Origin: Kryptolebias marmoratus | Lineage: Eukaryota; Chordata; Actinopteri; Cyprinodontiformes; Rivulidae | Assembly: GCF_001649575.2 (NCBI RefSeq) | Contig: NC_051436.1 | Coordinates: forward strand, 10,441,819-10,505,818 | Length of the DNA: 64,000 nucleotides | Reading direction: 5' to 3' | Shown here: piece after piece, positions 1-64,000 of the stretch | Numbering within the stretch: the stretch's first letter is position 1 | How the letters are laid out: the number at the start of each line of letters is the position of its first letter | Position numbers and translations under genes: made by a program | Notes under the pieces: model-generated | What the model was told of the DNA's origin: nothing | Databases searched by the model: none | Seen by the model: the letters and a program-made list of their open reading frames with translations, nothing else

Positions 1-1415
1 CTAATTCCTCTAAAACGCCGACAAAAAAAAGCGTCAAAAGCAGTTTCTCGTCACGCCTACGTTTCACTTCCTGCCCGTAGCTCGCAGCTCGAAGCTTCAA
101 TTTTTCAAAAATCAAGACATTTTCATTTCGTTTTTAAGACACCATCACAGTAAAAGTGCTGGGAACCAGTTCCAGGTGCCCCGTCAGAATAAAACTGATC
201 TTTTATCGTCCCTCAGGGAGGAAATTCACCTCGTTGTGGCAGCGGTGATTTACACAAAACGTCTCCTTTAGTCTCCTTTTAATCCAGGAAAACTAAAACT
301 AAACGTTTTTTTTTACTAACTTGTTTTATTAAAATCCGTGGCAGCTTTTATTTTGAAAACCACATTATATTTACGTACTTATTGTCTTACTTGCAGCTAC
401 TTTTACTCTCCTTGTAGGGTTGTAATGTCTTTAGTTCAGATCTTTTTGAAGCGGGGGGGAAAGGTTATGAACAGTAAACGTCTTACCTGCTGCAGACAGC
501 TCTTTGAACGACCTCAGTTTGGAGAAACGGATCAGTTCTGACCCGACTGACGAGCTAACGGCTAGTCTGAGACCAAAGTGGACTTCAGCCGCATTAAAAC
601 AAGTCCTAACAAACGCTCTTTCCTCCACTTCTCAGAGCCGTCGGCTTCGTATTGCGCCTTGACTCGGGGAGGGGCCACGAGCTGAACAGGAAGTGCTACA
701 GCTAGCTGCTGCTGCTGCTAGCGTTTGCAAGTAATCGCAAAACTCTAAGTAAACAACCGTGTATCGCCACGCTGACGGCGGCGTAAAGGTTTATAAAACG
801 GCGCTAATTTTTGATGCTGTTTTACGACGACAGAAATCCACTTTGGTTTCAGCTGCGTTTGGACCAGCTGTTAGCTTGCCGAGGTGCAGTCTTGGGAAAA
901 CGGAAGCCATGTTGCCTCCTCCTCTTCCTCTCGTCATGGCGTGCGAGCAGCTGACACGCGATCGCGGCGGCTTGCTGATGTGGCTGAGGTCATCCCCACT
1001 TTGAAACTTCTGAGCCGTTTTAGGACAGCAGCTACCTGCTTCGGTCTTGGGCCCCGCCCGGACTAGCCGTTAGCTCATCACTGTGGTCAGAGTTAAACTC
1101 ACTGGCTCCACGCCGAGCTCGTTCCCGGAGCGATTATCTGCGGCGGATAAGATATTAATTGCTCGTGACTTTTCACCACGCGGCAGTAAAACCTAACTCA
1201 AACAACCTTTACCCAGTGGAAAAAAAAAAAAAAAAACTGTTGATTTACGGTTCGGGGAAGTTAAATAATAACTCAAACGCCCGAGTAAATATTAATTGCT
1301 TCGGGTCGTTGATACCTGGAGCCCTTGAGCTGATAAATTAGAGCAATATCGGACCGGGTGCGGCGAAACGCCGAGTCATTTAAAACCCCGTCAGGTGGAA
1401 GGCGGAGACACGGAC
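1..1415. repeat. Intron of the scramblase gene, mostly a degenerate TIR element
   Basis: No scramblase exon was found here. From about 475 to 1160 lies a degenerate copy of an inverted-terminal-repeat element. Its left end reads TTACCTGCTGCAGACAGCTC near 485, and the inverted, diverged end lies near 1100-1155. Internal segments (AGCTAGCTGCTGCTGC, then GGTTTATAAAACGG) recur in the copies at 16.8, 32.2 and 60.5 kb. A 17-bp A-run lies near 1219-1236. Positions 1-470 show nothing recognisable. Confidence 0.5.
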
Positions 1416-4400
1416 CTCTTGGAGGCAGCAGGGACACCAGCAGGAGACGCAGCGGAAGGGCCGGATGAGACGGATGACCTCCCGGTCGGCGTTGTCCTTG
1501 ATCTTCATGTCGAAGCTGCGCAGCGAGCCGCAGCAGTTCCTGGTGCAGCAGTCGTTCTTCTCCTTGGCCTTGTAGATCTTCTGGCCCAGGCTGTTCTTGA
1601 TCTCGTACTGGTTGTTGGTCTCGAAACCAATGAACGCTGAGGCGGGGGAGACAAAAAGCGAGGCAGAGGAAACGTGACGTTAAGGATCCCTATGCAGACC
1701 CCCCAGTCGCCTCAACGTGCCGCGCCGGGGCCGGGTGGTTTACCTTCCAGGAGCTCCACTTTCTGGTGGATCAGGATCTGGTCGATCTGGGAAGCGGAAA
1801 GAAATCTTTACTTATTTACACAAAACCTGACGTGCGAGAGCCTTTTTCTTGTTCATACAAAAACAAACAAACAAAAAAATAGAACACGAAGCATATCTGT
1901 TTGCAATGCAAATCAGAATACACCCATGTTTCCATAAAGCACCTGTTTTACCTGCACAGGCTCCATCGCCGTCTCGACCACTTCAGCTCCAACAAAGAGC
2001 CACGAAACAAACTCGGATTTACTCGGATGTCTTCTGCATTTACACCAACAAATCCTTCATCTCGAACGTGAAGATGGATGTAAAAATCACAGAAAGACTT
2101 CCCGACTTGAGCAAATATTCACTAAAGTGGATTCCTTTTTTTTTTAGACATTCTGGAAAAAAAATGGGTAAAAGGTAAATAAAAGCAGAACGCAATGATT
2201 TGCAAATCCCACAAACCCATATTTTAGTCGCAATGGAGCACAGCAAACACACAAAATGCAGGAAAAAAAAAGAAACTGTTCCAAAGTCTGCCTCTCTGAT
2301 GGTATGGGGGTGCATTAGTGCCTCCGTCATCATCTAGAAAGGCTCCATCAACATATAAACAGGTTTTAGATCGACGTCTGCTCCTGTTCAGTGAAGAGGA
2401 GCCCGGGCTGTTGAGCAGCCAGAGTCCTCCATCAGACAAGAACGGGACGACAATCGCTCCACAACCTCCCACTGGTCTCCTCAGGCACGTCGCAGATCGT
2501 TGTTTCGGGAAGAGGAGGTGATTCCCAGTGGGAAAGATGGAGCAACTCTGAGGTAATTGCTGCCATAAAATTCAATTTTTAAAAAAATGTTTTTATACAA
2601 AGTAATGGTGAAATTGTCAGCTTCAGCATTTGGTGTGTTCCCTGCGCCCCACGCTGAATAAAACGTGGGTTTTGCAAATCCCTGCGTTCGGCTTTCATTC
2701 ACGTCTCGCAGGTTGTTTTTGAAGCTGGGGCTGTGTGTGTGTGTGTGCGAGCCAATCAAAGGTCCCGCTCTTGTCGGACCCACCTGCGTGAGGTATTCAA
2801 GTCCCGGTGGGACCCCAACGGCAGCCGCGGAGGGAGCCGGCGAGATCCCCATCGGCGGGCTGCCGTACTCCGGCCCCTGGCCTGGACCAGGTCCCATGGG
2901 GCCCGGTCCCATCGGGCCCGGCTGATACATGACAGGCGGGCCCTGACTGTAGGCCATGTTGAAGCCTGGAGGAGGGGCCTGATTGGGGTCTCCGTAGCCC
3001 CCCGCTGGGTAAGGGGGTGCAGAATGACCGCCTGGGTAACCTGGAGTAAAATCCAAACATCTGCTCACCAAACGGACAAACTCCAAATCCTTAAAATCAA
3101 ACAGGAAGTGCAGCCCGACGGGTTCTGTCCTTTAAAAACTGAACAAACAAGCGAAAAGACATTAAATGAAACCAGCTTTCCTTGGACAACAAAAGGCCTC
3201 ATGTGACCTGGTAGCGCTCAGAGTGTGAGTTGGGGATGAGGCTCAGCCACTACCACTGCAGATCTTAGCTCCGTATCTGTAAAACTGGACGCCTTCCACC
3301 GGAATATCCCCCGACAGTCCAACACAAAATGCATGTAGGACTACATGGCTTCCTGTTTCGAATCGAACGAAACTTGTGCCGCTGACGGCGTGAAGGGCCC
3401 TGACGACCGCCGTCTCTCCCGCAGAGAACAAAGAACCTGTATTTACTATCTGAACCACAGAGCAGGAAGCAAACATCACGTCTGATGTGTTCGCCTTCAT
3501 GGATAAAATGCGGGTTCGTGAGGTTTGCCGATCGTTGCGTTCTGGTTTCGTTTATGTTCCACGCGACTTTTTCAGAACTGGGGTTAAATAAAGAGGGAAA
3601 AAAAATACAAGAGTTGATGGAAAAAAAACTCATTCAATGAAGCCATAAAAGCTCCAAAAACAAAGTTTTCCAGTTTCTCATCTACAGCATTAAAGGTTTA
3701 TCCGTGAAACTGACTGCGTTCGAGCTGTTTGCGTGTTTGCTGAGGTGGCGGCCATCTTGAATCGTGTCGACTCCACTTTACTTCCCGAGGGTTTCATTAA
3801 AGCCATGAAAGCCGTGGAAATATGTTCTCTTTTTTCTGTTTTTAATTAGAGTTTTTATGAGGCCGTCTGAAGCGAAACTCACCGATGTAAACAAACGGCT
3901 CATGATTGTTGGCAACAAAACAAAACCCCCGACTCGGACGATTTTGCTCCTTTATCACAAACCGCTGCAGACTTGTGGTAGAGACCGAGGCGTATTTAGT
4001 GGTTATTTCTATCATAGATTATTTTAAAAAATCAAATCCAAAACAGAGAAATCAGCTGTTGTGGCTTTAAAGAAAAATCGCCTCATACGGCAAAGTTTAA
4101 ATGATGAGTTTGTGTCGCGAAGCACCCTCGGCTACTACCACCGCGCCAAGTCTGAGCTGAGGGGTCCACGGGAACATTAGAACCGGACGGGACCGGCGGT
4201 TAGATTCCCGGGCTGAAAAGGTTCCCGTATCTTATCTGGGAAACGTTCCCGACTCGACTCTCCTCGGACGTTTTTTTTTTTATCTCCGGTCAACATGTCA
4301 GGCTGGAAATGAGTTTCCCTTCTTATCGGCGCTGAACACGTCTCAGGCAGGGAAACCTCACCCGCTTTCATTTTCCAGAACAAACTCCCACCCCTACTTC

Positions 4401-7128
4401 ATTTCATCAGAAAAGAGTTTTTATACTTTCAGCTTCTTTTAGTCGCTCCGGATACTTGTGTCAAACATCTACAACCGGATGTAAAGAGCGTAACTCCTAC
4501 ATCGGGTCCAGGTCTCTTTAAACAGCCCGCCACCATGATAGCATATCCGTCTGTCTGTTAGCAAAATATCTCGTGACCCGCTGGACAGGCTTTAAAGAAA
4601 CCCTTGGCGAGTGATCACCAGATGCACCTCTACAACTGATTAACTTTCGGAGTCGACACGATTCAAGATGGCCGCCACAGCTAAGCAACCTTAGGCAACA
4701 CGAGGATGGCTGTAACTCGGTCAGATTTACAGATATTGAGCTGAAACTTGGTGTGGTAGTAGCTGAGAGTTAGTCTCAACATATACTCTGAGCGCTGACA
4801 GATCGCATGAGACCACAGTTTTTTTTTTTTATTCCGAGCACAGATCCGGTTCTTGGACATTAAGGCAGTTAACCGCCAATTTATAAAGCCCAATTTTTTT
4901 TTTATTAGCTTTTGTCTCATTATTAAAATATTCGTGCACAGATTCTGAACATGTTTGCGATGTTCGGAAGGCGTGGGGCTGCTAACAGCCAGGCGGTCGT
5001 GTGATCGGGCCGCGGCGGCGCTCCTCCCGCGCACCGGGGGCCGAAAAAGGCACAAAATGAAACACGTTCGCCTTTTCATACTTGAAGCTGGGCTGATGAC
5101 ACACGCGTCACGCCCGTCTGGTTTGGGGAGAGAGATATGTGGAAACGTTTTGACGTGTTTCGTCATCCTCTGCGTGACTCGTGTTTTTTTTTTTTTTCAA
5201 CCTTTCATTCACAAACGGAAACGCTGCGTACCGCAGACACCAGCGGAAACAGAAACGGTCAAAGGAAGGTTCAAGACTGGAAAACAAAACCCAAATATGG
5301 TCTTTTCCAGGTTTTACATTCACTAAATCGAACCTTAAGTGAACAAAAACACACAACAGATTCCACCACGTTATTGTTTACTAAACGAAGCCAAAATGGA
5401 GAAGCTGGTAAAACCTGCCTCCATCTTTGCTGCTTCCTCAGCTGCAGTCAGGAGCTGCTGATCAGACGTATCGATGAACTGATCGCCTCCATAACAGCAG
5501 CAGTTTGATCGCTTCGCTGCTCCGGAGTGGACAGGTGTGTGTGTTAACACGACGCCGAGGCGGAAAGACATCAGCAATGACCTCAGAGAGAAGCAGCTGT
5601 TGGGAGGGGTCAAAGGTCATTTCCGAACAGAGAGAAAGATTCTTCACGTTTCAAACAGCCGCCTGTCGGCCCGGGAGTGGAGGTCGCAGCAGATTCACCC
5701 CGAGGTCAGACTGTGCAACGACCAGAGAAACTCTACAGGCCTCAGTTAGCAGGTCAAAGGTCAAAGGACATGACAGGACAATCAGAAGAAGACGGAACAT
5801 GTTTGTCTCGTCTGGAAGGACTGCAGGAGAAAACCTCGTCTCTCTGAAGACAACATGGCCGCCCGGCTGAGTTTCATCTGAATGAAACAGAAGACTTCTG
5901 GAACAACGTCCTCTGGACCAGAGTGGACATGTTTACCCATAATGCACAGCGGCACGGCTGGAGAAAACCAAACAGCAGCTGTCGGCACGGTGGTGGAGGG
6001 CTGATGGTTTGGGCTCCTCGCAGTCACCGAGTCGACCCTGAACTCCTCTGGAGACCAAAGGACTCTAGAGTCAAACGTGAGGACATCTGTCCAACAGCTG
6101 AAGTTTGGACCAAACTGGGTCCTAAAACAGGACAATGATCCACAAACAGCAGCTGCTCTACAACAGAATGACTCAACGAGAAGAGGATCCAGGTTCTGGA
6201 ACGGTCCAGTTAAAGTCCAGAACCTGAAGAGAGCCGAGCAGAACCTCAAAGAACTGAAGCAGTGCTGTAAAGAAGGAGTGGGTCAAAGTTCTTCTACAGC
6301 CATGTGACTGATTGTTATCGCAGCTGAATCATGGGGTGGATTTAGTTCTTTCACACAGTTCTGATTAACAAGTAATGACTCGGTGGAATCTGTTGTGCGT
6401 TTTCATTCACTCGAGGTTAGATTTTGTTTTAGGTATCAGGACGTAAGAAAGTGACCCGGTCTTTAACAGGTTGCGTAATGATACGCAACCTGTTAAAGAC
6501 CGGGTCACTTTCTTACGTCCTGATACCTAAAACAATAAAACTGAAAGAGGGCGGGACTTCCTTTTTTTTTAAATTTATTTATGTGAAAGGAATTTTGTGC
6601 AACAGTGACTCACGTCTGACCGAACCGGTTTTTCTTTTTTCCTGTTGACAATCACCCGGGACCTGTCGGTGAAAAGGTCACTACGAGTCAGCTGGAATCC
6701 AGCTCGTGTCAAATCTTAAAAAAAAAAAAAAAAAAAAATCTGAATCTTGGGTGTGTGGCTGCTCCACCTACTTTCCAGGAAACTGAAAAAAAAAAAACAA
6801 GATTTCACTTCTGAACCCTCCAGCAGGGAGGAGTTCACCGGAGCAGAGCGAGACGAGTCAGCGCGCAAGAATCCCAGGAATAGGTTTCAAATTTCACCAT
6901 CATCGGGAACGGGGCGCTCGCTCCACGGAAACTCTGACGCGCGGGTCGCAATCACGACCCGACGGCCGCGAAACCTAACGAGTTCAAAAGGTCAAATGGC
7001 ATCAAAGTCCGTTTCTGTGTCAGCCGGGTTCCCCCAGCGAGGTCCCCCCGGAGCAATCCTGGAAGACGGCGGCAGGAATGTTCGGAAAATTTTGTGTTGT
7101 TTGGGAAACACTCACCCGGAGCAGACAT
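1416..7128 (-). CDS. plscr3: Phospholipid scramblase, PLSCR3-like (5' part; 3' end beyond left edge)
   Basis: Scramblases are calcium-activated, membrane-anchored proteins that move phospholipids between bilayer leaflets; PLSCR3 is linked to mitochondria. Four minus-strand exons join in frame with GT-AG introns: 7128-7116 (MSAPG), 3040-2784, 1786-1744 and 1636-1416, giving 178 codons. The N-terminal region (residues 5-90) is rich in Pro, Gly and Tyr with PGPMGPGP-type repeats, as in scramblase SH3/WW-binding tails. It is followed by GVPPGLEYLTQ, then IDQILIHQKVELLE, FETNNQYEIKNSLGQ, a CCTRNCCG motif, and CWCPCC at about 170-175, which matches the family's palmitoylated cysteine cluster. The exon ending LQE is in phase 0 with a GT donor, and no later exon (calcium-binding loop, C-terminal TM helix) was found left of 1416, so the gene continues out of the window. 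The family is certain; the choice of PLSCR3 rests on synteny with 17p13.1 neighbours. Confidence 0.85.
2148..2735 (+). mobile_element. Internally deleted Tc1-like transposon remnant
   Basis: The left end (about 2150-2215) carries AATGATTTGCAAATCC, and the right end (about 2655-2733) carries its inverted counterpart TTTGCAAATCCCTGCGTTC, ending near GAAGCTGGGGCTG. Between them, near 2290-2330, the plus strand encodes SASLMVWGCIS, which matches the VWG..S block of Tc1/mariner transposases. The remnant is about 585 bp against roughly 1.5 kb expected, so it is a non-functional deletion derivative. It lies in scramblase intron 2. Confidence 0.6.
3480..3592. mobile_element. Tc1-like terminal inverted repeat fragment
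   Basis: The stretch ends with GACTTTTTCAGAACTGGGGTT (minus one base at an end). Preceding segments match, in inverted orientation, the terminus at 12690-12760 (CAACCCCAGCTCCGAAAGAG). It is a terminus of the same Tc1 family as the copies at 2.1 and 12.7 kb; the rest of the element is not evident. Confidence 0.5.
4547..4810 (+). repeat. Dispersed repeat with CTGTTAGCAAAATATCTC core
   Basis: The copy runs CTGTTAGCAAAATATCTCG, then about 100 bp later AAGATGGCCGCCACAGCTAA, then TGTGGTAGTAGCTGAGAG. The same ordered blocks occur at 26700-26990, 43485-43720 (two partial copies) and 44275-44560, with partial copies at 54770-54840 and 56755-56945. An inverted partial copy lies at about 3660-3830. The consistent internal order over about 260 bp shows a dispersed repeat, probably a non-autonomous element; its class is unknown. 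Confidence 0.65.
5325..6425 (+). mobile_element. Degenerate Tc1/mariner-like transposon
   Basis: Inverted terminal repeats of about 40 bp are visible: 5331-5370 contains CACACAACAGATTCCACCA, and 6379-6420 contains TCGGTGGAATCTGTTGTG in reverse orientation. The 1.1-kb interior encodes recognisable transposase pieces on the plus strand, including HNAQRHGWRK and RHGGGGLMVWA (about 5930-6020), corresponding to the catalytic core of Tc1-like transposases. The reading frame is broken by stops and frameshifts, so it is a dead copy. It lies in scramblase intron 1. Confidence 0.75.
6424..6535. repeat. Perfect 54-bp-arm palindrome with a 4-nt loop
   Basis: Arms 6424-6477 and 6482-6535 are exact reverse complements, separated by ATGA (6478-6481). 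It abuts the right terminus of the Tc1-like element. There is no coding potential. It would form a very stable cruciform or hairpin. Confidence 0.9.
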
Positions 7129-7379
7129 GGTGATGGCGACTGGAACTGGACTGGAGGAGAGAGAGGAGAAAAAAAAGAAAAACAAAGCAGGTCACGCTTC
7201 CTGAATCACCCCCGAGTTTTCTCTGGGAAACTGAAAGGAGAGGAGACAGAAAGGGGAGACATGAGGGAGGGAGGAGAAGCGCCGAACGGCTCGGTTCAAG
7301 ACGTCCCGAAGCAGCTGAAACAGAGTTTTTAAAAAAGGCTAAAACCGAGCAGAACACAGGAGGGCAGCAGCTAAAATAA

Positions 7380-8560
7380 AACAAACAACAGCCAAACAGA
7401 CACTAAATTTAACCAAACCTATGCTGAAGCTAAACTAATCTAAAAATGTAAACAGTGGCTAAAATTAGCAAACAGGTGCTAAAAGCTAAACAGTACCTAA
7501 ATTTAGCTAAACTGATTCTATAGCTAAGATTAGCAAAACAACAGCTGAAGTTACAAAAAAAAAAAAATTCTGACTAAAACGGATCCTACAACTAAAATTA
7601 GCAAAACAATAGCTAAAAACTAGCTAAACCGATGCTGAAACTACAATCAGCAAACTAAAAATAAAACTAAAAACAGTGGCTAAAGTAGGAAAACAGATGC
7701 TAAAATTAGCAAAACAGTAGCTAAGGCTTGCAAAACGGTAGTTAAATTTAGCAAAACTGACTTTAAAGCTAAAATGAGCAAAACCAGATGCTGACGTTAA
7801 CAGCAGACAAAATGAAAGCGGTGACTAGAACGAGTAAAACGGATCCTAAAACTAAAATCAGCAAAACAGTAGCTGAAAACTAGCTAAACAGACGCTGAAA
7901 ATAATCTAACAAAACTGATGCTAAAGCTAAAATTAGAAAACCAGCAGGTACGATTAAAACAGATGCTAATAAAGACAAAACTGTAGCTAAAAGTAACAGA
8001 AGCATAAAACTAGCTAAACTTAGCAAAATTTAGCTAAACCAATGCTAAAGCTAAAATTAGCAAAACAGTTGCTAACACTAAGATTAACAAAGTTGTACAA
8101 AGATTTAGCTACAGTGATGCTAAAGTTAAAATTAGTAAAGCAGATGCCAATATTTCCAAAACTGTAGTTAAAAATAAAACAGACGCTAAAGACAAAATCA
8201 GCTAAAGGTAGCTAAATGAATGCCTTAACTAAAACGGAGCAAAACTGTATCTAAACCGATGCTCAAGCTAAAATTTGAAAAATAGATGCTTTAATTGGGG
8301 AAAAAACAGTGGCTAAAAGTCATAAAACATATCCTCAAGCTAAAATGAGCAAAACAGCAGCTAAAATTTGCAGAACTGCAGCTAAAACTAACAAAACAGA
8401 TGCTAAAGTTAAAATCGGCTAAAGCGTATCTACAGTATCTACAGCAAGAATATAGCTAAAAGGTAACTAAACTAAAAGGAGCGAAAGAGCTTTTAAAAAT
8501 GAGGGAAGCTGCGTTTAAAAGCTAAAAAGGTGCTGAATGGTAGCCGAGAGCTAAGATTAG
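7380..8560. repeat. Degenerate AGCTAAA-rich repeat array
   Basis: About 1.15 kb is made of loosely repeated blocks such as GCTAAAATTAGCAAAACAG and AGATGCTAAAGCTAAAATTA. Spacing is irregular, roughly 30-40 bp, with many substitutions. It lies 5' of the scramblase start codon. The units are too diverged and uneven for a CRISPR array; it looks like an old minisatellite. Confidence 0.75.
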
Positions 8561-10524
8561 CAGAAGAAGACGAACATATCAGGAGGCAAAGTTTTTGTAT
8601 TTCTAGGGGTAATTTTATTTTATATAAAAGTTGAACTTTTCTGAAAAGCATCAAAGCCACAAAAAACCATTAAAAAAATATTTAAAAGTCAGAGCACACA
8701 GGAAGAGATGGATCTGAACATGACTCCAAAATACTTCCTAAAAACAGGAAACCAGGAGCAGTCCTGGATTCCTGGAACCCGAAAAACTCCGAAGATCTCC
8801 GAAGAGCCCCGAGGAGCCCCGAGGATCATCTCCTCAGATGTTTATGAGTCCACCTTCACTTCCGTTTTTGTCCCACATTAGGATAAGCAGTCCCTGCTGA
8901 GGCGTGTTTTAGCAGACACGAGGTCACGTAGCTAAGAATAAAAGAGCTAAAGTTCCAAGTTCAGCTAAAATCGACCGATTTTTAAAAAAAAAAAAAAGAA
9001 AAAAAAACTTGTTGCTGTGAAATCTGCCCCGTTACTGACCGGAAGTTGAAAAAAAAGGTCAAATTAAACCACCTACCTCCGGCTGCTGCTCGGACGGAAA
9101 GACAGAAAAACTGTTTTTTTTTTTGTTTTTTTTTCGAAGCGCCTCTCCTTCCTTTTCCCAACCTGCTTCTGGTCGCTATGCTCCTCACTCCTCACTCCTC
9201 CTTCAGCGTTTCTACGGTTTCTCCTCCTCACAGGGCGCGTCCTTCGCGGAGGGCGGGAACAGATTTGAGGAGCGACAAGCCGCCCCTCTTTTTTTAGCCG
9301 ATTTTTAAAGCGCTTTAGCTGCGGAACACTGCTTTCAGAGGGAGGCCGGAGGTCCCTGTTAGTTAATTAAAGCCGTCAGGGGAGATTTCGATCGAAAAAA
9401 AGCGGAAAAAACAAACAGCCTTTGCGTTACTCGTCGTGCGTACACACACTCGGTGTTACGGTAACGTTCGCTTTTCAAAATAAAAGCCGACCTTCTCTGG
9501 GGATTTCATATCTGACATTAATATTGATAGAAAATTAGATCTTATTTATAAAAAAGCCTTTGTTGACCAAAGTGATAGATATAAAATCAAAAATTATTAC
9601 TAAAGCAGTTAAGATGAACTCAAAAACAAGAAAATATCACAAAAAATAATAAAAATAAAAATAGACTTTCACAATAAAGTCAAACTGTTTGGTTCAATCA
9701 AGACTAAAAGCCCAGTGAAAACTAAATTATATTAAAGTATAATTATTATAATACCTACATATAGGTATGTTACTACAGACTGGTAATGAAAAACGTCAAA
9801 GTGATCAGATTTTTATTTTAAAATAAATCCCTTTAACTTTATATTATCTCACCTCTAAAGTCTGAGAAAAAATGCTTTCGCTGATTAAGTTAGGAGGATA
9901 TCACTTAAATTACTTTAAAATGTAAACCTAATCTGATGTTTTATTTAAAAGCCCCTTTTTTAAAGTCTTACATTTAATTAAAACCAATAAACTAAATCAG
10001 AGTAGCTGATGGTGACCCACAGGGCAGGTTTTACTTAATTTGAAGTAAAACGCATCTATTTTTTAAGGAATAGATGTAGTTTTTATGTAGAATTTTATTT
10101 TTCTTTAAACGCACCAGATTAGATATTTTATAGCTGACTGAAATGTCCTTATTTAAACACCGGTCTGTATTTTACTTTGAAAGCAGCGCTTTACCGTTAT
10201 ACCGGAAAAAAGCCGCACCGAAACATGTAAAAGGCGGGTTGGAGCGGCTGTCAGTGTCTGCAGCAACCACAAGAGGGCGCCATTTCTCCTGAAAACAGCA
10301 AGTTTCCTCGGCGAACAAGTAAACAAAATAAAACATTTAAATGCAGGTAGTTTAGCTCCTTTTTCTCTGTAAATCACATGGAGATCTTCTGACTGTAAGC
10401 AAGGAAAATCATTTAAAAAACAACCTACAGGTTCTTCTTCGATGGTTGTGGTTCAAAACAAACAAACAAAAATAAAACCATTTAAAGAACATCACATTTC
10501 GGACCCCCCCAGACAACAAATTTA

Positions 10525-10912
10525 AAAATGTCCGCATGTTGTAAAATTTCCGAAAACGACGAGACAATAACGATCAGAACTAGGTTTAACAAAATTCTGT
10601 ACTATTTTAGAAAACATCAACACGAACAAAACAAACAAAAACAAAGCTGAACACTTAGAAGAGAAAGAAAACAAAGGTTTTGTTCCAACATTTTTAAACC
10701 CAAAGTTCTTTACATTAAAACTGGAGGCCAAATTAACGCCATCCACAAGTGAAGTGAAAGACTGCAAAGTTTATTTCCAAGATGCTCAAATCCAAAAACC
10801 ACAACCACTGTCTTATCTGAGTTTAAAAGTAGAAAATTAAGAGTCATCCAGGTTTTTATGTCTTTAAAACATGCTTTTAATCCAATTAACTGACTTGATT
10901 TGTCAGATTTCA
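10525..10912 (-). pseudogene. LINE reverse-transcriptase fragment
   Basis: The minus strand encodes WMTLNFLLLNSDKTVVVVFG (10710-10880) and, after a frameshift, SLVDGVNLASSFNVKNFG (10580-10750). These resemble the segment 'WM..N.L.LN..KTE..VFG ... ..V.NLG' downstream of the catalytic motif of non-LTR retrotransposon reverse transcriptases common in fish. Only about 130 codons survive, frameshifted and truncated at both ends. Confidence 0.6.
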
Positions 10913-10914
10913 TG

Positions 10915-11150
10915 GATAAATATACCTAAGTGTCATCAGCATAGCAATGAAAATGTCTCTAATAACTGGAAGTGAAGTAAAGAGCACTGGACCGAACGCT
11001 GGACCCTGCGGAACTCCATAACTAACTCCGGTGAAAGAAGCAGCTGCTTTATTAACGTGAACAAACTGGAATCTACCGGGTAAATGGGATTTAAACCATT
11101 TTAGATCCGTTCCTGTGATCCCAGCATCATCTTCGAGCCTCCGTCAGAAA
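10915..11150 (+). repeat. Dispersed repeat next to the LINE fragment
   Basis: Blocks such as GTCATCAGCATAGCAATGAA and CCTGCGGAACTCCATAACTA followed by GAACAAACTGGAATCTACC resemble a dispersed teleost repeat I recall; the assignment is from pattern memory only. No open frame. Confidence 0.35.
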
Positions 11151-12689
11151 AGATTCTGATCACATCCACGACACCAAGACGCGGCGCAACTCGCTTCCGA
11201 GGAGACTCGTGTCTGCAGACGACTCTGCATTCGACGCTATTTTTGGCAGAGCCCGATACTTATAGGACACTGGACTGGGGCGGAGTGTGAGCAGAGTTAA
11301 TAAGGGCACACACACACTCACATACACACACCCACACACACGTACACTTGTCTGTTGATCTAAAACAATCAACAGACAAGACTTGTCAAAAAAAAAGAAC
11401 AAGTTTACACACAAACACAGAACGATGGGGGGGGGGTTTCCGGCGTGTTTCTCCACTAATAACTGAAAGATTCTATTAATGATTCATTAAAATTAATGAA
11501 TTTATTTTCAGTTTATTTTTTAATTCGATCAACATAAAGACGGGATGATAACCAAATGGACCAAACGGACAAAAACAAACCCTGGTGAAACTAAAAGAAA
11601 ATAAGTTTTGGAGTTACAGAGAACCACTGGCGCTGACTGAAACTCTTTTTTTTTTTTTTGTTGCTTTCCTTTAACTTTTTTTTATGTCATTCGACAAACC
11701 AGCTTTAAATTTCTTTTTTCCTAATTTAAGACGTACATTTTGTGGTCTAGGCTTCCTGCTGGTCACGTTACAATAGGAGCTGAAAGCTGCAGTCCGGAGA
11801 GGGCAGATTACACAACAGGAGTGGGCCAGAAGTACCTGTGGACAGGTGCAGAAGTCTCACAGAGAGAAGGCAAAAGGAGGCCCAGTCAAACATCATTAAT
11901 TGTTTTTTTTCTCAAAGCAGTGATTTTTAGTGGTTTATTAATTTTTGTTACTTCTGCCAGTTTCGAGTTACTTCAGTCACCACTGTGGGGGTTTCTCTTT
12001 TTCAACAAAAAGAGTACAAACAAACTGATCCACGTCTGATCACAAGACGATACACACATTACTGCATTCAGACTGCTCCGAGTTACAGTTCCAGTTACAG
12101 TTACTGAGCTGACTACCAAGCGACCCGCCGATCCCTCACGTCTGCATCGTAGTAAGGCAGGGCAGCACATGTCCCACACCCAGCCGGCTCCTAATGAGGC
12201 CTGTCCCTGATAATGGAGCTAATCAGTGCAGCCGATCACCCACCTCGGCCCTCCGGCCCCTGTGTGTTCGGTGAGCCGCCACTTTCCGAAAATAGACATA
12301 ATTGGGCCGCGGCGGGCAGAGGAGGAAGAGCGAAAACGTGTCCGAGGGAGCGTAGGCGCCGCTCCTGCCCCTCCCCGCCGTCCATCCTGGCCGCTCCGTC
12401 TCCGGCTCCCCTCTGTTTTGTTTTCTGGAGACGGGAGGAAGAAGAAAAGGAGGAAAAGGAGGAAGAGGAGGAGGTGGTGGAGTGGTTGTGTGTGGTCCTT
12501 CAGATTACCACGGCCTGATACCACCTCTGCTCTCTGCCCAGTCTGCTCGTTCCAAAACAAAATTCAATTAAGAACAAGTACTTAATAAAAGATGGATTGG
12601 TAAATTCCAAGTTCTGTAATCTGTTGTTGTTGTTCGCAGGTATCTCAAAAATACGAGCTGCTTATAGTGTTAGCCGCCTGGTTTGATTG

Positions 12690-13401
12690 CAACCCCAGCT
12701 CCGAAAGAGTCAGGATGTTGTGTCAAACGTGAAACAAACCCAGAATGCAGAATGCTTATCGCTAAACCTGCGTTTTATAGTAAACATATCAAATCTTTAC
12801 ACTAAAAAACAGGACCAGTTTTTTGTGAAGCACCTCTTCTTTTAACAACAGTCTGTAAAGGTGTAGAAACTGAAAAGATTAGTTACTGGAGGTTGTGGAG
12901 GGAAATGTCCCATTCTGTTGTAGGGGTTTAACAGTTTTAAGTCGTCTCTGCTGGCTGTTTTTGCTTGATAGGAGCAGATGTTGGTGTAAAACCTGTATCT
13001 ATGTTTCTGCATTGACGGCACTGCTCCAGGTGTGTAAGCTGCCCATGCCATTGACACTAAAGCACCCCCATACCATCAGAGAGGCAGGTTTTTGAACTGT
13101 GCGCTGATAACAGGCTGAAAGATCCCGCTCCTCTTTAGAACAGAGGACATGGTTTCTAAAAGGAATGTCATAGTTCAGTTCAGCTGACCACAGAACAGTT
13201 TCCCTCCTTGCCTCAAACCATGACGTTAGTCCCAGAGAAGATGACGGTGTTTCTGGGTGGTGTTCACATCTGGCTTCATTGTTACATGATGGAGCTTTAA
13301 GCAGCATTTGTTAAAGGAATGGTGAACTGTGTTTACAGACAACCATATGTGGAGGTGTTTCTTGGGTTTAAAGTGAGTACTAAGTGGGGTCAAAGTGAGT
13401 A
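12690..13401 (-). mobile_element. Tc1-like transposon remnant, cut by an assembly gap
   Basis: One terminus is CAACCCCAGCTCCGAAAGAG near 12691, as in the copies at 2.1 and 3.5 kb. The minus strand encodes KPASLMVWGCFSVNGMGSLH (about 13030-13090) within a broken transposase frame, the conserved Tc1 block before the second catalytic Asp. The other end is lost in the gap at 13402. Confidence 0.7.
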
Positions 13402-13501
13402 NNNNNNNNNNNNNNNNNNNNNNNNNNNNNNNNNNNNNNNNNNNNNNNNNNNNNNNNNNNNNNNNNNNNNNNNNNNNNNNNNNNNNNNNNNNNNNNNNNN
13501 N
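13402..13501. other. Assembly gap (100 N)
   Basis: Exactly 100 N, a conventional placeholder for a gap of unknown size. It interrupts a Tc1-like element. Confidence 0.99.
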
Positions 13502-14182
13502 GCAGGCAGCTTCTTTCCCCATCTAAAGTACGAGTGACAAAAATGACAAAACTGCGAAAAGTACAGAGTGGTAAAATCAAGGTCCTAACTTCATCAAGAT
13601 CTTACAGAAATAGATTCAGACGATCTGTCTGAATTATTGCTTTAGAAAAAAAGAAAAAGAAAAGATCCAAACCAGCTGAAACTGGCCTGGGAATCATCTA
13701 AGTACCCCAAGGCAGGCACGTAAACAGAAAGCTACAACATCCTCAACAAAGTGGACTTATCGCCCGCTCCGATCTGCCCCAGGATCCAGAATGTGTCCAG
13801 GGGGTTGAGTGTGTGTGTGTGGGGTGGGGTGGGGGGTGGGGGGTCGTGTGAATGTATGTACGTGTATCAAGACATGTTGCCATCACTTCAGAGCGGCTTC
13901 AGAGGCTGGAAATAAATGATGCCGGCCAGCGAGGCGGCAGATTTAATTGGCTGGGCCTAAACGGTCCCATTAAAGTGGCAGAATATAATCCCACCCTTGA
14001 AATCGTGGCCACAAATAGCCCTGGCTCCGATTGAAGGCGCACAGATCCGCCACGAGCAGAGACCCGCGCAGAGGCAGGAGATTCGAGGTAAGCTGCTTTC
14101 ACTTCACAAACATCCCGAGTCGTCTATGAAGGGACGCAGCTGACTCGGGGCTCCCTTCTTTTTTTGGATCTGCTCCCCTCAG

Positions 14183-15030
14183 ATGTTGTGCTCCAGACGT
14201 GCGCTGCCGTTCCTGATGCTTCACTTGGTGCTGGAGCAGATAGCTGCTGCCGGCGTCCCAAACAGGCCCAGAACCAAAAGGGTGAGCCTCCTCCCGTCCC
14301 CCCGCCCGAGGAGTTCGAGTCGAGGTGAAGCTTTAGAATAAAAATCTGCTTTCTGCCTTCAGGAGGTGGACTGGTTGGACCAGGAGCTCTTATCGCTCCT
14401 GTCCGATCCGGCAGACATGAGAGACCTCTCTGTGGGGGACGTGGAGGAGCGTCCCCCTCGCTCGGGGGCCGTCCCCGCTCCGACGGCGGCCGCCCCTGTC
14501 CAGAACAACCAGCACCAGCAGCAGAGCCAGAACCAGAACTCACACAAGCGCAGAGCGGATGAGAACAGGTGAGGCGTGTTCAGGAACAGCTGCTCGATCT
14601 CAAAATTTTTAGAAAACTGGGAGGTTTTTCGATTGTCAACACAGAATAATACAAAACAAAACCTTTCATAGTTTTTGTTCTCTAACAGGTACAAAAACCC
14701 CAAACATTTAAAGTAAGAAATTGAAATAAATCAAAGATCTGGATTTGTTTTTCCTGCAGGTGGAAAGTTGCTCGCTTGGATCCCATCGGACGCTTTCAAA
14801 TCCCAGCTTTCCGGAAACGAAAGGTGAGCGAAAAGGAAAAAAGAGACCGTTTGATTCAGAGATGCTCAACATTATGAGACGTCGCCGTCGCCGATTTCAC
14901 TGTTAATTTATTGTTTATTGTTGAATCGACCGTGATACTTTTTCTCCTTTCATTCCCAAAACTCCCCACAAGTTACCGAACGTATTAGATGTGATTCTGC
15001 TTGAGCTGATTCCGCGATTAACGATTAATT

Positions 15031-15078
<48 letters not shown>

Positions 15079-15769
15079 TGCAGGAATATTACTGATCCCC
15101 TTGTGTTGCTGTATTTTACTCAAACAGTGTTCACCGATATCACAGACACTGGAGTGAAACATAAATACCACCGACTGTTACACACACAGCGATGGATGTT
15201 AGGAAATATTTGGAAATTATTGTGAAAAACTGCAATAATATCAGTTGTGATAAACCCACATTTTCCTAACTTTCTTTTTAACACCTTCCATGTGTTTTAG
15301 TGAGAACGACCAATCCACCAAATATATTAGTATTTTTTATTTATTTTTAGTATTTATTTATTTATTTATTAGGGACAATGTACATTAATTAACATTCTGT
15401 AAATGTGCCTGAATGAGCCAAAAAGCTATTTTTTCATCTGTTGCTAATACATTTTCAGTATATCATATAATCCTATAGTGTAGTGACTTTTATTTTGTAT
15501 ATCAGTGATCTAGTTGTCACCAGCACTAGAAGTCCGCCGCACACATACGGGAATTAAAAACAAGAAACGGCACAAATGTGGTGCATATACAACCCGTCAG
15601 TGGACTTTTCTTGCTCCGAACAACTAATATCTATATTTTCATGCACAATTATCAGGTTTCGAAGCATCTCTTTTGCCGTTTTTAGTTGTAACTAAACTGT
15701 TTAGTGTTAAAAATAATTAAAAAACTAATTCCTTTTGTTTTTATTCTGCAGGATAAGACAAACGTCTAG
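14183..15769 (+). CDS. Unidentified small secreted peptide precursor (128 aa)
   Basis: Four coding exons join in frame: 14183-14281, 14363-14568, 14760-14823 and 15752-15769 (stop TAG). A likely non-coding first exon ends at 14087 with donor GAG/GTAAGC; the ATG follows acceptor CTCCCCTCAG. Residues 1-24 look like a signal peptide (RRALPFLMLHLVLEQIAAAG). Basic cleavage-type sites follow: KR at 32-33, KRR at 95-97 and RKRK at 120-123. Residues 34-62 are acidic (EVDWLDQELLSLLSDPADM) and 80-94 are Gln/Asn-rich. Residues 98-119 (with WKVARLDPIGRFQIPAF at 103-119) form the most peptide-like segment, closed by RKRK. There are no cysteines after the signal. A polyadenylation signal AATAAA lies at 15906-15911. 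I do not recognise the family; the prohormone layout suggests a neuropeptide or hormone precursor, which is inference. A short non-secreted basic protein is the alternative. Confidence 0.7.
15035..15076. repeat. (TA)n microsatellite
   Basis: An uninterrupted AT dinucleotide run of 42 bp in intron 3 of the peptide gene. Confidence 0.95.
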
Positions 15770-15905
15770 AGAGGACTAAACGATAACAGCAAAGGCCCTC
15801 CCAAGTATATTTCATACATCTGTATAAGTATTTATTCCGATTCTTGTGAAGCACCGCCCTCTAGTGGTGAAAGACAAACATGACAGCTTGTTGTGTGCCA
15901 ACGTC

Positions 15906-15911
15906 AATAAA
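15906..15911 (+). terminator. Polyadenylation signal of the peptide gene
   Basis: AATAAA 137 bp after the stop codon at 15769, followed directly by an A-run. It is the first canonical signal downstream. Confidence 0.6.
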
Positions 15912-15992
15912 ACAAAAAAAAAAAACCCGAAACGGACACGTTTCTGATTGTGTGCAATCATTCAAGAGGCAGGTTGTATGATCCCAAAGCAT

Positions 15993-15998
15993 TTTATT
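15993..15998 (-). terminator. Candidate polyadenylation signal of phf23
   Basis: TTTATT on the plus strand reads AATAAA on the minus strand. If used, phf23 has a 3' UTR of about 2 kb (17997 down to about 15975), ending about 80 bp from the polyadenylation site of the convergent peptide gene. Confidence 0.35.
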
Positions 15999-16736
15999 TT
16001 TCAAGCTACAATTGAAGAAAACAACAGACTGCAGAAAATATACTTTGCTCGGGTATTCTCTTTCTTCACTTTCCACATATGTACAGCTGTCGAGGAACAG
16101 GATATGTACACAGAGTCGAAGTCGTACACAGAGTGCAACTGCTAATGGAGGCTTGCCGGGCCTCTCCCATCAACACAAAGGGAAAAAAAACAACAAAAAC
16201 AAACAAAATAAAATGGTAGAAAACAAACAAATGCCGAAACCTATGCAGCGTCAACTTATTATCTTTGTACACTACAGCTTTATTCTCCACGTGAGAGAGG
16301 CACATCTCTAATCTCAGCTTCTCCAAACAAAAACAAAAAACAAACAGTCAATAAACAATTACATGAGATAATAAAACGTATTTAACAGCCGCTCAGGAAC
16401 AAGTCGCCCCCCCCTGACGACGTGAACCCGCTGGAACCCGTCGTCCTTCCGTTTGACCCTCCCGACAACAAACTGAGCAGCTTCTGACGCAGAACGTCCA
16501 CGACCGACGGGCTTGAAACAAAAACAAACAAATTGATTAACGAGTCGAATCGCGGACGCGAAGCTCCGCCCCCCCACGGTCATTAACTCAGACGTTTCAG
16601 ATGGAGTCTCCGATCAAACCAACAGATCCGAGGGGAGGGGTTTACGTTTCCACCCCTGAAGGAATTGTCCGTGTGCAATTTGAAACTTTTGCTATCAGAA
16701 GGCATCGGCTAGTTCTAATAAAACAAATAACGCTCT

Positions 16737-17219
16737 CTTAAAGGGACAGTTCAGATCCTCTTAAGTGGGGCTCTGAGGGAATGTCCTAAACAATATCTTA
16801 CCTGTTGCAGATGGCTCTTTGAACGCCCTTGTTTAGAGAAATGGAGATTAAATCTGACCAGATCGACAATCTGAGAGCTAATCTAAGAAGAGACCAAAGT
16901 GGATTATTGTTTGTTATTAAACTTTTTATCATTCGTTATCGAACCTTCACTGTCAGGCACAGCAGCAGCAAGCTTGCTTGCTATAACATTCCAGCGGGAA
17001 TAAACAAATTCTGTGAATCTGAGCGCACCCTTAAGGTTTATAAAATAGGGTTCTCGATGAGATTTTTCAGATTGGAGTCGTTTTAAAAATCCCCTTTTTG
17101 TCTTGAACCTCCTAGTCGCTGTTAGCGTCATCTACGACAGGTAAGATTTTCATTCTTTATACTGTCTCCACAGAATCACACTCCAGAATCTCTGAACTAT
17201 TCCTTTAAAAGGGGAGCGT
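16737..17219. mobile_element. MITE-like TIR element, TTAAAGGGACAGTTCAGA type
   Basis: The left end CTTAAAGGGACAGTTCAGAT at 16739 pairs, inverted, with CTGAACTATTCCTTTAAAAG at 17193-17212. A second inverted pair lies inside: TCTTACCTGTTGCAGATGGC (16797) and the reverse of CATCTACGACAGGTAAGAT (about 17129-17147). The copies at 32.1-32.7 and 35.7-36.2 kb share the same nested arrangement, and the one at 0.5-1.2 kb shares the inner pair. There is no transposase, so it is a non-autonomous DNA element. Confidence 0.65.
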
Positions 17220-17220
17220 A

Positions 17221-17223
<3 letters not shown>

Positions 17224-17262
<39 letters not shown>
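17224..17262. repeat. (AT)n microsatellite
   Basis: An AT run of about 39 bp followed by a T-run, immediately next to the TIR element. Confidence 0.95.
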
Positions 17263-17270
<8 letters not shown>

Positions 17271-17997
17271 TTTTACATTCAGTGATTACCACTGAGAGCA
17301 AACATTTAAGTAAACGGACAGAAAACCTTCAAAAAAAAGAAAAAATTAAATTAAAAAAGAAAAAAAGAAGAGCTGCCTATCAAGCTTTTTGACACATTCT
17401 AAACAGAAAACAGGAGTAAAAACGTTCACCTCTTACAATAATCTAAATATAACCTTTACCTTTGTCAGTGTATAGCTTTTGCATTAGTTTTAAAGTTGAG
17501 ATGAAATGCCTATTAAACTAAAAAAGAAGAAAAAAAAAACGCTACTAATTTACAAGTCAAAATGCACCCTCAATAAATATGAGGAGAAATATATATGTAT
17601 ATATATATATATATTTATATGCACACGTCACGAACGGCGTACGTAACAATAAAGCCAATTATTGTGGGAATTGATTGGTTAAAAAATAAATGATTCTCAG
17701 CCGTCCGCTGTCGTCCTCTGTCCACTTCTGCGCCGCAGCCGCAAAAAGGAAATTAAAACTAAAAACGAGGAGGGATAAATTAAAAATAAAAAAAGGGGGA
17801 GGGGGGCTGTGATTGTCTAAATCAACTCTGCGTACAGTTTCCATCCAGGTGATAATTTAGGCTGTTTTGGCTGTAGGCATCAAAGTAAGGAAATGTCAGA
17901 AAACAGCAAAAAAAGAAGAGAAAGGAAAAGAAAAGACAGGGATAAGGGTGGTGGTGGTGGGGGAGGGGTCTCCTCGTCCCTTCTGTCCTCTGCACTT

Positions 17998-20900
17998 TCA
18001 GGTGTCCTTTTTGTGTCCTGAGCGCCGCGAGTCTCTGCACTTTTGACAGTAAAAGATGTCGGGAACGTTCGACTTTTTGATCTTTGCGCACGACAGGTGC
18101 ACCCATATGCCGCACTGGTTGCACTCGATCATCGGCCGCCCGGCGAACGGCTTGCCGCAGTAACAGGTGATCAGGTCCCACGAGTCGTCTCCTGCGTCGG
18201 CATGGAGGAGGAACATCAAGAGTTAGAGGACGTGGCGGTTACAGATTATTAAGTGAATAAATAAATAAAGAAAGAAAAGGGAAATTTAAAGAGAAGCTGC
18301 GTCGTACCCGACTCCACCATGATGTCTTCGTCCGCGATCCACGTCTCCCCCTCGCTGGAGCTCATCTCCGCGTCCCGGATGGATTCGTCCGCCAGCGGCT
18401 TCCCCTGCGGGCTGGAGCTGGAGCTCCCGAGCGCGGTCCCCAGCTCCTCCCGCACGCCTCCCGCCTCGGGGTTCCTCGCCTCCGAGTCCGTCTCGCTGTG
18501 GGCGGTCGAGCTCTTCGGCTTCTTCGTCTTCGGCTGCTTGGAGGAGTTCTTGCTGCGCTTGATGCGGGCCCTTTTCTCGCCCTCGCTGCTGCCGCTGTCC
18601 TGCGCCGTCATGGCCGAGCCCAGCGACAGCTTTTTCAGCTTCTTGTCCTTCTTGCGCTCGGCCTTGGCGCCCGCCTGGTTCCCGTACAGGGAGTCTTTGA
18701 GGCGCATCTTGTCCAGCAACGTGCTGTCGGAGTGTGCGCGGTGAATGCTCTTGCCCTTGTTCGCTCGGGCTTTGCGGACGAACGTGTGGATGGTGTGAAT
18801 GTCGGAGCTCCCGTCGGCCCAGGTGTTGCTCACGGAGCTGCTGCCTCCGCCGCCGCCGCCTCCGTCTACAGACAGACCTGAACTGTGTGCAGAGCTGGAC
18901 GAAGTGGGAGACCAGGAACTTTCCTGCAGGGCAACAAGAACCAATCAGAACCACCTTTATAGCAGGAAAAAAAACAAACAAAGACTTTGCATCTGGTTGA
19001 TTTTTACCTTTCCTGAGGTAAAACCTGGTTCTTACTCTATTATGTGCATCAGGAGCCTCTTACCTCTTTAGGGTTGGGGATGTAACCAGCATAGGCCAGA
19101 ACGAAGCTGCAAAACTTATTGAAGTCCTCAACAGTCCTCTTTCTCCTCTCTGGCGGCTACAGAATATAAACACACACACACAGTTAGAGGAAGTGAAGCT
19201 CATTTACGCAAACTTAAACAAAAAGTCAAATTCAGATTTATTTAAAAACGAACGAAAGGTGCTTACCAGAGGTTCTGTTTTACACGTCAAAAGCGAATCT
19301 GGGGAAGAGGAGAAAAACACAAACAAAAACAGTGAGGACATTTGGTGTCATTGTTCTTTCCTAACGAGCGTATAGTCGGACGTCAGGTCTGCGCCCGATT
19401 TGTTGCTGGAAGTTATGGACCAAGACGCAGGGCTAACACTACAGATTTGACTTGGTGAAGTCTGTCAGGGGTAGGCGATGTTTGTTTTCTTAGTCGGCCA
19501 TTTTTGACTTGCTTACGGCAATCAAAAGGGCTGCGAGTCAAGTTAAAAACATCGATCAAAATGCAAAGATGAAGACTCGCTTTGATTCTCCGGTATGACA
19601 GCTTGTTGCTAATCTGAGCGCTTCATAAAATAAATGAAATAAATTTGAAGACCCCCCCCTCTCTCTCTTACTTTTCTGATGGGTTTAAAGCATAGTTAGC
19701 ACTCTCAGCTGAAACAATCTGCTGACAAATCAAACATGATGTCAATGAGCTGACCCGAGTTATAAATTTAAGTTTCAGCTGTTGCAGCATTTGGAGCGTT
19801 TCTCGCTTTTTTTTTTTTTAATTTCTGGAGTTATTTTGGTCTAGTTCTGCAAGCGGAAACACGCACTACAAGCTTCGGGGTCTATTTTCTGCTAAACACA
19901 GATAACAGCGTTCTTTTTTTTTTAAATTATTACTTATTAGTAACATTCTTGATAAGCATCATATCAGCTTCACACTACAACTCACTGGAGCTAACGAGCT
20001 GTTAGCCAGCTAATGCTAACCGACGCTTTCTGACACAAGCAAGTGGGCTAGCGTTAGCATTAATTGGCTAACAGCTGAGCGGGGATGATTACAAACCACC
20101 ATACTGGGCTTATTCACTGCCATCCGTGAAAGCCACGGGTTAATTCGGACATTTGCAGGTTTAAAAAGAGGCCGGCGTCGACGACTGTGACCGAAGTAAA
20201 GTCGATGTCCGGCTGTAAACAAACGACTCGTAATTGTTGGCAACAAAAACCTGACTACGCTGATTTTGCCCAGTTATTACAAATTACATCGTAAACATCT
20301 GGTAGTGAAGGATGCACATTTAGTGGTTACCGTTGCACAAAAAATTGATTTTAAAAAGACTTCCAAATTTTAGCAGCTTTTATAGCTTTAACGACAGCCA
20401 CTGTGCACAAGCTGCCATCGCTAACCTCCCACATGTACCATTTAATACTCCTGCTTACGATGTGTATTAACACAAACTAATATTATAGCTCTAATAGATT
20501 ACATAATTAGTGTTGTGGCAGCTGCAAGAGATGGACACAAAGGCGGGCAGCTTCTTTTAGCACCCACAAACACAGATGCACAATAACCTAAACTACAAGG
20601 GAACAAAGTAGGGAATAGCAGGAGATATTCCCTGTCCAAGGGAAATGTGAATAGCATCATTTTCACTGCCACTTGATGCACTGAATCCATGGCTACGTAT
20701 GGTGATATACACTGTTGTTTTTGTTGTTGAAGTTAGCATCGTGCAGCTAACACAGCCCATTAGCTTAATGAGGATTATTAACAGGCATGTTGAGCTTATT
20801 TAAAAGCCTTATTTGGTTGGTAGAGTTCAAACTGGGTTTACTGATGGAAACAGCAAGCCAGACGAATTTACCCTGTCCGTATGCACCCTCCAGCAGCCGC

Positions 20901-21743
20901 AGAAAGTCAAGTTATTCACCCTTTCTCAACCTAATTTTACTTGTTTATTTTAAATACTTGACTCGAGCCGAAGAGGCTTTAGCGCGTCAAGATAACAACA
21001 GGGTTAAACAGTTTCCACAGCGAACCACAAATACGCGGCTAGTTCAAGCTGGGATCCAGATGGAGCACCGGGACGGCAACATTTGATTATTAGGAGAGCA
21101 AATATGTCCATGGTGGCCGTCGATCGCACGACTCTCGAAATGGGAGGCTCGAGTCGGAGGAGCAGCTCGGCGTTAGCGCGATGCTAACACACCCCGTCGG
21201 GCGTGTCGTGTCCGTCGGCTCCGAGGTCCGAGCCGGTCGTAAAAAAATTTAAATGAAAAAAACTCATCGTCTTCGCGACAGAAGAGCGAAGAAATTAGGC
21301 TTATTGCTGTTAATTTCAGAGAGGGTTTTCGGTGGGTTGAAGGGAGGTGAGCGGGGGTGTGGGGGGNGGGGGGGGGGGGGTGTCGAAGTAGGAGCGGCTA
21401 GCGAGCAGTTAGCATATAGCATTAGCTCGGTGATTCGGCGCGGACTGCACATGACGATGGCGTTAAGTTAACCAACTAAGATTTTCACATCAAAACTATA
21501 TATAGTTCAGCACATCGCGGCTTTTTGGGCAGTTTAGCACGAGGCAGCAAGCTAAAATGGAGCCAGCCAGGCGGATAATATAGCCTACGCAACCACAGTT
21601 AGCATTAGCTTTAGTCAAAGCGTAAAAAGCTGTTAAAGCCCACAAACTAGCGACAGTTTCACAGCGAACAAGGACAACATTAGGACGTTAAAGCGGGCGA
21701 TTTTTTTGACCATACCTTGGTGATCAGACATTATGTCGAGCAT
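17998..21743 (-). CDS. phf23: PHD finger protein 23
   Basis: In mammals PHF23 reads trimethylated H3K4 and has been linked to negative regulation of autophagy. Five minus-strand exons join in frame: 21743-21716, 19298-19267, 19156-19064, 18923-18308 and 18191-17998, giving 320 residues. Near the N-terminus is [20 protein letters not shown], a strongly conserved PHF23 block. A serine/glycine-rich region with a GGGGGGG run follows, then [16 protein letters not shown], basic stretches and an acidic segment with DEDIMVESG. The last exon encodes a C-terminal PHD finger (about 263-311) with [23 protein letters not shown] and YCQKC supplying the Cys4-His-Cys3 zinc ligands. It is somewhat shorter than the human protein, mainly in the low-complexity middle. 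The start MLDIMSDHQ matches the family's MLE-type start. It is head-to-head with elp5. Confidence 0.97.
19299..21715. other. phf23 intron 1
   Basis: A 2.4-kb intron. It includes a segment at 20215-20410 (ATTGTTGGCAACAAAA, then ATTTAGTGGTTA) that recurs at 3885-4080, and a poly-G tract with a single N at 21367. GCTAAC/GTTAGC-rich repeats of no clear class lie around 19990-20070 and 21400-21620. No exon was seen. Confidence 0.5.
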
Positions 21744-22782
21744 TGTCGCCTCGCAGACAAGGCCCCGATCCAAAAAAGGAGAAGCCGCTTCTGAGCTAGC
21801 CGGAGAGCAGCGGCCGTCGCTCGGAGGCTTTTTCCCCGGCGTGGCTGCACCTTATGCCGGGTAACTTTTTTTTAGGACTGGAAACCCGAAGGGGGCCCCG
21901 GAGGACCTTAAAAGGAAAAAAAACTCCCGTTCACTTTGATTTTGAGCTGTAATGTATCCCAACGTCGTGGACGCGTAACAACGGCTGCCGTTAACGGAGC
22001 AGAAACAAGCTACTGTTGGTCAAAAATAGTAATTCCTTCAGCAGATCAATGTGGTCCGCCTAAGCTCCCCGCTCTTCGGCCTCGAATTGACGAAATGCAT
22101 GTTAGAAAACGCAAAAAAATCTCCTTAAAGCAGCGCGAATGCTAAATGTAGATCCATACTGGCAACTCGGGTGAAGTTCATCAATTCTTCTCTGCGGGCA
22201 TACAAATCCACTAGACTTTGGGCTTTATTCCGCGCGGCAGCAACCTCTTGAGAAGGGGAGGGGGCTGAGGTTAAAATTGGATCAGCCGAAAGGACGCAGC
22301 GGGAGGGATGTCCTCCTGTGATTGGTTGTTTGGGTTAATCCCAGCTGTCTGATTGGCTGTAACGATTCGAGTGGGTTGGATCAGGCAGCAGCGCTGATGG
22401 AATATAGCGCTCCAACCCTTCGAAGCGGCTGCGAAAGGATTTCTGGGTAGCGTAGTTTTATGGGTCTACTCACCTTTAGTTAAGCAACGCTCGTAGAATT
22501 AAAAAAAACTTCATTTCCCAGTGACGTGGAATGCTGTTTACAGGAAGTATGAGATGTGACGTCTTCTGAATGTGGAAAAAAACAAACATGCTACTTCACA
22601 AATCTTGCTGGACTTTCATACCCGCAAATATCACTTTTTTTTCTTTATGAAACCCTTCTTTGAGCAACTTTAAAAGCTCCTTTGCCTTAAAGCTAATTAA
22701 AAATAATTTATTCCCTGTGTTTTTTCCTCGTTTAAATAGGTGTGTCAGAAGCATGCTAACTAGCTAACGCTATCTATGTAAC
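21744..22782. promoter_or_regulatory. Putative bidirectional phf23/elp5 promoter region
   Basis: The two start codons diverge, 1,039 bp apart. Visible motifs include a CRE-like TGACGTC near 22557-22563, TTCCCAGTGACGTGG near 22514-22528, and, on the minus strand near 22440-22465, AACTACGCTACCCAGAA, which resembles the ZNF143 motif ACTACAATTCCCAGAATGC. No TATA box is obvious. The transcription start sites cannot be placed from sequence alone. Confidence 0.5.
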
Positions 22783-25700
22783 ATGTTGACTGAACTACTG
22801 CAGGGCATTGAGGCTGGAGGATTTCTTGTAATACAAGGTAAATTCTTTGAATGTTTGCAACTTTACACAATACCACACCTGTGACATCTGTTGTTTAAAG
22901 ATGACAAAGTGTAATGTATACATGCTTCAATAGATTCTTGTAGTTACTCTGGAAGACATCTCCTGAAGAGCTTCATCAATGCTGCCTTGAACAGGTACTT
23001 GTAGTGGCTGTTTTATAACTTGCTTACTTCTAAACGCATTAAGGATATATGTGTTCTAATAGACTGATAATGTAGTAAAAATCTCCCTTTCTATTTGTTG
23101 TGACACTAGGGCAGAAGTTGTGCACGTCCTTGGCTTTGATGTGAGTGAAGAAGAGTTGAAAGATGGATTGAGAACCTCAGACACACAGAGGTAAATAAAG
23201 CTGAACATCAGCAGAAATCGAATCAATTTTGTTACATTTCGAATAGGGCTGCACGGTTATAAAAAAACACAATTGTAATGTTATTGCTGAACATTGTGAA
23301 ACCCACGTTTTCCTCTCCCATCTCTTTCTGATCTGTCACATAGAGGCTCACAGCACTTGAATCTTGAATGCTACCCTTTAAACTTAGTGTGAGTGTCAAG
23401 AACAGTCCATATGATTGGTAAATATATATTATTGACATGCAAAGTGAAAAAGCATTGTGCCCAGAATAGAGGGACCCTTTGAGTTATTGCTGATCTTTGC
23501 AATATTAACGTTGAGATCATAAATGTTTGATTTATTGGGCAGGCATCTTTTCGAAGAAATACCAAGCATTATGCAAACCTTTCACGTGTTTTCTCTGTGT
23601 CAGTGTTTATTGTGGTTGATTTAATGCAGCCGACACTCTGAAAACAACTTTAATTTGTTCCAACAGGTGATTTGTATCTTAGAAATTCTAATGTGAAGCA
23701 ACTTTTTTCCCCTTAAAAACAAAAGAAATTCAAATAGTTTTTTTCAACTTCACATAAAACGTGCACAACACTCACAATTCCTTTGAGATTCTAGTTCAGA
23801 CATTCCATTCCATTTCAACCGTAGCAGGCGACGAGGTGAGTTGAGGAACCGTCACTGTGATCGCGGTCACACAGTCAAAGCTTCGGTCAACTTTAGCAGC
23901 CAGATTAGCTTCTTTGTTTCTAGCACACGAGTACGTCCGTGGATGTTTTCAGGATGTTTTTAAATTTTACATAACCGTGTCATAACAACACATATTTCAC
24001 CACAGCTGGAGGACTGTTGTGATGTTTGACTTTGAACTTGTCACTGTCTGTTGTAAGCATAAGATTTTGAAGTAACAATACCCGATATCAACAGGATTTC
24101 TTCGTGTTTTTTATCCTTTTGGATCACAAAAAATGTGCAAAAGGGTTATGTGATTGCTCTAAATGTCAAGGAAAAAAACAACAGACTAAATTTATACGAG
24201 TATATTCTGAAGGAATTTTATTTTCTCTTAATTTCAGGCTGCACATTCACAGTGCCTACACAGACCCCCTCGGGTGGACTGAGCGCCCAGCCTTCACGGT
24301 TCACCAGTTCCGTTTGGAGGATCTTACGGATCTGGTCAAGCAGACGCCGCACCCCAAACCGGCGACGCTAATCATCGACTCTCTGTCGTGGATACTGAGG
24401 CACGTGACTCCACCTGCCGTCTGCAAAACACTTCACCAGCTCAGAAAAGGTGAAACACTTGTCACATGGTTTGATTTTCTGTGCCTAGAGTCTCTCGTTG
24501 ATCGAGTCCAGTGGAGAGTGAAGGCGAAAGACGACGCCGTTCTTATTCAGTCGATTGCTTATTTGCCGTGTTTTCGTTAGGGGGAGCTGTGAGAGCTGTC
24601 ATTGGCCTGCTCCATGCAGACATGCACCAGCGGGGCACTGTGGGAAGTGTCTGCCACTTGGCTACTTCCCTCATCGCTGTGGCACCTGGAGCAAAAGGAG
24701 ACGAAGCGGTGGCAAAAATAACAAAACGCTCAAAATTTAGGAAGGTTATGCAAGACGTAAGTAATACGCTGGCATCGTAACAAGTTGAATTAAAAGCAAC
24801 CGAATTTAATGTCATTTTTGAAGATGTTTTGCTTTCCCAGGTCCCAGTTTTCTAAGTTTAAAATTAGGGAAGCTCTTCGGCTGAGATATGAAACATCTTG
24901 AAGAAACAAAACAAAACAAAAAAAGATGTCTGGCTGCTTTTGTTTTGACTTGTTAAAATCACAAACAGTGTTTTCACCTGGGATTACGCGTTTGTGTTCC
25001 TGCTGTGTTTAAAAACTACCGACGGCGTTGGCTTGTTTTCCCCACAGGAGGAGATATTCAGCTTGAATGGAGATTTTACCGTCACCATTCACAGCAAGCG
25101 CAGCAACCCCGAACAGAACTGGAACGACGCCGAGGAAGAGCAGGTGCAGTTCAACAACTAAAACCTTGTCTGCGATATGCTGGTGTAGATTCTCGCTCAT
25201 CCCGGACATGGTAAATTTTAAAAAAGGGTTAAAAACAGGAAACAACTGGACTTCGGTTCTGTAGTTGAAGACATTTTGCTTCTCATTCAAGGAGCTTTCT
25301 CAGTTCAATGAGGAGAGAGTGTAGAGTTTGAGCTGTTCTGTAAGATGTATTCACCTGCAGATTAAACTCACTCTCCTAACAATAGAGGCTCATTAGAGTC
25401 CTTGTTAGCCTGACTCACTGATGGGCCACTCTAAGTTTTTAACAACTCAGCACGCAGAGGTTTATAGAAACTAAATTAATCTAGCAGCCAATTTCGTGCA
25501 TGGCCGATATCTCTTTGTGTCCTAGAAACTACGACAACAAGGAAGTCATTGTATGAAACTTTCTATATTTGTCCTGTTTTATCCTGAACTTGTCTCTAAT
25601 AAACTTTATTTGTGCACTGAAATGGTTAATAGCTGAGAGGAAACTGTGTCAAACAGACAAAAAACACCAGCTACAGTTATTTGGAAGAATCTTTAGCAGC

Positions 25701-26286
25701 GAAGGTTATGTTCTTCCTCTGTTGATGTGTGGTTAACGTGGCCGAGCTCGCCACCTAGTGGCAAGGCGTGGTGTTTCAGGGTTTTTAGTTGTAATTCCGT
25801 TTTATGTAGGTTCAAATTCTATTATTTTATAAACGAAGACAAGAAATTCTTTAAAACACATCCAGAGTGACGCAGACGGGGGGCTCCCCGAGTTGCTCGT
25901 CTGAACAGAGCACAGACAGGAGACGTGAGAGGACTGAGATCCGTCCTGCTTGTGTTTTGACAGGTGGACCCGACAGCCGAGCTGACCTTCAACCTGCGGC
26001 TGTCCGACTCCGAGCTGGAGGCCAAGAAGAAGCTGATGCTTCCGTTTGTTTTCAGCAAAGAGAAGTTAGCAACTCTTTCACAACCTGCATTTCTCAAGTG
26101 CACACAGGCCAGTTTTTTTTTTGTATTTATTTATTTGCCACATATTTATAGAAGACAAATTTCTGCTCATGTCACAGGAAGAAGGCTCTGCTCCACTCGG
26201 GACCGGGCTCGGGACGGATTCTGTACGAGCCGGATGCCAACGACGACTACGACCAGGAGGATCCCGACGATGATCTTGATGTCTAG
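22783..26286 (+). CDS. elp5: Elongator complex subunit ELP5
   Basis: ELP5 is part of the Elp4-Elp5-Elp6 ring of Elongator, which modifies wobble uridines in tRNAs; it has a RecA-like fold without ATPase motifs. Eight exons join in frame: 22783-22837, 22934-22994, 23110-23190, 24238-24449, 24581-24756, 25048-25143, 25964-26064 and 26178-26286, giving 296 residues. Diagnostic segments are HVLGFDVSEEEL, TLIIDSLSWILRH, DPTAELTFNLRLS, LPFVFSKEK and the acidic C-terminus YEPDANDDYDQEDPDDDLDV, nearly the same as human ELP5. The length is close to the human protein. The start MLTELLQGIEAGGFLVIQD aligns with the human N-terminus. A polyadenylation signal lies at 26490-26495. It shares a promoter region with phf23. 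Confidence 0.96.
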
Positions 26287-26489
26287 TGTTAAACTTCGTA
26301 AAAAAAAAACGCAGGAGATCTACCGTTTGAGTCATTTACAGTCAACGGTCTTTATTTCTGTCATCTTTAGGAGCTTTGAAAGTGTAAAATAACGTCTCAT
26401 GTATTTATTAGAAATCTCTCATCTTCACAAAAAAAGCAACTTTTTTCAATTCTCATGTGTATTTTTCATTCTTTGTAGCTTTTCATAAC

Positions 26490-26495
26490 AATAAA
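26490..26495 (+). terminator. Polyadenylation signal of elp5
   Basis: AATAAA about 204 bp after the elp5 stop codon, the first canonical signal downstream on this strand. Confidence 0.65.
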
Positions 26496-26699
26496 CAGTT
26501 ATTTCAAAAGTCGTCCACTGAATCTCTTAAATTTTTGCCTCATTTTTTCTGTCCAATTCAGGTCACATAATTCAGTTTATTACTGTCAGACCTGGAAGAG
26601 AAACAAAGTGATGTTTTTTGGTAATCTAATAATGATAACTTGGCTTTTTTATCACTTGCCTTCATAAAGGAGGGGCGATAATAACTGCCTGTGTGTGTA

Positions 26700-26990
26700 A
26701 ATGTGTTTGCTGTCTGTCTGTTAGCAAAATATCTTATGAACCAGTGGACGAATTTCAATAAAACTCTCAGGAAGTAATCACAGGATGCACCAATACAACC
26801 CATTAACTTTTGGAGTCAGCCTGATTGGAGATGGCCGCCACAGCCAAGCGACCCTGGCAAACACAAAACTGGCCATAACTCGGACCGTTTTACAGATATT
26901 AAACTAGGATTCAGCGTGGCAGTAGACGAGAGTCATCCACAACACATAATCAAAGGGCTGACAGATTGAGCGACAGCTTTAAGACTCTGG
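26700..26990 (+). repeat. Dispersed repeat, CTGTTAGCAAAATATCTT copy
   Basis: It has the blocks CTGTTAGCAAAATATCTTAT, AGATGGCCGCCACAGCCAAG and GTGGCAGTAGACGAGAG in the same order and spacing as the copy at 4547-4810. Confidence 0.65.
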
Positions 26991-27155
26991 CATGCGTTCC
27001 TCTCATGGAGTGCTGGTTTTAATTAATGATCTGTTTGCATCCTAGATACAATTTTACATAATCAGTACCAATAACTATATGGTGATCAGGGTTGTTTACT
27101 AATAATTTAAACGGAAGTTACTCTGTAACTATGGTTCTGTGAATTCCTGGATGAC

Positions 27156-27453
27156 TGCCAGTGGCAGTAAACAAAGTGGATATGTCTCCTCGCGCTCCGC
27201 GCAGGTCAAGAATTAATGTAAACAAAGTCACANCACGTGACACGTAGCTCACCTGGGCGTGCGTCTATAAATAGCACGTGTGAGGCTACGTTCGGCCTCT
27301 TCGGATCTTCNNNNNNNNNNNNNNNNNNNNNNNNNNNNNNNNNNNNNNNNNNNNNNNNNNNNNNNNNNNNNNNNNNNNNNNNNNNNNNNNNNNNNNNNNN
27401 NNNNNNNNNNGAGCGCGAGGAGACATATCCACTTTGTTTACTGCCACTGTCAG
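27156..27453. repeat. Inverted repeat with about 42-bp arms straddling an assembly gap
   Basis: 27156-27197 (starting TGCCAGTGGCAGTAAACAAA) and 27411-27452 are reverse complements with one mismatch. The N-run 27311-27410 lies inside the right half, next to the right arm. Weaker similarity continues outside the arms. The single N at 27233 also falls inside. A TATAAATA sequence lies at 27266-27273. Confidence 0.8.
27311..27410. other. Assembly gap (100 N)
   Basis: Exactly 100 N, a placeholder for an unknown length; it ends exactly where the right arm of the inverted repeat begins. Confidence 0.99.
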
Positions 27454-28519
27454 GAAGGAATGAAACAGAACAATTAATTAAAGGGTCAAAACCAAAAAAA
27501 ACATCCCCACAACAAAGCTCCAGGGTAGCAGTGGATTCGGTTTTGGTTCAATAAATGGCCACCAAACAGCTGTTATTCGTGTTTTATTGCTTTATAACTT
27601 CTATATAATCAGGTTGATTTAAACCTGATTATAGCCTGGTTTAAATCTCTTCCCGCAGGTGAGCAGATCCTGTCAGATATCGATCCGAAGGCTGCAACAT
27701 GGCAGGTCGGGGTTGAGATGACTCCTACGTCACGCGCGTTCGCTCCGTCGTGGACGTGCGGCGCGCCACCGCGGAGCTCGCGCGTCCTCGTCGTCGTCTC
27801 GCGGAAGTGACGGCAAAGACGGCGATGGCGGCTCGCACGGTTTCATTTCGGACTTCCACTGGACTGCGAACCGATTCCGGCCGGTCCGCTTAGACTTTAG
27901 TTTTTTCTTTTCGGCGGAACTTCCGCGGCAGCGCCCGTCCTCCGGGGGGAGCCTGCCGTTCCTCCACCCCCCCTCAGCGGTGCCGGTGGGACGTCGAGCC
28001 GGGCGCCTGTCAGCGAGCCGCCCGCGCGGCTTCTTCTTCTTTTTTTTTTTTTTTTTGTCGGGGGGTTATTTCTGTCCCGAGTTCAAGGTGGTCACCCTGC
28101 CTGTCGAAGAAGCTAGCGGGTAGCTTCGCGGCTATCGGCTAACCGAGCTGTGTGTTCGGGTCCGAGCGGCGGCGGACATCGCGCTCACGCGGGGTTTCTT
28201 TTCCTTTTTTTTCCCTTTTTTTTGACTCCGTTCAGGCGGCGTTTGACGCGGCGCCTTTCCCTGTAATGCGCTTGGTGCCACGAGCGTGCAGAGCTCGGCC
28301 TCCTGACTGTTTGGGTTGCTAGTTTTTTTTTTTGTTTTGTTTTTTTGGCGGCTGTGTGGCTAAAACGACCCGAGGGGGCCGGGTTTGACTGCCCCGGAGG
28401 CAGCGGCTTGACGAACTTTCGGTCCCAGTGTTTCTTCCAGGAGCGGCTCGGCCCAGAGGCGTGCTACCGGCTGAGGAGTGAGGGCGACCCGCCGCGGGGG
28501 TCTCCGGGTGCCCGTCAAC

Positions 28520-31500
28520 ATGCTGAAGACCCGCCAGTGTCTGCTTGGCATCCGCACTTTCCTCAGCGTCACGTCCAGAATATGGGGCTTCTTCATGTAC
28601 ATCCTCAGGAAGCACCTACGAACGGTGAGGAGACCCTCTGGATGCCATCATTGCTCCTTGTGTCTGTTACATGTGAGGCCCTGTGTTTACATCTGTGCTC
28701 CTCCATGAGTTTTTTACCCCCCCCCCCTTTATATTTACTTATCTCATGTGTGGCCACACTAATATTGCAGTTTGACCAGGAGGAAGATAAGAAAGTTTGG
28801 CTTGAACCGTGGAGTCGCACTGATTGACAAGCCAGCCGGCTGATTACTTGGGCTGATTTTTTTTATTTTCTTTACCTGTTTACATCTGAGCTGACTAATC
28901 CGATCATAAGGCAGGTCGACCTGTAGGCAGACCAGCGCCGTTATAGGTGCCAGCGCTCTTTTTGATAAACATCAGGACGGTAACTGTGCGGCAGAGCTGG
29001 TCGGCTAGCGACCGTGACTCGAATCCTCGCGCCGAGTCCCGAGTCTCAGTGAACCCCTGATCCTACGTGTCCCTCTGCCAGACTGCCGCCAAGTCCGCCA
29101 CTTAACTGACTCAGACAAGTCGTACGAACGTGTTTAACTCGAGCTGACTCCTATTCGATTTGTTCATTTTTACGTCTTAGTTTCGTTCCACCATTTCTAA
29201 GTTCTTCATTAATGTGTGGAATTGTAAAATAAGCGTCTTGCAAATGAGGATCCTTAACATCCACCGCCATAGATTATAGGTTTTTTTTTTTCATTTTGAC
29301 CGACTCAAGCAAACCGAATTTACCGTCTCTTATTTAGTCCTTCTGCACCGACTCTAGTTGATTTGGAGAAAAAAACAAAAAGTTCCGCTTGGCTGCCTTT
29401 GTCTGTGTGAAAAAAAAAAAAAAAAAAACAAGTTGATGATTCATTATTTTACTCAAATGTTTGACCACAACTTTTAGCGATGACAATCTAGACGATCTAT
29501 AAACCTTACCAGAGCAGAGCAGCGCGGTGGTGAGTGCTCTTTAATGAAATTTATCCAAAATGCAAAGGTTTTATCTCGCTGGTTTGGGACGTTGAGAACT
29601 TTGGCGAGGTTCTCAGCTTCCTGTCTGAAGAGTGCAGCCACCATGATGCAGTCCTCGCCGCCAAGTAGATATGCTCCCGTGACTTCTCAGTATCTTCGCT
29701 GCCAGTTTGTGGTCAAAACCCGCAGTAAGATGACAACAAGAGCTCTGATATTTACCGTATTTTCTGCACTATAGGGCGCACTGGATTATAAGACGCATCC
29801 TCAATGAATGGTCCATTTTTGAACTTTTGTCATATATAAAGCGCATTGTCATTTTTGTAACTTTGCACTCCATTCAAAATGGCTGATTTCCCTGCTCTAG
29901 CGGAGCTGGTTCGCCTGTATCAGCATTTATTTGATCCCTCTGTGAGAGATCACAAAGATAATCAAACAGTTCATGCAAGGATACTGCACCGATGTAAGCG
30001 TCAAGTATAAACGCCTCCAGAGCGCCGTGCACGATGCTGCGAGCGGTGCAGCTTTGTAGTTTAACCAAAGTCGTAGTAAAACATCATGACTTCTTACATA
30101 TATAAGATGCTCCGGATTATAAGGTTTGAGAAAACTGAAGGCTTTTAAGTGCACCTTATAGTCCGGAAAATACTCTACTGTGTTTTTCATCGACAGTGGC
30201 AGCTGTCTTGGTTCATGAGGCGCATAAAGATCACATGATTCATGTGGTAAAGTTGACCAGGATGATATACGAACTTTCTTTCCTCCGGTAGATTTTATAA
30301 AATCTTTTGCGCAAGTTTTCTTGCTGTGGCAACCCCTGAAATGAGGAGCAGCTGAAAGATAAATAACAACAGCAACAACCGTTGGCCTTTAAATTACCCC
30401 AATCAATTGGCCTCTGCATTGGTTTTATTTCCAGCGTCGCTCAGGATGCTAAAAATGTACTAAAACCCACTTCAGTCCCGGAGCGATTTCACAAACGCAG
30501 CATAAGATATCTGTTGATCCTAATCAGTTACCGAAACGACCGTTTAGACGTTAAAAAAAAGAACAAATAAGCACCAAAGTCGTTAAATTAAGGCAACTGT
30601 TTGTCAGAATTGTTGCAGATTAATTTGTTTACGCAGCCGTGAGACTGACTGACCGGCCTGTTGGTTCAGTCGTCGTTTTTTTTCTTTCTGTGCGACTAAC
30701 CTGCTCGTCTGGCTGCAGCACAAAGTTCAAACCCTCACATCTTAAAGTTAAGACGCAGCTAACGTAATCTCTCTCTCTCTCTCAGCTACTTCTACTTGTA
30801 ACTCATATATGTGGTGTAACACGAGAGGACTTCACCTCTAGCTGTGTATCGAACTAACAAAGCCTCCGGGGTGTGTGTGTGCGCTCTCTTTGTGTAACCG
30901 GTTGGAGGTTTGTCTAGTTCCTCGTGTGGCTGGCGACGCTCGCAGGTCGCCGGCCACACGAGAGCGAGCGTCTCGGGTCCAGGTCCAAGTCGGAGGGATT
31001 ATGTCGGCACAGAGAGCGGACTGTTCCCCCCGCCTGGTCCGTCGCGGCTCAGCCCCGTTGTTTCCAGCCCGCCATCGGCCGCGAGAATCCACACTTTGTT
31101 TTTGTAGCACAGGTGATAGACGCTAAAGGTGCGTGGAGCACGGGGGGGTTGAGAAAACTAAACTAAAACTACACGATTTATTCGCCTATGAACACTGGAA
31201 GCTGTTCTTAATCCCGCGCACGCTGACCGAACCGTTGACAAATGATGAAATAAATGTTTACTAATCTTTCTGACATCAGTGTTTCAGGTTTATTTGGCAA
31301 CACGCATTATTATTACTGTCTGCATGCAGGCAGAAACAATCAGCTAATATGCTCAGAGGCCGAGCTGTGGACGTGTTAGTTGGAACTAAAAGGATTATTT
31401 GACAACAAATAAACAGCGTCTGTGACGATGATGAAGCTGCGAGGCTCATTTTTTAGTCAGATTCTTCCTGAGATGCTCTGCTTCTCGGTCGTGAGAAGTT

Positions 31501-34500
31501 GCCGCTGGGTGTCATAAATTAACCTTTTATGTGTTGTACTTTGAAGTGATGGTTTGGATGTTTTTAAACTCTTCAGTGCTGGGAGGTGAAATCTGCTCTG
31601 AGGCGCGTCAAGTTGCTGATTCCGAATCGACTTCAAAATGTCGGAAATTGATTTTGTTGATCCGTGCCGCAACCTGAGGGGTCAGCGGCTCCACGTCGTT
31701 TGTCCCAGCAGAGTTGCCGTAGCTGCGTGTTTTCACAGCTTTTCTTTTCTTCACTGAACCCTGAAGAATACAGAATAATCACTGAAGTTATCCTAATATG
31801 ACAGTCTTTAAAAATGGCTTTAAACATTTGATTTGCACATAAATTTCTAGCAATAAACACAACACTAATCCTGTTAGCTTTTCTATGGCGTTTTCAGTGT
31901 TAATTTAGCATCCATGCTAATTGTTGGTCAGCAGCCTGTGAGTGATTGGGGGCTTAGTCTTATGTTACTGTGCGCTCTTTATTAGGCAATAAAACATATA
32001 AAGCAGTTTGTTTTTGTAAAGAGGTCGTGTTTGTTTAAGTTTCAAGATAACCAAGTTGCATCAGTAATTGTTTAATAATCGCAGCTTCTCTTAGCTGTAA
32101 CGAAATCACGACGGGCCTAAAGATCCACCCCGAGAAATGGGGTTCTGTGGAAAGGCCTCGAACTATTAATATCTTACTTGTTGCTCTTTGAAGGCCTCAG
32201 TTTGGAGACATAAAGTTTTGTTTCTGACTGGATTGAATATTAATCTAAAAAAAATAACCGCAGTTCATAGAAACACTATTTTACACATCTTTACGCCATT
32301 ATCAGTTTTGAATTGCACAGTTATTCCAGCAGAAATAGGAGAATATTCCGGCTGAAGTGGGTTCAGGAAGTGTTACAGCTAGCTGCTGCTGCCAAAGGAT
32401 TCTGTGTAAATAACTGTAATGTGACTAGACGGTGATGTGAAGGTTTATAAAATAACATTTGTACGAACCGCTGTGAACTTTTAGGTTGTTGTAAGACGAC
32501 AGCGATCCACCTCGGAGTTAGATCCTCCAGGACTAGCCGTCAGCTCATCAGTCCAGTCAGAATTAAACTCCTTTTCTTCGAACTGAGATCCTTTAAGGAT
32601 CTGTCTGCAGCAGGTAAATGTTTCATAATCTCTCCTCGAACCCCCGTGTTCAAAGACCCGAACTGTCGCTTTAATCTGAGTTGCAGAACACATCAACCTG
32701 ACCCGGTTGCTTTCAGCTCTTAGTCAATAATTTATCGTTGTCCCCCCCCGCGCGCGCGTTTACATTTTCGTTCCAGCCGCCCAGCTTTTGTTTCGTAGTG
32801 TTTAAACCGTGAGCTGAACGTGTGGAGTTTGCAGCCCCGGGGGTGCAGGCGGATGCTGTTAGAGATGCAGAACGCTTTGGGTTTCCCTGCAGCTGTAGGT
32901 GTCTCCCCCCTCCTCCCTCCCCTGAGTTCAGCAGGGAGGGGGAGGAGGGGGGAGACACGTCGCAGGGGAGGCCCCTGGGTACCGAGCAGCTCGGTCAAAG
33001 TCACCCTGCAAGTCTTCCTTTCTGCTGCCGGTGCCCCGCGCTCCGCTGACACTGTCCGACAGCTGCTGGAGGGGGGTAAAAATAGCCCTGTGAGGAAGAG
33101 AGCAAGAGGCCCCCCCCCCCCCCCNNNNNNNNNNNNNNNNNNNNNNNNNNNNNNNNNNNNNCCCCCCCCCCCCCCGAAGGATCCTCGCCGCTGTCGTTCT
33201 GTTCGGAGCTGAGCAGGAGGAGCTGCAGGGTGGACGGGAAAACAGACCGCAGTTCATGATTTCATCCCATCACGCTCTCCTCGCCCGTCCCGCCGCTTGT
33301 CCTCTAAAGGAAGTTTGAGAAAAGAAGTCTTTCATGTGAGGAACACTCGTGCCTCTGGTCCAAAAAAAAACAAAAAAAGGAAAACTTCACCGTGTTGTAA
33401 ATGAACGCAGACACTTCTAGTTCCCAGCAGCAAAGAAAAGTCACAGGTTTCCATCCTCCTGTATAGCCTCGTTCTGCTGTTGTTGCCTCGCCTCGGCTCA
33501 GTTTTCTGTGTCTTGCTGTTCTGCTCCGCTCAGGACTGCCCACCTTGACTCCTCTGCCTCGTTGTCTTCCAGATAATCCAGTATCAGACGGTGCGATATG
33601 ACATCTTGCCCCTGTCGCCCATCTCCAGAAACAGACTCAGTGAGTACCCGATTGTTTTCATGACGCTGCTGTTCTGCTCAGACGTTTACATCCGCTCATC
33701 GATGTCAGATTAGTTTTGGTGGGGGGGATTTTATTTAAACTGTTCTTTTTTCCAGGGTGGGTGGATTATAGAGCATACACGATTTATTGTGGATTTTGTC
33801 CAATCCACCCAACCTATTAACATACACACCGAGTTAGCAAGTTGCTCGTCAGACGTAGCTCTGCCTGGATGTTTAACCACTCTTCTTGGCTAAAATGGTT
33901 GAGGTAATTCGATTTGTTTGGTCTTACAGACATAAACCCAATAATTATATATTTGTAAGCATAGAAGTTTAACGTTAGCCCGTTTTATTAAAAGTGTTTG
34001 GGATGATTGTCCCGGTGGAACAGATCATGTTCAAGGTGATGATTTGAGGTGAAGTTGATGGATGTAGAGGTAGGCCTCCCTTTCTAATTCCATGGCAGCA
34101 AAACACCCCCACAGGGTGATGCTACCACCACCGTGCTTAACAGTTGGTATGCGACTCAGTCTTTGTCTCGTCTGACCGTCAAACCTGTCTCCAGAAGGCG
34201 TTCGGCTCGTCCGCGTGGGCAGCTCCAGATTTCAGGAGCGGGGTCGTCTTTCTTGGTGGACACCCTCTCTGTCCACGGGTGGCGTGAGTTTTACGTCACC
34301 CGTGGACAGAGACGCCGGTGTCCCGGCAGGCTTCAGGGGTGGTTCCTGGGTTCTTCCCAACCCCAGTTTCTTTCACCTGAAGCAGCGGTGTCCAGTCCTT
34401 GTCCTGGAGGACCCCCATCCTGCAGGTTTTAGTTGTTTCCCTGCTCTTCAAGTTCTGCAGAAGCCTGACAATCATTGACTCATTCAAATCAGGAGAGTCA

Positions 34501-37500
34501 GAGCAGAGAAACACCTAAAACCTGGAGGATGGGGGTCCTCCAGGACCAGGATTGGACACCACATTTGAGTTTCGGTCAGTCCGATGAGTGCTGGCGAAGA
34601 GCTGCATTCAACCATGATCACTAATGAAAAGGTAATTTCTTAACTTCTTAAAGGATTTAGGTGATTGTATGTAAATGTCTGCTTTGGTTTGAGCAATCCA
34701 TACTGGAAGAATGGTTGAAATAAATCAATAAAAGCCAATAATTTATACGACATTCCTGCATGGATAAGTGGATGTAAACTTTTTACTGCAGCTGTAAATC
34801 ATTTGAGCCGCCTCAGAAATGTGTAAAGATTTAAAAACATCAATAAAAAATAAAAAAAAGTCTAATGTGTTTTGTCTGTCAGAGCAGAGACACAATCAAA
34901 ACGTGGTTCCTCTGTGAAGAAGTTAAACCAGTTTGTCAAGTGGGAAGTTATTATGCAGAAAGGCGCTTTTTTTTTTTTTCTGCCTGAACGAAAACATATC
35001 AACAAACATTTGTGAATTCAGTTTCTCACACGTCCCGCTTCCTCGCCTCAGAGCCGGTTCAGACTTTATTCCTCGTTTATGTGTCGTTGTGTTGTGACCT
35101 TAACACGGATCGGGTCGGTGGAGTCACGCCACGCTGGGCGTTTCGGTCACGGTCAGGGATTTTGGCCCTGCAAAATAAAAGCGAGACTACGTTTTTGCCC
35201 TTGCGAGAGAATAACAAGAATGCCTTAACGTCTTTAGGGGAAACGTGCGGGGTGAAATGAGCGTTTGGGCTGTTTATAACCGAGCCGGTGATGTTTTGCG
35301 ACTTAGAAGCAACTTTTAAAGCCGTAAACGCCTCTTCAGACCGGAGCTTTTCTCGATACGCGTGGCCTGAATTTAAGGATTCTTTCATCTCCGTTTCCTG
35401 CTGTAAACTTCGGTGCGACGCGGTCTGCTTTGTGGGGAAAAAAGGAGAGGAAATGCAGATGTTCCGGGCAGCGTGGCCTGACGTTCGTTCTGAATGAGCT
35501 TCTCCTCTCGGCTCGCTCGGTGGCGCTTCTCTCAGCTCGGACGGAGGGATTGGATTTCAGTCTCTGCTCGACTCTGATTCGTCCGTTCGTTTAGCTGCAG
35601 CTGGTTGGTTTTTGGCTGTCGTCCAGCAGCCCGAACGCAGATTAGAAGCAGGGTTGAAAGTCAAAAAAGCATAAGAAGATTGAAGGGTTGTGTCAGACAT
35701 TTTCAAGTGTGAGCAGTTAATATTTTACCTGTTGCAGATGGCTCTTTGAATGACTCCAGTTTGGAGAAACAGAGTTTAATCCCAACCGGTTGCTGCCTTA
35801 AAACAACAAAAGTTTATTGAAGTTTCTGTGAACGCTGATTTATACATCCTTTACGTAACCATCGGTGAATTACACCGTCACCCCAACAGGAAGCTGTAGA
35901 GGGGCGGTGGGAGCACCAGCTCCCCGCGAACCGGGAAGGAGAAGCGGGTAAAAGAAAATGGACGGATGGACGAATGGCCATGAATATTTAGAGATTCGAG
36001 TCGTTTTAGAACGGCAGCAGCCTACTTTGGTCTCCGCTCGGACTAGCCTTTAGCTCATCAGGCCATTCAGAAATAAACTCTCCGAACTCCAGGTTGCTAG
36101 GCGCTATCTACGACAGGTTAGATATTAACAGGGCGTAATATTTCCACAGAACTTTACTTCAAAAGATCCGAACTACCCCTTTAAAACCATCCTGGACGCT
36201 CTGATCGTTTCAAAGCGTTTCTCTAAAACAGTAAAATCTCAGTTTTTATCAGTTCCGTTTCTAATACGCGTACACTGACCATACATGTGTTTGGTTCGAC
36301 AAACCCCAGACGCAGTAAAGAGGAAGATTCTGGTCCTGGACCTGGACGAGACCCTGATCCACTCTCACCACGACGGCGTCCTGAGGCCCACAGTGCGGCC
36401 GGGCACGCCGCCGGACTTCATCCTCAAAGTAAGTCCCAACGGCTCACGGGCGCGAGCGAGGCTGAAAGGCGTCGGCGCCCACAGCGTAACCCGTGTCTGT
36501 CTGTGTGTGTGTGTGTGTGCGTCCGTCTCTCCGCGCAGGTCGTCATCGACAAGCATCCAGTCAGATTCTTCGTACATAAAAGGCCACACGTCGACTTCTT
36601 TTTAGAAGTGGTGAGTGAAACGCGCAAACGCCACGCGGCTCCGATCGGGGTTGCCGTCTCGCTCCGCGGCACGACGACAAAAGGCCAATATTTGCTCCGG
36701 TCCCGTGTTTGTGTGTCTTGAACGCGGCTGTGTGCGCAGGTGAGCCAGTGGTACGAGCTGGTGGTGTTCACGGCCAGCATGGAGATCTACGGCTCGGCAG
36801 TCGCAGACAAGCTGGACAACAACAGGAACATCCTGAAACGCAGATACTACAGACAGGTAACGAGCTGCGGCCGGTGGATAATTGGCACCCTCGCTTCGCT
36901 TCTTCTGGTGACTTTTATCGTCTCTCTCTTTTCTTTTGCCAGCATTGTACGTTGGATCTAGGTAGTTATATTAAAGACCTGTCTGTCGTACACGATGACC
37001 TGTCCAGTATTGTTATCCTGGACAACTCGCCTGGTGCTTATCGTAGCCATCCAGGTAAGAACTGGAGCATCTCAGAAGTAACGTTTTTAATAATATCTGA
37101 CGTTTTTTTGAATAAACTGTATTCCAGATAACAGCTTTGATGAACAGAAATAAAGATCATTTTTTTTAATATTATCATTATTTTTGTCTAAGATTTAAAG
37201 GGTAATTCAGTCTCACTTGTCGTAGATCAGGTTGGCCACAGAGTATAATCCGGACCAGACGGATGAGCTTAAAACAATAAATATTATCCTAAATGCTTAA
37301 ATATTCCTGCTTCAGTCTGTATCTGCTCCTTCATTGTGAAATCCCAGCCGCTCCTCTGACTCGACTGTCTGTTTTCTGCCCCGCAGACAATGCAATACCC
37401 ATCAAGTCCTGGTTCAGTGACCCTAGTGACACAGCACTTCTTAACCTGCTGCCTATGCTGGACGCACTAAGGTAACCGGATCAACGAGGCCAGCGTGAAA

Positions 37501-38621
37501 CAAGCAGACGACGCTGCTTCATTTAATCCATCCAAGTGGTTTACGGCTGTTCTGAATCTATGTGATCTGTGGTCATGTAGGAGCAGCCGCAGCACGTTTG
37601 AGTCATTTATCTGTTTGTAGTTTCCCATCAAGGATCCAGAGTCTGTAATGTGTTAAAGTGGTCTTCATCAACAGTTCTTAAAGCTATCTGAAGGTCTGTG
37701 AAAAGTCAACTTTCTTCATTTTCTGTCCAGTATTTGAGTCATTTTCAGAGGGACGTTGTGTTTAAGCCCCTTAACTCTGACCTATGAATCATTCAGGTGT
37801 AAAAAAAATAATAACTCAAGGGATGGACCGGTGTTGTGGACGCGTAATGTAGAATTAAGGCCCTGATAGAAAATTCTTCAGGCACTTTACCGACACAAAG
37901 ACGGTTTATTCTCGCGTTTATAAGCCTGCGCTCCAACTCTGCAACCGTGTAGCACAGAAATGGGTCAAGGATGATCCCTATTGATTTCAAGGTTGTGAAA
38001 AACCTTGTTTGTGCTCCAACTCCAGCCACATGTGTGAAGGATTTCAGGCTTTGGGTTTTGATTCATCTGACAGTTTTCTGATGGACGTATTAGGCGCCGT
38101 TGGCCGAACTCTCGTTTTAGTTTGATCTATTTAAAAAAAAATGGAGTTTGACACCAAAAAAAGGGATTTTATCACCAAAAAGTTGACTCCCTAAGAACTA
38201 CTAGCCGAAATAGATGCACCTCTCACGGTCCCGCTTCACGTCTTTGTTGGCTTTCAGATACCTTTCATCTGGTTTAGACATTTAAACACTTCTTCTTTTG
38301 TCATCTACTTTCCCTCGTTTCCCTTTTTTCTTTTGTTTTAAGCACATACTGCACAAAACGTTGTTGAGGTCGGGAACAGCTGGACAGAAAATCGGAGAAA
38401 AAGTAGAAAAAGTTCCGATCTTTTAAATGACCCTCGTTGAGCCTGAAGTTGTGTTCAGGACCACTTTAAAGAAAGTTCAGCAGAAAATAAACAAGTAAAA
38501 AAACATCACTGACTCCAGCACCGGTTCTCTGTCCCACGCTCTGCTCCATCTGTCCCGCAGGTTCACCGCTGATGTTCGCTCCGTCCTCAGTCGAAACCTC
38601 CACCAGCACCGGCTCTGGTGA
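28520..38621 (+). CDS. ctdnep1: CTD nuclear envelope phosphatase 1 (Dullard)
   Basis: CTDNEP1 is a membrane-anchored Ser/Thr phosphatase of the nuclear envelope and ER. With CNEP1R1 it dephosphorylates lipin, and it restrains BMP signalling. Eight exons join in frame: 28520-28624, 33573-33639, 36310-36428, 36539-36610, 36740-36856, 36943-37054, 37387-37471 and 38561-38621, giving 245 residues (human 244). Residues 1-35 carry the hydrophobic anchor ([14 protein letters not shown]). The HAD-family catalytic motif DLDET is at 68-72, with D68 the nucleophile and D70 the general acid. [19 protein letters not shown] and [18 protein letters not shown] supply the remaining active-site blocks. The C-terminus [10 protein letters not shown] is identical to the human one. 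Intron 1 (4.9 kb) and intron 2 (2.7 kb) are long and repeat-rich; the others are short. The start has no competing upstream ATG in frame. Confidence 0.98.
29753..30177. mobile_element. MITE with TACCGTATTTTC termini
   Basis: The left end is TACCGTATTTTCTGCACTAT and the right end is TTATAGTCCGGAAAATACTC, its inverted counterpart. The copy at 62902-63379 shares termini and interior, for example AGCGGAGCTGGTTCGCCTGT. It has no transposase. TA at the termini suggests a Tc1/mariner-type target, an inference. Confidence 0.75.
30921..30962. repeat. GC-rich 17-bp-arm hairpin
   Basis: Arms 30921-30937 and 30946-30962 are complementary with a single G-T type mismatch around an 8-nt loop (GCTCGCAG). 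Confidence 0.85.
32100..32682. mobile_element. MITE-like TIR element, copy in ctdnep1 intron 1
   Basis: The inner left end is ATCTTACTTGTTGCTCTTTG (32169) and the inner right end, inverted, is GATCTGTCTGCAGCAGGTAA (32599-32618). The outer right end ACCCGAACTGTCGCTTTAAT reads, reversed, ATTAAAGCGACAGTTCGGGT, matching the terminus of the copy at 16.7 kb. Confidence 0.6.
32900..32957. repeat. Imperfect purine/pyrimidine palindrome
   Basis: A C/T-rich arm (about 32900-32924) is followed by a G/A-rich arm (about 32932-32957) that is its reverse complement apart from a one-base length difference and a local shift. It lies 170 bp from a gap in poly-C. Confidence 0.75.
33125..33161. other. Assembly gap (37 N) inside a C homopolymer
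   Basis: It is flanked by C-runs on both sides (33111-33124 and 33162-33174). The gap probably reflects failed sequencing of a poly-C or poly-G tract. Confidence 0.95.
33665..34798 (-). mobile_element. Degenerate Tc1-like transposon
   Basis: The right end GGATGTAAACTTTTTACTGC followed by AGCTGTAA resembles a Tc1 terminus. A diverged inverted form (GACGTTTACATCC) lies near 33681-33693. The minus strand encodes [16 protein letters not shown] near 34090-34140, the conserved Tc1 transposase block, with the surrounding frame broken. Confidence 0.65.
34386..34561. mobile_element. Nested hAT-like MITE (about 176 bp)
   Basis: The left end GGTGTCCAGTCCTTGTCCTG with GAGGACCCCCATCCTGCAGG pairs, inverted, with CCAGGACCAGGATTGGACAC at the right end. 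The interior GACAATCATTGACTCATTC is short and non-coding. It sits inside the Tc1-like element, so it inserted later. hAT class is inferred from terminus style. Confidence 0.7.
35665..36185. mobile_element. MITE-like TIR element with an inserted SINE-like tail
   Basis: The inner left end TTTTACCTGTTGCAGATGGC (35726) pairs with the inverse of TATCTACGACAGGTTAGATA (about 36108-36127); the outer right end is GAACTACCCCTTTAAAACC. Inside, at about 35925-35980, CGAACCGGGAAGGAGAAGCG leads into GAAAATGGACGGATGGACG, a tail like those of fish SINEs. Confidence 0.55.
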
Positions 38622-46149
<7,528 letters not shown>

Positions 46150-48457
46150 CCCCCTCCCTCCACCCCCACCCTCTACCNCCTCTACCCCCCCGTCCTCTTC
46201 TTCAACCTCCACCCCACCTTTCTGAGACCTCCATCGTTCAGTCATTTAAATATTAAAATCCAGCTCAGCGGCTTCGAGTTTCCAGCGTGAATACGTCAAA
46301 TGCACTTTCATCACTACTTATGCATTACTTCTCTTCTGCAGTCTGAATTGTATTAGCTCCGATTTCTTTATTTTGTCTTTTTTTTTTCAGTAACGGCCTT
46401 TCCACAGGCGGCGTCGTGGCCAGTTCTTTCTCCAGTGTGATTATCGATCATAGTTTAATATAAAAACAACCGAGAAGGAATAACGTGATCATCTTGAACT
46501 ACGTTGGTTTAAATCAGCTCTTACTGACTATAATCTTAATTATTAGGTGTCCAGTTTGGTGTTTAGGGTTAGGAAATGTATTAATCTTATCGGTTAAAGG
46601 CTTGTAGTTTAATCTCTAGTTTGGGGGGGAAGGATAACTGTTTTGCAGCAGTTGTTTCTTAGGAAAAACAAGGCTAGATTGTATTTTTTTTGTCACATAT
46701 GAATATTATTTGCTGGCCTGCGTCTGATCGTACGACAGGAGGACGATAGAATTCAGACTCCACAATCATCTGCTTTCAGTGGTGAGATAATTACGTTGAC
46801 TGCTACTTTGATTATTGTTGTTATTGTTTATTTCAAATGGCTTTGTTTCTGAAGGTATTGTAAAGCTGAGTGCAATTTTCTTCTTCTTTATTATTATTAT
46901 TATTATTTTTTAAAGTTTGTCTTCTTTTTTTTTTTTTGAAAAGAAAAAAAGAAACACAGTTTGAACTCTGTATACAGCTGCATTACTGGCTCTTTCTCTC
47001 CATTCATTACCATACTTGATAAAATGTGATGAAAATCCGTCCGTGTTTCTTTATTGAATGAATGTTAAACAAAATGGCGCACCTTGACCTTTGAACCCGG
47101 GCCTTATCGCTTCAGATACAGTCTTAAAGTTTCACAGCTACCCCGTTTTTACTCCTAATGCTGACATTTTCATCAAGTAGCTCTTTGGGAATCCCTTTGT
47201 TGGAGCTAAAATACTATTTTGTGTTTGTTAAACTCATATTTGTTATTTTTTTTATTGTAAATGCAACAAAAAATAAGCAAACATTGTCTTTGTTTCAAGC
47301 TGCTGGTATCAAAGTGCCTAAAGATTTTATTTAAACTTGTTTGGTGTTTTTAAAAAACCTTTTTATGCCGAAATGATTCAAAGGTTAGAGTTCAGTGGCG
47401 TGACTGACTGACTGAAACAAAATCTGCAAAAAACGTTGAAGAATTGAGCAGAAAATTAGCAAAAAGCAGCAACAAAAGTTCAAAGAAAAGCTTCAACAGA
47501 CCCTCAAAATCAAGTTTAATCTGAAATATTACAACAAAGTCAGCGGATTGAAGCTGAAATATAAAGAAATGAGGGGGCGACTTGAGATTTATGCTCAGCG
47601 CTGCAGAACTATGAAGGCAAAAAGTTGGAAGGGAAACTAAAAGATGTCAAAAATGACTCCTTTTTTTTCAATAATTTTTTGAAACTCAGAATTATAATCA
47701 TTTTAATCAACCAGGAAACTACAAACGTTTAGGCAATTAAGTATATTTAAAAATACAAAATAGAAGGCTCTTGGTTAAAAAAAGACGAGTTTATTTGCTC
47801 AGTTTGACTGAGGTTGGCGCTATTAACAGTAGAACTACAATTCCCAGAGTGCATTTCGGGGCAGCTACTCCCCACCGGAAGTGCAACTTTTTTCACCCGG
47901 GCCTAAAAAAAATCTTCCGCTCCTTCTGTTTATATTTTGGGCCGAAGTTTTGACTTCAGGCCCCTTAAACTGAAAACCGCTGCACGTTCAATTCCTCAGT
48001 GAACGACTCACAAAACGACAAAAGTAAGTTTGTTTAAGAATATCATCGCCCAGCGAAATTAAAAGTAAACAAATCAATAAAAAAACGTTAAATGTGTAAC
48101 GTAGTTAAAGTGCTAAGCAGCTAGCTAGCTAGCAAACGTTTTTATTCCCCCGAGCAAATTGCCAAAATACAATTTTTATCCCAGCTTTGCTCATTTAATG
48201 AACACATATCTGCGTTTTTAATGCTTTAATGCCTGTCGGAGAATTTCAGCCAATAATTTTAATATAAAACGCGTGTTACACAGGCTGCTCTAGCTTAGCA
48301 TTTGGCTAGTAATAGTCGTTTTCGTTATCCTCGCCCAACACATGCCGGATGTTACAAACTTTAATGCCTCTCCTTGTGCTCCTCTTTGTGTCACCTTTTT
48401 TTTTATTATGTTATTTTTTTTGGACCGTGTCAGCTGGCCCCTCCGCTGCCTGTCACC
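46150..48457. other. gabarap 3' UTR, intergenic DNA and gps2 promoter/5' UTR
   Basis: C-rich pyrimidine DNA with one N (46178) follows the gabarap stop. T-rich and AT-rich sequence without exons runs to about 47800. The gps2 promoter lies near 47830-47890. A non-coding gps2 exon probably ends near 48024 (CAAAA/GTAAGT), with an acceptor GTGTCAG at about 48432 before the coding exon. Confidence 0.6.
47833..47885 (+). promoter_or_regulatory. ZNF143-like and ETS-like sites in the gps2 promoter
   Basis: AACTACAATTCCCAGAGTGC at 47833-47852 closely matches the ZNF143 (Staf) motif ACTACAATTCCCAGAATGC. CACCGGAAGTGC at about 47873-47884 is an ETS/GABP-type site. Both are typical of TATA-less housekeeping promoters, and they lie about 150 bp upstream of the proposed first-exon donor. 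Confidence 0.65.
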
Positions 48458-51400
48458 ATGCCCGCCCTGCTGGAGAGACCCAAGCTGTCCAACGCGATGG
48501 CCAGAGCCCTCCACAAGCACATCATGAGGGAGCGGGAGCGCAAGAGACAAGGTGTGTGTCCCGTGTCCAAATGTCCCACCTGAGCTGCCTGGTTTCTGTC
48601 ACAGCATCAGAGAGTGGGACCGGGCCCACGCTGACTCTCATGTGTCTCAGTTTAAAACCAGTCATTCAGTTGATTGTTCTCCATTTTACCTCTTTGAATC
48701 AGTGACTGAAAACTGTGTTGATGGCCAAGTCTGTCTATTCTGAAACGACGAGATAAACAAGACGTCCACCGGTGGGGGGGCTGGTACTCAAAGGAGCCCA
48801 GAACCACCCCGGGCTTCCGGTCGGTAAAATGCCCACAGTGTTTTGCTTCCTGCCTTTCTGCCTCGGTCTTCTGAAAGCCCAACGTTCGAGACGCCTCATA
48901 AGATCTCGTCAAAAGCTGCTGCGTCCGAGCAGACCGCAAAAGAAAAAGAAGAATGCCGAGAAGAAGTCGTGGCGGTGGAAGAAAGGAGTAATTAAGGGGA
49001 AGAGTCTGATTGTTTTTGCTGCATTTATGTCCTCATGTGCAAATAAAATATAGATGTGCAACATCAAGGCAGCTTGTAGATAACAACAGACTTTCTGTTT
49101 GGGTGGAAATGTTTAAACTTTTAAGTTCCCCGGAAAAAAAAAGCAAACCTCTCTTGTGGTGTTTAAGTTCTGGGTGCTGTTGGTCAAGAACAGCCCTTGT
49201 CGTCATGTTTAGGACCTTATTAAATGCTTTAGTGGTAATGTCTTGGTTTTGACGCTCCTTCGGTTGGCAGACAACTACAGGAAGCATTACTGCCACCGAC
49301 CGGTAAGAAGCGTGGACCACATGGCGCCTCGCGCTGCACGGGTCGGACTCCGTTCAATTACGTCATCATGTGATATTGCAATATTAATTGTTTTTCCACC
49401 AGTGTTACCGTAAACGAGACGATATGGCACCCCCTCCACCGTCTGTCTAACAGCTAATTGCGGCTTTAATCAGCTCTCCGAGGTTAGTTGTCGAAGAGGA
49501 AACCAGAAGCTTTGGTCTCACTCGAGAAACAGAAAAGCTGCGCTCATGTTCGTCCTTAACTTCTACCTTTAGACGAGTCAATTCTGTCACGCTGGTGTCC
49601 GCTTTGCTGCTTTTCCACCGTGTATCAAATCTGATCCTTCGTTTCTCACGGACAAAAAGTAATAACACGTCATTCAATCCCCCTTTTTTTCCTGTGTATT
49701 TGCCTCAAAACGGCCTTTTTTCTTTCTTTTCCTTTTATCAGAATAACACGGCTGTTCCGTCACTCAGCACCTGCTGCACATGTTGACTTAAATAAATTAA
49801 TATTTTGAGGTTTCAAGGTGTTCAAGCAACAAGAAACCTAAATAATAAATGTACCATTTATTATTTAGGTTTGTCCTTTGTCCTCTCCTACGTGTACGTT
49901 TTAAAACGTTTAGATTGGGTTTTTTTTTTTTTTTAATGATTAAATCCTGTGTTTGTGTTATTCTTTACAGAGGAGGAGGAGGTGGATAAAATGATGGAGC
50001 AGAAGCTGAAGGAGGAGGAGGAGAGAAAAAGGACGAAAGAAATCGAGGAGCGGATGTCGTTAGAGGAGACCAAAGAACAGGTCGGTGGTGGGGTGGGAGA
50101 GGAAGTCGTCTTCTCGGACACGTAAACGCGGCTGAACGCTAACAGCTGCTCCGCTCGCTCTCACAGGTGATGAAGATGGAAGAAAAGCTGCAGGGGCTTC
50201 AGGAGGAGAAGCATCAGCTCTTTTTACAGCTCAAGAAGGTCCTTCACGAAGAAGAAAAGAGGCGCAGAAAGGAGCAGAGGTATCACGGCTCAAATACTCT
50301 GACTGGATGTACGTTATTGTATCAAAGCGCTCTGAAATCTGTTGCATTGGTTTCTTTTTTTTTTGTCTTCAGTGACATCACAACCCTGACGTCAGCCAGC
50401 TACCAGTCCAGCCTGTCCATGCACACGGGACAGCACCTCCTCAACATTTCAGGTGAGACGCCGAACAAGCTCCAGGAGTTCTCGATATGAGTTCACGCGG
50501 TGACCTTTTAAATTTTTTTGCCTTTTGTTGTTTCAGGCAGTCCGGTCAGCCACAGTCGACCCGGCGCTCTGCTGGGAGAGCGGAGCAAACAACTGTTCCC
50601 GGCTTCCGTGATTCCTGTAAGGAAAAAGGCTTTTTAACTTGCAAGTGGGAAGCTGACTTCCAGCTTGCTTTGATTCGTTTTCAACAAGTTAAACACGCAA
50701 GTTTCGGACGTCAGAAGAGGCCGTCGCTGCTTTTCGTGTTTTCACCTCCTCCTCCTCCTCGTCTCCTCTCAGGCCCGTCCCTATCAGACCCCTGGGTTCA
50801 GCTCGGGCTCGGCGGAACACGGGCAGTTCAGCGGGAGCCAGGGGGTCCACGAGCCTTACGGCGTGGCTCCCGCCCAGCACCCGTCCTCCTACGCTCCCGG
50901 ACCTTCGGTACCCGTCAGCTTTGCCAGCAGCTCTCAGATCCGAGGTAAAGAGTCGCACTCCGGCCCGCGATTGTTCGTTTGTTTCCCGTTAAACTGAGAT
51001 TACTTCTGACCGTTTGGAATCACGCCATCGTTACTAAACTCTGTCTTATTTTCCCATCAGGCGCGTCCGCATTTCAAGCGATGCAGTACCTCCCTCACCA
51101 GCAGGCCGGTTATCCCGTTCACGGTCACTTCACCTCTCAGCCGGGTGAGTCACGCCGCCGGGGCGCCAAAGGTTTAACCTTTAAAACCGATTTACGTCAT
51201 GTTGTTTAGAAATGGAGGTTTCGCCTCGAGCTCGGCCTCCTGGCACCTGTCCCCGTCGCTTACGAGTCTCTTCGGATATTAGAACTGTGACTTTTGAACT
51301 CAGGGGAGGTCCAGCTCATTTCCACGGGGAGCCAAAATTTAAAAAAAAAAAACAATCGAAGACTAACGTTTCTATCTTTTATTCAACTTTGCTTTTTAGA

Positions 51401-52994
51401 AGGGGGGAACAAATAGCCTGTTTTTCAGACGTTTGATGTGAAATTATGCAGAAACGTAACTGGGTAACGTGTGCGTCTGCCGCAGGGTACATCCCAGGAG
51501 CGTCCATCCCTCTGCAGAAGCAGCTGGAACACGCCAACCAGCAGTCCGGCTTCACTGACGCAGTAAGACCTCTTCCTCTCCGCGCACGGCGACACGCCGG
51601 GGATCATTTCTGTTAAAGAGGGAAACAGTCGGAGCTCTCTAACACGCTGTTTATAGTGAAACCCTCAATTAATGTGAGAAATTAGTTATTTTTATCAACC
51701 ACTGTAACACAAAGATGAACGTTACAGCACACTCTGAGACCTTTCTCTCTTTCGGCACAGAACCTTTAGTTGCAACACATCAAAAACGTCTCAGATTCTC
51801 CTGTATTTATTCCAGTTCTTCTCCTCTCGATAACTGGCCTCAAATCTGGAATACCTGATTGTAGTTTCAAGTGATGTGAAGGTGTTTATTAGTGAGGGCG
51901 TGCTTTAACTGAACACTGATCCAGGACGTCTAATACGGCGACCGAGTGGTTATTTGATGAGAGCTTCAGAGCTGCTCTTCAGTCTCGTGTTCGTTTGACT
52001 CCAGCATGTTTTTGTTCTCTCTGCGTTCCTTCAGGGTGGTTTGAGGCCGATGCATCCCTCCGCCATGCACCCATCTGCTCCAGGTCTGCTGCCCACTCCC
52101 ATGGTCCAGATCCCCACTGCAAAGGTGAGGAGGCCCCTCGCAGTCGGGAGTTTCCATCTTTTTTTTTTCTTCTTTTTTTTTTTTTTTTCTAGGCTCTATC
52201 ATACTCCATAAAAAGTCAGGAATGAGGTTGGCGGTCACATTCGTTTCCGCGCACACCTTTCATCAGAAGCTCCTCCCTCCTCCTGTGGCATTAAAACACC
52301 TTCTCAGCTCTCCTGTCCTCCTACAGATGTTTGCTTCCCTCACTGCGACCAGACGTGTTCATTAAACCGACTGAGACGCCGTATTTGACGGTGGACAGTA
52401 ACGAGCGAACGAAGGAAACGTGTCCCCCACGCCGCCCGGCCCGAGGCGCTCTTCCTCCCGGCCGCCGCAGCCACGACGAGCCGCCTGCGTCTCCGCGGTC
52501 TTTTTAAACTCACAGGTTTCTAAGTTTCTGCTGGAACAGCCGTAAAGACGGCTGGATTTTCTAACAGCCTCCAGCTGCTTCCTCAGAGGAGCAGCAGAAG
52601 CAAAATGGCTCCATTAGAGCTCACCGGCTTTTCCCCTCATAAACAAACTTCTGACCAATCACACGACACTTAGAGCCTTGTGTCATGAAGGGATGAACAA
52701 AGCTGCTACTAGAACAAAAATGCTCTCAGTAAAAATACATATACTTCTGTTTAAACAACCAAGTAATGGGACACTGACAGCGCTGTAAGGGTTAAAAAAA
52801 CAAAGCATCAGTAAGGAATCACTGTGAAACATTTCAGCTGTTTTAAGGAATTTGTTTTGGTCTTAGCCCTGCTCTGACTTTGTTTTAACTGTTTTCTTCC
52901 GATTCAGGCTCCCTTCCAGAGCTCCCCGCAGGGCGCGCCTCGACACAGCTTCCTCCCCCAGAGCGGGCAGAGGTTCTACCACCACGGCAAATAA
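48458..52994 (+). CDS. gps2: G protein pathway suppressor 2
   Basis: GPS2 is a subunit of the NCoR/SMRT-HDAC3-TBL1 corepressor complex; it also inhibits Ubc13-dependent ubiquitin signalling and travels between mitochondria and nucleus. Ten coding exons join in frame: 48458-48551, 49971-50080, 50167-50279, 50373-50452, 50537-50616, 50773-50944, 51061-51144, 51486-51562, 52035-52124 and 52908-52994, giving 328 residues (human 327). The N-terminus MPALLERPKLSNAMARALHK is almost identical to human. Residues 25-105 form a highly charged coiled coil (ERMSLEETKEQ, LFLQLKKVLHEEEKRRRKEQ) that binds TBL1/NCoR. The rest is Pro/Gln/Ser-rich with conserved HGHFTSQPG, LQKQLEHANQQSGF and C-terminal QRFYHHGK. 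Polyadenylation signals lie at 53210-53215 and 53606-53611. Confidence 0.97.
48552..49970. other. gps2 intron after the first coding exon
   Basis: A 1.4-kb intron with a near-perfect 18-bp-arm palindrome at 49834-49872 and a T-run before the acceptor. No exon and no named repeat were recognised. Confidence 0.55.
49834..49872. repeat. Perfect 18-bp-arm palindrome
   Basis: Arms 49834-49851 and 49855-49872 are exact reverse complements around a TAC loop (AAACCTAAATAATAAATG on the left). AT-rich; in a gps2 intron. Confidence 0.9.
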
Positions 52995-53209
52995 CCGGCG
53001 CCGACGCTTCACCCAGGACTCTGGAGACGATCTGAAGTGACTGACTGTGAAAACCAAGCTGGCCGAAGTCCGTTTTTATCCATGTTTCACCGTTTGTATC
53101 GTCTCATTTCTGGAGCTTCGTTTCGACTTTTTAAAAAAAAAAAAAAGCCCACGAACGGTCCAAAAACCTCGCCTGGTTCTTCTCTACTTCTCTACACCGT
53201 TTTTTTTTA

Positions 53210-53215
53210 AATAAA
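53210..53215 (+). terminator. First polyadenylation signal of gps2
   Basis: AATAAA about 216 bp after the gps2 stop codon. A second AATAAA lies at 53606-53611, which could give a longer transcript. Confidence 0.6.
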
Positions 53216-54916
53216 GCTGAATTGTAAAAATAGCTTATTTTGCTTAATGGAGCCACTAATGGCGCGCACATGTGCAGAAAGCTGTTAATATTTTGTATAA
53301 AAGTCGGGACGAAGCGGCGCCTCGGCTCGTTTGTTCTCACAGTTGATGTTTCTGCGACGACTTTGTTCCCTGAAAAGTACACAAAAAAAAAAACCCAGAA
53401 TGAAGGAAAACGTTCCTAAACAATTAGTGGTTTGTTGTTAATGTCGATCTGTTCCGGCTCACGCAGACACCGATGAGCCGCTAAACGCAGAGAGGAGTTT
53501 TAACGTCTCGCTGACTTCTGGGTAATCCTGAGATCCACCGTATCGACCGTACGGAAGTCCCGTTTTCTGCAGCTCGGAATCAAACATTTGCCTCAATGTT
53601 TGCTCAATAAAAACTAAATCCCATTCGGTCGTTTGTGTCGTCTTTATTTAACGTTTCGGACGCGATGACCGCATGAACACGAGTGACAGGAAACTTCCCT
53701 TTTTTCTTTCCAGAATAAAAGATTAAAACTCGAATCAAAGAGAGACTTAATCCGAGACGTGGAAGAACGACTAAAAGACTCGTTCAGGTGAACCGGCGCT
53801 GCGTAGAAACACAAAACCAGGTTCAGGATCTGGCCGTGTTTGGCACTGAGTAAAAGTTTTAGGCAGGTGGGGGGGGGGGCAAAAGCTTAAAAAGTAAGAA
53901 TGTTGTCATAAAATCAATTTCTTCCCCATCGAATAACAAAGTGAATCTAAAGAACGGTTCATGTTCGGCATTCAGGTCTTCAGTTTTCAGAAGGTCCCTG
54001 AAGGAGCTCAGCAGGTAGTTTAACTACGGACACGTTGAAGACCTTCACTCAGGTGTTTCTGGGTCCCGGTGCTGAGATCGGGCCTCGCTTCGTCCGTCAT
54101 GATGGTGTGCTGGGATGTTCTGCTGCAGAATCAGCCTGGATCCTCCTCAGACGGCTCTGCTGCTGGCGTTTCTGACCCAGAGAGGACGCTCTCTCTGCGG
54201 CAGGGGAACGTGACGGAGCCTCCAGTCGTCTCCATGTCACCGCCCTGACCTCTTGGCAGATTTCTGATCTGTTTACAACCAAAGTCTGGCTAATTTTTTC
54301 TCATCTTCAGCCCTATTTGACCATAATTTTAAAAAAAAAAACTTGACTGAAAAACACACAATTACAATCCTGTTGTTGTATATCACAATAATAATATAAG
54401 TTGTGATAAACCTACATTTTACATTTTGCTCACACTGATACTGTGATAAAGTTCCCATCAAAAGTGATCACAATGCATTTTACTGATTAAGAATAAATAA
54501 ATAAATCAGATAAATTAGGACTGAACCTAATTTACATGAGATCTTATCATGAAGGCAGACTTTTAAGTTCGATACAAAGGACGACAAACATACTGCTTTT
54601 TAACATATTTAACATTTTAACATGTTTTAATATCGTTCTTACAGCTAAAACGCTTATGTAAAATATCACAACATAAAAGGAAGTGAGTGGCAATAATTCA
54701 AGGAAAACATTTTATTTTATAACTTTTTATTAAAACTTCCTGTAGTAGATTTGAAACTACTTGGGTGTTGGTGTATGTGTTCTGGGAGACCGTACAACCA
54801 GTGATTACTTCCTGAGAGTCTCATTAAAGCCATAATAGTTGTCAAAATACGTGAATTTTCAGTGTTTTTATTGGAATTTTTATCCTTTGAACACAATATG
54901 TACATCATTAAATGAC

Positions 54917-55078
<162 letters not shown>

Positions 55079-55171
55079 GACTATTTAAGGTAAATTATTT
55101 AGATTTTCAAATAAAAAAGAAACTCCTGTTTTTTTTTTACCTGTCCTCCACCACCTGTCAATTTTTCCCTC

Positions 55172-55290
55172 CCAATTGGGCCACCGGGCCGCGGCCAATC
55201 AGAATCCGGCTCGCGCTCCGGCGGAGCCAATGAGGGCGCGGCTTCCGTGCGGCGGCCCGAGAGGACGTGGGGGATAAAAAGTTAGGCCGA
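55172..55290 (+). promoter_or_regulatory. ybx2 promoter with two CCAAT boxes and a TATA-like element
   Basis: CCAAT at 55195-55199 and 55227-55231, both in the NF-Y-like context (G)CCAAT(C/G)AG, and GGATAAAAAG at about 55272-55281, appropriately spaced about 115 bp before the ATG at 55395. A CCAATT also lies near 55172. The region is GC-rich. Confidence 0.6.
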
Positions 55291-55394
55291 GGCGGGCAGC
55301 AAACTTTCGGAGGAGAGCCAGGAGGAAGGACGGCAGGACGGGAACGAAGGGAAGGAAGGACGGGAAGGGGGGCGACCGGAGAACCGCAGCGAGC

Positions 55395-58300
55395 ATGACG
55401 GACGAGGCGCAGAGCGCTCCACCTCCACCCCCGCCTCCACCTCCGGCGGACAGCAAGCCCCAGCCGGAGAGGAAAGTCATAGGTAGGGTGCGTGGACCGG
55501 AGCGGGGTAAAAAGTTACAGTTCGCTGGAATCACCGGGGCAACGAAGTCGGTCTGAGGGCGTCCGCTTGTTGCCGCCTTCGGTCGACCCGACGCCGTGGA
55601 GACTCGGGTGTCCAGTCCGGCGGATGACTCGACAGAAACGCAAACAAATCAGGACACTTTCACTGACGAGGGTGACACGTGTGACGAGTTTTTATTTATT
55701 TATTTTCATTTAAGGCAACGGGGCCGTGAAACGTCAGCACGCGACAACCTCCGGGTCGTTCACACCAACTTTATTTACTCTTCTTCTTCTTCTTGTTTTT
55801 GTTGTTTTTTTTTCACGTCCTGTTTGTTTACGTCTAATTAAATAAAGTTTAAAGTTCATGCAATCATTTAAGTGACTTTGGACGCAGTTTTCCTTAGTTT
55901 TGAGGCAGAAAGCTGTCAGCGTGGGTCGGCTCGTTAACCGGACGGGGAGCACGTGACCCGAATCTGGTATCAACGGTCGAGCGCGCGCCCAGCAGGCCGA
56001 GAAATGCGCGTGCCGGCGAACTCCCAGCTGCGACTGATTTTTATTGAAAAATAAAACCGAAACGTACCATTTAAATGCGGTTTTTTAATGTTTTATGTAA
56101 ACGTAACCAGTCGCAACTCGTCTTGTTGAGGCTGTTTGAGTTCGTGGTATGATTTTATGCGTTTTAAATTGAATAAAATAGCTTTTTTAAAGGTGTTTCT
56201 TTAAAAAGAAAAACAGGTTGTGGCCTAAATCAGAGCTGGTTTCAAAGTCTCACTGTTAATGATTGATGCAAGAAGCCAGGCTGCCATTTATCCAGGCCAG
56301 ATAACAGCCTGTGCCTTGAAAAAGGCTGTATAACTCTTATGTTTAAAAAAAGATAAAAAGTGAAATCCTGAACAGTGTGTTCTTGTTGCAGCCTCAGCAG
56401 TTCAAGGAACGGTGAAGTGGTTCAACGTGCGCAACGGCTACGGCTTCATAAACAGGTGCTTCTACTCCCTGTAGCCGTAACATGCTTACCTTTTTTTTTT
56501 TTGGCATTTAAATTTCAAAGACTCAAAAAGCTTTGTTTCTTACAGGAATGACACCAAGGAGGACGTGTTTGTTCATCAGGTAAGAGCTGGTCTTCGCGAT
56601 CCCTCCTGGTCGCAGGCGAGACGAATGTTTTTGGTTCTGCTGCCTTACTTGGGACAAAAAAACGAGTAGATATCTGGTTCTGAGGATGTTAAAGTCACTG
56701 CGTGGTTATCACCTGGCATCAAAGGTGAAAGTGCAATAAAGGAGGGAGGGGGAGTGGTTGCGAAATGTCTCAATAACCGTTGGATGGGTTTTACAGAAAC
56801 GCTCTGAAGTAATCATTAGATGTACCGACTCCTACCTTTTGGACCTTAAGCCAGAACTAAAAAAAAAAATGCTCTGTCAAATTTACATATAGAAAAACTA
56901 GGCTGTGAACCATTAATGTGGTGAGCAAATGGGTCTGAAACACAAAAATCTGCTTTTTTTTTTTTACGTCTTTTGTACAATAGTACATGCTGCTGTTGGT
57001 GGTCAGTACGCGTTTGCGCCGTACGCTCAAATATCAATTCAGGTGCTAAAAATCTTCAACTAAACGAGGCGTGTGCTCCAACCAGATGGAGCCTCCATTC
57101 TCCAATATCTTTAAAGATGTCCTCGCCACCATGTAGCTGTACTTCAATAAGTCTTCAGTGTCTTTGCTGCCCGCTGTGGTGAAGTTTACGACGGTTCTTG
57201 TTAACGAAAGTAGCAGGAAGGAACGTGAACTCGCCAGGAGTTGTGTTCGTTTTTGACTACGAACGTGTTCTCCTCAGACCGCCATCAAGAAAAACAACCC
57301 CAGGAAGTTCCTCCGCAGCGTCGGCGACGGGGAGGTTGTCGAGTTTGACGTAATTGAAGCAGCCAAGGTGAGGACGAATTTGAGAAAGTTTCGGATCGTT
57401 GGAACGTGTTCCAGTTTGTTGCGGCCTGACGTTTTGTTTCTGACCACACACCAGGGCTCGGAGGCCGCCAACGTCACGGGTCCCGGCGGCGTCCCGGTGA
57501 AAGGCAGCCGCTACGCTCCCAACAAACGGCGCTTCCGTCGACGGTTCTTCCCCCGCAGCCCTCGTCCCGAAGACCAGAGCAAGCCGCCCGACGGCACGAC
57601 CGCCGCTCCNNNNNNNNNNNNNNNNNNNNNNNNNNNNNNNNNNNNNNNNNNNNNNNNNNNNNNNNNNNNNNNNNNNNNNNNNNNNNNNNNNNNNNNNNNN
57701 NNNGGGCGGGGCGGAGGAGAACGCCGCGGGGAGGCAGCAGCAGCAGCAGCAGCAGCAGCCGCCGCCGCGTCGTCGAAGGCCACGGAGACCACGGCAGGAG
57801 GCGCAAAATGTAGGCTGAAGCACAAACGTCTGTACTCTGTTCAACGAAGACATGAAAGCTCTTAATTAATCGTAATTCAGTAAGGTTCGTATTCACGAGG
57901 TGAGTCGAGGTCTTAAAAATGGTGGCAACTTGTCTGTCAGGGTGAAGTTGAAGAACAAAAAGATGGCGTTGCAGACGGCACTCAGGAACAGCAGCGACCT
58001 CAACGGCACAGATTCTGGCGTCCGTACCGCAGGTAACTTCACGCCGCCGTTAAAACAGAAACCCTCCAAACTCTTTAAAGCATTTCAGTGTCAGAGACCT
58101 TCTATTTAGATTTTTCTCTCTTCAAACGGCAGACCGTTCCGGCCTCGCCCGCCTCCGGATCAGTCCACGGATGACCAGAAGCCGCCCGCTCCGGCCGAGG
58201 CCAAGGAGCAGGACGAGGGGAAGCAGGCGGAGGCCCCCGACAGCCCCCACACCAATGGAGAAACGACAGACGGCCAAGGCCAGAAACCACGACGCCCGTC

Positions 58301-58955
58301 CAGACGACGCCGGCAAAGGGCCTCGGAGTCGTCCACTTCAAAAGTGAGGGAGCCGTTTATGGGTTCAAAACAGAGCTCAGGGTCGTGGCGAACTCCAGGA
58401 GCCGCTCGGATCGGGCACTTTAAAGACAACTATACAACAAAAATAATTCAAAATTCAAGCTGATTGGTCAATTAAACCCACATATAAATCAAAATGTTTA
58501 CCTACAGAACTGTATGTAGGGTTAAGTCTAAAACTGCCAAGTGGCAGCTAGCTGTCACTTAGCTTACAGGTCGCCGTGGTTTCCATGTAAATAAAGTAAC
58601 GCAAAACCGACGGCAGCGTTGCGGTTTCTAAACTTTCCATGACGCTGATGTTGGAGAGGTTTACGGTGACAGCAGAGAACTTCCAGCTGTTGACTCCACC
58701 TTCTCTTTGTACCGCAGAACGACACGGAGAAGTCTGCGTCCGACCCCGGCACCCCACCTCAGACCTCCAACTCAACAGAGCTGAAAGCGTCGTCCAAGTC
58801 GCCGAGGTCGTCTCCCAGGACCTCTCCTACAACGCCCAAATCACCCGAGGTAACGTCTTCGTCTTTCGCTGCTCGCTTTTCGTTGTCCGTCACCGTGACC
58901 AGCCTCTTGCCGCCAGCAGGCAGCTGCTCCAGCAGACCAGGCGCCGACGGAGTAA
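55395..58955 (+). CDS. ybx2: Y-box binding protein 2 (contrin/FRGY2-like)
   Basis: YBX2 is a germ-cell mRNA-packaging protein that binds and stores maternal and spermatid mRNAs. Nine exons: 55395-55482, 56392-56455, 56546-56579, 57278-57367, 57455-57809 (with a gap), 57941-58032, 58133-58343, 58718-58849 and 58920-58955. A proline run (residues 9-17) precedes the cold-shock domain (about 31-103) with RNP1 NGYGFIN and RNP2 [23 protein letters not shown] and [13 protein letters not shown] match YBX2 rather than YBX1. Alternating basic/acidic islands follow, ending APADQAPTE. The 94-N gap (57610-57703) lies in exon 5, and the frame before and after it disagrees by one base, so the true gap must be a multiple of three. 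A CAG run (57730-57756) codes poly-Gln just before the exon end. The exon-5 donor AAT/GTAGGC is a little weak. Confidence 0.93.
55483..56391. other. ybx2 intron 1
   Basis: A 0.9-kb intron between the proline-rich exon and the cold-shock domain. Nothing notable was seen apart from T-rich and A-rich runs and the TTTATTTATTTATTTT stretch near 55690. Confidence 0.5.
56580..57277. other. ybx2 intron 3
   Basis: A 0.7-kb intron with a diverged copy of the CTGTTAGC-type repeat (about 56755-56945, AATGTCTCAATAACCGTTGG start). No exon. Confidence 0.45.
57610..57703. other. Assembly gap (94 N) in ybx2 exon 5
   Basis: The gap lies inside coding sequence, between GCCGCTCC and GGGCGGGGCGG. Its recorded length would shift the reading frame by one base. 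Confidence 0.98.
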
Positions 58956-61660
58956 CTTCCAGGGCGGCGGGCGGTGGAGCCCTCCCACAGACGCCGCAGG
59001 GCGTGTCCCGGAGGGACGGCCTGGGGGGGTTGAGCTGCTCGTGCTTCCATGTGACTCGTTTGGCCTTGTGACGGACATTAAATGGGTTTAAGGTGGAATG
59101 ATGGCATTAAAGGGATGAAAAAGGATTTTTAGTCTTTCAGGACATTTCTTGTTTTTTTTTTTTTTTTTGTCTCAAACTGGAAACCAGGATTTCAGACCAG
59201 TCTAACTGATGCTTCAGAAATTTATTTTTTTCAATCCCTGTGCCTCCCTTTTGGTTTTGGTTTTTTTGTGTGTGTAGGTCCAACACGTCAGAGTGCTGAA
59301 GCTCTTTCACAACACGTGCACTGCTTTCCCCTCCTGCGCTCCCCCGTCCTCGTCTCGCCGCCGCCGCCACCTCCAACCTCCGACCTCCATCTTGTCGTGT
59401 CGTCCTGTCAGACACCGACACTTTGGAGAGGAGCAGGGAGGGGGAGGGAGGCCGACGGGGGGTTCTGGTCGGAGTGTGTATTTAAAAATTAAAAAAAAGA
59501 AAGAAGAAATGGGAAAGACTAGACCATCTGCTGGGTAAACGGGTAATTCAAGCCCCCTCCTGAAAGAATATTTTCTTTAATTGATCAAATAGGGTACATC
59601 GAGTAGTTTAAAGGAACCAGCCTTGTGTGTTTTTTATTTGGCTTGTTTTAATTTGAGGGGAAACCCAAGCAGGTGTGCATTTGGTGGTGCATCATGGGAG
59701 TCAGTTTAGTTCTGGTACCACCCGAGTCGATCTGAAACGCTCTACTCTCCATCTCAGCTTTGGAGGAACTTTATTTCCTGATTTTTATTTGTTTTTGTTT
59801 GTTTTTCCTTTTTTGGAGGGGATTACGTGCAATGTCGGTACATTTAAATGCTAATTAATAAATCATGTGTGCAAATCTCCGAGTGCCTGCAAGTCGTTTC
59901 TTGATGCTGCCGTTCTTGGCTGAAATGAAGAAGCCTCAGTGTTGTTTTTCTGCAGAATATTTACAGCACTTAACGACCACAGCATGAAGGTACAGGTCTC
60001 AGTACAAATCTTTAAAACTAAGTCAACATCTTTGTTTTTTTTAACCGAGATCTGACAGCACACACGACGCATGTTAAATATAAAATCAGAAGCCTTTGTT
60101 CATCACCTAAAGTAAAAGCAGGTTCATCAAGAATAAAACCTTTCAGACTTTTCTGACAACAAATATATATACAAATCAAATTCCTCTGTCAATATTGTGC
60201 CTTAATTTTAATACTATTAAATTAGAAAATCTCAACTAAGCTAAATAAGTCTTGTTAAATATGTTGCAGGTACAAATGTTAACAGTTCAGACCCACAGAA
60301 GTTTATCTTTGACCAAAGTGAACTGCCGTCATCTTGAATCAACTAAAATCTCATCGTGGTTCAAGCGAGCTGCCATATTCTAAATGTTTTTTACGTTGCT
60401 TTAGGTTCCGCAACAGTTTCAAGACAGGTACTCCTGCCGGCAGTGCCAGGCTGCACCTGAAGTGCTATAGCTAGCTGCAGCTGCTATGCGTGCTTACAAA
60501 TAACCACATATTGCAAAAACCGAGGAAGGCGCAAAGGTAAAAAAAAAATGGCGTTTTTAAGTGAACCGGCTCTGATTTTATCTTAGATTGGAGCTGATTT
60601 AAGATGACGGCAAACCACCTGTTTTTTTTTTTTCTACGTGGGTCGTTCAAAGGGGGCTACCTCCACTTGGTGTGACGTTAGTGGAACTACGTCACCGCAG
60701 ACATGTTGTCTCTAAAGAGGGCGAGGGCTGCGTTCCATTTAGAAGTAATCTGGTCGGCATTTTTCAGGTTTCACGGCTGCAGACGTGGAGCGCAGCCCTT
60801 GTGAACACGCTCGCGCCGTCCCTGCTCAAAATGTCTGCCGTGAAATGAGAACATCACTGTTCGTAGCGGATCAAACGAAAAACGCAAAGATAAGCAGCGA
60901 GGCTCCGTTTAAACCCTAACTCCTTTTATGGATGGACGTTTCTTTAAAAAAGCGGATTTATGCAAATTTGTCGCTCTCTTGAATCTGGTAGATCTGAAGC
61001 CATGAATGTCTTCCTATAAACTCTTGGAGAAATCATCAGTTTCTAAACGTCTGTCTAAGAACTGTGGATAAATAAAAGATGCTTCCTGAATATGTATAAT
61101 CCAAAAACAAAATTAAAACCAACTAAACACCATTTAAAACCTAAGAACCACATTCCTGTTGAAACGTGCCGTTTGTTAGCCTCCTGAATCTGTTTTTACC
61201 ATCGTCTTCTGTGTTCCCGTCAAGAGTGAACACAGCATCAAGCTTCCTTTTATAGCATCTATATCTCCAAACTTGGTAATCTCTGGATACGTCTGTTTAT
61301 AAAGTGCAGGAATTCCAAAGTTTCTCCATCTTCGTCTGCGAATACCGCAGCCGAGGGCGTCGGCGTGGAATAAAATCCCACCGCCCTGGCAGTCAGTGCC
61401 TCAACAGTTCTTATTTGTTTTGTTTTGTTTGGTTAAAAGTTGCAGCAGTCGATCGCTAACCCACAGGTTTACAGCCATTAAGGCAAAACGGACAATCGCC
61501 TGCTGTGGTGCCAGCCAAAGACCATTCCAAAACATCATAATTCTCACACACGCTTCACACTGCACCACAATCTGAGTACAGTTATAGATCTCAAAACACG
61601 TCAGGAAAATAAAAGTTTTGAGCAAGAGGGGGGGTGGGGGGGGTTAATTTCAGCTTGTAC
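58956..61660. other. Convergent 3' regions of ybx2 and slc2a4
   Basis: No coding exon. It includes the ybx2 3' UTR with T-runs, a pyrimidine-rich stretch (59320-59400), a diverged segment of the TIR element family (60300-60640, AGTGCTATAGCTAGCTGC), and AT-rich DNA that may be the slc2a4 3' UTR (61140-61660). Confidence 0.5.
59857..59862 (+). terminator. Candidate polyadenylation signal of ybx2
   Basis: AATAAA about 900 bp after the ybx2 stop, followed by ATGTGTGC. The 3' UTR would include the C/T-rich stretch at 59320-59400. Confidence 0.5.
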
Positions 61661-64000
61661 TCAGTTGATGCCATCTTCCCCCAGATAATCCAGCTCCGTG
61701 CTGGGCTTGTCCAAGTCCATGTCCATGTCCATGTCCATCATCCCTCCCGGCGAGTGCTGATTGAAGTTGGCCGCGATCTGGTCAAAGGTCTTCCCCCGGG
61801 TCTCGGGCACGCGGAAGAACGTGAAGATCAGGAAGAAGAGGAGGAGCGCGGCGAAGATCAGGAAAACGTACGGCCCGCAGAGATCCTGGGATAGAGGACG
61901 GAAAAGCTCATTTCTGCGGAGGCTTGCGTCTTTGTGTGTGTGTGTGTGAGTGTGTGTGTGTGTGTGTGTGGGGGGTGTGTGTGTGTAAAAAAACTACTAA
62001 TGGGACCTCTCATCGTTGAGTGAAGATGGTGCTCACCGCGACGTATTGGAAGCCCATTCCGATGATGAAGTTGGCCGTCCAGTTGGAGCAGCCCGCCACG
62101 GCCATGGCGGCCGGCCTCGGACCTTGAGAGAACAGCTCAGCCACGAAGAACCAAGGGATGGGGCCTGGACCCACCTCGAAGAAGGCCACGAAGCCGAAGA
62201 TGGCCAGCATGCTGATGTAGCTCATCCACGCGACCTTGTCCTGTCGGGTGAAGGGAGGAGACGTTAACTGGTAGATCCTACCCAGCGGCGGATCCCACCC
62301 ACGCCTGCGTCTTGAGCTCCTCACCAGTAAGGCCAGCGCGACGGTCATAACGATGGCGCAAATACACATTCCTCCCAGTCCCAACATGTGAAGTGTCCGC
62401 CGACCCATCCTCTCCACAAGGAAAAGCTGATTATAGAAGAAAAACAGGAAATGGCTAACTAGCGGCAAATCATAGCTACTAACGCTAACTTCACAAACAT
62501 GTGGTCGTAAAACAAACAAACAAAAAATGCATATTGTCAGTTGTATCAATAAAATAAAGGGCTTTTTTTCTTAAAAAAAGGGAAATATTTCACTTTTAAT
62601 TAGAAATGCCAACCTTTTTATGGAACATAAGGTGCTAGCAGCTAATTAGCATCATCTGACATAAACAGCTAATCATAACATTACTTTAAAACTAAATATG
62701 CCACTTTATATGTGCTTATAAAAAAAAAGAGCCAAAAACAAAAATTTAACAAGCCTTTTTAGAAAGCATAGTTTAAACTCAACTGTATATGTGCTAGCAT
62801 GTTTGCAACCAACTTTTATATCAGTGTGCTTGCTAATCAGGCGCTAAATATCGATAATATTAGTTTTACAAACATGTGGTCATAAAACAAAAATAGTATA
62901 TTACCGTATTTTCCGCACCACAGGGCGCACTGGATTATAAGATGCACTGTCAATGATTGGTCCATTTTCAAACTTTTGTCATATATAAAGTGCACCGGAC
63001 TATAAGGCGCATCGTCATTTTTGTAACTTCGCGCAGACCGAAATGGACGATTTCTGTGCTCTAGCGGAGCTGGTTCGCCTGTATCAGCATTTCTATGGGA
63101 GATCACAGAGATAATCAAACGGTTCAAAACTCACGGAAGGACACTGCACCGTCGTAAGCGTCAAGTATAAACGCCTCCAGAGCGTCGTGCATGGAGCCGT
63201 GCGCGACTCTAACTCAGCCTTAATGCTGCGAGCGGTGCAGCTTTGTAGTTTAACCAAAGTTGTGCTAAAACATCACGACTTCTTACACATATAAGGTGCT
63301 CCGGATTATAAGGAGCACTGTCGTTTTTTGAGAGAATTGAAGGCGTTTAAGTGTGCCTTATAGTCCGAAAAATACGGTACTTTAAATTAGCCAGTAAATT
63401 AAACCGTTTATCATCTTAGTAACCCAGAGATTTGACATGACTTTCTGAAAAGCCATTTAGCTGACAGTTGTTTCAACATTTCACTTAAAGCCAAAAGTCA
63501 GCCTCTTTGTGTAAATTAAAAAACAATCAGGTTGACTTAAGTCATGATATTCTATTCTGAGATATTCTTACTCTACCAGCTAAATGCGAGCAGGGCTAAA
63601 ACTGTACTTTTGACCGTTTGAATGACGCCGAAGCTTCTTGTGACAAATTCAACCCGGCTCACCGGGAGGACGGAGAACCTGATAGGCGGGCAGATGAAAA
63701 AAGGACGAGCAGCCTCCCCTTATCTTATTTACTCTTCGGAAGATAACACATTTCGACACCGGAAGAGACTCACTTATCGACCGGCTGCGGAGGCACAGGA
63801 CTGTAGACTTTTATTGTTCTACGTTTGTTGAACATTCTCGCGTTTGGCGAGGATGTGAAAAGCTACGATGAAGCCACGGCGCGATTCCTCACCGAGACCA
63901 CGGTGAAGGCGCAGTTTATCACCCCAGCTCCTACGGTGGCGTAGACCGGACTCTGGACTCCTGCCTTCGTGAAGATACTGGTGGAGTAGTAGAAAATCTG
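61661..64000 (-). CDS. slc2a4: Glucose transporter, GLUT4-like (3' part; 5' end beyond right edge)
   Basis: GLUT4 is the insulin-responsive facilitative glucose transporter of muscle and fat, a 12-helix major facilitator protein. Four minus-strand exons join in frame: 64000-63893 (partial), 62426-62325, 62240-62037 and 61885-61661, giving 212 residues (TM7 to the C-terminus). Visible motifs are [12 protein letters not shown] at the TM7 end, [13 protein letters not shown] (the sugar-transporter ERMGRR motif after TM8), [20 protein letters not shown] in TM10, GFQYVA, and [14 protein letters not shown] after TM12. The C-terminal tail has an [13 protein letters not shown] repeat and ends [13 protein letters not shown], matching GLUT4's TELEYLGPDEND rather than GLUT1. 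Splicing matches the SLC2A family. The upstream exons (TM1-6) lie off the window. GLUT1/3-like paralogy cannot be fully excluded. Confidence 0.85.
62427..63892. other. slc2a4 intron between TM7 and TM8 exons
   Basis: A 1.5-kb intron holding a MITE at 62902-63379, otherwise AT-rich. No exon was seen. Confidence 0.6.
62902..63379. mobile_element. MITE with TACCGTATTTTC termini (second copy)
   Basis: The left end TACCGTATTTTCCGCACCAC and the right end TTATAGTCCGAAAAATACGG-TA are inverted repeats. The interior is shared with the copy at 29753-30177 (AGCGGAGCTGGTTCGCCTGT, GCGTCAAGTATAAACGCCTC). Non-autonomous. Confidence 0.8.

Follow-up and report, generated by a model that had tools for sequence, protein, structure and literature searches.

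A probable five-exon killifish gene with a predicted small secreted precursor and a candidate 22-residue peptide

Analysis of 64,000 nucleotides of Kryptolebias marmoratus DNA (this whole stretch is called the window here) pointed to a five-exon killifish gene which may encode an undescribed small secreted precursor with a candidate 22-residue peptide. Judged from the sequence, we assign this reading a probability of roughly 0.45. Its parts differ in strength: the coding gene is probably real, secretion of its product as a precursor is somewhat favoured, and least certain of all is a role as a hormone strictly defined, which we regard as rather doubtful. If transcribed and secreted, the product would be a signalling peptide that has escaped notice within a conserved vertebrate block, or it would stem from a young secreted gene of a fish lineage. 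If not, the locus serves as a caution that clean prohormone-like anatomy may occur even though a very large protein collection, rich in fishes, yielded no relative.

The original prediction had described four coding exons with GT-AG introns and a frame of 128 residues. Joining and translating the exons reproduced the coordinates and phases exactly and gave 128 codons without an internal stop, closed by TAG, with introns of phases 0, 2, and 0 (Table 1). The AATAAA noted at 15906 is likewise present there. With the putative 5′UTR exon, the start of which we infer only (~25–30 nt 3′ of the TATA-like box), the gene would comprise five exons and ~2 kb. The likely 5′UTR intron covers positions 14088–14182, and its acceptor is located directly 5′ of the ATG. 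Retention of intron 3 would result in a 140-aa form ending at 14877. An assembly gap of 100 N is found at 13402–13501 of the window, ~0.5 kb before the putative core promoter.

Table 1. Features of the candidate gene (positions in the window).
Feature	Position	Strand	Remarks
TATA-like element ATATAAT, putative core promoter	13983–13989	+	sequence read directly; function predicted
Putative 5′UTR exon	14013–14087	+	ends at donor GAG/GTAAGC, among the best 0.43% of GTs
Coding exon 1	14183–14281	+	ATG, signal-peptide-like N-terminus, RTKR at end; followed by phase 0 intron
Coding exon 2	14363–14568	+	acidic segment EVDWLDQELLSLLSDP..., P/A- and Q/N-rich spacer, KRR; followed by phase 2 intron
Coding exon 3	14760–14823	+	(R)WKVARLDPIGRFQIPAFRKRK; followed by phase 0 intron; frame without codon-score backing
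Exon 4, coding part	15752–15769	+	DKTNV and TAG
AATAAA polyadenylation signal	15906–15911	+	genomic A-run next to it

The splice signals were read directly from the DNA. All four donors and all four acceptors, including those of the 5′UTR intron, rank within the best ~1% of the sites in the window (3,746 GT and 4,083 AG sites, scored with an approximate matrix). GC contents at the three codon positions are 0.63/0.43/0.74 in the candidate frame and 0.71/0.42/0.82 in exon 2 alone; the frame is thus close to the neighbouring genes (0.54/0.42/0.79), represented by 709 training codons from genes recognised by eye. The difference between GC3 and GC2 was reached by none of 20,000 shuffles (p 5e-5). 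Both strands of the window were also scanned for chains starting with a signal-like ATG and having at least two introns (each up to 1 kb) and at least 115 residues, thresholds which were chosen after the candidate had been seen. The candidate locus was the sole chain. A comparable one occurred at a single locus in 1,599 windows resampled by a Markov-2 model, which are poorer in donors (mean 21 versus 37 on the + strand), and nowhere on either strand of 195,436 bases sampled from elsewhere in the genome as 20 stretches of 10 kb.

These results have to be weighed against weak codon scores and an open stretch on the opposite strand. Of the six frames, the claimed one scores best in both exon 1 and exon 2, yet close to zero (0.5 and 1.8), just 2–4 bits higher than the best minus-strand frame (−1.9 and −2.6). 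In exon 3 (~20 codons), it scores −6.7 versus +1.7 for another frame. The minus strand over exons 1 and 2 carries an open stretch of 151 codons (14124–14579). The exon 3 score and the minus-strand stretch, together with the protein searches described below, which yielded no annotated relative, would fit an RNA that is spliced but non-coding, or a gene in decay, with a frame open by accident. We consider this quite improbable, given the codon periodicity, the single chain in the null windows, and 128 codons free of stops and frameshifts. Splice strength, chain rarity, and codon-position GC therefore make a coding gene likely, the C-terminal exon being its weakest part.

Regarding the protein, basic sites had been predicted at residues 32–33 (KR), 95–97 (KRR), and 120–123 (RKRK), and all of them are found at these residues. 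The resulting RTKR, KRR, and RKRK, at which cleavage is predicted from the sequence, bracket the candidate peptide (residues 98–119, ADENRWKVARLDPIGRFQIPAF). The N-terminal hydrophobic core is of limited length and runs into E18-Q19, which counts against the precursor reading; the best 11-residue Kyte-Doolittle mean of the 128-aa frame is 2.26 (residues 7–17). Residues 34–128 contain no Cys. An amidation Gly is absent from the candidate peptide: GRF is followed by QIPAFRKRK, and no Gly stands after RF. If the gene is transcribed, the N-terminus (core ALPFLMLHLVL) would direct the product to the secretory pathway, and cleavage by proteases of the furin/PC type would follow at RTKR33, KRR97, and RKRK123. 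This would release an N-terminal fragment of acidic character together with a basic 22-residue peptide (98–119) that carries no amide and might act extracellularly via a receptor.

For the detection of relatives, the 128-aa frame was compared with 5.8 billion proteins, resulting in 87 word-sharing candidates, none of them at E≤1. With residues 86–128, no annotated protein of 70–224 aa had three 5-residue words in common. As a control, the osteocrin of the same fish (101 residues) was used: 91 of 96 candidates reached E≤1, all 91 with the osteocrin Pfam domain, and the named proteins among them belong to fishes, including Crenichthys, Anableps, Gambusia, and Xiphophorus at 53–57% identity. Kryptolebias is thinly covered in the collection, with one 87-aa osteocrin piece only; the osteocrin query was identical to this K. 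marmoratus protein over 46% of its length. Since the searches with the candidate yielded no relative while the control worked, we conclude that annotated orthologues were not found, even in other cyprinodontiforms; the search covers annotated proteins of 70–224 aa with an identity above an estimated ~40–45%. The original prediction had named the lack of a homologue in other teleosts as its refutation; among annotated proteins of this length, and with the control positive, the outcome went against the prediction.

Further searches agreed with the earlier statement that no family can be recognised. At E≤10, Pfam listed no model at all, not even Musclin or ANP, in a search in which the HMMER filters drop most weak matches. 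In the PDB, there was no match for the C-terminal piece and one chance match (E 0.87) for the whole frame. The own genome gave nothing beyond the candidate's own exons at E≤0.001, and Rfam nothing at gathering scores. The peptide words LDPIGRF, IGRFQIP, DPIGRFQ, and RLDPIGR were found in no paper of the open-licence literature searched. Among the matches listed, open-licence literature on neuropeptides has no occurrence of PHF23 or PLSCR3, and that on TNK1, PLSCR3, PHF23, GABARAP, and CTDNEP1 has no title on fish peptides. A survey of cichlids assigned 148 prohormone genes to 35 families (PMC4992253); of the prohormones in the part of the survey consulted, compared by name, none fits the candidate. 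As far as the open-licence literature goes, the gene is probably undescribed.

The candidate shares with vertebrate prohormones its short length, signal-like N-terminus, dibasic/furin-type sites, acidic spacer, and small 5′UTR exon; it differs in that no conserved mature peptide, amidation signal, disulfide, or annotated relative was found. Accordingly, the claim of a secreted peptide-hormone precursor held in part: the locus looks like a genuine spliced coding gene whose product has basic sites and a plausible N-terminal signal, but a conserved peptide hormone found no support, with residues 86–128 lacking a three-word relative, amidation Gly and Cys lacking, and the exon 3 frame not backed by codon usage. 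A receptor ligand is expected to be conserved. The missing relatives, although osteocrins of many fishes were found, hence count against a precursor or ligand, and a hormone role is unproven because no annotated protein resembling the candidate was found. It appears rather improbable that the gene is the first-seen member of a vertebrate peptide-ligand family missed by teleost annotation, or a killifish-born one, with residues 98–119 as non-amidated ligand. A possible, though somewhat unlikely, explanation is a small secreted protein that is restricted to one lineage or evolves very fast, is not a hormone precursor (but, e.g., a reproductive, barrier, or defence protein), and has incidental basic runs. 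The lack of homologues even in other cyprinodontiforms, whose osteocrins are readily found, the Q/N- and P/A-rich spacer, and the lack of a conserved peptide core are consistent with such a protein, whereas codon bias and compact exons resemble an old gene, the basic sites lie at segment borders as in prohormones, and the thin coverage of Kryptolebias lowers the weight of the missing homologues.

It is quite unlikely that the candidate is a strongly diverged representative of one of the known families, i.e., natriuretic peptide/osteocrin, PrRP/C-RFa, or somatostatin/urotensin. Osteocrin is the most tempting lead, because gene structure and alignment agree to some extent: the own osteocrin, spliced by eye, also has an intron adjoining the ATG followed by phase 0 and phase 2 introns, and its alignment with the candidate has p 0.009 (signal exon p 0.0005). 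The proteins are also similar in length, share a Cys-less peptide, and show an IDRIG/LDPIG likeness to osteocrin/musclin (PF11037). However, the p value of 0.009 rests on the signal exon and is gone over 16 fish osteocrins. Against the own osteocrin, the acidic exon has p 0.58 and the C-terminus p 0.086; across fish osteocrins, p is 0.096 for the signal exon (15 of the 16, one being left out for its N-terminal extension) and 0.13 for the C-terminus. Profile comparison by hhalign with the 16 gave P 0.15 and a probability of 0.4%. In addition, DRL and DRI are invariant in all 16, whereas the candidate has DPI once, with Pro in place of the Arg, and no DRL. An osteocrin ohnologue was therefore rejected on the profile comparison and family-wide tests. 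Two sub-threshold Musclin matches in the own genome showed no osteocrin likeness on inspection. The true osteocrin of the fish is located elsewhere, on contig C32 (100 kb, end 100283), which stops ~80 bases past the exon with the first DRL motif, so that the rest of this gene is missing from the contig. An osteocrin tail, a weak query, had no match in the own genome. Osteocrin is described as acting by competition for NPR-C (PMC10253422).

The other known families fared no better. Natriuretic peptides are marked by a Cys ring with FG and DRI. In an ungapped register to this ring, with Cys replaced by Trp and Cys replaced by Phe, the candidate reached p 0.010 (ANP), 0.008 (CNP), and 0.074 (BNP), but residues 34–128 have no Cys, Pfam (PF00212) is silent, and a natriuretic peptide with both cysteines replaced failed the block-wise null. 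C-RFa was the best of 30 known peptides compared: WKVARLDPIGRF resembles the C-RFa sequence WYVGRGVRPIGRF, a short likeness to the PRLH product at PIGRF, and 33 of 60,000 shuffles reached it. The candidate peptide lies late in its precursor, unlike the peptide in PrRP precursors. PrRP needs a C-terminal amide, PrRP is located near melanophilin, and PrRP2 near MYRIP (PMC4226156). In the candidate, amidation is impossible with no Gly following RF, and the locus is a 17p13.1-type block; PrRP/C-RFa was rejected on these grounds and for failing the block-wise null. Under this null, none of 13 known precursors reached p 0.05 (best SST, 0.086). Somatostatin, with the highest signal-exon score of the 13 (37 to the SST signal), was dropped likewise. 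Somatostatin and urotensin II have a Cys-bracketed FWK core as signature; no such core occurs in the window or its two 10-kb flanks, which together contain nine chance FWK words, none of them in the gene.

The assumed setting of the gene among 17p13.1 neighbours agrees with the Pfam matches around it: a scramblase just upstream, a PHD finger, and ATG8-like, cold-shock, NIF phosphatase, GPS2, and sugar transporter domains. In the search giving the NIF phosphatase, GPS2, and sugar transporter, 7 of 10 neighbour stretches had no Pfam match. We take the neighbours to be PLSCR3, PHF23, CTDNEP1, GABARAP, YBX2, SLC2A4, ELP5, and TNK1, of which the ELP5 and TNK1 pieces had no Pfam match over the cut-off. 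Repeats were also observed in the region. Positions 5478–6282 of the window and 8834–9692 of an adjoining 10-kb flank (L009) have near letter-identical translations in opposite orientation, which resemble a Tc1/mariner-type element. Diffuse arrays of a AGCTAAAATTAGCAAAACA-type unit with periods of ~18–42 extend over 7440–8411, and a perfect AGAT array of 40.5 copies is located at 54917–55078.
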